Program-made: the position numbers and the translations under genes
Notes under the pieces: generated by a model
Seen by the model: the letters and a program-made list of their open reading frames with translations, nothing else
Database searches by the model: none
Told to the model about the DNA's origin: nothing
Part shown: piece after piece, positions 1 through 64,000 of the stretch
Layout: each line of letters starts with the position of its first letter
How positions within the stretch are numbered: position 1 is the first letter of the stretch
Source of the DNA: Deuterostichococcus epilithicus
Lineage: Eukaryota; Chlorophyta; Trebouxiophyceae; Prasiolales; Stichococcaceae
NCBI GenBank assembly: GCA_033439295.1
Contig: JAVTLE010000016.1
Coordinates: 186,001 to 250,000, forward strand
DNA: 64,000 nt
Direction: 5' to 3'

Positions 1-902
1 AGCCTTGGGCACCCCACTCGACAAGGCTCGACGTTCGCAGCCGTGAGGTGGCTGCTGCATTTCAGAGCTGGCGGTGCTGAAATTCATGTGTCACCTGTAA
101 CGCCTCGCCAAGGGGTGGCAGCCCCGGCGGGTCTTGGGCCTCCAGCAGCAGCCGCAGCTCTTCGTCTGGGTCCTCAGTCTGCTCCGAGCCGCTGAGGTTG
201 TAGAGCCGCCAGATGCCAGACGGCAGCGGCGCGGGCGGCAGCGGCCCAGCCAGGGTGAGGACCTGCAGCTTGCTGTACACCGCCTCGATGCCTGTCATAT
301 CAACGCCGGCCTCAGAGCACAGGGCGAGCAGCGTGCCGGCAGAGCGACGCTGGAAGTCCGGGCTGTGCAACAGCCGCGTGAGCTGCGAGCGGCGCTTGTG
401 GTAGGGGCGCGGCTTCCACGACCGGCCCCACACCATGCCGAGGCTGGACAGCGGCGGGCGGCGGCCTGCGGCGCCGGCCCAGCGGCAGACCCGCGCAAAG
501 ATATCAGCATCCACGCTGCCCAGGCAGATCGACTGCGCCTCCATGAGCACCTGCCACCTGCCTCCACGTTCTGATTGGTCAGCCGTTGTGCCAGGGTCAT
601 GAGTCCAGGACTGTGGCCCAAGGCACAGCTAGGCAGCTGCGAACGCAGGGGTGCCGCAGGGCAAGTCTACATCTCAAGGGCTCTCCACCGGCTCTCATGA
701 ATGCGAGGTGGTATCCCTTTCTTTTGTGTGCCACGCAGAAACCTCGCCTGTGGCATACGAGCGACAGCTGTACCCAGAGCCGCACGCTTGGCTGGCTGTG
801 CCGGTCATCCCGCGAGTTTTGCTGGTATTGGTGCTGCGTCAGCACCGAGTTAAGGATGGCACCGAGAACTTCGTCTGGCAGGTCATCGATGCATGCACCC
901 AT
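1..902 (-). CDS. F-box protein, partial (3' end outside window)
   Basis: Likely substrate-recruiting subunit of an SCF-type ubiquitin ligase. Exon 1 (902 to 743) starts MGACIDDLPDEVLGAILNSV and ends with LWVQLSLVCHR, the two halves of an F-box (LPDEVL...LSLVC) separated by a polar insert. It ends in phase 1 at a gtttct donor. Exon 2 (570 to 95) opens after an AG acceptor in matching phase and encodes about 159 residues. That stretch includes a Leu-rich segment (LQVLTLAGPLPPAPLPSG) that resembles a leucine-rich repeat. It ends in phase 0 at a gtgaca donor, so further exons lie at or beyond the left edge. The start was chosen as the Met just before the F-box; an in-frame Met lies 16 codons upstream. 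The substrate cannot be inferred. The F-box call rests on two short motifs. Confidence 0.6.
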
Positions 903-1856
903 CTTGCCGAGGCTTCGCAATCGTGACCTATCCTCGATTGTGTTGAACAACCGAAAACTTTACCTATGTCAAGGCGCAGGTTGTCTTTGGATCGAAGTCA
1001 CTCTTGTATTGATCGGAGTTCAGGTTGATCGAAGTCAACTGCAGTAGAAAGCTTCAGTTTGAAAAATTGGCTAGGTTTCAAGGGATTTCGCTGTGGAGGT
1101 GGGTTTTGGTTGATCACGCGAATTTCCTGGTGAGTGTTTCAGCTATACCGGTTTCCCCTCCCTCCTCTTTCCTCCTCTCCTACCTTCCACCGCCAACCTT
1201 TTCCCAGCCCTTTACCCAAGGACATTCGCGTCACCACCGGTTTGATTGAAAGGGCCGCCGGCGGGAACACTGGCGGGCTCGAATGGACGCTGTCCCCGCA
1301 ACTGTCCCCGCAACTAAGGAAACGAGAACCAGAGTGCGAGCGGGTGGAATTCACTCAGGCGGGGTCGGCCAAGCAGCATGCATATAACAGGAAAGGCATC
1401 TAACTCGAGGGTCAGGCTGTCACTGTCCCCGCAGCGATGGAAACAAAAACTCCAAAGCGCGAGCGGGTGGGATGCGCTCAAGCGGGGTTGGTCAAGCGTG
1501 CAACACAGACAGAGGAGGAACCTGGGTCAAATGGAGATGGAAGCGAGCCCTCGCGACTCAACATGCATCTGCGCGCTTCATCTGGGCACCCAAGCTGCTG
1601 ATTTGGTGTGAATGCGCCGCTGGCCTTATAGTCAGGCCTCGCTCTGGCTAGCTGAGCCGCCACACTGTGCCCAGCTGGCCGCTCTGAGGCTGCCGCTGTC
1701 GATTGTCTGCTTCGTTTTTGCCGGCCTTGTTGTCGGGCATGCAAAGCGCTGATCCGTGCATGTGCACGGTGATGGGCCAAGTGATCTGATGGCGATCAAA
1801 TAGGTATATAATGTGCAAGACCTCACGTCGGCCAGTCCACTTGACCTCCCATTGAC
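903..1856. other. intergenic stretch with a tandem duplication
   Basis: This lies between the start of the F-box gene (-) and the stop of the RimP-like gene (-). I see no convincing coding exon. It holds the duplicated block listed separately. Promoter elements of the F-box gene should lie here, but I recognise none. Confidence 0.5.
1303..1500. repeat. imperfect tandem duplication, about 75 bp units
   Basis: Two copies, 1303-1377 and 1424-1500, each begin with TGTCCCCGCA. They share GCGAGCGGGTGG and GCGGGGTYGGYCAAGC in the same order, with scattered substitutions. A further short TGTCCCCGCA precedes copy 1. It is non-coding as far as I can tell. Confidence 0.7.
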
Positions 1857-4494
1857 TCATATGTCAAGATGGAGGTTGACTCGCAGGAGGTCGTCTGCTG
1901 CAATCTCGTAGATCTCCTGCAGCTTTTTCTTCCCCAACCGGCGCCCTTTGCCTGTATGCAGCGCGAGAGAATGAAACTACTATGTAGGCACTCGTGCATG
2001 CGAGTGGCCAAGGATTGAGGTTGCCTGAGTATGCAACCTGTCTGAAGGCACGTGTGCCGCAGTGGATGTGTGTCAGCACTCGAGCAATACAGGCACAAGG
2101 CCCATATATGCAGGACAGGACGTACAGGGCGTACAGGGCAGCACATGACGTACGGGAAGCTTTCCAAGATACAAGTTGCGGAGAGCAGCCTTTGAATGCG
2201 GACACATGCTGGCGACTGCCCGCACCTGCGGCCTCCCTGTTGAAGCGCACGTCGGCGAGGGTCCACCTCGTAGCCGCCGCTGTCTCGTCCACCTCACGCA
2301 GCATCAGCACCTTCTCCTGCTCCCTGCGCCGCAATGGTGCAGAACTTTGAAGTTGCATGAACCTGGCGCAGCTGCGCGTCGGAAAGACTGTGCGCTGAAC
2401 CTACTCCCCGCCCAGAACTTGCGGCTGCATCCGCCGCACTCGCCCCTGGGAGCCGGCCACCCTTGATGGAGGCAGGCCTTGACCCTTTTAAGTGTGCAGC
2501 CTCCAGCGCCGCCGCAGCCCTGGCGCAGCAGCACCACAACATGTACGCACACGCACTTGGGGCTGGCACCGCTGTCCGCCGCCGTCCGATACACCACCGT
2601 CATTGGCAGCTCCTGGAAGCGGGCCAGGTCCTGCGGCACCCGCACCGCACGTTCTGCACCCTGCAGCAAAACCACAAAGGCCAGTCCTGGTTCTAAGACC
2701 TTGACCAATCATTCCGGAACCAGGGGCCAAGCGACACTCACCGCAAGACAGCCCAACAGCAGGCACGTCACGGCAAGCTGGACCAGCGCAGGGCCCGTCT
2801 CCCAGCTGTAGGGCACCCCGGAACGGCAGCATTGCAGCCGCCGCGCTGCGGCTGCCAGCAAGGAGCCTGGGGGTACGGGTTAACCCAAAATATCAGTGTA
2901 TGTTTGAGACTCGTGACAGATCGGGGATACTTGAAGGGTGTCACAAAGCCGCGGGAGCTGCTGCCTCACCGGGGAGGAGACCTCGACGACGATGTCGCCA
3001 GCCAGCTCCTCGCCGAGCGCCGCCTCGAACTGCCTGTTGAACTCCCGCACGAAGGCGTCCAAGTCTTCGCTTGTCGGCGACCCAAAGCGGTCCTCCGGCT
3101 GCAACACGATGATGACTTATCAAGGTCATCAGTGTTGAGTACCATGGAGAGACGAGGAGCAGTGGACCTGCAGAGGTTGAGCAAATCTTGGGGCCCCTGC
3201 ATACACAGGGGCATGCAGAGGAATGGCTGGAAGTGGGCAGGGTCCCTGATGGGCTCTTCCCACTACAGCCCTGCAGCATGCCAGGCGCTGCAGCGCGCCA
3301 ACATATCAGCCAAACAGCCGCAACGGCTCAGGCCCTGGCAGCTCTGGCTGGGTGGCTGCCGCACAGCAGGTGCTGCACTTCATTCTTCACAGCCTTTCCT
3401 TTCCCTTCTTTGTGCGCACCTTGTCGATGGCAATGTCCAGGCGCCGACGCACCGCGTTCGCGCGCAGCGAGAACAGCTGCAGCGCCGGCTGACCCTCCAG
3501 GATGCGCCGCGTCAGCGTCAGCCCCACCTCGCCCCTGCAGGTGGCATCGGACGCCCAGGGTCTACAGTTTCCGGGGTGTCACTCCGTGCGGCGTCGGCTG
3601 CTGCTGCTGCCGCGGGCCGCTGCTGCTTAGGGCGGCGGCGGCGGCGCACGCAAGCACGATTGCCTGTGCTTGCTTCCCACATGAAGCTGCTTCGCATTGG
3701 CATGGGTCGTACGTGCGCGACATGCGTGCCTGCCCTCCCAAACATTGGGGCCAGGGGGAGGGCTTGCGGTGCACTGCACCAGTCCCTCCACCAAAGCGAG
3801 GCCCGCAGCTGCACGGAGCACCCAGTAACGCACCAGTCGGCTCTGCCGGTGTTGATCATGGCGCCTGACGCATCCGCGACGGCACCCTCTGACGCCCAGC
3901 TGCTGCTGTCGTCAGGCTCGAAGTCATCGAAGGCGTCCCCATCGACATCCCCATCGTCAAACTCCATGCCTTCGTCGAGCTCCTCGTCGAAGCCGACTCC
4001 GTCTGTGTCGCTGCAGCACTGTCATCACGTGGCAGCTGGCTGTCGCAGATCCGTCGCAGGGGGCGCAGATCCAGCATAGGTGCACGTTCCAGAATGGGTG
4101 ACCAGACGATGGCACTCATTGAAATACTGCGCCGTCATGTTCAACGTAATACAGAATCGGCTGTGCGCATGCACTGTAGCTGCTCGCCTGCCTCGTCGAG
4201 ATCGCCATCCGCCACTGTGTCGTCAGCAATCATGTCCTCCGCTGCTGCTGATGCTCCTCTGCGCCCGGCCGCGGCTGCCATGCCTCTGCATCCATTCTGT
4301 GGCTGGTGCAGCTGCTGCCCGCCGGCAAGTGCGTGACGATAGTTCTGCTGCATATTGCGCCGCCTGCTGTTGCCTGGCTGGCAGATGGCTGCGGCAGCGG
4401 CGTTGCGAATAGACTGCAGCCGTGCTGCTCGCGTGCTGAAGGCTGACACACCCCTGGCACTGACGAGTCTGCTGGCTTTTGAGCTAGACAGCAT
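1857..4494 (-). CDS. rimP: plastid-targeted RimP-like ribosome maturation factor (DUF150)
   Basis: RimP helps mature the small ribosomal subunit; a plastid form would act on 30S particles in the stroma. Seven exons close in phase: 4494-4175, 4010-3834, 3534-3420, 3098-2970, 2660-2557, 2323-2226 and 1951-1857, giving 345 residues. Residues 1 to about 60 form a Ser/Ala/Arg-rich leader (MLSSSKASRLVSARG) like a transit peptide. A very acidic stretch follows (DEELDEGMEFDDGDVDGD). The RimP fold begins near GEVGLTLTRRILEG. Hallmarks are RRRLDIAIDK, the strand-turn EVSSP joined by splicing to GAERAVRVP, RFQELPM, and the plant-type C-terminal WTLADVRFN...KGRRLGKKK, ending VNLHLDI. The EVSSPGAER core is the diagnostic RimP signature. 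The start could instead be the in-frame Met at 4587. The gene is divergent from the MTR3 gene. Confidence 0.87.
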
Positions 4495-5285
4495 GATGCG
4501 ACAATGGCTAACCAACAAGCAGGCTGTTGCCGGCAATGATGCGGGCTTCGAAGTCTGTGCAGCGAACTGCGTGCCGCCGCATGCCATGACAAGCACCACT
4601 ACTGGATGCTTGGTAAGCGCAGCGAGCATCAAATGTTGAACGGCGATGTTCAGGATGGCTTCAGAGCGTCGGGGCAGATGAAGCGTTGCAGTGAGCACCC
4701 AACTCTTCCGGAAGTGCTTGCTTGCAAGGCAACACAAGGCGAGCGGGTTGCAGACGGAGGAGCAGCTGATGTTGAAGCCGTCAGAATGATTGTCAGTCAC
4801 ATGCTGCGTATGCTGCAAATGTAAAACATGAGCGATGTTCTAGCAGCAAGTGCATTCGCAATGTTGTCTGACAGGGACGCAAAAGGCCGAAGGGAACATG
4901 CTCGACGCTGCGTACATCGGCAGTCATTCTGCGGTTTCACTACGTATCGCATTAGTGTCGGGTGGGTTGCTCATGCTCATCGAACGCGAAGCGTAGATCC
5001 TGCCCGCAAGCTCCTGCAGCATCTTCAGCCTCGAGAAGCAGTCTCTGCACTGTCCCCACTTTAAGCTTTGATCGGTCGGAATAGCCTGAAGACATTTTCC
5101 TCGGCCACTCAAACCGCATGCGAGGCGCTTCCATTTCAGTCACGCCAAGTGCTGCTGCGGCGCCAGCTGCCGCGTGGCCAAGTGTTCACTCTCGCCGTGA
5201 CCTCTGCTTCCCAGCCACACCAGGCCAGCCCGCAGCTTGAGGCTACCCGTCAGCTCAGGCGGCCAGCGGGCGAGGTGATAGCGAG
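4495..5285. other. divergent intergenic region between rimP-like and MTR3 genes
   Basis: About 790 bp separate two genes transcribed away from each other, so both promoters should lie here. The reading frame of the first rimP exon stays open upstream to about 4818, so its true start may lie inside this stretch. I recognise no other exon or motif. Confidence 0.5.
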
Positions 5286-7510
5286 ATGGCGGCGCCGAGC
5301 GGCGAGCCGGCGTCGAAGCCATTTCTGCCAGGCCCGCTGCCGGACGCTGCACCCGTGGGCGGCACCCGGTTGGATGGCCGCGGCTACGAGGACTTCCGCC
5401 CCGTGTGTGAGCAGCCGTGCCCCTCGGTTCTTGCAGCCAGAAACTCGATGCATCCTCTGTTCCTTCCGTGCCTGCAGCAGCCGCCTCGCCACATGGTCGT
5501 GGCGACGGCGGCCGCCGCCGCTGGGTTTTGTTGCAGCGCAACGTGTCAGCACTGCCGGGAGGCCCCGCCTCGCCTCCCTCCCCATCTGCCTGGTGTGCGC
5601 CCACTGACGCATCCAAACCCCCTGCCGCCACCCGCCGCAGCCCTGCGCGCTGGCCTTGCCAACCAGGCCGCGGGCTCCGCTTACCTCATTCCCTTCCAGG
5701 CTGCCCACCTTGCCTCTACCCACGCAGTCATGCGCACGGGCGTCGTCAGCCAGGCCGCCGGCTCAGCCTACCTGGAGCAGGGGCGCACAAAGGTCATGGC
5801 GGGGGTGTACGGCCCCCGGCCCTCGGACCGGCGGGAGGCCTTCTCCGAGCAGGGCACCCTGAACGTGGACGTCAAGCTGGCGTCCTTCGCGACGCGCGCC
5901 CGGGGCCGCGTGCAGCAGGTGTGCGGCCGTAGCAGACGCCGCGACCGCCTGCTGTACTGACGCGCTAGTGGCGGGGGAGTGGCGATGTCCTCTGCCGCAA
6001 GCTTCTGGAGGGCATCCAGCTGGGCGCCCATTATCGGCGCGAGCCTGTGATGCTCCCAGGCGATGATGCACCAGGCGATGATTGCGAGCTGTCGGGAATG
6101 CGCGCGGATGCACAAGGGAGCAAATCAAGCCCAAAGCTGTGTCGCCTCATGTGTTCCCACTCAACGCCAGTCTATGAAGCTTAAACCCTAAATCCCGCAG
6201 ACACCGGCGGAGCGGGAGCTGTCGGCGCAGGCGGCGACCGCGCTGACGGGCGCGGTGCGGCGGGACGCCTTCCCTAAGGCACGCGAACAACCCCAAAAGC
6301 ATGTCGTCCGCCCTTGGTGGGATGCCTGCTCCGGCGCGCAATGGGGAGGAACCTTTCTCGAGGTGGATCCGCCACGCATTCCAGTGAACCCTGTCAACCG
6401 CCTGCATTCGGCAGACGAGCAGTCCATCAGGGTGCTTGACGAGAAGGGGCGATGCTCGGTCGGGCTGTCCCCCAGGCCGCCGTGGACGTGTGGATGTGCA
6501 TCCTGGAGGCGGATGGCAGCGAGCTGGCGGCCGCCATCACGGCGGGCGCTGCGGCGCTCGCTGACGCTGGGGTGCCGATGACCGACCTGGTGGCCGCCTG
6601 CTCGCTGGTGGGGTCTGGTGTATGGAATCTGGTGTATGGAATCGACGAGGAGCATGCGGCACTGGCTGCCGATGGTTCAGTGTACGCGAATCCGCGGTGG
6701 AGGCGCCGCGCCAGTGGCTTGCTTGCAGAGACCTGGTCTGCGCCTCGACCAGAGCTGACCGTCTCCTGACCCGAGTGCGCCACTGCCTGGCACATGTTGC
6801 ATGCGCTGCGCCGAGCCCTCCTTTCTTTTGAGGTCCTCTGTTCGGCTGCGGCTGCAGGCGCGGCTGGGAGACGACCTTGTGCTGGACCCCTGTCACGCAG
6901 AGCAGCAGCAGCAGCGCGCCGGCGCAACCGTCGCCGTCATGCCCACCGCCAGCCTGGTGCGTTCTGGTCAGTTTGCAACAGCAGTCGATGACGCTTCGAT
7001 TTCGGTCGGTCCTTTGCTGCCGAGCAGCAGCAGAATGACGCAGCCGTTGCCCCCATGCCTGCCGCAAGCCTGGTGTGGCCTTGTGCGAAAGATCTGATCT
7101 CCGTCATGCACATCAGAGGTTGAGATGGATGGCGCGTACGCACTGCTGGCGGCTGGACCTGTGCACATACAATTACTGAGAGGAGCTTCTGTGCAATTTG
7201 GCGGGATTTTGCCTGAGTTGATCAGCGGCAAGGGAATGGCATGCGGCTTCAATTACACAAGTCCATTTCACGCAAGTCAGGCAGTCACCTTTCATTGGTC
7301 GTGATTCATGGGCAGCAAACCCTGAACCGTAAGCCCAGGATGACGGCGCGGCCCGCGTAGGTGACTGGAGCGCTGCTGACGGGCGAGTGGCCGGGCGACA
7401 GCGCGCGCGATGCGCTGTCGCTGGCGCTCGGCGGCTGCGCGCAGCTAGACGCGGTCGCTCGGGAGGCGCTGCGGGAGGTGGCCGCGCCGGCGGCGGGGGT
7501 GGCGGAGTAG
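5286..7510 (+). CDS. MTR3: exosome complex subunit, RNase PH-like (MTR3 / RRP41-like)
   Basis: One of the six RNase PH-like subunits that form the ring of the RNA exosome, which degrades and processes RNA 3' to 5'. Six exons close in phase: 5286-5406, 5728-5918, 6201-6278, 6475-6606, 6858-6956 and 7361-7510, about 257 residues. The N-terminus carries RLDGRGYEDFRPV, the family's DGR...RP entry. Then come RTGVVSQAAGSAYLEQG, GVYGPRPSDRREAF, GTLNVDVKLASFATRARG, FPKAAVDVWMCILEADGSEL and AALADAGVPMTDLVAACSL, all matching the Arabidopsis RRP41L/MTR3 pattern. Its short form and LEADGSEL segment favour MTR3 over RRP41. Intron 3 appears to begin with GC after TTCCCTAAG, a GC-AG intron. Degenerate copies of exons 2 and 5 sit in the flanking introns (listed separately). 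Confidence 0.88.
5645..5686 (+). repeat. intronic echo of MTR3 exon 2
   Basis: These 42 bases in intron 1 align without gaps to 5732-5773 at the start of exon 2, about 33 of 42 identical. They would encode RAGLANQAAGSAYL against the real RTGVVSQAAGSAYL. It is a degenerate partial duplicate just upstream of the exon and is not used in the phase-closed model. Confidence 0.75.
7015..7073 (+). repeat. intronic echo of MTR3 exon 5 and its donor
   Basis: This segment repeats the end of exon 5 (about 6895-6960). Both show a GAGCAGCAGCAG run, then GCAACCGTC or GCAGCCGTT, CCATGCC, and the exon edge AGCCTG followed by a gtg donor. The copy lies about 120 bp downstream inside intron 5 and is diverged. 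Confidence 0.65.
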
Positions 7511-9479
7511 CTGCAGTGGCGGGGGCAGGGTTTCTCGCCACAGAGGCTGCGCGAACCCGAGCGTCGGAACGGGCGAGGCATTGCAGGGAGGTGGCGGCGT
7601 CGGCGGCGGCGCCACAGTGAGGGATCGGTTCAGGCTCTGGCCTGGGCGGTGGCGCAGCTGTATAGTGCGCCTGCGGTGGCCAGTAGTCGGGTCCTGGTTC
7701 CAGCCTCAGCAGCTATGCACAGCTGGACGGTCATGCAGGAGGCGGGAGGCGGCGGCGCAGCAGCGTAGCAGCGGCAGCGCAGCGGCGGCGTGTAGGGATC
7801 TGGGGTTGGGCGGACTTGCGATGCGCTGCCAGCGGCTGTGCCGCGGCAGCAGCAGGCGGCCGCGGTGTGCAGCTGGAAGGCTTTGAGAAGTAGTTTGCAA
7901 GGGACGTCAGTGGTCCAAGAGCTTTGGCAGCGCCAGCATGGCTGCTGTGTGCGGCGGCAGTGCCGGCACGACAGGAGAGGCCTCTCTGAAGTGAGGTGCA
8001 CAAACACAAGCTTGGGCAGCAGTGCAGCAGCAGGGCTGGTCAGAACATGCTGGAGGCAGACCAGAACCTTGTCTCTCTAGCATGGGACAGCAGCAGGTAC
8101 CAATGTTGCAGCGCAACCTGTTGCATTGTGGTGCCGCTGCTCCAAACGCTGACTGCTGCGGCTGCCTTATTCGTTGGCTTTGGAGACACAACCCGTTTGT
8201 CGTACCTCTTAAAAATGCAAAGTCTCCAGGGGTGAGTTCCATAGAGTCCAAGGATCTTGCTTCTGAGAACGATCTTGTTGAGCACGCCAACAGGTACCAG
8301 CCAATGACCTTCGTTCTAGACCAAGTGTGGTCTCTCCACCCCCGAGAACGAGTGACGACTCTACTTTACCTTGCATGCTCACGATGCCCACGCTGTATCG
8401 CACAACATTGCTTCCGAATGCAGTCGTGCACCTGTGCCAAGCCTAGCTAAATAGCGCCGGCGGTCCACGAGTTCTTCGATGTCGAACAGCGAAGATCATC
8501 CTAAACTGCGTTCCTCACGCATTCCAGGTACCCACTAGTACTTTCAAAACCGACAGGCTTGCTAGCCTGCTGCAGCCTTGTTCCGATGCGTGCCTGGAGC
8601 TTGAGGTCCTCAGGACGGCTTGTGGCGCAAAAGTCTCCCTACAGCAACCAGCCCCCTTGACATGACGCCCACAGCTGCCTGGCGCCACTCATCAGCGCAC
8701 TGTAGGGCCGCACCGCGGTCTGGCGCCAATCCAGGGTGCCACTCCCGCGCCCGCGGCAACTACCGGACCCTGACATTTAACCCAGCCTTGCCGGCAGCAG
8801 TCCCACCCTGGAGCGGTCCCCACCACCGCCATGGGGTGGTTATGCGCATGCACATGAGGCGGCGCCTGCAGGCGTGCCTTCCGCGGCGCTGGGGCGGCCG
8901 CAGCCGCGCCGCCTCCGAGCTGCCCCCCGCCGCCGCCTCGCTCGGCATGCGAGCACGCGCGGGAGGTGAAGCGAGCGCCGCCGCCGCCGAGCACCGCCAG
9001 CAGCCGCGGCGCGCGACCGCGCTCAGAAGGTGAAGTGCACGGTGGTGCCGCCGGGCGACGGCAGCAGCAGCACCGTCCTCGCCGTCCGCCTCCATGGCGG
9101 TGAGCGCCGCACGAAGCTCCCCCAGGCTGCGTGCGGGGCACACGAGCGTTCAGTCGGGGGTGGGCTTCCCCCGATACCGGGGTGACCGACTGCAGGAACC
9201 CCCTCTGTGTAGACAGCCCCCCAGACAAAGGGGGGCGCGCTTACATCGCATCGCCGCCGGCCCCGAGCCGTGTCAAAACCCCTAGACCCCAATGCAGAGC
9301 GATGATGGCGAGAAACGAGGCGCGGGCTCCCGCCGCTGGCCGTGTGTCGCTTGGCTTGCGGGTCTCCAGCAAGGGGAGGGAGGGCGATTGCAGGAGGGGA
9401 CGCGCATGGTTCTCAACATTTGCAGGCTTTCGTGTGTGCTTGTCCTTGTGTCAGCTGACCTGCACGGGCGGGAGGGCAC
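7511..9479. other. intergenic stretch between convergent genes
   Basis: This lies between the MTR3 stop (+) and the last secure exon of the H4-like gene (-). I see no convincing gene from 7511 to about 8990. The stretch 9023-9140 may hold the final exon of the H4-like gene. One frame there ends LLLPSPGGTTVHFTF before a stop; another reads ELRAALTAMEADGEDG. I could not decide between them by phase. Confidence 0.4.
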
Positions 9480-10946
9480 CTCGCTGGCTGCCATATCGGC
9501 GGCGAGCCGCTGCTGCAGCACCGCCAGCAGCACCGGCGCCAGGCCCGCCTCGGCGACATACCAACCGAGCGCGTCCTGCAGGCAGCGGTTGCGCAACATA
9601 TGTCAGGGTTCCGAAGACACGATCGTCGACAGCTATGCCCGCCACTGTCGACCAGGGCTGTGTGAGCACGGCGGCGGTGGCGGCGGCGGCAGAGGCTGCC
9701 TGCTGCATTGAGCAGTGGTGCGCCCGCCTCTGTCGCCGCCGCGCATCAGACCTCGACACCTTCGTTCGAGCACGCAATCAAGGGTCGCTGGTCAACAGAG
9801 CAGCGCTGCAGGCACAGAGGATGCACATGTGAGTTTACTCTTCAGTGCCCAGGTCAATATTGCCATTTGCTCCGGCCAATCACCGTGCTCAGCAGACGAG
9901 GTGGCAGGCCTGCGGTGCGCATCAGCCTACCTGGATCTCCTGCCGCCGTTCTGGCAACAGGTCTGCAAAGTCATCGTCTGCCTGCTGTGCCGCCGGTGCA
10001 CCCGACACCTCTGCCGCAGATGCAGCCCCGCCTGAGGTCGCCGCCTCTGCCTCCTCGCCTTCCGAGACCGCAGCCGTCGCAGCGCAGCCTGCCTCATGGC
10101 TTGCGTGAGCCTCTGCGGCGCGCCGTGCCGCTGTCTGCACACGCACAATGGATGAGGCATCTAAGCCCGGGTGTCAGTGCTCGCCCCGCGTTGGCACAGC
10201 ATCAGGACAGCTAGCATGAGGTGAATGGCCCCGCTCGGAGGCGCTGCGCGGCGCCATGCTACACTGCGCAAGATCTGGTGCCGGTGCACGGTGGGCGCAA
10301 ACTTGCAAGGAGCCTGAAGCTCACCTCAATGGCCTTGCGCGCCGGCGGGCGGCGCAGCCGGCACACAGCAGGCGGTATCAAAAAGTGTCCTGTGCCAAAG
10401 CCATACAGCGTCCTGCATGAGTCGGCAACGCCCTCAGCGAGTGATGTTGGCGATAGCGCTTCATCTTCATGGTCATTTGGCATGTTGCACACGGTACGCG
10501 TTTGAACGGAAGACAGCCTGCAGGTCATGCCAGAGAGAGGGTTTTGAAGGTGACCAGTGTTTGAGCTGACATCCAAGGAAGGGCACACATGCCACGGCGC
10601 TTTAGGGCGAGCAGGATGTCGTTGACGGTGACGGTCATGCGTCTGCAATGCTCCGCGAGCGTGATGGCGTCGGGCAGCACCTCCCTCATCCACGCCACCA
10701 GCGTCTGACGCATCTCCTGGTACACGCCGCCGGCGATGCGCTTGACGCCTGTGCACCACCAAGGACTACAGCAGGGCCTTGCAACCGTTCTGGAAGCCAG
10801 CTGTTGCAGGTGAGATTTGTGGACTCGCACACGAATGGAGTCATGAACCATTCAAAACGATGTTTGCGCGCACCTCCTCGCCGTGCGAGTCGGCGCAAGG
10901 AGCCGGAACTCGGGACGGTCTGCGAGGCCGGCTGCGATGCCCGCAT
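9480..10946 (-). CDS. divergent histone H4 fold protein with C-terminal extension (3' end unresolved)
   Basis: The histone fold implies a DNA-packaging or nucleosome-variant role in the nucleus. Secure exons close in phase: 10946-10874, 10748-10589, 10412-10325 and 10134-9931; 9575-9480 follows in phase but is less certain. The first exon ends LRRLARRGG as in canonical H4. Exon 2 reads VKRIAGGVYQEMRQTL, then DAITLAEHCRRMTVTVNDI and LALKRRG. Exon 3 gives TLYGFG, the H4 C-terminus. About 31 of 59 fold positions match canonical H4, very low for a histone normally near-invariant. Instead of stopping after GFG, the frame continues through RRPPARKAIE into an Ala/Glu-rich, acidic exon (SEGEEAEAAT...ADDDFADLLPERR) and then DALGWYVAEAGLAPV. 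The N-terminal tail, if it starts at the Met at 10946, lacks the Gly/Lys-rich H4 tail. An upstream first exon is possible. Confidence 0.72.
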
Positions 10947-13328
10947 GCAGCGCAGCGGCAGGGCTTTTTTGGCCACGCCACATCGGCCGCTGCCGTAGGC
11001 TGCACGGGCGCGAGCCGGCGGGCGTGGGCCCGAGGCTGCTGGACTGCAGGCGCTGCCATCCTGCCTGGGTGGGCTGGCTGGCGTCCGAAGAATGGAGGCC
11101 GCTGTGCCCGACCTGAACGGCTGCATGCGCTTGCCATGCATGCTTGCTGGTCTGACGGGAGCGGCGTCAATGCCAAGCGGCTGGTTATCCGCTGCCTATG
11201 TAAGTAAAGCATTATAGGCTGATCAGATTCAAATTTGAGCTTGAACTGATTTATCAAGCACAACCAGTTCTCACAGCGCGCACCTGCGCTTCCATCACCT
11301 TGTATAAGCCTCGAAGAAGAGCGTCGGCAGTGCAGTGTTGCTATGGCGGAGCAGCTTAGAGACCATTGTGGAATCACCTGCCTGCGACGGGGGCCACGCT
11401 TGAATGCCCCTTGCCGGTGTGGAAGTGCTACCTCCTGACGACTCTGCTGCACTACTCACTCGCGGTGGATATATTGACGCCACAACGGCAGCCGCAGTTT
11501 CCGGCACATGCACTAGGGGTCACCATGTCACTGCAGTCAGACTTGGTCAGCCATCAAAATCTCACATAGTGCTGCGGCCTACGAGCCAGAGATGCCATCG
11601 TTGGCAAACAGGCGGTTTTCATGGCGTCGCCATCACTCTGCTGCGCACTCACTACTGGTGCTGGACGATGGGTCTAACGTTGGGGCCAAAACTAGGTCTA
11701 TGCTGTATGCACTGGCGCCTCCTGCGCATGCTTATCCCTGGTCCTGACCAGACTGGGCAGCTGACGCAGTTTTGGATGATGCACAGCGTCGCCGATGGTC
11801 AGGCAATGGCGCGCTACCAGCGGCGGCGGCAGCGCCGCATGCCGCAGCATGATACCTTCACGAACGATGACTGACCCCGCCGAGTGCATCCTACCCGCTC
11901 GCGCTTTAGGGATGTGCTCATTTGTTGCCCGGAATGTGAGTATTGGTGAACCGGTATCCGCATTCCCTCTAATCCTTCAGCGCCCCTACAGCCCACCGTC
12001 GAAGGTCACGTGCGACGTCATCAGGCCCCCATTTCGTTTTATTCTCCCCCTGAAGAATCCCCAGCTGTCACGAGGGGATTGTCGTGACGCGCCGGCGATC
12101 CATGCTCACATCCACTACGGACTAGTGTGCGTGTTCACTTCACGTTTTCACCGCGCCTCAGTCTTCCGCCAGGCCGCTCCACACGGGGCAACGGGCGGAT
12201 AGGGCGAACAACCAAGGCGTCTCCGCAAGCCCGCCTCTGCCTGCCGTAGCGAAGCCGCAGCCTTACAACCCCTAACCAGGTGAATGATGACCCGCCACCG
12301 GCTCCCTCCTGCTCCGCGCCCGCAGTGCCCCGGTCACACACTGTGCTTCACCTTGCAGCGCCCTGCCTCGGTTCTGGCGGGGCGCACTCGCCTCAGCGGC
12401 TGGGATCGTGACGCGATTCTGATAGCAGTACTTTCCGGTGCTTCGACGCCGCGCGCTGTCTAACGCCGCCACAAACCTCGCGCCCCTGGCATGACACTGC
12501 AGCTGCATAACATCACATTAATCGCCGCCCCCGACGTCTTCTGTGCGGCACCAGCCGCAGCGTCGCGCCAAGCGTGCCTGCCCGAGGGCTGCAGGGCTCA
12601 CCGACTTAGAAGGGGGGGGGGGGGGGCTNCGGCCCCTCCNCCTCTGCTAGCATCAGCTCCACCTCAAGTCCTCGTTCAGGCCTGCGACACCTCGCGCCGC
12701 GTCCCGCGCGCGCCACGCCGCGAGCTGTTGGGCACCGCGCGCCTGCCTGGCGTCCGGGTGGCACAGCCGCAGTTGGGTGCTGCTCCCACCCCGCTTGGGC
12801 CGGTTCGCAATCCTATATCAGTTCTTTACACGTGGGTGTGCAGCTTGGCGGCGTACACAATGCCTGTCTCGCATGCATGCGAGGCCGTGCCCTTGCGACG
12901 CCCCGCTCCGTGATACCCGTGACCTGTCACACGTACAAGCCTCCTGCTCCCGCAGCGCGCCGCTGCGACCTCTTCGAATCGGTACTCTGGCGCCTTTGTT
13001 GAGCTGTGGTCGTGGCCGATCGCGCTCGCAGGTCCCTGTCAATATCATTCCTCACCGACGGTCCACGGTTGTCGGGCAGAAGGCAGCCGCGGGGAACCTT
13101 GTCATACGACTCGCGCGCGCAGCGCGTCGCTGTGCAAGCTGCATGCGAAGTCAAACCGCGAGGCCGATGACCGCAGGACCGTCGGCAGACTGGCACACCG
13201 ACCAGCCACAATAATCGCTTCCGACCCCCCGCTTTCGGGTTGTGCTCTCACGTGTGTTGCCACGACAATGCTGACCCCCTGTTGACCACGCCGTCACCTC
13301 CTTCGCAGGCACTCAAGCGTCAGAGGTC
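10947..13328. other. intergenic stretch between divergent genes
   Basis: This lies between the H4-like gene (-) and the matrix protein gene (+). It may hold an upstream 5' exon of the H4-like gene near 10950-11500. I see nothing I can name. A poly-G run at about 12608-12626 is followed by two undetermined bases (12629, 12640), which marks a sequencing or assembly weak point. Confidence 0.4.
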
Positions 13329-16248
13329 ATGAAGGCTTCCTTCGTGCTCGCCCTGCTGGCGGCCTGCGTCGCTGGCGCCGCTGCTCAGGGCACCCTGGCA
13401 CCCACGCCGCCTCCGGGTGTCACGCCTACGGTTGCCACGCCGCCTCCGGGCGTCACGCCTACGGTTGCCACGCCGCCGCCGGGCGTCACGCCTACGGTTG
13501 CCACTCCGCCGCCGTCTACGGAAGGCGACTTTGAAGGCCTGACCGATGGCTCCACGCCCCCGGTGCGCGCAGCGACTGAGGCGGCTGTGTGCTGCCTCTC
13601 CTGGGCTGCATTGCTGGTGGCGGTGGACATCCTGAGTCTCTGCAGTAACTTGAATGCTGCTGTGTGCAGATCGGCTATGGCGGTGTCCCTGGCCTCACCT
13701 ACTCTGGCTTTGTCGTCGTCGACACAACGCTGCCCCAGAACAGCGGCTATGCCGGCACCGCAGAGTCTGGTAGCAAAGTGAGTATATGCTACCAGCTCTC
13801 ACACTGGAATTTCGATCAATGCCAAACTGATCCTGTAGTGTCTGCAACAGACTCCACACAGGAACGTTCAAAACAAGAGCAGTCTGAAACTCACTTGTCA
13901 CCGCGCTATATCAGGTGCTGACCAACGTCAACGGCAACCCCGCCACCCTCACGGCGCCCGCGCCGTTTGACATCCAGGGCTTCTACTACGCCAACCCCAA
14001 TCTCAACACCGGCCAGACCCTGACCGTCACCTGCACAGTATGTTCCTGCTGCCTCGTGGACCACCAGCACAAGACGCAATTGAAGCCCAAGTCCTTTGTT
14101 AGCCCTGTCACGGACACAGGCCCTATGAGTAAGGCCAATAGGTTCCTTGGGGCTGACGCTTGTGTACTTGTTGAGCATGTGTCAGCTACTGACTACTACC
14201 TTGTCTCCTGTTGCAGCCGACCGGCCAGGTGCAGGTGCTTACCCTCGTGCCCGACCAGGGCCCAATGCTCGTGATGCCCTTCACCGGCTGCACCCAGATC
14301 TCTTTTGTGGTACGTAAATGAGTCAGCCTTAGCATCCATTCTGCTTGCTCACATCATCATGCTCTGGTAGGTGCGACCCTGTGACGTTTGGGGCGCATCG
14401 CTAGCCTGGAAGGGGCGAATACAGAGCATCCAGAGCATCTGGTACAACTTCCGCCACTGACTCTGTCTGTTTCACCGTGCAGTCTGTGGCGACTGCTCGC
14501 CGCAAGCTGCTGCAGGCTACTATCCCACTGACCCCCACCAGCTTCACGCTCGACAACCTCATTGTCAGCTCCAGTGTGGTCGTCGCCGCCACACCGCCGC
14601 CCCCTGTCGTTCCCACCTCCGCGCCTCCGGTCGTGCCGACAGCCGGCTCCCCTCCGCCAGTCACTGCCGCGCCCACGGCCGCGCCCGTCAGCAGCCCGCC
14701 GCCCACCACCCCCACGGCAGCCGGCACCCCGCCCGCCGTCGTGTCGCGCCCGCCGCCTNGCGCCCTGCTGCCAACCGCCGTCCCCACCCTGCGCCCCCGG
14801 CGTCACCGCCGCCCCCACCCCTGTGCCGGCCGGCACCCCCACTGTGAGGCCGACCATGGCGCCCTCGAACTTCCCCGCCATGTGCCCTGTGGGCCAGTAC
14901 CGCTCACAGTTCGGTTGCGCAAAATGCGTGTCGCGGTGCGTACATCACCCTCGTCCAAAACAGTGGCTTTGCTGTGCCTTCGAGAGGTTGCATGCGCTGT
15001 GTAGTCAGTGTGAGCCTGTCCTTGCTGCGCCTGGCGCCCTGCTTTGCTCAAGGGTCCTTTCAGATGCATGCCTCCTACCTTCGCCTTCATCCTGGGTGCA
15101 TTTCCTTGCTTTGTCTCCTTATACTGATTGAACTGCTAAAACCCTTTTGATTGCGCCGCCTCTGCCTCGCTGCAGGTCGTCGCCCTTCAAGCAGTTCTCC
15201 ACCGTCGGCACCGTGTGCTACCCGCCCACGACGCTGTCGCGCCGCTCGACCGTCTGCAGTGCGTCACTGCGCTGCTGTGCAGAACATCCCCGCTCCCCAA
15301 TGTTTTCCTGTCATTTGCGCCTGGCTACCTGTTCCCTGTTGCCCTGTTGCAAACGCCAAGCATTGCCCCTTACGCGCTTGCTCTTGTTCCCGTGCAGCGG
15401 CTGCCGTGCTGCCGGCCTTCATCCAGAGCAACATCAACAAGAAGCGGACTGTGCGGTGCATCAACCCGCAAAAGTCGCTGGTGACGCTGCTGCTGCCCAT
15501 CAAGAACAGCAACCTGCCATTCCTGAACCGCAAGAGCTACATCGGCGCCTCGCTCCGCCTCAACGGTGCGTGAACGCACTGCCATCCCTACCTTGAGACC
15601 GCGTGGTTTCGTTCCGACGTCGCCATCCACGCTAAGCCGTGAACCTGGATTCTTCCATTAACAAGCTGCCCGGCGCATTGGGGCACTAGCGTCGCTTGTT
15701 GGCTTGAGCTGTGCTGGTGGATCTTGATTGATGTGGTTCAATACGTATTGAACGCTGCTTGGCTGTCCCTGAGAAGCCTTCCATCTCGTGCTCACTTGTG
15801 CCTCGGCCCCGTACAGGCGTGATCGCTCGCTCGGGCTTCTCCAACGGCGAACTGGTGTACAACGGCTTCAACCAGCGCCTGCGGTTCAGGTTCGTGGACA
15901 CCAACCGCACGCTGCTGAAGAAGTACGGCCAGACAGTGCAGCTGACCGGCACCCTGCGCCGCGGCGGCAACCTCCTCAACTACTGCTTCGTGGTGAGCTT
16001 TTGACCAATCAAATTCAATCGCGACTGGTTATGATACACCTTTGAGCGCAAGGAAGGCACGTGCACAGTGACATAGGAAGGCACGGTGTTGGCAGTGCCG
16101 CCTTATCCGACAGTTGCGTGCTGTACTGCGCTGCTTGTGTCAACTCCGAGAATTGATGCCGCTGTTTCTGCTGAACGTCTATTGGTTCATTCGACGCGCA
16201 CTGACATTCGGCTCGTGTTGTTCGCAGTCGTACCTCAAGGTCTGCTGA
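13329..16248 (+). CDS. secreted Pro-rich extracellular-matrix-type protein
   Basis: Probably a cell-wall or matrix glycoprotein; no enzymatic signature is seen. Exon 1 (13329-13562) encodes a signal peptide (MKASFVLALLAACVAGAAAQ), three VTPTVATPPPG-type repeats and DFEGL. Exons near 13670, 13916, 14217 and 14482 add a probable beta-sandwich (GYGGVPGLTYSGFVVVDTT, PFDIQGFYYANPN, LTVTCT). A long Pro/Thr/Ala/Val linker follows (PPPPVVPTSAPPVVPT), then CPVGQYRSQFGCAKC. Further exons to the stop at 16248 give a second domain (NLPFLNRKSYIGASLRLN, SGFSNGELVYNGFNQRLRF). The DFEGL/GYGG...YSGF pattern resembles a beta-sandwich I recall from secreted proteins of bacteria and algae; this is family recall, not a search. 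An undetermined base at 14759 separates two frames of the linker and is likely a sequencing error. The Pro-rich part would be heavily hydroxylated and glycosylated. Confidence 0.7.
13408..13507 (+). repeat. three tandem 33-bp coding repeats
   Basis: Three near-identical 33-bp units encode TPPPGVTPTVA-type peptides directly after the signal peptide. Copies differ mainly at synonymous positions. Confidence 0.85.
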
Positions 16249-17607
16249 GCGGCGCCCGTCGCCAGCCCGGCAGCACCGGGCGGCCTGCTGCCGCTGTGAG
16301 CTGCGGCGGCCGCTGCGCCGGTGACTTGGCCCGCGAGTCGCGCTTGGCTTACTAAGGGGGGTCAGAAACAGTGCTCGCTGGCGCGCAACTGCGCGCACGC
16401 AGCACCCAGAGGCCCCATCATGGCGATGCTGCTGTTCTGCTGCTGTTCTGGCGCAGCCATGTGGGCCTGATTCCCCGCAAGCTTGCTGCCAAGCGCGCGC
16501 CGCCATTGAGCGCTGCGGCCGCCTGCGCCGCCCCCTGGGAACATCCCAGGCATGCACGGCTTCGGGTGTCCACTGGAGTCCCCCGCAATGCGAGCGTTGT
16601 TGGGGTGGCCCCAGTGTGTGGTGCCGAGAGGCCCTCAGACATCCGGATGCTTTGTCGAGAGTAATGAAAAAGGCGCACTCCTGTGCTCTTGCGCTCTTCG
16701 TTGAATTTGTTGCAGCAGCAGGGTTGGTGTGTTTACGCAGCCACATGTGTGGGCCTGCGGCTGTCCGCAGGCACGGCTTGTTGAGTAGATGCAGGCAGGG
16801 ATGTGCTTTCATTGCAGAAGTTCTGATTATTTGGCATGATTCGTGTGAAGTGTCTGCTCTGTGCGATCAACGTGGTTTCTCTTGTCAGCAGAGGCAGCTT
16901 GCGGGATGAGCCTTATTGTAGACCACTGTTGATCTATCTAGGGTATCTGCCATGCTGCACCACCATAACTCGAATGTAAACGGCCGTGAGGTCATCAACT
17001 GCCCTTCCACCTGCAGGTACCTATCCTCCCAGCATCCTTAAGTGCCCGCCTGAACCCGTTTGTTTATGCTGCAGTCCCACCGGCAACAGCACGACATCCT
17101 CCAGCGCTGACAACCGGCAGTACCAAGACATCAGCCGCCAGTCACCACTCTCCTCCTCTGTCCCACGGTGCCTGTGTGGTGAGCATTCCTGAAGGTTGGT
17201 CAATCAAGTTTTCTTCCTCCCTCCCTCCGCTGTTAGCTATCACCTTCTTGATTGCTAGGGGACTGATGTGGTTGAAGCAAGATTGCAACGACAATACCGT
17301 CTCCAAAGGTGCAAGCACTCATCTAGGATAGGTTGCACATAAAGCAAGAATGCCCGAACAATTACAACCGCCTTACCAGAGGATCATCAACGTCCTACAA
17401 CTCACAGACGAAGACATCAGGCCTGACAAGCCATGATGGAGCATGAAACCAAGTCACGAGAATCGGTCAGCCAAGGAGATATGGATTTTTCATCGGCATC
17501 TCCTCAGAAATATATCGAACTGGTTCAATTTCCACGGCTACCAAACCGTACCTAGTGATACCAACAGCTAACCCCAAAAAGTCTCTCTGCGCAATAGAAT
17601 ATTTCAG
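16249..17607. other. intergenic stretch, lower GC from about 16900
   Basis: No recognised gene. From about 16900 to 17600 base composition drops visibly below the neighbours, and several short frames stay open on both strands (for example the minus strand 17467-17691). None matches a family I know. The segment could be an old insertion or simply intergenic DNA. Confidence 0.35.
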
Positions 17608-18192
17608 CCCTCCTACGGTCCCTACCTCAACCCCAACTGGCTCGCCTGCAAAAATGGTACGACTCACCACCCAACCTAGATGCTGCATCATTCACTGGGA
17701 GTTTTCTGCGGTTTGCAACAGCAGCCAGCAATGGCGGCGCGCCGCAGGACGCATTCATCAGAACCGCTGCTTTCTTTGCTGCGAAAGATGCGCTGTCACA
17801 GAATAGGATCTGTGCTGGTGTTCGCTGGCGTTGGCCGCCCGGCTGTGTCTGCGTCACGGCCATCTGCCACCTACTGTCTCTCTGCAGCCCTCGGGCTGTA
17901 CAACCGAGCACCTCCACTTCAGAGAACCCTGCCGCATGGCCTTAGCAGAGCTCACGATTGCTGGCCCAGAGGCGGCTGCAGGCCCGAAGTGGAGCTCGAC
18001 GGCAGTGGCGGCAGCGGCCGTGGGGGCGACGGCCTGGGTGGCGAAGGCGGCGGCGGCGGCAGCGGTGGCCGGGGCGGCGGCGGCGGCTTTGGCCAGTTGG
18101 GCGTCTCGCCCGTGCGCCCGGCGGAGACGACGTCCGGGCACCAGGAATTGTTGCTCCCAGCGCACCTGCATATGAGCCGAATCCTCTATTGA
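17608..18192 (+). CDS. weak hypothetical ORF with Gly-rich C-terminus
   Basis: I do not recognise this. Two possible exons (17608-17817 and 17888-18192) have plausible AG acceptors, and the junction keeps phase. The first reads QKWYDSPPNLDAASFTG...QDAFIRTAAFFAAKDALSQ. The second is dominated by a Gly-rich run (GGEGGGGGSGGRGGGGGFG) before a stop at 18190. No start codon was identified upstream, so this would be a 3' part. It may be a chance frame in GC-rich DNA. Confidence 0.22.
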
Positions 18193-18464
18193 ATTTCGGC
18201 TCTCAAGCCATCAGACAACTTGGGTTTGGACACACACACCTGCGGCAACCAACAACGCCGTCTTTTGCAAAAGACGCACGTCTGTTCTACAGCAGGGAAG
18301 TACTGCAAAGTAGAGTTCAGTAGAAAGCGGTACAGGACTGCATGCCGCAACATCTTCAGCACGGGAACATGTGTTGCCGCCCGATGGCGCAGGGGACCGA
18401 CAGCAGATAAGTGTCCCGAGATCGGCTAGGTTGGGGCGGCATCAGGGAAAATTCAAAGTTCTGG

Positions 18465-21400
18465 TTAATCGGCGCACAGGCAGCGGCCGCAGGTGCGCTG
18501 GCAGAATCCGTTTGGTAGCGTTGCAGTGGGCGCCTGGACCTCCGGACGGCAGCACCGGCCAGCCACCTTCTGCGCGGCAGAGAGGGCACAGAGTCAGATG
18601 ACCGCACTGCTAATGCCGCAGGCATGACACGAGTGACAGGTGGTCGAGACCGAGCGCTGGCGGCCTCTCTTGCGCTGCCGCACCACGTGCAGTGACGCCG
18701 TGGCCAGCGCGGCCGGCTCGCAAGCGGGCTGGGTGCTTCTAAGTTGGTCTCTGCAGCAGGCTGAGGCGCAGGCGCAGGCGCTTGCGCGGGCAGCAGTAGC
18801 GACACACAGGCCTGGCGACACTGGGAAGGTCGGAGCACCACAGGAGCAGCCACCAATAGACAGTGGGAGGGAGATTCAAACAACAGAGGTTGAGCCGCAA
18901 GCACGCAGAGGGCCCTGCGGCTGCCTGGCTCACCAGCTGCGAGCAGGTCGTGAAGCCAGGCGGCGGCGCATCCGAGCAGGGGCACGCATAAGGAAAGGGC
19001 GGTTTGCCGCCGGCCGCCTGCACGACACGACATGGATGCAAAGTAGGGTTCAGACGAAAAAAGGAAGCCCCCATGGAAAGGCACGCTTCCCATGGAGGAG
19101 CAGATGTGATGCTGGAGTCCAAGGGTACATAGCCTGCGCGCCAGCAACCCAAGGGGCAGCCCACCCCGCGAAGCACGCGGCGGATGCGGCGGACAGCGCA
19201 GTCGCAGGCATTGCTGACACTGCTCAATAACGCGACATTGGGGTGGTTTCAAGGCAGTGGCTGCTCTTCTGGCAATTCTGACAACCGCAGAGGAAGCGCA
19301 AAGTGGGACTCGATGGTTGTTTGGCAGGAATTTACCATTCTTCTGGCCGCATGCAGCGTACCCTTTTAATCTGATATGCCAGCTCCTGCAGAACGGTAGG
19401 CCCGCCGGCGTTGCTGTAGGAGAAATCGTACCCCTTGTCGTCGCCGTAGCGTGGCCAGACCTCCCACGTGGTCGTGCCGGCCAGACCATACGCTGCTGCA
19501 GCGCCCAAAATGCTGCGGGCACGGCGGAAGGCGCGTCAGAAATCCGAAAGTCAAGCACAGGGCCTCTGCACGGCATATGCCTGCTCGGACTCATGACAGA
19601 GTGGGCAGCTGCCGTTCTGCCCCTGCTAATGCCCACTTCTGCACCACTGACCCACAAAGAGCCGCAATGGTTAGGCGATCTTGGCAAGCGGTGGCAACTG
19701 ATCAGTGGCGCATCCTGCACGACATCAGGTCACCTCCTGAACAGTGTGTCTCGAGGCTTCACATAGTCGCGTGGCGAGCCATACTCCTGTGCGACAGCAC
19801 GACCAGACGCTCGGAAAGTGATTCACAAAGATACATGTCCAGCAAAAGTGTCGAGGCACAAGACCCTTGAGCCATCACGAGGCATGCGAGTAGGAGCGAA
19901 TGCTCTGCCGCCACAGAGCATCTGCGCCCTGAGAGCAGATGTCAGACTGCTCGTGTGCGCAAGACCTCGGGCAGCCAGAATGCAAGTGTGCTGAGATCTC
20001 AAGGCCGCAGCATGTGCGGGGTACCCACCTCAAAGAGCAGCGGCTTGTTCGCGGTCGCCGCAAGCGCGGCTCGGTCGCCTGTGCAGCTCACACAAGCTCG
20101 CATGCGCAGTCTGCGCCTGTCTCGACAGCTGTGAACGCACAAAATCTGACCACACAGGCTACGCTCGACACCGCGGGCAGCACGGAAGGGTGCACCAACA
20201 TCGACGGCATCAGCACCCAGAGGAATACGGCGCCGCGCACCGACGACTGCGTCGTTGACCCACGAGTACTGGGTGCTCGGAATGCCCAGGTTGTAAGCAT
20301 ACACGTGCAGGGTGACAAAGTCCAGGTACTTGTTGTACAGCATCCTGTTGAAGTCCTCGCCTGCGGAGGAGGATGAACACTCCCATCGACAGGAACGAGT
20401 CGAGAGGGAGCCTGCTATCTTCAGTATAAACAGGGGAGGCCCCCTGTTCGAGGAGGCGGCATGCGGCATGAAGGGTGCGCAACGCTGAGCTATGTGTTAA
20501 CACATGCACTCGCCCCTCTGGCACAGGTTTGGCAGGTTTCATGCAGCATCGAAGCGGTGCGCCACTGCCGCAACCTGCCGCTGCATGCACGGAAAAGCTG
20601 CTCACCCTTGAGGCCCGTGTTCATCCTGCAGGAATGATATCACCCGAAGTCAGCGCACTGCCACTCCAGCAGCACCAGCGTTGCTGGCGGCGTCCATCCC
20701 TCCAGCTCGCGTACCACGTGGCAACCCGTTTGCATGCCATCGCCTTCTCCTCTCACAAGATCCTCCAACAAGGCCAACATGCATTCACGCGCGCCTTGGG
20801 ACGCTGCACCAGTGAGGCTGTGGCAACATGAGGTCGACAAATCGCTCACCAGTTGCGCCAGGGGTAGGTGACCGGAGCATAGGGATCGTATTTTCCAGCG
20901 GCGCGATATCCCTGCACGCACCAAAATCAGTGCTGGCCACTGGACTCTGATCGAAGAGACGTCCTGGCCGATCTGCAGATACACATACGCCTGGCTCCAA
21001 ATCAGGAAATACATGGCTTGGTACGCGCTGCGGTGTCATGCTCAATCACGCAGTGAGAGCAGACAGCGGCATCGCAGGCTGCTGTACCTCATTTCCATTA
21101 GTCACCATCGACTTGACCTTCAGTGACGTCTTCAGATACCCTGCCATCTCCACCTGTGATAAGCACGAAATCCTGTCATAGCGGTTCGACATCCGAGATG
21201 TGCCTCACAGGGTGGGCTCTGATGGCTCATGTATGCTTTGTGACACAAGGAGGGATAGACGGCGACGGTGAGGAAGCTGACAGGTGTGTGAGGGCAACCC
21301 ACCTGCCAGTTGTACACCATCTGGCCTGGCTGTTGGTTCCTTTTGATTTCAAAATTGTCGTTCGTGCTGCAGCACCAGTAATAAACATGCTGTCAGCGTG

Positions 21401-23969
21401 AAAGTAGAGAGGCGCGCAGGGACCCACTTGAAGGCAAGCGCCGCCTGACCGCCTGCCGTGCAGGGCATTACCAAGCCCTTGCAGGAAGGGCTTCCTTGGT
21501 TGAAAATTTAAAAGGCACTCAAAGCCAGCTGCTGTGCAGCGCCCAGGCAGAACATCCGCGATGGGGAACCCAGGGGGAAGACTCACTGGCACTCGTTGCA
21601 CAGCTCCCAGGCGAAGATCGTCGAGTCATCGGCATACACGCGGTTGGACCGCGTGTTTTTGCGCCGCACAATCTTCTTGAGCTGCGGTCACGGGAGCGGG
21701 AATGGATGATGTCGTCAGCCACGTCAGGCTGCTGCGAGCAGCTGCGACGGCGGGAGGCGGCCTAGCCGCCAGGCAGATATGGCAGGAAGTCGCGAGGTGC
21801 TGGAGCTCGAAGCAAACGGACTGCGAACAAGCTGCAACAATGGCCAATCGGCGACCATGGCAAGCGGCACACCGTGCGATGGGGTCTCACATGCGACCCA
21901 GGATAAAGAATGCGATCCGTGCATGGCGCAGGGCAAAGGCACGGCAGTCCTCACCCAGACTTTGAAGGCGGATCGCGACTTGCCATTTGTATAAAAGTTT
22001 TCCGGGGCTCGCCCTCGCCCCACGGTGTTATTGGTGTAAAACTGCACGCCGCCAAAGTCGTTCCACCAATTCGTCAGGGTGAAGATCAGCCGGATACCCA
22101 CCTGCACAACAACGAGCGGCATGTGAATTGTGGCGTTCCTGTGCTGCAGGCAGTCCAGGGTTCACGGGTTTGCAGGCTGCGCATCGTGCATTGGCTTCAA
22201 GACCAGGCTGATGCCTACGCAGCAGGGAGGGCCCGCTGTCATGATCACAGGTCGAGGGACGTCCGCTGGGGTGCACATAGGCGTTCAGACACAAGCGATG
22301 ATTGAACAGCGTCGTCACCTTGCCGGCGGCATAGACGCAGTAGTCGACACGCCGCAGCGCGGTCTCGGAGAACTGACCGAGCCTAGGCTGGATGGGATTC
22401 CTGTACACAAAGTGACGCCAAACACCATCAGCAACTCGAGCGCCTCCCTCGAGCATTTGCTGTGGCCCGAATCGTGAAAATTGGACACCACAACAGACGG
22501 TGTCCAAGGCACATGCCGCTGGGCTGGAGCCCAGAACTTGGACGCCGGCGGTGGCGCCTGGCAGAGGACAAATCCATCAGAAGTCAGGTCGAGATGCTGT
22601 CAAGCACACCTGACAGGCGTGCTGCTGACGTAGCCGTCGCTGTGGCCGAAGATGCGGATTACCCGCACGCCATTCTGCCAGTGCACCTTCAGCATCTGCA
22701 TGATCTCCGCTTCTGTGAAGACCTCCAGCTGTGCAGGCAGCACATAAGCGCACAACGTCGTTTGGCAGTTGCAAGGTTCCATTGATGTCAAGTCGATGCG
22801 CCGCCACATGTGTAAGCGTTACACCTTTGGCAGGAGCAGCCATGCCACTGGGGGATGCAATGTGTGCTGCTTGCTAGAAACGAGATGCAGGAATGCAGGA
22901 CAAAACCGGTCAGGCTGTCCGGGGCAAGGTGCAAGTGCACCGGCACAGCAGCGTGCACAGGGCGGTCGCTGCAAGGGGCAAGTGCGAAAAAGCCCTGGCG
23001 CTCACCTGTAGCATGTTGTACCAGCTCGTGCCCGAAGCTACAAACGCCAGATATGCCGTCAGTCCCACGGCAACGGAAAGAAGGCGCAGGTGGCGGCACA
23101 GCGTGGTTTCGCAGCTACAGAGGGGCGCAGGGGGCCAGGGCCGATGCAGCATTGAGGCAGGAGCCAGGCAGACATGCAGAGACAGTGAGCCGCGGCGCGC
23201 TCACGATAGTAGGGCTTGCCGCCGAAGATGAAATTGCGGCCGCTGGTGCGGACGAAACCCGTCGATGGGGTGATGGGCCTGTATGGAGCCGCGGCTGCGC
23301 CGGCCACGCGGCTGTTGCTGCTACTCGCCGGGCCTGCATAGCACCGGCAGCGCTGGATGACAACTTGGGCTCGAGTGTTGGTGTGCACCTCCTGACTTTT
23401 GAAGCAGCTGACAGCATTGGGCAGCAACCTGGACCAGATACTGCTGGCTGGTCTGCCATGGTGCCGACCGCAATGTATCTGGGCAACCGCACATCATGCT
23501 GTGGCACGGGAGACATCTGCGTCCTGCGGCTGCACCACAGCCCACCTGTGATCGCGCTGAAGCTCTTTTTGCCGCTGAACGCCTGATCGATGTTGAGCAT
23601 GTTGCCGTCGTTCGCGGGTGGACCCAGCGGCACTGTGTCTCCCACAGTCGGGTGGTCCCGCAGATACGCTGTGTCCACCGGGATGCCGGCGGCGGCGGCC
23701 TTGGCGGCGCCGCTGCCGGGGGTGTTCTCGACCGCGGGCGCGGGCGAGGCGCTGTCGTTCGCGGTCGCATTCGCGATGCTCGCTGCGGCCGTGGCTGTGC
23801 TCGCTCCCGGTGCAAATGCGGGCGGAGGCATGGCGGCACCATCTGCCACCAGGGACCGCGTCGCGGCGGTTGCTGCCGGCTGCGCTGCGCAGACCATCAG
23901 GACCGCTGCCATAAGGCACGCCTGCAGGCGGACTAGTCGCGCACTTAGCTCCAGCCTTCGACTCGACAC
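18465..23969 (-). CDS. secreted endo-beta-1,4-mannanase, GH5 family (copy A)
   Basis: Expected to cut internal beta-1,4-mannosyl bonds of mannans outside the cell or in the wall. Exon 1 (23969-23546) has a hydrophobic leader (LMAAVLMVCAAQPAATA) and an Ala-rich extension ending GIPVDTAYLRDHP...VPLGPP, shared with copy B. Exon 2 (23293-23215), exon 3 (23047-23016) and later exons follow the plant GH5_7 order: GFVRTSGRNFIFGGKPYY, GTSWYNM, NGVRVIRIFGHSDG, NPIQPRLGQFSETAL, GIRLIFTLTNWWNDFGG, DSTIFAWELCNE with the acid/base Glu, YLDFVTLHVYAYN, and PLLFE spliced to EYGSPRDYV with the nucleophile region. It ends TTTWEVWPRYGDDKGYDF...GGPTVLQELAYQ. The final exon encodes a Cys-rich tail, QAPTATLPNGFCQRTCGRC, stopping at 18465. 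The Pro of the usual NEP motif is Cys here. Internal exons between about 18600 and 19370 are not resolved. Confidence 0.85.
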
Positions 23970-25571
23970 TCAGGTGCAATGCTCTTGCAGTGGGTTGCGC
24001 CCGCTGCCCACTGCAAACCTGCTTCCTTCTGATGAAACATATGCCTCTGGAGACACAATAACTGTGATCTTTAACATACCAAACTCAGCTGCGACCCACC
24101 ATAGGTGACCAGCTGCTCTGCCACGGAGGCCGCATGCGTGCGTGCATTCCAGTTGCCGAAGTGGTGCCAGCCTCAGAAGCTCAGAATGACGGTCCCAGGT
24201 GCTTAAACAATGAATCTGCATGTTTAAATCAGCGAAAAACATATTGAAATTTCATCAGGGAACACAGCACTTTTGGTGCGAAGGGGGTCTGCAGCTGATG
24301 CATGATCGAGGCAGAGCACCCGCGCATGCGCTGCGCTGGATCGCTGCGCGTGAGGCAGCAGAAGCACTGAAGGTGGTGTAACGCTTGGATGTGGACAACA
24401 CCCGTCTTGTTCTATGCCTGTTCAGCATTGCTGCACCTCGTGTACAGGCGCTCACCGCGCACCTTGGCAAGCGAGCTCTGCTAAAATCCCGGACGCGCGC
24501 AGGATCCGTCAAAGGTTTTCCAGGTCGCAGTCTTCGACTGATGCAGGTTGTGTGGGAAATGGAGCAAGCGGGGAGGCAAGCAGTAATGGAGTCGGCCAAA
24601 GCCTCCTATTGGACCAAATTGACGCGAGCCAATGTGCTGCCAAACCTAAACAGCTCGTGTTCACGACTAGGACGAGTTCTCATTCTGCATGCAGATTTTT
24701 TCTCCGCGTTGCCAAAGCCTTGCAGCCAGGTGTAGCGACCAGCAAGGATATGACTAATTAATGACGTAACTTCGTGCGCGCCGCTGCATTCACTGGCGGA
24801 AGTCGCTTACACTGTGATCCGGGTGGTAAGCCCGACGCTTATCCCTACGCAGTGTTCATGTATGTCGAACGATGGGCCGTAGGCTGTGCTGATGACCAGA
24901 CATCACAACGCGCATTGCATTTACACACCCACTGGGTACTACAGATTGATGTAAATGGCAGAAACCATGCAGCAACGAACACCAAACACGACCGGACACC
25001 AACACATACAGAGCAGTCGCCTAACACAAAGCAGTTGCCTATGACATGTCACCACTACCAGCATACCTGCACAACTGCATGCATTCACGATCTGGAGAGA
25101 TAGGAATGAACGCCATCAAGACGCCGCAAATTTACCGCTAGCTACCGCCGATTGCAACTGCAGCAGCGGCACATACCGTTTCACTTAAGCCCAACGCCTC
25201 AGGTTCAAACATCGCATGGATGATTCATCTGATAGATACGCTGCCTTGATGTATTGATGGTCGATCAAGTATCTCATACGTCTTCCCAGCTTGGCGCCTC
25301 TCATCTCGCTGGGTGTCAGTCAGGTTGACAATTGCGTCCGGCCGCCGTCGCAAATGCAAGCGTGGGGCTGCATGGTGCATGCAGCTGCGAGTCCAGTTAC
25401 ATGCCTGCATCTACTTGTTCGCAGCAGGTTGAAGGATCGCAGCAGCTTCAGCACGGGCAGCAGCGCTTGCGTCGGGGCACCAAGATGTGCCGCCAGCGCA
25501 CCTGCATGCATGTGAGACACAGAATTGTTGCAACGGCTGGAGGGTCGACAGTCCGTCCACCTTCAGCTGCC
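23970..25571. other. intergenic stretch between the two mannanase genes
   Basis: About 1.6 kb between the start of copy A and the stop of copy B, both on the minus strand. It is somewhat richer in A+T than the genes. I see no exon. The promoter of copy A should lie here. Confidence 0.45.
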
Positions 25572-28500
25572 TCATTCGATGACAGAAATGTACAGAGCCA
25601 GTGCAGTGAAAGGAGGCAGTCGAACGCACAGGCAGCGGCCGCAGCTCTTCTGGCAAAAGCCATCTGGGGTGGTGGCCGTTGGCGCCTGGATCTTCGGCGC
25701 GCAGCAGGCGCCTGCCGCGACCTGCAAGGACATCAGACGCAGTTCAGAATGGCGCCTGGACCAACTCGCATCTCCCACGCACCTTCGAGCCAGATGGGTC
25801 TTTGTTGCTGAATCCCGCAAATAAACAAGCTGCGAAACATGTGGCAAGTCCAATTGCTGCTGCGCCAATAATTGCTGGTGCATGGGAGACGGCCAGTCAT
25901 GTATCCTCGTCCTGTACCGATGCCTCGTCCTGTATTGACCTCAGCAGGGCCGCGGCACAAGAGATGCAAAATGTACCAATTGGGCGCATGTGACTGTGGT
26001 GTTGGGCGCCGTGTTGGAGCATGGGCAGATGTAGGGGAATGGCGACTGAGGCAGAGTACCCTGCATGCGTGACCGCACGCAATCTTGACAAGAGGTCGGG
26101 CAGAAACATGGCCACATTGATTCGAGAGCTTTGTGCACACTACATGAAGGAACCAAACCACATGAGATATTTAATTCGTCCATTTTTTCATTTCACATCC
26201 TGCAAAAAGCAAGCGTACCCGGTTGATCTGGAATGCCAGCTCCTTCAGGACCGTTGGGCCGCCTGGTTGGCTGTAGTTGAAGCTGTACTCTATATCATCC
26301 CCTGCACTTGCAAATGAAACCTGTCGCTAATGAGCATGAACAGATAGTCAATTGCTGGTAGCTGGCAGTTGACGACTTGTTTGTCAACCACGTCGTCGGT
26401 GTCAAGATCCCAGCTGCCGGCCAGAGCTTTGACACTGCATTGCATCCGACGCGAAGAGCTGCAGGTAGCCAGAAAATTCTTACCAAATGTTGGCCAGACT
26501 TGCCAGACGATGCTGCCGGCGATGCCGTAGGCGGCAGCCGCGCCCAGCACGCTGCGCCAGGAAAATCGCACATCATCTGTAATGGCGCGACAACGCTCGC
26601 TGTACCCCACCTCCGCCAGCACTTGCAACCATCATCTATGCTAGTACTGCATGGGAAATGTCAACAGGGCTCGCGGAACAGGCTGCATAATTCAAGTGCC
26701 ATGCAGCAGTGTAGGTGGCTCTGGTTCCTCCATGACTATGTGACAACAGCAGATGGACGACCAAGGCGCTTGACGTCTTACTTGCCGGCAGTCGTCGCGC
26801 ACCTGGTGAACACGATGTCGCGGGGGCTCACGTAGTCTCGAACGGTACCATATTCCTCCATCAGCAGCGGCTGCGACCGGGGAGACAAAGGGTGAAAAGC
26901 ATGTATGTTGGCTGGCACTGTCCTCATTCTCAAAATTGGTGCAGACATGCAGATGGAAGTTTGAGCAGCAGCCAGGGGGCTGCAGGCCCTTGATTAGCAG
27001 TACATCAGAAGCAAATGGTAACATCCGCATTGCGGTCACCTTGTTGGCGGCCGCGGCCAATGCCGCGCGGTCAGCTGTAACAGGCATCAAGCCCAAGTGA
27101 ATGGCCATTCCACCCAAGGAAACATTGGCGTCACGAAACCGTCAAGCAGCACAAACAAGAATCACACTCGAGCATTTCCTGTTGAAACTGTAGTGATGGA
27201 CCGACAGTCTCGCATTCCGCACCAATGACGCCTTCGTTGACCCAGTAATACGTCACCTTTGGCACGCCGATGTTGTAGGCATACCTGAGAACCCAATACC
27301 GGAACATCAATGGCCCTTTGCTCCTGACAGGCAATCACCGGACACTACCAGCTGGTCAGCGGATGCTCTGCTACAGATGCGGAAAAAAACGTTTTTACTG
27401 TGCAGGTTCGAGATTTTGCAAGTTTCGCTTACACATGTACGGTGGCAAAGTCCAGGTACGGGTTGTAAAGCATCCTATTGTAGTCTTCTCCTGCGGCAAA
27501 CGTTCACCCAAAAAGTTCTGATGCAGGACACCCATCCGTCTCACAGCGACATAGATATGCACTAACACTAGGAGTTCAAGCGAGTTCATGCACACACACC
27601 TTTGCGACCGCTGTTGAGCCAGCCTCTGATGGGCCAAGAAAGCGGTGCGTATGGATCATAGCGTCCAGCAGCGCGGTACGCCTCATTACCTGTTGGGAAC
27701 ACGAGTAGAATGAGCTGGGCACACTGTCAGCATTGCGCTGCTGCCCAGCCCATGCTGTGTCGCTTATTGGTGACAATGGATTTTCTTTGAGCGCCCAGGA
27801 CATTGGGAGCATTAGAAACTGATGAGCAAGAAAAGCCACACCATTGGTGACCATCTGCTTCACGGCAAGCTCTTTCTTCAAATACCTGCCCATCTCCACC
27901 TGCAGCGGCAAAGAAGACGCAGGATTGTCGAGACGACAGCCGAGGTGCATTGCGGCATGGGCCATGCACATTGCAACGGTCAGACACATGGCATGAGAGT
28001 AGAAGATGTGCATGATGCGCTGCTGGCTACAAGCAAATCTCAACGTCCAGATGTCTCAAAGGTCCAGCGTCAGCGGCTGTGGATCCCTTCAGCACGGTGC
28101 AGCAAGAAGCGCAGTGTAGTGTTGTGCGATGCTCACCATCCAGTGATGAACCAGACCCCCCGGAGTCATATTCCGACTGATTTCAAAATTGTCCTTCGTG
28201 CTGCGACAGCACAATTTGGTTTCAACCTTGCGTGTATGCGCCAGAAAGCGCTCCAGGACCCTTCTGGAATTCTCATGATCCGCTGACATGCTCGGAAGGC
28301 ACAAGGAATGGAAACGATGTGACGAGACACGCAGCATTGCTGAAGAAGTGCAAGACACGCAGATGCAGTTGCAGCTGCTGTGGCAAAGCAATTTTGTGTT
28401 AGTTGGGGAGTAGAGGGGCGGCGCACTGGCATTCACTGCAGAGTGACCAGGCAAAGATCGTCGGATCAGCCGCGTAAATGCGGCCGTTGATGGTGTTTCT

Positions 28501-30509
28501 TCTTTGCATGATGGTCTTCGCCTGAGATCAGACGAAGCAGCTGCCCATCAAATGCAGTTTGCAGGTGGTGAAGATGCGGAGCGCTTACGTCGTTGCATGA
28601 GCAAGGTCCCAAGTGTGATTCGAGATGGCAGCAAAACATTTATGATCAGATCCAATTTCATCAAATCGAGTGGTCGCACCCATTTTTTGTAGGCTTGCTT
28701 CGGCCGCACATCAGAGTAAAATGTGTCGACTGGTGCATTACGCCCCACAGTGCTATCGACATACCAGCTTGCGCCTCCAAATCCTTCCCAGTAGTTCGTT
28801 AGGATGAGCATCAGGCGAATGCCGATCTGCACATTTCTCGAGTGGCCACTTTAAAACAGATTGATGATGATGCCAGGTTCATCATGCTCAGGCATCTGGG
28901 CTGCGGTGGGAAAATCTGCGGGCATCGTCAGAACGTCCCACTGGCGCCGGGAGTGAGCTCGTGAGCATCTGCATGCGAAAGCATGCTGCTACCCGCACCA
29001 GGTGCGGACTGAAGAGGCAATCGCAGTTTGCTGCAGTCCTGGCTGTGGCATCACGCATCAGGTCTATCTCATGAGCTCTTTTCTGACAGCCCGCCCTCAA
29101 CCTTCCGCACCTTGCCGGCAGCGTCCACAACGAAGTCGTATCGCTGCAGCGCCTTTTCTGAGAACACGCCCAGTGTCGGCTGGATGGGGTTCCTTGTGCG
29201 GAGGGTTGTGCCCCGCCCTTCGCTGTGGCCGTAGACCCTTATGACTCGCACCCCATGGGCCCAGTGCGCTGCGCACATCATTTGAGGGGGCAGTTTGGTT
29301 CACAAGTGCAGCCTGAGGCTGAGCATATGACAACAAAGCAGCAAGCGTCAAGGAGCTTGAGCAGCACGTAGTAGCAGGGCATGGAACTCACTTTTCAGCA
29401 TCTGCACAATCTGAGCCTCAGTGTACGCTTCCACCTGCAACGCAAAATGCATGCCTGAGTGGGTCAGAAGCTGTCACGCACCACCCGTGAGCTGGAGTCC
29501 TAAGAGAAGCATGCTTGTTCGTCTCGTGTGGCGCTGCGTGGGTGAATGCGCCGTCATCCCTCTGGACCATCAGGAATATGCCGGCAGGAGGGGGGGTCCA
29601 AGTTTCATCAGCTGTGTGTGCAAGCGACCTTAAGACTTTGCAGCGCCGCTCACCTTCATAGCGTCGTACCAGTTGGTCCCGCCGACAAAGAAGGGTTTGC
29701 CGTTGAGCATGAAGTTGCGGCCGCTGGCCTTCACGAATGGAGTGGTCGCCAAAACGGGGCTGTAGGGCATCGATGCCACGCGACTGGTGGCGCCTGGTGC
29801 CGGCCCTGCCAGGCACACATGTATCCCATGGAGGCTATCTGGAACAGAGCGAGGTGCATGGAGCTAGCTACTGGATTGGCTTCCTGGCGAGGGCATTGGG
29901 CAAGTTTACACAGCACTGGACAGAATGCAACAGCACCCTCTTGACTGATAGGTGTTGACAGCGTGTTGCCATGTGCGACTGTGGCATGGTTCTTGCAGAT
30001 AAGCGCAGGAAGGTATCAGACATGTCTGAGTATATTGAGGCGAGGCTGTCATCATGCGCCCCGACTTCTGGTCGGGCCAGCGCACCTGTGGCGACTGCTT
30101 CATGCTGCACGGAGAGCGATGAGTCGGCGCTGAGGATGTTGCCGACCGCGGAGGGGGCCCCGAGTGGAACTTGCCGTGCAAAGGCGGGGTGCCGCTGCCG
30201 GAGCCTGGCGTCCACGGGAATGCCGGCTGCCACCGCAGCGGCGGTGAAGTTAGGCGCCGGGGCGCCGGCAGGGGCAGGCGTGGATCCGCCGCCCGAAGCC
30301 AGAGCAATTGCCGCGGCGCGCTGGGCCACCTGACGGCCCCGCACGACCGCGGGCGCGGCCTCAGCCGCTGCCGCCGCCGGTGTCGCGGCGCTGATAGCCA
30401 GCGCCGGCATTGAAGCGGTGCCCATCAGCAGCAGGAGTGCCACGGCCACTCGTGCCTGCGTCGGACACGGACATACAGCTGGACTTGTATGCTCTGCCAG
30501 GAGCTCCAT
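25572..30509 (-). CDS. secreted endo-beta-1,4-mannanase-like protein, GH5 family (copy B)
   Basis: Tandem paralogue of copy A with the same role expected. The start at 30509 precedes a leader (ARVAVALLLLMGTASMPALA) and an Ala-rich extension with GIPVDARLRQRHP...VPLGAP, as in copy A. The next exon joins FVKASGRNFMLNGKPFF directly to VGGTNWYDAMK, so the intron that splits this region in copy A is absent. Then come VEAYTEAQIVQMLK, HGVRVIRVYGHSEG, RNPIQPTLGVFSEKALQ, GIRLMLILTNYWEGFGG, DPTIFAWSLCSECQ, YLDFATVHV, YAYNIGVPKVTYYWVNEG, PLLMEEYGTVRDYVSPRD and GAAAAYGIAGSIVWQVWP. The Cys-rich tail (TATTPDGFCQKSCGRCLC) ends at 25572. The acid/base Glu is kept, but the Asn just before it, nearly invariant in GH5, is Ser, so activity may be altered. 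The exact tail exon order is uncertain. Confidence 0.83.
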
Positions 30510-31736
30510 GTCCCTCTCGCTCTGTGTCCATCGATCTGGCCTGCACAAAGGTCCCGTGCGTGCCACCCATCCCCTTGTGGAGGATGTGCAAACAAATTCG
30601 AAGCTCGTCCAGCTGCAATAATTCGAGAATTCGATAATTCGATAATGCAAACTCAAGCCTCTATTCCGCAAGTCCGAAGCGGCTTTTGAGTGGGCTCACC
30701 CCATCATTGACGACAGCCCCCCGCCGCAGCATAGCTGCTGCCACGGATGGCCGCGCCGCCATTTGGGCGCAGATCCAACGTGGATGAGCGCCTCCTGCAT
30801 GAAAGTGCGCTCGTGGTGTAGACCACTTTCACTTAGAACCTGCTTCTGCGGTTGGTACTTTCTGGGGGTCGCAGCTTATGAAAGGACAAACTGGACATGA
30901 GGATCTACCGCTGCAGGTGTTGGGTCGTGCAACTGGGCATAGCGTTGGCAAATTAAAATCTGGAGACATCAAGACTTTATTTTGAAACAGGCTGAGCTGA
31001 TTTTGCGCAGGCGTGTTTGCGCGGTGGACTCGCCACGCATGTGACGTCGAACCGACACATAATTCCAGGCATCGAGGACATGATTGGGCAGTCTCACCTG
31101 TGGATCTTTTCTAAAGGATTCCGCAACTACGTTGCCTAGGTCCAGTGGGCTCGCAACCGCGAAGTGCTGTTGTCCTGTTGGAGTGTCGCGGAGATCGTCC
31201 TCCGCTGTCTTCAGTGCTGCAGACACATACTTGACATAACCTCAGAACTAATCCTGTTAGGACAGCTGATGCGCAAAGCGCACAGCCCCGGCTTGCCAGA
31301 ACTCGGCAACATGCACGTTGCGATGCATGTACCAGTAGCAAACATGCAGCAGGTTCTGAGGGGGACCTCAGCTGTGTTGAAGGGCGTTTCGACGCTGCAA
31401 CAGTGCTATTCGGCGCCTGCACAGCTGCGATCGGCTGGGGCCAGTGGTGCCAGGTGCGACTCTGGACTGGCTGCGTCGCCAAAAATAAGCTTGATAATGA
31501 AAGGTAGTTCTTGCGCTTCGGTGTTGGATCGATGAGCGCGAACCGAGACAAGACCATACTGCCAGTGATCAAGTCACCAACCAGCTCAAATGCAGCTACA
31601 GGCATTGCGCAATCTCACATGGCTTTCTTGCGCTAGAAAGCTTTGTTTGCCCGTGCCGATCGGTGGGAGTGCGCTGTTGCCTGGTGTTGACCAGCGCTGG
31701 CTCATTCAACCAAAGTAACGTGCTCAGAGTGTACAC
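30510..31736. other. mostly unassigned stretch between copy B and the dikinase
   Basis: This is relatively AT-rich and carries only the weak minus-strand hypothetical gene listed separately. The dikinase promoter should lie near its right end. Confidence 0.4.
30905..31605 (-). CDS. hypothetical small gene (low confidence)
   Basis: I recognise no family. A possible first exon from the Met at 31605 reads MPVAAFELVGDLITG and can end in phase 1 at a gtatgg donor. A better-supported exon (about 31220 to 31100) has a TGTCTGCAG acceptor and a consensus CAG/gtgaga donor, and reads LKTAEDDLRDTPTGQQHF then LDLGNVVAESFRKDPQ. A short last exon after CACCTGCAG would add Arg and a stop at 30905. Composition and splice sites look gene-like, but the model would be under 80 residues. 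Confidence 0.25.
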
Positions 31737-34700
31737 ATGCGTCTTCCGTGGTGTATCAGGTCACCAGCGCCTCATCAGGTCCTCCGTGCAGCAGCATGCG
31801 GAAATCGTGTCACACTGCGCCGGCGGCGGCAGTCGGTGACGACAGCCGCCGCGGCAACCGAGGCGCTGCCGGCAACGGCCGCCCGCGAGCAGCTGTCCTT
31901 CGAGAGGTGCTGGAACTTGTTGCTTAGCGGCCATGCGCGAATCCGGCCTGCAGTCTGAATATTTGGCCATATCATCAATTTGCAGCGCGGCAGCCAAACC
32001 TCCGTCCTGCACCTTGTTGCAGGTTCGATGGGCCTGGTGTCACCATCGAGGTGTCGTTGGAAAGTGGGCGATACCAGGTGAACGCCTGGCTGCATCCAAC
32101 CTGCGGGAACTCTCAAAGATTGGGGCTGTAGACCTTCATGCAGGGACTGTCCATGGGTGCCGCCGGCCGCTCATTGCCTTGCCAGCAAGCGTTTTGTGCG
32201 GCTCGTTGGTTTCTGCGGCACCGAGGCATGCGTGAGCTCGGGGCTCCGCTGCAGGTGGACATCGTGGCTGAGCGGCAGCGGCCGATGGTGCTGCACTGGG
32301 CCGTCAACGACTGGCAGCTGCCGCCGGCGGAGGCGCAGCCCGCCGGCACCGTGCAGGTGCACGACCTCCCCTGCAGAGCCGTGTCATGCGCCTGCACCCG
32401 GCTAGTGCTGCACTTGGCACTGCGCCCCAGGGCTCGGCCACATCCTCGCACCCGCGGCAGCAGCCCCGCCCCCGCGTCAGCAGTCTCCCTGCGCTGTGGG
32501 CCGCCGCCGTAAGTCGCAAGCCACCCCCAGGCTTTCGCAGCCATATGCCATTGCTCGAGGTCCTGGAGCCCTGGGAGGCAGCTGCTCAGCAGGAGGAGCA
32601 GCCACACGCTTCGAGAGCTGCAGCGCTGAGGCTGGGCCCGTCAGCCGAGCGGCCGGCCGCCTGTATCTCTGCACATCGTTCATCTCAACCGTGGGATTCT
32701 GCGTCCAGGTCGACGACAAGGCGGTGCAGACGCCATTTGAGGGCAATGCCCGCGTTCGCCTCAGCTTTCCCGAGGTGTGTTGTCACACAGCACTGCTTCC
32801 GTCCCAGAGCAATATCGCGGTGCATTGTGCAGCACGATGGACGGGTGTCGACTTTCCATTCATGCTGCACCCTGCAGTCTTGGTGAACCGTGTCGCGACG
32901 CAGTGCGGCACCTTTGATCTCTGACGCCCACTGGTGGCGCACGTCCCTGATGGCAGTCGGAAATTGTTCATCCACGTATGAAACCAAGCTTTGCGACTTT
33001 CCGCAGGAGGGCTGTCCCAAGCGCGTGGTGTTCGTGCTGAAAGAGACGGAGCCGGAGGCCTGGATCAGCAACGGCGGCGATTTCTCTGCCTACCTCAAGC
33101 CGCCCGGCGTGGACGAGGTCGTCGACAAGGTGCCTGCGCCTTCTTGGGATCACTCCTTGGACAGAACTCCTGCAAAACATCTGCGATGCAGTCGCGGAGG
33201 CGAGTGGCCTGGAGGCTCAGCCCTGGAGGGTTGCAGTGGGGCGGCGCCGACCCGACACTTGTGCTGCCAGAGACGGCTCATAGCACGAGGACCACGCTTC
33301 GTTGAAAAGCTCGGACAGTCATTCCTGCTCAACGCTTGTCTCACATTCAAAATACGCAGGCTACGTGGAGTGTGGATGTCACGTTGCAGCGAGGCTCTTG
33401 GATTGAATCCTGGTCGCCACCGCAGGTGCTGGGCATCGAGGGCAGCGACTGCAACTGGAGCCTGGTTTCGCGCCTCATGCTGGCCAACGAGGTGTTGGAC
33501 GCCGCAGACGCCGCCGGTGCGATGCCAGACCAGAATTATCAAGATAGAAATGAAATGAGATTTCAGATGAGGTGCTGGACGCCGCAGACGCCGCCGGTGC
33601 GCTGCCTGAACAGAATTATCAAATCAGAAATAAGTAAATGTCAGATGAGGTGCTGGACGCCGCAGACGCCGCCGGTGCGCTACAAGAACAGAACCATGAA
33701 TTAAAATCATATGAAAAAAGTTCAGATGGGGTGCTGGACGCCGCCGACGCTGCTGGTGCGCTGGTAGAACAGAAGTACGGAATCAAAAATAAAACTAATA
33801 ATTGAGCTGAGGTGCTGGACGCCGCCAACGTTGCCGGTGTGCTGCCAGAACAGAAATATGAAAAAAAAACATTTAGATGAGGTGCTGGACGCCACTGGTG
33901 CGCTGCCCGCCCTCGCGAGCACGGTGCATGAGGGGAGCCTTACACTTGCCTGGCATCCGATTCCACAACATCAAGCTGCGCACACTGAAAATGCGCCCAA
34001 TCAACACAGGGAATCGCCATACCATCGCCATACTGGCCCTGCACGGCACCTGCCTGACGCCCTTATTGTAAAGAAAACATTCCAGTTTCATTTGTGTTCA
34101 ACTTCTGCTTTCGCCGCCTGCAGGCCCCACGGGCATGGCATTCATCGCCACCTGGCTGCGGCTGAGCAGCAACAAGCAGCTGACGTGGTACCGCCGCTCC
34201 GCGCGGCAGGGCAAGGACATTGCGCACTCCCAGAAGGTGCTGGCGCAGCGCATGGCAGACAAGGTGAGCTCTCTCTGTCAGCGCCGGTTCAGAACACCAT
34301 TCCTTGGCAGTCTCGTCAGCAGCGGCCGCCTTGCGCGGCGCGCAGCCGGCCGACGGGGGATCTGCCGACGCCGCCCTGGACTCCGCCAGAGACCTACCTG
34401 GTGGCGAGGGGAGGGCGTGGAGCCGCCTGAGGCGGTCACGTCTGGTGTCCCAAGCGCTGACGAGACCGTCATGTGTGTACGAAGCGACACCAAGGCCTGG
34501 AACCAGCTCGGTGGCCAAACCAAATGCCTCACTGCGCCGCTGCACGAATGGGGACTAAATAATACGCAGCCCAACACCCGAAGATGGTGCACTTCGCACG
34601 ATCATTGCGTGCCACCAGTCCACTCTACAGAACACCCATGCAGACGAACCCTCAACCCCAGACTTCCCTCTGGCCAGAGGAAATACATTCATCGCGAGCT

Positions 34701-37700
34701 GGCGGCCGGTCCCGGACGCTGGCGGCTGCTCCTTGCACCATGCCGATCCAGGCGCTGCAGCGGCCCAGCCCATGACGCAGCCAAGACTCGGCCAAGACCA
34801 CAGCCCAGCGGCTCTTGACCTGGGGTCTGACGCGGCAATGGTGATCGACCCTGTTGCCCGCTGCAGGCGCGCAGCGCCAAGGACCCGGCGTGCCGGCGGC
34901 TGGCGCGGCTGGCGCTCGCCGGGCTGCCGCGGGGCGGCGGCGACGGCGACGCCATCCGCCTGGGCATCCTCAACATCATGCGCGACAACGGCATCCGGGA
35001 GGGCCACCGCCCGGTGCGCGACTTCATGGCCCGGGGTGTGGATCTGAGAGTCGACAACATCTTGAATGGATGGAGAATCACACAGCAAAGCGGCTGGACG
35101 TCTTGCGATTGGCCCATGTCCAGACAGACGACTCTAGTATGTACAGATGAATGGGCTCAAAAAGGACATCTAATAGCAGATGGAGCAGCAACTGGGGAGG
35201 GAACTTTCTTCTGGGATCCCAACTCTGCCCAACCGTGCAGTCGCACGTCTCTGTCTTGGAGCAACGCAACACCTGGCACTGCTGCTTGACTGGTGCGAGA
35301 GGTGCTGTGTGCAGGGCATTGAGGACCCCTTCATCGAGCAGTGGCACCAGAAGCTGGTGAGCGTCACCATCTGCGGTCACCATGCTTTCCGCAGCCCAGC
35401 TTGCTGGCACGCTGTCGAGCTCCCGTGCAGCTCAAACAAGCTGACACACAGAGCTACTGCAGCTTATTGGGCTTACTGGGCTGGACTGTGCTCTTCCTCC
35501 TCCTGTGTGCACGTTCTTGTGTGTGGGAAATTGAAAGTGCCACCCTGCAGCACAGCGGGAGCCCACCCATGCCCACCTCGCCTCACCCGCCTGACGGTAC
35601 CCTAAAACCCTGGCTTGCACTGCGCAGCACCAAAACACCAACCCCGAGGACATCACAATCTGCGAGGCGTACATTGCTTTCCTGGAGAGCGGGGACATGG
35701 GCGACTTCTGGCGCGTGGCGTGGGAGAACGGCCGCATCACGCCAGAGAGCCTGGCGGCCATGGACCAGCCGATCACAAGTGCGAGCCGGCAGCGTGCCCA
35801 ACTGTTGTCTCCATCTTCTGGAGGGCCTCGTTTCAGCACGCTGGGCTGCTTGGCCTCTCAACCTCTGCTGGACCGTTCAGCAGTGAGCAGTAAATTTGTT
35901 GCACAGGCTCGGCGTGCCGGCTGCGGCCACCCCAGTCGACGGGAGGGGGCCTGCCGATGCAATGATGCTGCATCCAGCACCGCCGTCGATGCTGCTGACA
36001 GCGTGCACACCCCTCACCTCCGCAGGCCAGCCGATGCACCTGCCGCAGCTCATTGGCCCCATGAAGCACTACCTGTGGATCCTGAAGATCACCCATGGTG
36101 GCGCCGACCTGGACTCCACCCTGGAAATGGCCAAGGGCTCCCTCGACGGCGACCTGCAGTGCGTTCAATCCTCGCAAGTTTCACATTCTGAGGTTGCCTC
36201 CGACTGGGCCGGGAGTCCATCCGGTCCACCCCGGTCCACCGATGGCCGCCCTCGACGGTGACCGGTAGTGCGTCTCCTGCCTGCTTGTTCTGGTATCGAA
36301 TGCAGAGGCACTCAGCATGCCGAGCTCGGCACCTTGCAGGCATGTGTGCGGGTACAGGCCCGCCGTGGCCTCGTGACGGCCAAAAAGCTGTTTCGAACTG
36401 GGTGGCGGCTCGCTGCGAGCACAACCACGGGCACCAGTGTCGACTGCAGACCAGCTCCGGTGGTGCTCACAGGTGGAACTGCTACGATCTGCTGAACAAC
36501 CGGTCAGCGTGGTGGGCACCCGGTAAGGTCGTTGAGATTCGGCGGCGCCTGGAGCCCGTCTGGCGGGTGCGTCTCTCCAGTTACCAATCTGTGGTTCGGC
36601 CGAACATGCGTCGAACTGCTGCTCGGGTGCTGACTCAAGGGAGGATCCAGCACCAGCTGCCATGCAGCACTCGCGTAACTCGCACGTTGCTGCAGTGATC
36701 ACAGCGGCATCCAGTCTGTCGCAGACATAGATGAAGCGCAGTCAAGCTGGGCACGAATGATGCTTCCGCGATGCAGCGCACAGCTGTAGGCAATGCCCCG
36801 TGCTATGCAGCCGCGAACCAGACTCTGGGCAGGGGGCTTCCCCTCTCTCCGCAACGCGTTCTTCCGACTTCTCCGTCTGGAGACTGTCTCCAACTTGGCA
36901 ACCCACAAATGCCTGCAGCACGGCGGCTCGCGCGACGTGCTGCTGCTGGACATCGCGCTGGAGTCGTGGCTGCGGGTGCTGCTGGAGCGGCAGGAGAAGT
37001 CGTCACTGGATGGAGATGCGCTGGTGGAGCTGGTGGGCCTGGCACTCGACTCCGCTTGCATTGCCGGCGAGTCGGCGGAGCTGGGCCAGGTGGGCAAGCC
37101 TGCGACACACAGACTTTTGACGCCCGCCTCTTCTGAAGTCACAGCGTGCACATTGTGCTGAAGGACTCACAAGCTGCAGCGCTGCGTCACAAGGCCTTTG
37201 ACAGCGCCTGCATCAACGGCAAGTCGGCGGAGCAGGGCAGGTGGGCGGGCTTTCTCAGGTGTTTGCGCAATGCCCTGCAGTGCATGCACAACTGGCGGCG
37301 GGTGAAGGGCGCCAGGTGGCGGGGCCGCGAGTGGCGCCTGCTGATCGCATCCAAATCATGGTGCCGCTGAAAATTGCCGCTGCAGATTTCACTGAACCCC
37401 CGATCCCGGAGTTGTTGTTCCCTGCCCCTCGCAGCCAGCGTACGAACGGCAGCGGGTGCAGGTCGCACTGCGGCGGCCAGTGGCAACGGCTGGTCACTCA
37501 GGCAGGGCGCCGCAGCGCCGCCGTGTGTCAAATTTCTCCCGCGACACTGGCGCCCCACCATCAAGCTTGATACAGTTTCTCTTCAATTAACAAGATTATA
37601 TCAATTCATTCACTGCTTTACTCTGCGCAGTGCGCGCACCACTGGCAGCGGGTGAAGGACGCAGAGCGGTGGGGCGGCGGCTGGGGCCTGCTGGCGCTGG

Positions 37701-40700
37701 CGGCCGCAGACCGCGTCGAGCTGGCGCTGGGCGCCCACATGGACGAGCTGTACGGCCTGATGCAGCCACATGCGGAGGCCTTCCAGAGGGCCTGCGGCAT
37801 CGACCAGGTGGGGTTTGGGGTTTGGGGTTTACTGAGCCCTGTCGCGCCCTGGAACAGCACACGGTGAGGGCTCGGCCCTCTTCAGGATGGGACCGTTGAT
37901 CGGCTGCGCTGGGCGCCAGCATGGACGGCCTGTATGGCCCAGTGCAGCTGGGCGCGGAGGCCTCCCGAATGGCCCTGCGGCCCCCCGGGGGGGGGGGGGT
38001 CACGCCTGACACATTACATCGAAAGTGCGCGGCTGAGCAAGGACGAGCTGTGCGGTCAGGTGGTGCAGTCACACCTGCACCGGCAAGGGCAGCACACAAG
38101 GATGGCGCTGGTTGAAATGCAGAAGTGGGGTCGGCTCTCATTCCGCAGGCCCACATCACCAACACTGGGGAAGGGGCGGTACTGGGTCGCCATGTGAGAA
38201 ACTGATGCATCGATGCAAGGATAAACGCAGCGGATCGTGTCACCCACAGGCGTACATCACCAACTTTGGCGAGGAGGTGGTGCGGGGGCAGCCGCTATTC
38301 GTGCTGTCGACGCTGCTGCGGTGGCTGGCGCCGATGCTGCGGGAGAGCGCCGGCGTCTCCAGCTGGCAGGCACGATGCTGAACCCTGCAGCTCCCACCTC
38401 TGAAGCACGAAGGCCTGCCTAAATAGCCGGTGTCCGTGCTGTTGCTGCGGTGGCCGGCGCCGATGCTGCGGGAGAGTGCCGGTACTCCAGCTGGCAGGTG
38501 ATTGCGGGCGCTGCTGAAACCCCAATATCTGTCGCTAGACCCGACATCAACGCCATCAGCCTGGCGGCCGCGGCGCAGTGGCTGGCAATGCAATGCTCCC
38601 TGCTGCCGGCTGACACCCATGGCTAGCACGCCGCATGCAACAGTTCAAGCAACATGCGGGTCTCAGAGCGAGCTGTGTGAGTGGGAGGCAGGCCGCTTTC
38701 TCCATGCTACGACTGAATACTGCACTTCAACATCACATCCGCCGCCACAGTAATGCCTGAGTCCCAATGACGGCCATCAACTTTCGGGCGGTCTGTCATC
38801 ATGTCTCAGCGATGACCATCACCGACGACGACACTGCACTTGCCCGTGCAGGTGGTGAGCCAGGCGGCGGCTTCTGGCCAGGTGCTGGTGCTGCCGTCGC
38901 TGGCGGACGTGCAGGGCAGCCACTATGAGGAACCGCACATCGTGATCGCGGAGCGCGTCGGCGGCATGGAGGACATCCCGGTGAGGAACCATGCGATATA
39001 AACCTCCTCGACAGTGGTTGCATGAAACCCTAAAGCCTAAAGTTGCATGGCGCCATCCAAACCCGGCATTCAAACCCCGACATTCTCTGCTGCCAGCAAC
39101 AATGTCGACGGCGCATGCAACAATGCCCTGGCTTTGGATGACACGAAGCAATGCTCTGCCTCTGGCAAGTGGGCACGACCGCGGCGCCGACGGCCCGCCC
39201 CACAAACTGTCCCGAGTGTCTCGGTAGGATAAAGAGTGAAGGGGCAACTGACCCCACATTGCAGACCCGCATGTAGACATGGCATTGGTGCTGCGGCGAG
39301 CCCCACAGACGAGTTTGCGACATCGCCTCTTTGTAACGTCAAGTGACCTTTGTCCGGCAGAGGGCCGTGACGATGATGCTGACGGCGAGGCTCCCGGCAA
39401 CAGAATGCTGTGTGGCCTCATGTCTCTCAACTCAATGACGACGAGAATGACAGCAGAGGGCTGCGTCTGCAGGTGGGCGTCACAGCGGTGCTGACGGCCA
39501 GCCCCACGGACGTGCTGTCGCACGTCGCCATCCGGGCGCGCTCGCAGGGCGTGCTGCTCGCGACCTGCTTCGACGAAGGGCAGCTGGAGGCGCTCAAGGT
39601 GAGGAGGCGTCCCTGGAACTTTCGCCCCCAAGAATTTTTAGGGAACCTCCCAGATTGCAGTGCAGAGCAGGGCGCAGTGTCTGCCTCCCGCTTCGACCGA
39701 GTTTAAATCTGTCAAAGTTCCGAGGCGCCTTATGTCCTGCTGCGATGCAGGCCCTGGACGGCAAGCACGTGTCGCTGGCGGTGTCGGCGGCGCAGGAGGT
39801 GACCGCCACCGAGCTGGAGGGGGGCTCCTCGAACGGCGCAGGTGCGAGAAGACGCCACACTTCGTACCCTGAGGCATCTGTTCCGCTCTGGTTGCGGTGC
39901 CTGCCGTCGGGAGAGGCGTCCGCGGGGGCGCATCCCTGCGGCTGGGCAGCAGGGCCGCCGCCTGGTTGTGATCTGCCCGTCTGCAGCGCAACGACTCGGT
40001 GGCGCCAGCCCCGCATGGTCGTCAATCCTGCGGTGGTGGTCGGTCGTGAGGCTGCTGCTGTGGCTTACCACCCTCGCAGGCTCCGGGCAGGGCAAGCCGC
40101 AGCCCAGACTGGCCATCCCGGCCCCAAAGCAGACCTCCGCCTGGGCGCTGGCTGAGGCGGAGTTTGCGGAAGGACTGGTGGGCGGCAAGTCCCGCAACCT
40201 GGCCATGCTGCGCCGGAAGCTGCCGTCCGGCATCGCGGTGCCGGCCTCGGTGGCGCTCCCTTTCGGGTCCTTCGAGCGTGCGCTGAAGGACAAGGCGAAT
40301 GCGGGGCCCGCGAAAACGATCGCCGGCCTGCAGAAGCAGCTGGTGAGTGGGATGTGGTGCTGATGCAGATGATGTTAGCACCTGGTGGGAGCACGTGATT
40401 GCCAGGAGCTGCGTGTGGGGTCTTGCCCTCCAGCGCATCCAAAGGGGGGACCGCTGGGCAGGGGGCTCCTGGGGCAGGGGTTTGCAGCAGTGGTGCTCAC
40501 CTTGCGATGCTTGCCGCCTGAATGGGGCATGCTGCCTGATTGGAGCTTGCTCCTTCCGGTCCTGCGATGCATGACGGCTCTGCACACGACCTGAGATCAA
40601 GACCTGAATCAAACCATGCAATTCATGCAACGATGCAAACCATGCAAGACATGAAGCGAGTCGCCTTGCCATGTCCCCCTCCCCCACCCAGGACCGGCAC

Positions 40701-43191
40701 AAGGGGCCCGGTGTGCCGGCGGCGCTCGCCGAGCTGCGCGCCGCGGTTGCGGGCACGCTGGCGGCGCCCGAGGCGCTGGCCGCCGAGCTGGGCTCGAAGG
40801 CGCAGGCGGCAGGTCTGGCGGAGGGCGCGGCTTGGGATGCGCAGTGGCCGGACGTCTGGTCAGCCATCTGCCAGGTGCCGGGCACTGCTGGTCCAAAGAT
40901 GGAGGTTTCCCTGCGTCCCTGGCTTCGCACTTGTGCTGTGGATGCAGCCGCAAGCCTGGCCGTGTTTGCTTGGCTACCCAGGCTCGACACCAGCGGCGTT
41001 CGTACGGCACGGCACCTGCTGACAGCGTGTGCTGCAGGCAGCCTGCCGTGCGCTCGCCCTGGCTCGCCACGCGCCGGCAAGGCAGGGCCAATCCCTGCGG
41101 GCATGCCGCCATGCAGAGTGCGGGCTGCCGACCTGTGGTGAGCTGGTACTGCTGCCCGCAGGTGTGGGCGTCGAAGTGGAACGACCGCGCCTGGCTGAGC
41201 CGCCGCGCGCGTGGTGTGCCCGACTCGGCGCTCTTTATGGCAGCCCTCATCCAGCAGGCGCGTCTGTGATTCCTCTTGACGCCTCAATTTTCTGAATGAC
41301 ATTCTTAGTATTCAAAGAGTTTACAGTGCTCCAGCATGCCTTGAAGAATGCAAGACGACGCTGCTCTTCGTGCTCTCGGGTGTACTGTCCAGAAAGTTGG
41401 TCCGACAAACATCATGTATGAAAAAGGCGTTCACAGTCCCTTGCAGGTGGTGCCGGCGGAGTGATGAATGTACAGTCCAGGAGCCTGCTCTGGCAACACC
41501 ATGGTTGAAAGCTTCCATAATCCTTTCCGGGCGGTGCCGGCGGCGTCTGCGTTGACGATTGCACACGCCAGGGGGAGGCCGGGCTCGATACCAGTCCGAC
41601 ATCTCCGCCTGAATTTCGTGTCCTGGCATCGCAGGTGGTGCCGGCGGAGTATGCGTTCGTGGTGCACACCGCTGACCCGCTCACGGGCGAGCGCGGGACG
41701 CAGGCCGGCGAGCTGGTTGTGGGCATGGGCGAGGCGCTGGTCGGCAACATGCCGGGTCGAGCCCTCAGCTTCTCCGCGAGCGGCGGCGACGGCGCAGGCG
41801 AGTCCAGCACTCTGTCCTCCACCCGCCTTCGCCTTGGGCCGGGTGTTGGTAGGGGACACAGCGCTTGCCGGCAATGTGCCTGGCCTCCCGCTCAGCTGCT
41901 CCGCAAGCGGCGGCGGCTCCAACTGCGCAGGCAAAGCCGTGGTTGAGGTTTCGCGGCTCTGGTATTTCCTTGCCCTTGAAGCAGCCCGAAGACTCCAGAA
42001 CCGGGGCCTCGCGGAGCTGACAAGTGACCAAGGTTGGAATTGTGGTCGACATGTTGTGCGCAGTCGCAAGCGTGGTGGGCCTGCCCAGCAAGCGGCTGGG
42101 CCTGTTTGCGTCGCCGGGCGGCTCCCTCATCGTGCGCTCCGACAGCAACGGCGAGGACCTCGAAGCCTTCGCCGGCGCAGGTGCGAACTGAAACACACAG
42201 CAACACACTAGAACCCTCCCAACATGTGGACCGCGCTCCGACAGCAACGCCGAGGACCTCGAAGCGGTCGCCGGCGCAGGTGCGCTTGACCTTTACATTT
42301 TTCGCAGTAAAACATCATGTGCACCGACAGCAACAGGATGACGGAACTCGGGTCCTGTGGGGGTACCAGTGCTTGTGGAACAAACTGGCAGCTGCGCTTC
42401 AGATGGCAAGTGGTTCGAGTTGGTTTGCCGGCGCAGCTGAGCCTGATACACACCTTCAGTATGAGTTTACCATCTGGCAAGTGGCAGGGCAGTAGTGGTG
42501 CATGTCGTGGTGACCGTGAGCAGGACTGCAACATTGCCTGGGCGACAAATTGATGACGATGCAGCCCCGGCCATGCACGGCTGCCGCTGCAGCAGGCGCA
42601 GCGGCGGCGTCGGCGGCGGGGGCGGCGGAAGCAGGACAGCTTTCTGCAGCTGCTGCTGGTCTTAACCATACGCTTCACCCTGCTGTGCGCCACAGGCCTG
42701 TACGACAGCATCCCGCTGCCGCCGCTGAGTGAGGCGCCCGTCGACTACGCCAACGAGCGCCTGCTGTGGGATGACGCCTTCCGCCAGGTGAGGAAACATG
42801 TGTCTGATGGGAGCCCTGTGTGATGGCAACGGAAGGAGCCGCCAGCTCTCCGATCTCTGGTTGTGAACCCACTCACGGAGGCTGGGGCTGGGCATTGCGG
42901 CGGGCTGCCGCCACGATAGGCCCAGGCCCCTGCCCCACACTGCGTGCGTCTGCCGACTCCCCTGTCGCTCTCGGGCTGCTGCAGGAGCTCCTCAGCGGCA
43001 TACGCCGGTTCCTGTCGCCTTGTCTGCTGATTCCACTGTCGCCTTTGGCTGCCCTGCAGGAGCTCCTCAGTGGCATCGCGGAGGCGGCCAGCCAGGTGGA
43101 GGCCGCATTCGACGGGCAGCCACAGGATATCGAGGGCGTGTGGGAGGGCGGCCGCCTGACAGTGGTGCAGTCCCGGCCGCAGGTCCTGTGA
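31737..43191 (+). CDS. GWD: alpha-glucan water dikinase, plastid starch phosphorylation
   Basis: Uses ATP to phosphorylate glucosyl units (C6 in plant GWD) on the starch granule surface, which opens it for breakdown. Exon 1 (31737-31906) is an Arg/Ala-rich plastid leader. It joins in phase to 32023-32077 and 32255-32356, forming one CBM45-like module (FDGPGVTIEVSLESGRYQ, VLHWAVNDWQLPP). Downstream order matches GWD: KAVQTPFEGNARVRL, VFVLKETEPEAWISNGGDF, GMAFIATWLRLSSNKQLTW, IEDPFIEQWHQKL, HQNTNPEDITICEAY, KHYLWILKITHGGADLDS, YITNFGEEVVRGQPLFVLS, and TDVLSHVAIRAR holding the phosphohistidine. The ATP-grasp-type C-terminus has VGGKSRNLAMLRRKLPSG, VWASKWNDRAWLSRR, VRSDSNGEDLEAFAGAG and GQPQDIEGVWEGGRLTVVQ, then stops. 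SNGEDLE.(F/Y)AGAG and ATCFDEG favour GWD over PWD. Visible exons sum to roughly 1,000 residues, shorter than land-plant GWD1, which has two N-terminal CBM45 modules. Introns carry many exon echoes. Confidence 0.93.
33489..33900 (+). repeat. six-copy minisatellite, about 80 bp, made from a GWD exon end
   Basis: The end of the exon encoding ANEVLDAADAAG, with its gtgcg donor, recurs at about 33489, 33571, 33649, 33730, 33811 and 33881. Each copy keeps GGTGCTGGACGCC and most keep GCCGGTGCG. The first copy is the real exon edge; the rest lie in the intron, separated by AT-rich spacers (CAGAATTATCAAA-like). Each full copy therefore carries a possible splice donor. Confidence 0.85.
36245..36273 (+). 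repeat. intronic echo of a GWD exon end
   Basis: GCCCTCGACGGTGACC...TAGTGCGT at 36245-36273 repeats the exon end TCCCTCGACGGCGACCTGCAGTG at 36139-36167. The copy has lost the CTGCAG exon edge. Confidence 0.65.
37165..37370 (+). repeat. two adjacent intronic echoes of GWD exons
   Basis: 37190-37245 resembles the exon end at about 37045-37100: GACAGCGCCTGCATC...GGCAAGTCGGCGGAG against GACTCCGCTTGCATT...GGCGAGTCGGCGGAG, each followed by a gtggg donor. 37275-37350 resembles the exon start at about 37628-37710: CAACTGGCGGCGGGTGAAGG against CCACTGGCAGCGGGTGAAGG, then GCGCC..GTGG and CGGCGCGAGTGGCGCCTGCTG-like sequence. So one echo comes from the upstream exon and one from the downstream exon, within the same intron region. 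Confidence 0.7.
37890..37978 (+). repeat. intronic echo of a GWD exon
   Basis: GCTGGGCGCC..CATGGACG then CCTGTATGGCC, then GCGGAGGCCT.CC and GGCCCTGCGG repeat the exon at about 37716-37800 (GCTGGGCGCCCACATGGACG, GAGCTGTACGGCCTGATG, GCGGAGGCCTTCCAG, GGCCTGCGGC). It lies about 170 bp downstream of the real exon, in the intron. Confidence 0.75.
38412..38497 (+). repeat. intronic echo of a GWD exon end
   Basis: TGTCCGTGCTGTTGCTGCGG, TGGCCGGCGCCGATGCTGCG, then GGAGAGTGCCGG and TCCAGCTGGCAG repeat the exon at about 38292-38369 (TTCGTGCTGTCGACGCTGCT, TGGCTGGCGCCGATGCTGCG, GAGAGCGCCGGCGTCTCC). Identity is high, so it is one of the younger echoes. A weaker copy of the start of this exon lies at about 38145-38185. 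Confidence 0.8.
41527..41560 (+). repeat. intronic echo upstream of a GWD exon start
   Basis: The real exon start at about 41635 (GTGGTGCCGGCGGAGTATGC) is preceded by two partial copies, one at about 41447 (GGTGGTGCCGGCGGAGTGAT) and one at about 41530 (GCGGTGCCGGCGGCGTCTGC). The 41447 copy keeps a TTGCAG acceptor-like sequence. Confidence 0.7.
42225..42282 (+). repeat. intronic echo of the GWD SNGEDLE exon end
   Basis: GCGCTCCGACAGCAACGCCG then AGGACCTCGAAGC.GTCGCC and GGCGCAG/gtgcg duplicate the exon end at about 42134-42180, which encodes RSDSNGEDLEAFAGA. The copy keeps the donor edge and lies 100 bp downstream. A similar pair, CTTCTCCGCGAGCGGCGGCG and CTGCTCCGCAAGCGGCGGCG, is seen at about 41768 and 41896. 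Confidence 0.8.
42976..43010 (+). repeat. intronic echo of the last GWD exon start, with acceptor
   Basis: CTGCAGGAGCTCCTCAGCGG at about 42979 precedes the real CTGCAGGAGCTCCTCAGTGG at about 43055, about 75 bp apart. Both keep the CTGCAG acceptor, so alternative splicing or a recent duplication of an intron-exon junction is possible. Confidence 0.75.
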
Positions 43192-43883
43192 GAGTCGTGC
43201 CTGAGAGGGTTCAGTTGCAGAGGTCCGCTGGTCGGTCCTCGTGCGCTGTCGGCAGCGCGCTCCCTGCCGCAGCGCCAGCCTCCAGCCAGCAGACCCCTGT
43301 GGCACAAGTGCCGGAGGGCCGGCCGGGCTGGGCACGGCTGGAGAGTGCTCAGACTGGTAATGTGGCGCCCGCGGCGGCCAGTCGGCAGCGGTGGGCGTGT
43401 CAACAGGGGTGGTAATCGAGCAGTGGGCCGTGCGAGATCGTGGTCGCATATTCGTCAGCCAGCCAGCACCGTCGCGTGAGGTGCTAGTCGAAAGCAACTG
43501 TGCAGAACACACAACAGTCCAGAACAGGTTTTTTCCTCTTTGAAACTCGAATATGAGCCCTACATGTTGTTGCAGAGAGAACGCTCAAATCGGGTTCCGA
43601 ACTGACTGCAGTCGAGCACTGCAAACTCCGAATCTCAGACGCTGCCGCACAGACTTCAGAAAACTCACTGCACGAGGCGTCAGGTGGCAGATAATGTATC
43701 ATGCTCACAAAGTGAGAGCCTCCGATGCGGTCGTATCAAAATCCGCCGGTGTGGCAGGCATGTGCGGTTGGCGCTCGCTTCTTTGCAACCGAGAATGAGT
43801 TTGTCTTCCTATCAGATGATGATACCAGTCTTGACACACGACTTCAGCCCACCCGCAGAGGCGGGTCAGAAACTGTCCCATTG
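43192..43883. other. intergenic stretch between convergent genes
   Basis: About 690 bp between the GWD stop (+) and the FDH stop (-). It should hold both 3' untranslated regions. No exon is seen. Confidence 0.5.
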
Positions 43884-46800
43884 TTACTGGTACTGCGGTG
43901 CCAGCTCGCCCTCGCGCACAATGTAGTTCTTCTCCTCGAAGGCGTCGCCTGCGCAGGACGACCAAGGTTTGACGATGTGACGATCAGAGTTCAGAAGGAA
44001 TGTGGGGCGTTTGCAGGACACCGCTGTCCATCTGAGCCGGCACACCGCACATGGCGATCTCATCACTCATGCATGCAGTCGAATATGGCACAGTAGAAAA
44101 CATAGGAACAGAGGCACACCATCCAGCCACTGCTCCAGCATCTTCTGCACGCCCTCCTGGTACCGCGCCTGCGCGTGGGGCCGGCAGCGTCAAAACTGAC
44201 ACGCTGCTCGGGGGCAGGGGCGCCTCATCGCAACTAGGCGGGCTGCTTCGTGGGCGGGCGGAGCCTGCGACGTGGCCATGCAACAGCATCGCCCGGACGC
44301 AGGGACAGGGCAGGCTCACCTGTGCATCCAGCGTGGTGCCAGACGTGTGCGGCGTCATGCCTGCGCAGCAGCGGCAAAGGACGTTCAGGCGTCCATCGGC
44401 ATGTAGCACAGTCGTGCACAATGTGATGCGGGTGCTGAGGGTGTTGCTGAGAGGAGTAGGTAGTATTCACATCACTCCTCCGCCAAGTGAACTTCAACAG
44501 ATGTCAACGGCAAAACCTGCTTCACAAGCGGCAAGCGCCATTGTGGTGCTCCCCGCAGGCCTATTCATGAGAATTGATGATGTGACCGTACTCGGGGAGG
44601 CTTGCACGGCAGGGCAATTCAGAATGCGGCTGTCCCGACCTCTGGTGAAACGCTTAAAACGCTAGAACGCCCTGCGATCATAAGTGTCCGGAGGCACTCA
44701 CCGTTGTTTGGCATGGTTCGCCACGGGTGGTCCTCCGGCGCCGGCTGCTGGGGCCACACATCGCCTGCGGAAGCACATCCAACAATGAACCTGGCACACA
44801 GGTGCCCGGGGGCGGCTCCGCTCGCAGGCCGGGGCAGCTGGGCAGCTGGGCGTGTGCTGCCGCCGCTGCGGCAGTGCAGAAGCGCGCTGTGGTTCACCTG
44901 CGTGCGAGCCCGAGAGGAGGGACGTAGCGCGTGCGCATGCGGCAGAGCGATGGTGCTTGCCGAACTGACAGGTGCATGTCGTGAATCTTTGTGGCGAGCC
45001 CAAACGGATGACCGCGCATGCCACAGCGCATGCACAACAGCAGGAACACGCCTGCGTAGCCCGCCAGCTGGCCCGACTCCAGGGCCTCCACGACAGCGTC
45101 CTGGTCGACAATGGCGCCGCGCGCATTGTTGACGAGGTACGCGCCCCTCTTCATCTTGCCTATCTTGTCAGCGTCGATCATGCCCTTGGTCTGCTTCGTG
45201 AGCGGCACGTTGATGGTCACCTGCGCCAATGGATCTTGAGTGCTTTCGGTTGGTTGGGAGAGCTGCGCGTCAGGCTCAGCCGCAGAGCAGCTGATGCGTC
45301 GACCCGCCCACTGAGGCTGGGAATGGCGTTCGAAGAGGTTAGCAGCAGTCTGTCTGGGGACGGGCGCCAGCGAGTCGAAAGTCAGGCAGCTGCCTGCGCT
45401 CAGCACGCTGCGTCAGATGCGTCCCTGACTGACGAGCAGGTTCAGGGCAGGTAGGCACTTGCACTGAGGCGCGCTGGAGGCGAGGTAATCATACAGTCCC
45501 TGAGACAGGGTGTGCGGCTCACGCGGCTCACCACGTCACACTTGCCCAGGAAGTCGTCGATGTCCTCGACCAGCTGCACGCCAATGTCCTCCATCGCAGA
45601 GTTCTCCTTTCGGTCCAGGTAGAACATGTCCACGCCGAAAGGCTGCGTTGCGAATGACACCACATGGGAACAACGGCGGCAGGTGACCTGCCGACGGCCG
45701 CGCGGTCGCAGGGGCAGCGCGCCAGGCAGCTCAGTTCCCGTGCGGCCTCGGCGAGGTGCGTATCAGGTTTCGGCTTGGTCGCGAAACATGTGGAAACACC
45801 AGGTACAACACCAGGCACATCTGGGGTTGCTGCGCCGCCCCCTTCCCATGGGGCAGTCCCATGGGGCAGGGAGGGTTGGTAATGATAAGAGCAGGCCGAG
45901 CCAGGCGTGCACATGCAGGTCAAAACCGTGATATGTAAACCCTCAACCCTGAGCGCGTGGCGGCACCTTCAGGCGCTCCATGACCAGGGAGCCGATGGCG
46001 CCACCGCCAAGGCTGCCGACGGCCTTCCCCTGCAGGTCTCGCGACTTGCCGGCCACTTTGGGCACGTCCCACTGCGCACAGCAGCACCTGCGTCAGCTAG
46101 GTGCTGGGCGCAGCAAAAGAGCCCGAGCAATGGTCGCCCCCGCTCTGCATCGCCACTGTTGCGGCGCGGTGCAGGGGATGTGTCAGGTAAGCGTTTGGCG
46201 GTCTTGCCCTGAGAAAGCAGCCAAGACAGGGCCAAATCGCCGACAGCATGGCGCACTCGCAGCTCCTGTGTCAGCAGTGTGCTTCCCGGGTGATCACGGC
46301 ATGCCAGCGGTAACGATGCGGCATGGCACTGCCGCAGGCGCGCACCTCGCCATTGATCGCCTGCTCGTGTGCGGGGATGAAGTTGCGCATCATGAGCAGG
46401 ATGCGCATCACCTCGTCTTCTGCCACCGACACCGTGTTTGAGCCTGCCAGTCAGCCACACACCATCAACACAAAACGGCGTGTGCTGCCATTGGCATAGC
46501 ACAAGAACAGCATGCAGGCTGATGCGAGGCTACTGCAGCTAGCTTACACTGCTTGTTGCTGCGCCGCCATGATGTTGTGCTAACAGCGTATCAAGACAGC
46601 AGCGAACCTGTGACCTCTGCCACAGTCAGATCCCGCTCCGCGGCAGCCTCAAGGTCCACATGATCCGAGCCTATGCCTGCAAAAAGTATGTTGCAATGTG
46701 ATGCAGGTCCTCCCAAGGCCACGCATGATTGAGGCTGCCCCAGGCCTCAGGCAGAGCAGGACGCATATCACTTCATCCTGATGCAGGTGCGGGCACTGCG

Positions 46801-48318
46801 CCGGCGTGCGGCGGCGTGGCTGCCGGCAGGGGCGCATTGCCCGACAGCAGGGCAGTGCGCTGAGCGGCTGCCGCTGCAAGAGCGCCTGCATTGGCGATCA
46901 CTGCATCAGAAGAATGGAAGGGATCGCCTCACCTGCGGTGAGCAGCAGCTGCAGCTTCTTCGCCTTGTCCATACGTTCCCTGGTGATGTATGCCGGGTGG
47001 AAGGGTGTGGTAATGATGATCTCCGCATCCTCGAGGTGCTTCTCGAACTCTGTTGCACTGGAGGAAAGGCTTCAGGAGCAAAGTTTCCCTACACGGAAGC
47101 CATTGAGCCGGGCCCGAGGTGCCGGATGGGGCGTAGTCGGACTGCTGCTGGTATGCATTCCAAGTAGCAGCAGACGCAGATCCTCGCACCAACAAATGCA
47201 CTTGCATGTTTCCCTTGAGTGTATGCGAATGCAGAAGGAGGGCGACCCAACTGATGAATGTCAAAGCACTGCTGGCAGCGCATGCGCATCCCCACAGCAG
47301 GGCTTCAGCGGGCGCCTCACCCGAGGAGTCGCCTTCCTTGTCATCGGTCACGATCAGGCTGCAGTCCTTGCCCTCCAGGAAGTCACGCAGGTCCAGCGCA
47401 TTCTCCACGCAGCAGGTGTAGCTGGGGTCCTTCGAGGCTTCTCCGCCTGAAAGTTCGTATGACTTTGGAGTCAAGGCGCAGAGAGACTGCTCAGAGGGGC
47501 AGCGGCAGATGCTGTGGCAGTGCGCGGTAGATAGCATGTGCCGTAGTGCAGGGTGGCGCGTGCGGCGCGGCTGGTAATACATGCGCACGCTGCGGCACCG
47601 TACTCACTGGTGGGAGGCTCGAAAGCAAGCCTGTGGCGCTGCAGCCGCTGGCATCGATCAGCCCACATACATGGCGGCAGCCTCTGCGGTCCAAGGACAT
47701 GCATGTCTGACAACGGCACACCTGGAGGGAGGACAGCGACGACCTTGTGCTTGGCCTGCCCAGGCAGTGCGACAGTCGTTGACAGGGCGTGAGAATCGTT
47801 CGCATGCACAGTAGTGTGCGCATGCAGCGTCATGCAACATGTTGATCGACTCGATCTATCCGTCCAAAACAGCCGACCGATGCAGCAAGTGATTTCATGG
47901 ATGCAAGGATGCACTTGCTGAGCTGCTGTGACATCAGCGCACAGCCAGAGCACTGTTGCACTGGGCAGAAGCCAGCATTTTCATGCACACATCATGGAGA
48001 CTTCCGCGATCGGCAGTGGACGTCCTACAGATCTAAACTACCAACTCTTCTATAAACTAAGGTGTTGTGGCAATGGCCGAAGGGGCATCGTCTCCTACAA
48101 TCGCCAAGGCCGAGGAGCTGACAGTCGCCGATCACCTTACTCGCCTCCGCGCTCGCATGGACTCGGATAGAACTTCTGCGTGGCAATCTGAATGTCACAG
48201 AACGTGATCTGAAGTCCCTGAGCGCGTGCCCAGAGCTCTTGAATGGGCTGCACCGCATGAAAAACGCCGGGGCGCTGCGCTGCATGCACACCGAACTGGA
48301 CAGGCCTTGGGACGCCAT
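43884..48318 (-). CDS. FDH: NAD-dependent formate dehydrogenase, organelle-targeted
   Basis: Oxidises formate to CO2 with NAD+, in the D-2-hydroxyacid dehydrogenase fold. Exon 1 (48318-48136) is a 61-residue Ser/Arg-rich leader ([20 protein letters not shown] ... [15 protein letters not shown]), so the product goes to mitochondrion or plastid. Exon 2 (47755-47722, [12 protein letters not shown]) and exon 3 (47446-47321, [19 protein letters not shown]) join in phase. Then come [80 protein letters not shown] with the NAD loop [58 protein letters not shown] with the substrate Arg, [20 protein letters not shown], and [13 protein letters not shown] with the catalytic His. It ends [15 protein letters not shown]. 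All catalytic landmarks of plant FDH are present. It is convergent with GWD and in tandem with the DUF4336 gene. Confidence 0.93.
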
Positions 48319-48657
48319 GTTGCAGAAGCGAAAATCAGAGTTTGCGAACGTTCATGCGCCAATGCACTTGCACTGAGCTCATGCCAGGAAATTCATGCAA
48401 CCTCTAAATCAAGACGTGGCAAAGCAGCATGAACCGTACCAGCAAGTACAACTGCACAGAACGGCTTTGGAGTGCGCACGCGGAACTAACAGCGAGCTTG
48501 CGACCGGCAGTTACCTCTCGCCACCGTGCTATGTAACCAGAGCTGCTGCCGCCAGACTGACAGCCAGCTGCAATGCAGATGTACAAGACAACACTGGTCC
48601 AATTGGGCCATGCGGGTCCAGCCCCCAGGGCCAGTAGCATAGTGGTTATCCCCGCCC
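48319..48657. other. short intergenic stretch upstream of FDH
   Basis: About 340 bp between the FDH start and the DUF4336 stop, both minus strand. It must contain the FDH promoter and the neighbour's 3' end. No motif is recognised. Confidence 0.5.
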
Positions 48658-51188
48658 TCAATCCGCTGCAACCTGCTCGGCCGCCAGCTGGGGAAAGCAG
48701 GCGGCGAAGGCCGCCTTGCCATCGCGGACGGGCGCAGCCGTGTGGCTTGGGATGACGCTGTCGAAGTCCCACTTCATCACCGCCTTGGCCCACTCCAGCG
48801 TGCCCTGCAGTTATGCGGGGAGCCTTGGAGTGACACATCACGCACTGTTTCTGCGCCTTGAGTGATGCGGGTCGACCACACCAAGCGGGTTGAACACACC
48901 AAGTAGGTGGATCGGCTTTCTAAAGTATGTTTCATGGAAAGCTCGCCTGAGGATGACGATCGAATAGCGTGATGAAGAAGGGCCCCAGGCGCTGCCATAC
49001 GCCCAGCCGCTGTGCAATGAAACGCCCGATGGCGCTGCCGCCCCACGCTTCGTCGATCTGAGACACAAACGGACACTTGCCACCGCTGCTGCCGTGCCAG
49101 CCATTTGAAACATAGCGGCATTGAAGAGACAGCGCCGCTCAAAGCCAACTAGCATGTAGACATGCATGCACAGACCCCTATTGCAGCACAGATTCTGACG
49201 CTCCCAAAACCTACCAAGGCAAAACCTCACTGAGATTGTCGGCGCACGGAGCCCGCCACAGCACTGACGGTATACTTCGACACCAGCAGCGTGCGGTGCA
49301 CCCTAAGCAGGCAGACTCAAAGAGGTGCGACAGCGGCGAGACTGCGACCGCACCATGACGGCGTTGTCGGACACGAGCAGCGTGCGGTGCGCCTCGAGCA
49401 GGAACGCGGCCTCCAGCAGTGACGGCGTGTCCAGCAGGGCCACATGTACCTCGCCACACCACTCGGCCGGGCCGCCATCGCCTGTGTGACGTCAGTCAGA
49501 CCATCACGAATTGTCGATGAAGAAGCAGCCGAGGAAGAAAGCAGGGCCTGTCTTTGGGTGGCACCGACCGCAATGCAGGAGTTTCTCATGGCTGATCGCG
49601 CCGCATCGCTCAGCGCCGCAGGCATGGTGTGCTGGTCAGCGTCAAACCCAGGGCACTGAGGCAGCAGGTTGCGCCATGTGCAAGTGGGCACGCTTACCAA
49701 ATGTGCGGCACCTTCCTGAGCTGCGCAGCTCCTTCAGCCCCGGAGAGGGGAAGGGCACCCGCCGGCCAGTGAAGAAGCCTGCAGGCGCGGCACGCATACG
49801 CCTGAGGAATGAAAGGGTTGTGCACAAAGTGTTTGGCCTGCATGCTGCAACAGGGGTGCCAAAGGATGGGCGACGGCGATGTCACTGGGAGGGTTTGTGG
49901 GAAACAAGAGTACTGTCGTGCCTGGTACAGTCCAGACCGTGGCCTCTGGAAACTGCTCGGCGAATCTGCCAAGAAAATACCTGCACCATAGGTATACCCT
50001 GGGTTGGCGTTGCAGCAAGGGTTGCAGCGGTGGACTTATGCCCAGGACATGCAAAACGCACGCCTGCCTGCACATCTCCAGGCAGCGAGGTGTGGAGAGG
50101 CGAGCGTTCTTCTGCATGAGCCTGCTGCCTAGGGTGTGTGTGGCGGCTCACCAGTGTTCAGGAAAGCCATTTGGCACGACGATGTGCGACACTGGGCCAC
50201 CTATACCGCGCAGCGCCGCCAAGAGCTCCTGTGTCGGTGCGATCGGGTTGTGCACCTGCAGTATGGACGGCTGCAAGGCCGTCAGCAAGGCGTTTGCCAA
50301 CCAACAGCAGATGGCTGCCGTCGTCACCGCTAGAGTCCTTCGCACAGCGGTTTGCGGCCCACGAGTGCAGGCATCTTTCGCATTTGGTTTCCCGCAGCGG
50401 CGCGCGTGCCCTCGCCACCCAGCGTGCGGCAGCGCTGCGGCGTCCCCGTCGCATGGCGTGCGGCGGTCATCTCGTTCACATGAACAATGGCTCTTCCTTC
50501 AACAGCACAGGCCGGACCGTGATTGGAGCCCAGGGGGTAGCCTACCCACAGGCTGCCATCCTCCATGCGCATCGCCGTGAGCCGCAGCCCGGCATCCCCA
50601 CCCGGCAGCAGAAGCGGCTGCGTCGCTGTCCACAGCCCTTCGGCCAGCCGTTCGACGACCGTGGCCCGTCCCCGCGCGGGCGGAAGCAGCGACCAGTAGC
50701 GCTGGTCTTCTCGCAGCTTGCCCAGCTTCGCGCCTGCGCCGAGGTGCAGAATGATCCTGAGGCCGGTTGTGTGCTGAAAGACACAAGAGGCACGAGATGA
50801 TGAAATTTTGGAAAGAGCTGAATCAGAGTGCTGGTTCAGTGCTGATTCAGGAGCAAGGTGTCATACTGGGTCGACTGCCGAAGCTGCCTGTAGGGGGTAC
50901 GGACGGTGTCAAAGAGCGCAAGGTGCCGGCGCGGCGGTGAGCGGTCTCACCCGTGGGGCCGATGGCATCAGCCTGGAAGAGGGCAGACGATGCAGGCGCA
51001 GACGCAGGCCTGCAGGCTCGGCGGCTCGGGACCTCAGCCTGCCTGGACTGTCGGTTTCCATGCTGCCTCAAGCTGGCGCCGTGCCGCAGAAGCGGTGCAT
51101 TGCCGGGCGGCACCCGCAGCTGGCCGGCAGGGATCACCATACTGGATCGTGACAGGCTGTCGCATGCTGCTGCACTCGCTCCGTGCAT
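48658..51188 (-). CDS. DUF4336 family protein, probably plastid
   Basis: A plant, algal and cyanobacterial family of unknown activity with a metallo-hydrolase-like core. Exon 1 (51188-50951) encodes a 79-residue Ser/Arg/Ala-rich leader (MHGASAAACDSLSRSSMVIP), likely a plastid transit peptide. It ends in phase 1 at a gtgaga donor. Later exons read REDQRYWSLLPPARGRATVV, ERLAEGLWTATQPLLLPGG, DAGLRLTAMRMEDGSLWVGY, NPIAPTQELLAALRGIGGPV, VSHIVVPNGFPEHW, YFLGRFAEQFPEATVWTVPG, EVHVALLDTPSLLEAAFLLE, AHRTLLVSDNAVMV, KIDEAWGGSAIGRFIAQRLG and EWAKAVMKWDFDSVIPSHTA, then stop. The APT.E.L..L and W.FD.(I/V)IPSH motifs are the family marks I rely on. The usual His of the ILP.YEHK loop appears as FPEHW. Intron borders between 50560 and 50800 are partly unresolved. 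Confidence 0.75.
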
Positions 51189-51879
51189 TGTGCTGGCCGT
51201 TGCAAGACACGCGCGGTTGTTGTAGCTTATTGTAGCTGTACAAATGCACAGAAAGAGCCTGGCCAATCGACAGCAGTTGGACGGCTATGAAACTCCTCAA
51301 GTGTAGCTGCTCGATGTATCGATCGAGATGTGCAAGTTCTTCATTGAAACTTGTACTGGCGCCTCGAAACCGGGATGACAAATATATGATGTCGTGGCAG
51401 CCCGTTGGGTGTTCCAAGAGGGAAGACACAATGGACATCGCGCCCACCCCATCTCACCGACAAGAGGATACAGCGTACTTGGGCCGGCCCAGTCGTCAGC
51501 TCCCTGGCAAGCTGACTTTGCGCTGCACCATGCTGATGATTTTGACGAGGCGACTATTCTGTTCCAGGTACCCATACTGCACTGCGGCGCATTCTGCAAT
51601 GCTGCTGCATTTTCGCAGTCAAAGTGCTTCCCTGGGTCGACGGAGCCTCTGAGAAGGTTACAAAGTGACAGGCGGGCTACAGAAGCTGGCAAACGGCCAT
51701 ATACATTCCAACACTTAAAGAAAAAAGTGCGCAACAGGCAGGATGCAGCTCGAAGAGGCTTCTGCAAGTCGAAGTGCTGCTACAAAACCACATAACCGTC
51801 CCGATGTTCGTCAAGCTGTGCTGAGGTGGGTACAGATAGGCTGCCTATACATGCACATTGCTCGATACCCCTGTGCTAT
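51189..51879. other. intergenic stretch upstream of the DUF4336 gene
   Basis: About 690 bp between the DUF4336 start and the stop of the septin/FG gene, both minus strand. No exon is recognised. Confidence 0.5.
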
Positions 51880-54127
51880 TCATCTGCGGTGGTGGCCGCG
51901 GCCGCTGCCACGGCCGCGCCCATGACCGCCCTGCGGCGACGGAGTGGCACCCGCGCTGCTGGCGTTCGTGCCGTTGTTGCCCACGCTGCCGCCCGTGCTG
52001 CTGCTCGCGGTGGTGGCGGACCCAAAGCTGACGAATGGTGCGGAGGCCGCCGTGGGGCTGGCGGCCGCGCCGCCGCCGGCCGCCGTAGGCGACACCGATG
52101 CCTTGGAGCCAGCATGATGGTGCGTCGCGCCAAAGGCACGAGAGGCGCGTGCCCTGGTGCCGCCGCCCGAGCCGAAAGCCAACGGGCCGGAGGCGGCGGG
52201 CGCCGGCGCCGACGACTCAGGCGGCGCGGGCGAGGCGCTGGAAGCGGCGCCATTGCCGCACGCGGAGCCGAACGCCACGGGGCTGCCCGAGGCCGCACGC
52301 TGCTCCTGGCATGCGGCGGGCGGCGTCAGGAGCGCTGGTACGGGTCCCGTTGCAGCAGCCCTGCCCCAAGGACTTGTTGCCGCAGCCGCGGGCGCCACAG
52401 ATGCCGCAGGAGTTGCCGCACTGCCGCTAAAGCGCGCAGAGAAGGCGGGCGCCCGACCGGCGGCATGCCCCGCGGGCGGCGTCACAATAAACGCGGCGCT
52501 GCCGGTCCACGGCGGGCTGGCGAACAGGCGGCCGGGCGGCGGCGACGACGCGTCGCCGGGATTTGCCGACTTGGGCTTTTTGGCCGCAGAGGCACGCGGC
52601 GTGGACACAGCGGACGAAGCGGTGGCGGCGGCGCCGGCGGGAGCCAAGTTGGCGGAGCTGGATGCCGGCGCGAGGGACGCGCCCGCTGAGGAGGCCGAAG
52701 CGGCAGCAGATGCCGCGGGTGCAGCCGCCGCGGCGGCCGTCCGCGGCGCCGAGGCGGGCGCAGCCACGACCGCCGCGAAACTGGCGGAGGCGGCCGGCTG
52801 CGCTGATGATGCCGCCACGCCGGCAAAGCCGCCGCTGAAGCCGAAGGAGGGCGACGGCAGCCGGAAGGGTCCGGCGGGCGTGCCAAAAGGGACCGGTCTT
52901 GGCGCTACGCCGAGCAGCGACGGCCCGGCGCCGGACGGTGCCGGTTGGGGCCCGCTGCTCGCGCAGGAGGCTGGTGCGGCAGACGCTGCGCCGGCCGCCG
53001 CTGCGCCGCTGGCTGCGGCAGCGGGGGCATCGGCGGTGACGGCGGGCTTTGCGGCTGACTCGACTGACGGCTTTGAGATCACGCTTGCGGCGTCGGCGTC
53101 GGCGGCGGCGGCGGCACCGAACGTCACGCCGCCAGCCGGGCCGGAAGACTGCGCCGCCAGGAGGCCGAAGGGCTGTGTCGCCGCCGCCACGCCGGCGGCG
53201 TGCTGCCCAAAGGCGGTGGCAGCCTGGAAGGCGCTCGCTTGGCCGAAGACCGGCGCGCTGGCGGGCGGCGGGAAGGACAGCAGGTGCGTCAGGGTCGGCA
53301 CGCCGCCGAAGACGAACTGGCCAAGCTGCGGCGACGCGCCAAAGGAGTAGGGCTTGGCAGCGGCGGCCTGCAGCACACAAAAACCTGGTCAGCAGCCAGA
53401 GATGTGCGAGCGCGAGAGCAGTATGGGTCAGATCAGGCTTGCAGGGATAACGTTGACTCCTTCATCATGGGACGCACGGTCAGGGTCCTGGCCAGTCCGG
53501 GCAAGGACATGCCTGCAGGTAGGGCCGGCCATCCATCGTCGGCAGGACCAACGGTGTGACGACGGCAGCGTTGGCGTGCCCCGTGCCGCCAAAGCCGCCA
53601 AGCCCGCCAAACCGTGCCCCGCCGAAGTCGCCGCCGCCATCGATGTGCGCTCCAACCTGGCTGAAGCCCGCCGGCTGGCTGACGCCGCCGAACACGAAGC
53701 TGGGTGCGGCGGGGTTTAGCGGTGAGCCGCCCACGGCCGGCGCGCTGGCCGTGATGGCGTTGCCGCCGGCGGTGCTGCCATCTGACGAGCGGCTGGAATC
53801 CGGTGGCGATATACTGGGCGTCCCATCCGCAAGCCGCAGCCTGAAGGGCCCGGCAGCGGGCTGGCTGCCGGGCGGCGCCGCCGCGGCTGGGGATGCGCCG
53901 CCGACCATGCCCAGGAACAAACCAGACAGCTGCGCCGTTGCTGCTGTCAGCGTGACGGATGACGTGGCCCGCTGCATGGCCCGCGGCGGCTGCTGCTGCT
54001 GCGGCGACTGCTGCATGGCGAAGAAGCCTGTCGACGCCTCTGCAGCGGCGGGGCCAGCACCACCGTCGCCGCCACCGCCAGCCGCCGCGGCCGCCGGAGC
54101 AGGCGCAAAGACGGGACACGCTGGCGG

Positions 54128-54178
<51 letters not shown>

Positions 54179-57100
54179 GGCCGGCGCCGCGGCGCAGTGC
54201 GAGCCAAAGGTGGGCAGCGACGAGGCGTCGCTGGAGGTGTCGGGGCCCGGCCCTGTGGCGAGGCTGCCGGCAGGTGGCCGCCCAAAGCGGATTCCGATGC
54301 CCAGCTGCAGGGTGCAGAGGAGATGTCAGCTCAGCAGCATCCTCAGGGATGAGATGCAGTGTTGCAGCATAACACTTGGATCCTCCGAACCCATCTGCAG
54401 GGATTCCGTCAGACCTCCCAGCCTCGAATCAGAAGCAGGGGCCCCCTGTGCAATGCGCCAGACAGCACAAAAAACCAACCCCAGGAGAATGCAGGATTGC
54501 ACCCGGGGACCGCCATCCAAGTCGCAGCGGTGCGAGGTGACTGTACTGCTCGTTCCCTTCCGAGCCCTTAGAAACCCACCTGGTAGTCCTGCCACCGCAG
54601 CTCCTCGGGACTGAGGTCCTTGTACTCGGCCATGGCGGTGACGTGGTGCAGCCAGGCGCCAAAGACGTGAACGCTGCTGCTGCTGCTGCTGCTGGGGCCG
54701 GCGCTGTCGACCGGCGCGGTCCGGCCCTCGTCGCAGCGGGTGGGGCGGTACATGGGGAACCGGGTGCCGGTGCCGCCGGGCACGGCAAAGGCCTGTGGCA
54801 CGGCGCAGCCTGTGGCACGGCGACAGGTTGCGATGCGTCAGGAGCGCTGGTCTCGCATGCTGTCTCAGGGCTGCAGCTGCAGCTCGATACAACGAGGCAC
54901 CATGATGACTTGGCTGCATTAGACATTCGCAGCGCAAGCGAGCAGAGGTGGCAGCCTCTGCTGCCTTTGCAGCGGGCACCCAAGCCGCCTGCACACCTGT
55001 GAAGGGGGCGCTCACAAAGGCGGGCACTGCTGCCGCCGCCGCCACTGCAGGCGCTGGCTGCGAGGCCGCTGTAGCGGCTGCCGCCTCGATTGCTGCTGCA
55101 GCAGCTGCTGCCTCGATCGCCGCTGCAGCTTTTGCCGCCGCCTCCTTGGCACGCTGACTGTCCATCCAGGCGGCAAAGCGGGCTGCCTTGGTGGCGCGCA
55201 GCTCGTGGTGTCCTTCCTCCAGCACCAAACGCCTGCACACAAGACAAATGGGTCACTTCAGGATCTCCAGAACTGACTGCGTTTGCCCTCAGTTTGAAAC
55301 GGTCAGCTCACTCCTCGACAAACTCAAAATCGATGGCGGCAGGAGGGTGGCCGCGCTGGCCATGCACAGAAGATAAACACCAACATCCAAGGCAACACGT
55401 TTGACGTCAGGTGCTGCATCTGACGCCGTCAGCGTGCAGGCACTGCGGACAGGCGCACTTGAGCAGCATCAGGTCGGAGTGCTCCGGGTTGAGGGCCTCC
55501 AGCGGCGCCCCGGCACGCTGCCGCCGCAGCGGCCAGGGCGTCTCGTGCGATTCCGACAGGCAGTCGCCAGCCACCACTGCCGGCAGGAAGCGCGCGTCGC
55601 GCACGCCGGCCGCCGCGAGCGCAGCCGCGGAGAAGCGGAATGGGCTGCTGTTGCTGTCAACGCCGCCGCCGCCGGCGCCGGCCGCAGGCTGGGCACTGGA
55701 CGCAGTGTCGGACGAGTCTCCGGCGTTGGCCGCCGCGCTGCTCGTGGCCGCTGGCGAGTCACCGTCTGCATGGCAACACGGCGTTTCCCAGAGGCGCTAA
55801 CTGTGCCGTTTTGCAGAGGCTGAGCATCTGCAGATGGTCATGTGTGCAACCCGAACAACGAAAGTCCAGCGTGCATGGGAACAGCCGGCGCCACAAGGGA
55901 TGTGCTTCGGCTGCGGTGGGCGCCTCCAGCTTGTAAAGCGCCACACAACAGCCGTACAACACAAATCGGTTGCATTGGTGCACCTGGGGCGGGTGACCCC
56001 CCGTACAGCTCAGCGGCAGCAGTGTCCCGCACGGCCGCGACCTGCTGCATGGGTAGCACGTCGGCGCATGCCAACACGGGCAGAACCGCCACATGCGCTG
56101 CGAGGCGCCGCAGGAAGACCGCGTCCGCAGCAGCCAGCTCCCGCGGCGGCAGCAGGTACAGGCAGACGTCCACCTGCGAGTTGGATGGATGACGGAATCC
56201 TATAGACATGAGCGCTTCGCATTTGGAGCGTGGAGCATCCTTGGCATCAGCAAAGCACGGCAACATGCCTCGTGTGCAGTAGGCGCTTGCCGCATCAGAT
56301 GCGCTGCTGGCATGCATGCAGATGCTGACTTGAAAGTCTGTATGCTTGAAAGAATGCATGCTTGGAAGCTGCACATGACTTTTGGTCAACAGGACCGTCA
56401 GGTGCCGCAAGCAGACGCCGCTGCCGGGGGTGATGCCAAGACACGAAAGCAGGTAGGTCACCAGATGGCTCAGACTGGTGTCGGGAAGCAGCGATGGCGG
56501 CGCCGTCGCCTGTCGCACGGCGCACGTTTCTAGAAAGTCCAGCACTGCAGCAATGTTGGACGACACGTCCAGTTCGTCGCCATACCTGCGCCCAGGGCGC
56601 GAGTTTGGGGCAAAGCATGCCCGGCTCGGCTGGGGTCATGGGGTGTGCCATCAGCTGCCTGCCGCTGAGGTGCCTAGCAGGCAGCGCCCCGGGATGCAGG
56701 CGAGCTCATGCTCACACACAGCAGCACAGGACCATGGGCGGGCGCAGCCAAAGCCCACTGCATGACCTGCGCTGGGCCAAGCAAATTGGTTCAACAGCTA
56801 AGAAATGTTTTCAGGGGTTGTTAGCGCACCCGGGGGCCTCCTGGATGGTGTAGACGAGCGTCGCGGTGTCCGACAGCGGCACCGCCACCTCCGTGGCCAG
56901 CGCCTCGGGTGCCTCACGGAAGTTGGCAAGGCTGGCCGTGGCGCGGGGGCCCTGCTCGAAGACGCGAGCGCCGGCGTAGGACGCCAGCAGGTTACGCCAC
57001 AGGGTGGTCTTGCCGACGCTGCGTTCGCCCACGACCAGGATCTTGACGTGGTCCTTACTGACGCGCGGTGGGATCTGCGTGCGCAACGGGTGAATGATTT

Positions 57101-57792
57101 CCTCAGTTTAGGTGCCGGGCAGTCGATATGATGGGAATTCGGCCTGGCAGTCGAGCCGGCAACATTGTAGTCCACTTCGACCACCGGCAGCGACGCAAAC
57201 TTTGTGAAGAGCACGCCACAGGAACTGCATCTCACCTTTGGGCATGTGCGTGAAGCATGGCTGAGAGCTGCGGCAATGTCCACCGGCGCTGCACCACCTA
57301 CGAATGCAAACACAGGGGGCTTCGACTGTTGTGCGCTGTACCAGCACCTGCTTCAAGCACTCACGGAGCGGGCACGCGACACTCCGCTTCATCTGTATGG
57401 GGGACCTTCGAAGTCGGGCGCAGCAGACTTGGGAGTACAGTCTCCTGCTGTTCATTCGTGTGGGCATCAGCAAACGCTGCATATTGAAAGCATCTCTGAG
57501 CTTCAAATTGGGCGTTTTCATTATTGTCGCCAAGCTCCGAAGTCGATGGCTTTGTTCGTGTCGGAAGGTTACTGTGGATGTGAGCAGAGCGGTGCTGCAA
57601 AGTCCCGCCAGATCCATTCTGGTACCATGGAAAGATGATCAGACATTTCAAATACTCACTTGTCGCCTCGGAGCTCGACATATTCCCCTCCTGCTGCGGG
57701 GCTGTCGTCTTGCTCGCATCGGTGTTGTGACTCTCCGCCGGGCTGGCCTCAGAGCTGCCGCTGGCGCGCAGATGCACAAAGGCATCGGTCAT
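51880..57792 (-). CDS. septin GTPase fused in phase to a GLEBS / FG-repeat nucleoporin region
   Basis: The first half is a septin: exons 57792-57660, 57297-57236, 57074-56830, 56585-56462, one from 56173, then 55765-55459 and 55232-54997. They give KILVVGERSVGKTTLWRNLL (P-loop), QEAPGYGDELD (G3 region), DVCLYLLPPRELAAADAVFL, PVLACADVLP (G4 region), NPEHSDLMLLK and a charged tail RLVLEEGHHELRATKAARFA with Ala/Glu helix. The tail exon ends in phase 1 (ACAG/gtgtgc) and matches exon 54809-54580. That exon reads GTGTRFPMYRP and AMAEYKDLSPEELRWQDYQ, a GLEBS motif as in Nup98 (Gle2/Rae1 binding). From 54304 an FG-bearing, low-complexity region follows, then a last long exon (about 53369-51880) with many FG dipeptides (YSFGASP, QFVFGGVP, VFGQ, AFGQ), ending GGHGRGRGSGRGHHRR. 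No Nup98 autoproteolytic domain is present. Two overlapping genes remain possible. The donor after the 56173 exon and one GC donor near 53515 are unsettled. Confidence 0.75.
54130..54177 (-). repeat. (CAG/CTG)16 trinucleotide run encoding poly-Ala
   Basis: An uninterrupted CTG run on the + strand. In the reading frame of the FG gene (minus) it is read as GCA, giving about 15 Ala next to APAPAAA and ACPVFAPAP. The poly-Gln and poly-Leu frames are shadows. Confidence 0.85.
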
Positions 57793-58466
57793 GGCATCCG
57801 ATCTGGAGAGAACAGTGGCTCTGATGCTGCGAGCAACTCGCTTCGGCTCTCGAATATATACCTGGGGGTCGAAGAGGGTCATGATCGTCGGAAGGAGAGG
57901 AAGCATCACTCCGTATGGGCACGAAAGATATCTCTCACTGGTTGGCGCGTAGCTGAAACAGGGTACGTAAGGATGACGGCCAGCAGGTCCTCCAGCATCG
58001 TCGTTCAATCCCAGCCCGCACCCCGCAGGACTGCCACAAACACCACCTTCACGTCTTCTGCAGCACCAGTCACTACCGCGCTTTTCCATATTCTCAGCTT
58101 GGTTTTGCCTCGCCGGTACGAACCTCTGAACGCCGGAGATGGCCGCTAGCAGTGTTCGAATTTTGAGGGCCTAGCGCCAGACGCCTCTGCCCTTACATTT
58201 ATTCGACCTACTGGCGCTGACCCAGTACAAACCGGCCAGCGCAGCCAGCGTGCGCAATTTCTGAAACCTCACTTCACTGGCTGCCGCACACCTGCGAGTG
58301 TCGACTCCTGCAGGCAAAGTTTTCACACTGCTCAAATTGCGCCATGCACATGCATTCATGCATGAGGTTTCCGTGCACCGCGGCCAGCTGAACAGGAAAG
58401 AGGTCATGCATCAACTGCCCGGCTGACCTACCTCCGTACCTACCGCCTGCCACAGGCGGCCGCGCC
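57793..58466. promoter_or_regulatory. divergent intergenic region, septin/FG gene and ERMP1-like gene
   Basis: About 670 bp between two start codons pointing apart, so both promoters should be here. The stretch 57860-58090 keeps some open frames on the minus strand (VYIREPKRVARS, EDVKVVFVAVLRG), so the septin gene may start further upstream than 57792. No core promoter element is recognised. Confidence 0.4.
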
Positions 58467-61400
58467 ATGTCGAGCAAGCAGCCAAAAAACGGAAGAAAGG
58501 CTGCGACGCGTCACAGTCCGAGCTTGTGGGGGCCGGCATTGCTGGTCCTCTACTATGCAGTAGTGGTGCGCACGAAGCCGTGCAACTTGCATGCATGCAT
58601 GCATGCATGCATGTGTGTAGCACAGGTTATATCTCGAGGATGCTTGTGTTGCTTGCATCATGTAGAGCGTCCGACATCTCGCCCTGCGCAGGTGGCCTTG
58701 TCCTGGCGCAGCGTCTGGTGGGTGCCCACACCGCAGCCCGCCGATGCGCCTGCTACGTTGTTCTCAGAGGGGCGTGCCATGCAGCAGACCTCCGCGCTGG
58801 CGGACGACATCGGCGACCGGGCGGTGAGCTCGAACTGGCGTGTTCACTGTGCCTCTCTAGCAGCAGCCTCGGAGCAGGCTTGCTGGGCCGCCATGATCGT
58901 GGCGCCGGCCTCTTGTCTCTCTGCGTAATTGGGCACTCATACTTGAGGACCTGAGACAGAGTCAACGTACCTCACCGCCTCACCAAGTGCGATCACTCTT
59001 CCCACATACGTTTTCATGGGTCAAATGATGGCCTATCTGCATGTGTTCTGCAGGTCACGACGCCCGGCAACAGGGTCGCAGCAGCGCACCTGTACGCTGA
59101 GGGCCTGAAGCTCAAGGAGCTGGCGGCGCAGCACCGTCCTGACCTCGACGTCCAGGTGCCTGTATTTCAAAGGAGTTTTCAACAATCCGATTGACACAAG
59201 CAGTGCCACCTGCAGACCGTGGAGAGCACTCTGGAGAAACCGTGGGTCGGACAGATCCAGACGGCATGCGGGTGCCTGTGCGCTGGTGACGCATGATGGG
59301 CGATGCGAGCATGCATGCGCCAATGGCGAACAGATTCGATGGAGTCCTCGCGCCCTTTTGGACAGCAGAACTTCGACAGCCGCATCTGTGTGTCACGACA
59401 GCCGCATCCGTTTCCTGCCTGTCTGGCATCGCTCCTGATGGTCCACCATCACGGCCACCGCAGGTGGACTGGGAGAGCGCCTCGGGCGCGGTCAACATGG
59501 TGCTCATCCATGAGTACATCACCAACGCATACCGCAACGTCAGCAACGTGGTGGTCGCGATAACGCCGCGGGCGCTGCCGCCCGGCGCCAAGGCCGTGCT
59601 GCTCAATGCGCACTATGACAACACGCTCGGCTCTCCAGGTGAATGCTGCAAGACTTGAGCCGGACTCGTTAGGCCGAAATTATACGCCACCGACGCTGAC
59701 CTGCTGCCGATGGCATTTTGCGCGTCCTCATGGCAGTGCCCCAACAGGCTCTGCATCCTAGGTACATCGTGGCAGCTGTTATGAGCTCAGACGCGCATGT
59801 GGTGCTGTTCCTGCCAAAGGTGCGTCCGACTGCGCCTCCCGTTGCGGCGTGCTGCTGGAGCTGCTGGCCCGCCCTTCGACCTGCATCGCAGAAGCTGGAA
59901 GCGCAAGCTGGACTCCTCCCATGCTGACTGTGACGCTCCCGACGCAGGCGCATCCGACTGCGCCTCCTGTTGCGGCGTGCTGCTGGAGCTGGCCCGCACC
60001 ATCATCTCGGACGCGGCGGTGCCCATCCCCGCGCCGCTGGTGGTGCTGCTGAACGGTGCAGAGGAGACCTTCCTGCAGGCAGGGCGCTGCTCCTTCTGTT
60101 GCTGTCGCACCCTGGTGGACGTCGCCGTCAGTCTCACCGGCTTTGGCGCCAGTGCCGCCGCGTGCGCGGAGCGACTAAAAGATGCAGGGTGCACTCTGGG
60201 GGTGCACTCCGGCGTGCTGCCCTGCTGTGCATGCCAACCCAGGGCTTGCCTGCCTTGCCCTGCAATCCTCACTTTGCAACCCCGCATGCAATGCAACGCA
60301 ATGCACGGCTTCCTCCAAGTAGGCACCGCAGACCGCCGCCTGCATCAGCTTGCATTCCTGACCGTGGGCCGTCTCGCGCACCACTGCAGCGTAAAACCCT
60401 TACAAAACCCTGAATACAGGCGTCGCACGGCTTTGCAAGCAGCTCCAGGTGGGCGCCGCGCATCGGCGCCTTCATCAACCTGGAGTCGACCGGCAGCGGG
60501 GGCCCGGACGTGCTGTTCCAGCACACAGGCCACTGGACAGTGGCCACCTACGCCAAGAGCGCGCTCACGCCCCGCGGCAGCGTCATCGGCCAGGTGGGCA
60601 CAACTGCTTTTAAGTTCACACTGTCACTGGTGCTTGGTTTGGCTGCAGCCTGCACGGCCCCTGTGGTTGTGGCATCGACTCGGCTGCAGCGCCATCCACC
60701 GTGGACGAGCATTCCTGTGGGGCTGCGATGCGGAGAGTTGCTGCAGTCTCGGGCGGCGCCTCGCCTGGCTGCCGGCAGCAGGGCTTCACGCCCGCTCGCA
60801 TCTCGCCAGCCCAAACCCTCTTTTTCCTGCCACACCTGTGACACGAGCCTGCTGCCGGCGGGCAGCGACTGCCAAACCCTCAGCAGGGGCGGAGGCTGGC
60901 AGCAACAATTCATGAAATCATGCAGCTGGGCGCAAAGTGGAGTGTGCAAGTTGCAAAATGCAAAGTGCAAGCCTGTTCTGAAACCCGCAGGACATCTTCG
61001 ACATGGGGCTGCTGCCAGCGGACACCGATTTCCGCATGTTCAGCTACGGGCATCACGGAGCGTGGCCGGGCATCGACATCGCGTTCCTGCTGGACGCGGC
61101 CGCCTACCACACCGACCGCGACGTCACCTCCCGCATCCGGCGCGGCACCCTGCAGGTTTCGACACCTTCCATCGGGGACTGTCACGTCTCATCGTGCGGC
61201 AGCGGCAGCTGCCCATGCTGAGATTGCTCCGCCTCAGTCGGCCGGGCGGTCAGGGGCAGTGTCACCTGACACGCTGCGAGCAGGCGCAGACAGCCGCACA
61301 GAGGAAGCTGCATCGCGAGAGGCTGCATGCTCCGTCCGACCGCCTGTTACCTCCTGCAAGCCTCAGCAGTCGTCCCTCCCCCTCCACCACCGCAGATGGC

Positions 61401-64000
61401 GGGTGACAACCTGCTGCGGGTGGTCCCAGCCTTTGGCGCCGCGCTGGCGGGCGGCGCGGCAGATGGCGCTCGCGGCACAACGCGCGCCTCCGCCTACATG
61501 GACGTCCTCGGGCTTGTCATGGTGCGCTTGCATGCTGGCGGAGGCTCCACAGTGCATGTGGAGGTGTGTGCACTCGTGTTTAACCCTTTGAGCGACTGGA
61601 GAGGATGGGTACCTGAACGGGACGGCGGTGTCGCAAGCTGGTGTGGGGCCCAGCGAGGAGCCTTCGATGCCGCACAGCGCCCTGCTGCTGTCGCCGTCGG
61701 CGGCAGCAGTGTGGGCGGCATGACTCGGTAGCATGCGTGCACTGTCTGTCCGAAACCTTCCGGTGCCATCATTGAAAAAGAATCAAAAGCACCGCGCATC
61801 ATTGCAACCTGTGCGCAACCTGTGCACAACCTGTGCACAACCAGATCACCTGGTCGCCGGCTGTGGCGCGCGTCCTGCACGCGGCGCCGCTGGCGCTCGC
61901 AGTGCTGCTGGCGCCGCGCGGGGGGGCTGCCGCTGCGGTCGCTGGCGGGGCTCGGCGGCCGTGCCGTCGCCGGCGCAGTGCTGGCCGCCCTGGCGCCGGC
62001 GGCCATGGGCGTGCTGCGCGTTGCGCTCTTCGGTAGGGTTTCTGCAGTGCCCTTCGGAAGGTTGTTGACCGCCGATCGTGTGATGCAGAGTGCCTGAGCC
62101 GCTGCCCGTGCTGCATGTCGTGCAGAATATGACGCCTGGCACGTGAGCATGGCATGGTGCATTGCCGTGCCGGGCCTGGTGTCGCCGGAAGGGCAAGTTC
62201 CGCTGCAGAAGCCGCTTCGTGGATGCTGAATCCAGCATCGCTTCTGCTGCGGCAGCGGCACTTGACGCAACCTCTGCTCCGGCTGCAGGCAGCCCCATGG
62301 TGTGGTTCGGCAAGCACCTCGTGGCCTACGCCATCTACGTGCCTGCTGCACTCGCCGGCCTGCTGCTGCCATACGCCGGCATCTTTTCGCGGACGCCGCC
62401 CCCGCTCACAAATGGCGCCAGGGCCGCGGCGCCTCCGCCGGCGCTGGCGCCATTTGTGAGCGGGGGCGGCGTCNGCGAAAAGATGCCNGCGCCGGCGCCG
62501 GCAGCCAAGCTGCTGCCGCGGCAGCGGCTGCCGGCGGCGCTGCTGGGCTGGGCGGCCGGCGGCGGGCGCTGGCGGCGGCGGCGACGCTCGGCGCGGGCCT
62601 CGCCTCTGGCGGCCTCTTCGCCATCTGGGGTGGCATCGCGCTCGCCGCGTCCCTCCTCACTCGCAGGGTATGAGCGTTTGCGTGTTTTTCGTGCAGTTCC
62701 GATCAGTTCCGGTCATGTACTCCAAACATGCAGCCTAAGAGATGTCTGAAGCTTGCAAGCTTGCCTGCACCCCTTCTGATTGGGTTGAACTCTATACCGT
62801 GTTCCCCAACAATACAAGTGGATACTGGCCGCAGCAGCAGCAGCAGCAGCAGCAGTGTTGCAACCAACCGACTGCATTCGTCATTGCTCCACCGTCACCG
62901 CTCATGTTCACTCGAACTCGAGGTGTTCGACCCTGTCGAAAGTGCACGGCATGCAGGTGGCGGTCCAGTGGCAGGCGCCGCTGGTGGCGGCGCTGGCGAC
63001 GCCGGCATCGCTGCTCATGGTGGCTGGCGCCATCAGCTACAACACCCACGTCTTGGACAAGGTATGTTGCTGCAACTGCTGCGGGGCGGCGTCTCCTCGG
63101 TGCTTCAGGACGATCCCTGGAGCCACGACTCGCACGTCCTGCACAAAGCGGTACTGGAAGCTTCCTGCGGGGCGTGCGCCATGGCCTTGCTGGCCTGTAA
63201 TGCATTTAGTGAGCGCAGTGACCAAAAATCGCTCTTTCTGTTGGAAGTCCCAGTTGAACGGCCATTCATTGTCGGCAGAGCCCAGGTTGGAGCAGCGCAT
63301 CCTGCGCGCATTGCTGCAAAGCCACGTGGTGTCCGCGCGCAGGTGACCATGTGCGGCAGCCACCCGCCGCCCGTGGGCCCTTTTGTCGCCGACATCGCCG
63401 CCGGCGCGCTGCAGGGCGTCGGCGTGCTCGCGGCCGTGGGCCCTCTGGCACCCGCCATCGCCGCCGCCTTTGGTAGCCGCTTCAAGGTGCGCGGGCGGGG
63501 CCTGTGCGGCGCAATCGTCTTCCCCCTGATCTTTCCCCTGGGACCCACGGATTCTTGCTGTTGTGAGTGCGCTGTCTCCGTCTGGTCGACTGGAGCAGCG
63601 GTGTCGGGCTGCCTTTCAGGCCGTGCCCGACCCACCCACCAGCAGCGAATGCCACTGGCGCGCTCCTTGCATGCGCCTGCAAGCCTTCGAGTGACGACTG
63701 CAGCAGAGAGGCATGGTGACAGACCGGGGACCTAGCGAACCCTGGTACCCTGTCTCTGGCCGCAGGTGCTGCTGACGAGCCTGCTGCTGGTGTCGGGCTC
63801 CGCCGCCGCCGCCGCCTCGCTGACGCTGCGGCCGTACACCGTTCTGGCACCGAAGAAGATCGTGCTGAACCACCTGCACAGCCACGGGCCCGGCGCCACA
63901 CCCGCAGGCAGCTTCGCAGCATGTGACTCGGTCAACAGCAGCAGCGGCACATGTGCCGCCGCCGTCGGCGGCGGCAATTTCGAAGACGCCGTGATGAGGT
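58467..64000 (+). CDS. ERMP1: ERMP1-type M28 zinc metallopeptidase, ER membrane (partial, 3' end outside window)
   Basis: Family members sit in the ER membrane with a lumenal M28 aminopeptidase-like domain and C-terminal membrane helices. Exon 1 gives a polar N-terminus and a first membrane helix (SLWGPALLVLYYAVV). Later exons read FSEGRAMQQTSALADDIGDR, VTTPGNRVAAAHLYAEGLK, VDWESASGAVNMVLIHEYIT, LLNAHYDNTLGSPGASDCAS with metal-binding His and Asp, VLLNGAEETFLQASHGFASS with the catalytic Glu pair, RIGAFINLESTGSGG, TDFRMFSYGHHGAWPGIDIA, YHTDRDVTSRIRRGTLQ and MAGDNLLRVVPAFG. From about 61860 on, exons encode hydrophobic segments (LALAVLLAP, FGKHLVAYAIYVPAALAGLL, LVAALATPASLLMVAGAISY). The last visible exon has LTLRPYTVLAPKKIVLNHLH, like the family's cytosolic or lumenal tail. 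The intron after ETFLQ starts with GC. A region at 62382-62487 is disturbed (see repeat). Confidence 0.87.
58588..58613 (+). repeat. (TGCA)n microsatellite in intron 1 of the ERMP1-like gene
   Basis: About six tandem TGCA units followed by TGTGTGTAG. It lies just after the exon 1 donor. Confidence 0.85.
59819..59880 (+). repeat. intronic echo of an ERMP1-like exon start
   Basis: CGTCCGACTGCGCCTCCCGT, then TGCGGCGTGCTGCTGGAGCT, then GCTGGCCCGCC repeats the exon at about 59947-60000 (CATCCGACTGCGCCTCCTGT, TGCGGCGTGCTGCTGGAGCT, GGCCCGCACC), which encodes the metal-site segment ASDCASCCGVLLELAR. The copy precedes the exon by about 125 bp and is near-identical, so it is young. Confidence 0.85.
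62382..62487. repeat. near-perfect inverted repeat with undetermined bases
   Basis: The left arm (about 62381-62420, TCTTTTCGCGGACGCCGCCC and CCGCTCACAAATGGCGCCA) is repeated in reverse complement at about 62448-62487. A short GC-rich loop lies between. Undetermined bases at 62474 and 62488 fall in the right arm. It sits inside the ERMP1-like gene between membrane-helix exons. It could be a real hairpin, but an assembly artefact is at least as likely. Confidence 0.75.
62832..62856 (+). repeat. (CAG)8 run
   Basis: A short CAG microsatellite within an intron of the ERMP1-like gene, just upstream of the VAVQWQAPLVAAL exon. Confidence 0.8.

Follow-up and report, generated by a model that had tools for sequence, protein, structure and literature searches.

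Can a septin and a nucleoporin be encoded together in a single gene? Septins are filament-forming, membrane-associated proteins, and the GLEBS of nucleoporins is a Rae1/Gle2-binding motif. The question is raised by a minus-strand locus in a window of 64,000 nucleotides, the whole stretch of DNA that was analysed (C14:186001-250000, within a 46.8-Mb assembly of 21 contigs), in which exons with septin features are followed by exons with a GLEBS motif and FG dipeptides.

Structure of the locus

Reconstruction of the exons gave 10 exons on the minus strand from 57792 to 51880, forming one spliced frame of 1268 aa in which the phases of successive exons (1,0,2,0,1,2,1,0,0) are all compatible. The septin, GLEBS and FG exons that an initial annotation had placed here were confirmed in this way. 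The features of the locus are the following.

57860-57853, minus strand: TATA-like box, 68 bases before the proposed ATG (TATA[AT][AT] at 57860/57858)
57792-57660, minus strand: exon E1, proposed start codon at 57792 and low-complexity N-terminus
57297-57236, minus strand: exon E2, placed by phase fit
57074-56830, minus strand: exon E3, septin P-loop GERSVGKTTL through a degenerate G3 (EAPG), matched by Pfam Septin
56585-56462, minus strand: exon E4, septin YGDELDV region
56173-55984, minus strand: exon E5, septin VDVCLYLLPP, R-finger lost (RE for HR) and degenerate G4 (ACAD), as read from alignments
55765-55459, minus strand: exon E6, Ala/Ser/Gly insert and septin C-terminal element WPLRRQRAG...NPEHSDLMLLK at the exon end
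55232-54997, minus strand: exon E7, junction exon that starts RLVLEEGHHELRATK, with the final septin helix (RLVLEEGHHELRATKAARFAAWM) continued by an Ala-rich linker
54996-54810, minus strand: intron 7, 187 bases, phase 1, connecting septin to GLEBS
54809-54580, minus strand: exon E8, GLEBS (Rae1/Gle2-binding) exon, GTGTRF...AMAEYKDLSPEELRWQDYQ
54304-53513, minus strand: exon E9, FG-bearing low-complexity tail with a proposed GC donor
53367-51880, minus strand: exon E10, FG-bearing tail ending GRGRGSGRGHHRR and stop, with the autopeptidase domain absent
51662-51658, minus strand: TGTAA, 218 bases past the stop, the sole one that the minus strand has from 51000 to 57900

The predicted protein is thus ordered as a divergent septin domain, an Ala-rich linker, a Nup98-type GLEBS exon and an FG-bearing tail. 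Residues 66-380 are septin-like, residues 433-509 correspond to E8 with its GLEBS, and a low-complexity FG tail of 759 aa (E9-E10) follows, all 759 codons being open in the spliced frame. The reading frame of E1 is open from 58170 and the start at 57792 is a proposed one, the acceptor of E2 (intron 1) is weak (1.3 bits, a score that 49.6% of AG equal or exceed), and intron 9 would require a GC donor.

A divergent septin in addition to a canonical one

The spliced protein matched the Pfam Septin profile (PF00735) at 3e-14 and 53.4 bits, for a cut-off of 26.2. Its best relative among solved structures was PDB 5irr (9.5e-32), which we take to be the Chlamydomonas septin, and all 43 matches listed were named septin or yeast Cdc-septin. 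Chlorophyte septins were the nearest named relatives in a profile search in which about 8000 candidates were scored, as would be expected if the DNA is that of a green alga. When the genome was scanned exon by exon with Pfam Septin, contig C9 alone was found and the window locus was missed, whereas a scan with the septin protein P0002 returned both C9 and the window, whose exons had E values of 9.6e-5 and 0.002. Contig C9 carries the canonical septin of the same genome (partial model, 364 aa).

Comparison with C9 and with the septins P0001-P0003 indicates which elements have been retained. The P-loop of G1 (GxxxxGK[ST]) is present as GERSVGKT, PGYGD and EHSDL are kept in common with P0001-P0003, and EALNPEHSD is kept as well. 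On the contrary, the place of G3 (DxxG) reads EAPG in the alignment, against DTPG in the C9 septin and P0001-P0003, and that of G4 ([AT]KAD) reads ACAD, against AKAD in C9 and TKAD in P0001-P0003. Beside the S3 His, PPRELAAAD is found against PPHRLRPID, RE replacing the HR that is taken as the R-finger. The place of this finger was deduced from the available text of PMC11238149, according to which an R-finger next to the S3 His is found in most non-opisthokont septins. In the same way, the YPWG of the septin unique element is replaced, with RRQRAG against RRYPWG in C9, P0002 and P0003 and RSYKWG in P0001. As a side observation, the Trp of YPWG is not universal among septins, the retrieved septin P0036 reading KYTYG. 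In addition, the window septin contains an Ala/Ser/Gly insert some 35 residues long and lacks the C-terminal hydrophobic segment that is seen in the C9 septin. Judged from its motifs, the window septin domain is probably non-hydrolysing.

A similar domain was met outside this genome. The metagenomic ORF P0046 aligns to E3 as two pieces with 78% (32/41) and 69% (29/42) identity, shares EAPG, and has its two pieces separated by an apparent extra intron. It seems from this alignment that the degenerate septin is kept in a second organism, and EAPG being common to both at 69-78% identity argues against a decaying septin.

A tree was built from 41 septins after removal of eight rows that were short or partial (P0037, P0041-P0047). 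In it the septins of the window and of C9 grouped with a support of 99/98, on branches so extreme (10 and 5.6 changes per column) that this placement is not trusted. Intron positions differ between the two genes, which makes a recent duplication unlikely. Many algae and protists have several septins, with the R-finger lost in some copies and hetero-oligomers suggested, according to the available part of Delic et al. 2024 (PMC11238149). With one canonical septin on C9 and one that is fingerless, the present locus would fit such a multi-septin pattern.

A Nup98-type GLEBS exon and a sparse FG tail

By profile alone, the GLEBS assignment is below threshold: the GLEBS Pfam profile scored 21.7 bits on the spliced protein and 25.3 bits in a genome scan, for a cut-off of 27. 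Matches among solved structures were weak (four, E 0.047-0.071), three of them named Nup98 or Nup98-Nup96 and one a peptidase S59 domain protein, so that profiles by themselves would not decide the matter. The genome-wide scan pointed to two places only, the window and contig C5 (41.3 bits). On C5 an autopeptidase domain lies about 3 kb downstream of the GLEBS, which identifies that gene as the canonical Nup98.

Alignment of E8 to the GLEBS exon of the C5 Nup98 scored 89, a value that was reached in 0/2000 shuffles (maximum 47), and the next best among 1065 open stretches of the window scored 54; in a search of the genome this match had an E value of 0.007 at 47% identity. The core PEELRW-DY is kept in E8 and the N-terminal half is loosely conserved. 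Both exons start in phase 1, and their ends, in phase 0, directly follow the DYQ/DYA codon; the stretch from exon start through TGTR measures 17 and 18 residues. Moreover, the intron before the GLEBS starts with GTGTG in both genes, as read by eye from the DNA. At the DNA level, only short matches (at most 34 bases) link the window tail to the C5 Nup98, so that the transfer would be old or the tail fast-evolving.

From residue 431 onwards, 19 FG were counted in 838 aa, a low density that nevertheless exceeds what is obtained by shuffling (mean 5.5, maximum 14 in 2000 shuffles). They follow the spliced frame: E9 has 6 in this frame and 0 in the other five, E10 has 12 and at most 1 in any other, and the two exons together have 18 against 2 across all other frames combined. 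The autopeptidase (PF04096) is absent from the window tail, its four matches in the genome scan being on contigs C5 and C7 only.

Evidence for a single reading frame

E8 starts in phase 1 and therefore needs a coding exon upstream of it; E7, the last of the septin exons, ends in phase 1 at 54997. The join between 54997 and 54809 that had been proposed at the outset holds, with matching phases, a strong donor and an intron placed as in Nup98. Splice matrices derived from 11 introns of the C9 septin and the C5 Nup98, all lying outside the window, gave the E7 donor CAG/GTGTGC 10.1 bits, in the top 1.4% of 291 GT and the best in the gap, where the next reached 4.9; its counterpart in the C5 Nup98 is CAG/GTGTGA, also in phase 1. 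The E8 acceptor at 54809 scored 8.6 bits (8.61) and lies in the top 3.8% of 345 AG. A rival acceptor at 54792 has a higher score (9.45) and would shift the frame. Among four alternative exits from E7 that were tested, three led to frameshifted tails and the donor at 54900 led to a fusion as well. Retention of intron 7 would yield a protein of 655 aa with an off-frame tail, the read-through septin frame ending after 54329.

The GLEBS frame is open only from 54837, in agreement with the stop first noted just upstream of the exon. It holds two local Met, at 54753 and 54633, and not a single one as had been claimed. Met 54753 would cut the GLEBS. The further claim that a separate start could hardly be placed was too strong, as Met 55165 lies in frame inside E7 and could, with E7 and E8 spliced as usual, give a form that lacks the septin.

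Flanking signals were found at both ends of the model. Besides the box before the proposed ATG, the minus strand from 51000 to 58000 has a TATA-like site at 51386 only, and the chance of at least one such site in 100 nt is about 0.013. The TGTAA past the stop, presumably a polyadenylation signal of the green-algal type, has a chance of 0.062 in 220 nt. Neither signal occurs on the minus strand between the septin and GLEBS halves, and their bracketing position supports one unit, as support and not proof.

Codon usage, with a training set that included E1-E7 themselves and the C5 GLEBS exon, gave E8 a value of 0.457 against -0.115 and -0.156 in the other forward frames, with one reverse frame at 0.461. 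It separates frames poorly in E7 and E9, the chosen frame of E9 being favoured by a small margin only; for E10 a different forward frame reaches 0.217 against 0.192 for the chosen one. The phases, the Nup98-placed intron, the splice strength and the flanking signals make the fusion well supported as one open reading frame, which would probably be expressed as one protein.

Alternative explanations

The locus might instead give two products, namely a septin transcript ending in or after E7 and a separate GLEBS-FG protein made from an internal promoter or Met (55165 in E7, 54753 in E8). Such a division could draw on the in-frame Met 55165, which would produce linker, GLEBS and FG after normal splicing, on retention of intron 7, with its 655-aa septin and off-frame tail, and on the frame-shifting acceptor at 54792 that outscores 54809. 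It is nonetheless unlikely, given the gap free of TATA-like site and TGTAA, the retained-intron tail that crosses E8 in a poor-codon frame (-0.16 vs 0.46), and the loss of the N-terminal half of the GLEBS if translation started at Met 54753. A bicistronic arrangement, in which one mRNA would carry a septin ORF and a nucleoporin ORF that are translated independently, would be a serious rival in view of known green-algal loci with gaps near this length. According to the available text of a preprint (PMC11291117), the inter-ORF median is 183 nt for Chlamydomonas and 40 nt for A. protothecoides; the gap here is 187 bases. However, ORF 1 of those loci is short, with medians of 357 and 291 nt, and starts are depleted before ORF 2, consistent with leaky scanning (PMC11291117, same parts), whereas the septin part here is neither short nor ATG-poor (1297 nt with 12 ATGs) and splicing of intron 7 leaves no stop codon between the halves. 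Separate translation from one mRNA is accordingly rated as very improbable.

A decaying or chance chimera, in which a pseudogenised Nup98 fragment would lie functionless beside a divergent septin, would account for the degenerate septin motifs, the GLEBS score below cut-off, the low FG density, the missing autopeptidase and the weak codon signal in E9-E10. It has very little probability in turn, as the 759 tail codons are open in the spliced frame, FG number 18 there against 2 elsewhere, the GLEBS core PEELRW-DY is kept and EAPG is common to the relative P0046. Another possibility concerns the partner and not the existence of the fusion: the GLEBS of a real fusion could recruit Bub3 instead of Rae1, which would make the protein a mitotic and not a pore-related adaptor. 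GLEBS motifs are also present in Bub1 and BubR1, partners of Bub3, and Rae1 itself binds the Bub1 GLEBS, as stated in the accessible part of PMC4695854. On the other side, three of the four solved-structure GLEBS matches carried the name Nup98 or Nup98-Nup96 and the remaining one that of a peptidase S59 domain protein, the exon is that of Nup98, and the FG come after the GLEBS, as in Nup98. Bub3 is thus the less likely partner compared with Rae1/Gle2, and the mitotic adaptor, a sub-case of the explanation preferred below whose probability overlaps with it, has a slim chance.

Search for fused relatives

Fused relatives were sought in several ways. A search with the first 795 residues (septin region 66-380), at a nominal length of 437-1391 aa and with 8000 candidates scored, returned three septins of 447-480 aa, one of them named Gonium, and no fused relative; a profile search at a nominal 697-2219 aa, with 7998 candidates scored, gave zero matches, and both of these length-limited searches are weak negatives because of the Ala-rich words and the roughly 8000 candidates scored. 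The GLEBS-core pattern was found in 0/47 retrieved septin relatives (201-675 aa; 8000 candidates scored), each of which has at most 2 FG. No relative was present among viral contigs or prokaryote genome contigs, as expected. In the open-licence literature, covered by titles and the openings of abstracts, no natural septin-GLEBS, septin-Nup98 or septin-nucleoporin fusion was found among the papers listed, and the word septin occurs nowhere in a text search of a review on pore evolution (PMC8421043).

The idea of a ciliary gate was also considered. Profiles of IFT46, IFT57 and IFT81 had no match in the genome; IFT46 and IFT81 had none in the controls either, IFT57 had matches below its cut-off in three archaeal controls, and there was no ciliated genome among those searched. 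A ciliary role is not favoured.

Proposed origin and mechanism

The reading frame runs unbroken from septin to tail, homologies to septins and to Nup98 are found in its two parts, the intron before the GLEBS has the place and phase of that of Nup98, and septin motifs have been lost. The locus is likely one gene that encodes a chimera of a degenerate, probably non-hydrolysing septin, an Ala-rich linker, a GLEBS and an FG tail, and that arose when a Nup98 GLEBS-FG copy landed behind a second septin gene. The copy would have included the intron before the GLEBS exon. The linker is probably helical. The chimera is a new domain architecture made of known parts, perhaps restricted to one lineage.

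As the septin is degenerate and the autopeptidase missing, neither half is assumed to act exactly like its parent. Nup98 is attached to the pore by its autopeptidase domain. With this domain absent and a septin at the other end, an exchange of anchors, septin for pore, is the simplest reading. The septin domain could act as the anchor, as a non-catalytic subunit that would co-assemble beside the canonical C9 septin. The GLEBS would hold Rae1/Gle2, and the sparse FG tail may make weak contacts with transport or import receptors or with FG nucleoporins. In this manner, pore, mRNA-export or mitotic factors might be recruited to septin-marked membrane, either at the nuclear envelope or at the division site. 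The further idea that a non-catalytic septin subunit replaces the pore anchor of Nup98, with Rae1 and a cohesive FG phase thereby mounted on septin filaments as a covalent septin-FG barrier or a platform for Rae1, located at the nuclear envelope or at the site of cleavage, is proposed tentatively and has less than an even chance of being correct.

Comparison with known systems

The window septin resembles green-algal septins (Groups 6A/6B/7, Delic et al. 2024) in its septin fold by profile, in YGDELDV and NPEHSD and in the order of its elements. It differs from them by the loss of the R-finger (RE for HR), by the changes of the G3 Asp to Glu, of the G4 Lys to Cys and of YPWG to QRAG, by the added Ala/Ser/Gly insert, and by a GLEBS-FG tail instead of a C9-like C-terminal hydrophobic segment. 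With Nup98 the window gene shares the border phases of the GLEBS exon, as seen in the C5 gene, and the presence of FG after the GLEBS, but it has no autopeptidase, its FG are sparse, and a septin domain stands before the GLEBS instead of an FG block.

The only description of a multidomain algal septin found in the open-licence literature, as far as its accessible parts go, is that of the dinoflagellate Symbiodinium minutum, whose septin of 4484 aa has SMC and HSP70 domains (available text of PMC11238149). The partner domains are thus other than those of the window protein, and in that text the description mentions no nucleoporin part (PMC11238149). In leukaemia, NUP98 and septin genes are both fusion partners, according to the accessible part of PMC12723017. 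Unlike the present gene, those fusions are somatic, and in the same part of PMC12723017 the fusion partner of septins is KMT2A or NKRF and not NUP98.

In the accessible parts of the literature found, septins and the pore have so far been linked by a septin-silencing phenotype in a ciliate and by the binding of SEPT12 to NDC1. In Paramecium, silencing of SEP2 leads to patches devoid of nuclear pores (PMC4519060, conference abstract), and SEPT12 binds NDC1 (available text of PMC5133908). Both cases resemble the present one in connecting a septin to pore or nuclear-envelope proteins and differ in being a phenotype or a binding, not one polypeptide. If the proposed chimera is real, it would be a natural case of fused genes that speaks for cooperation between septins and pore factors, and an example of how a module of Nup98 can obtain a new anchor. 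Such a fusion would also make it possible to test directly if Rae1 or an FG phase can be carried by septins outside the pore.

Repeats and neighbouring gene

Repeats and a plus-strand neighbour of the predicted septin-GLEBS-FG gene are located as follows.

Window 54792-54821, minus strand: tandem repeat of GCCGTGCCACAGG
Window 54130-54177, minus strand: AGC/GCA repeat run within exon 9, encoding a poly-Ala stretch
Window 59785-61403, plus strand: Peptidase_M28 matches in two overlapping open stretches (Pfam E 1.1e-7 and 4e-5)

Because GCCGTGCCACAGG is repeated in tandem, two acceptors spaced by 17 bases are produced (54809 and 54792), and of this pair only 54809 preserves the GLEBS frame from the last septin exon, exon 7. 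The poly-Ala run of exon 9 is likely to be variable in length. On the opposite strand, the gene is adjoined by a predicted metallopeptidase gene, as the two plus-strand stretches were found in the Pfam search to cover consecutive portions of Peptidase_M28; no family was matched by the 8 further open stretches tested alongside them.

Related genes

Two genes on other contigs of the genome bear on the Nup98 autopeptidase family (PF04096).

C5:1945000-1954900 (L008): canonical Nup98, with the autopeptidase end HFSRYG
C7:2893000-2902900 (L010), about 5700-6900 of the stretch: second autopeptidase-type gene in the genome, by profile match to PF04096

In the canonical Nup98, reading continues past HFSRYG, as it does beyond the autopeptidase end in Nup98-Nup96 precursors, whose cleavage site this motif presumably resembles. 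At the C7 gene, GLEBS gave no match and each surrounding open stretch contained at most one FG, among the printed stretches of at least 90 aa.

Finally, a metagenomic protein of 214 aa (P0046), encoded on a 23 kb contig from ENA, is close to the window septin and has an apparent additional intron inside the region corresponding to septin exon 3.
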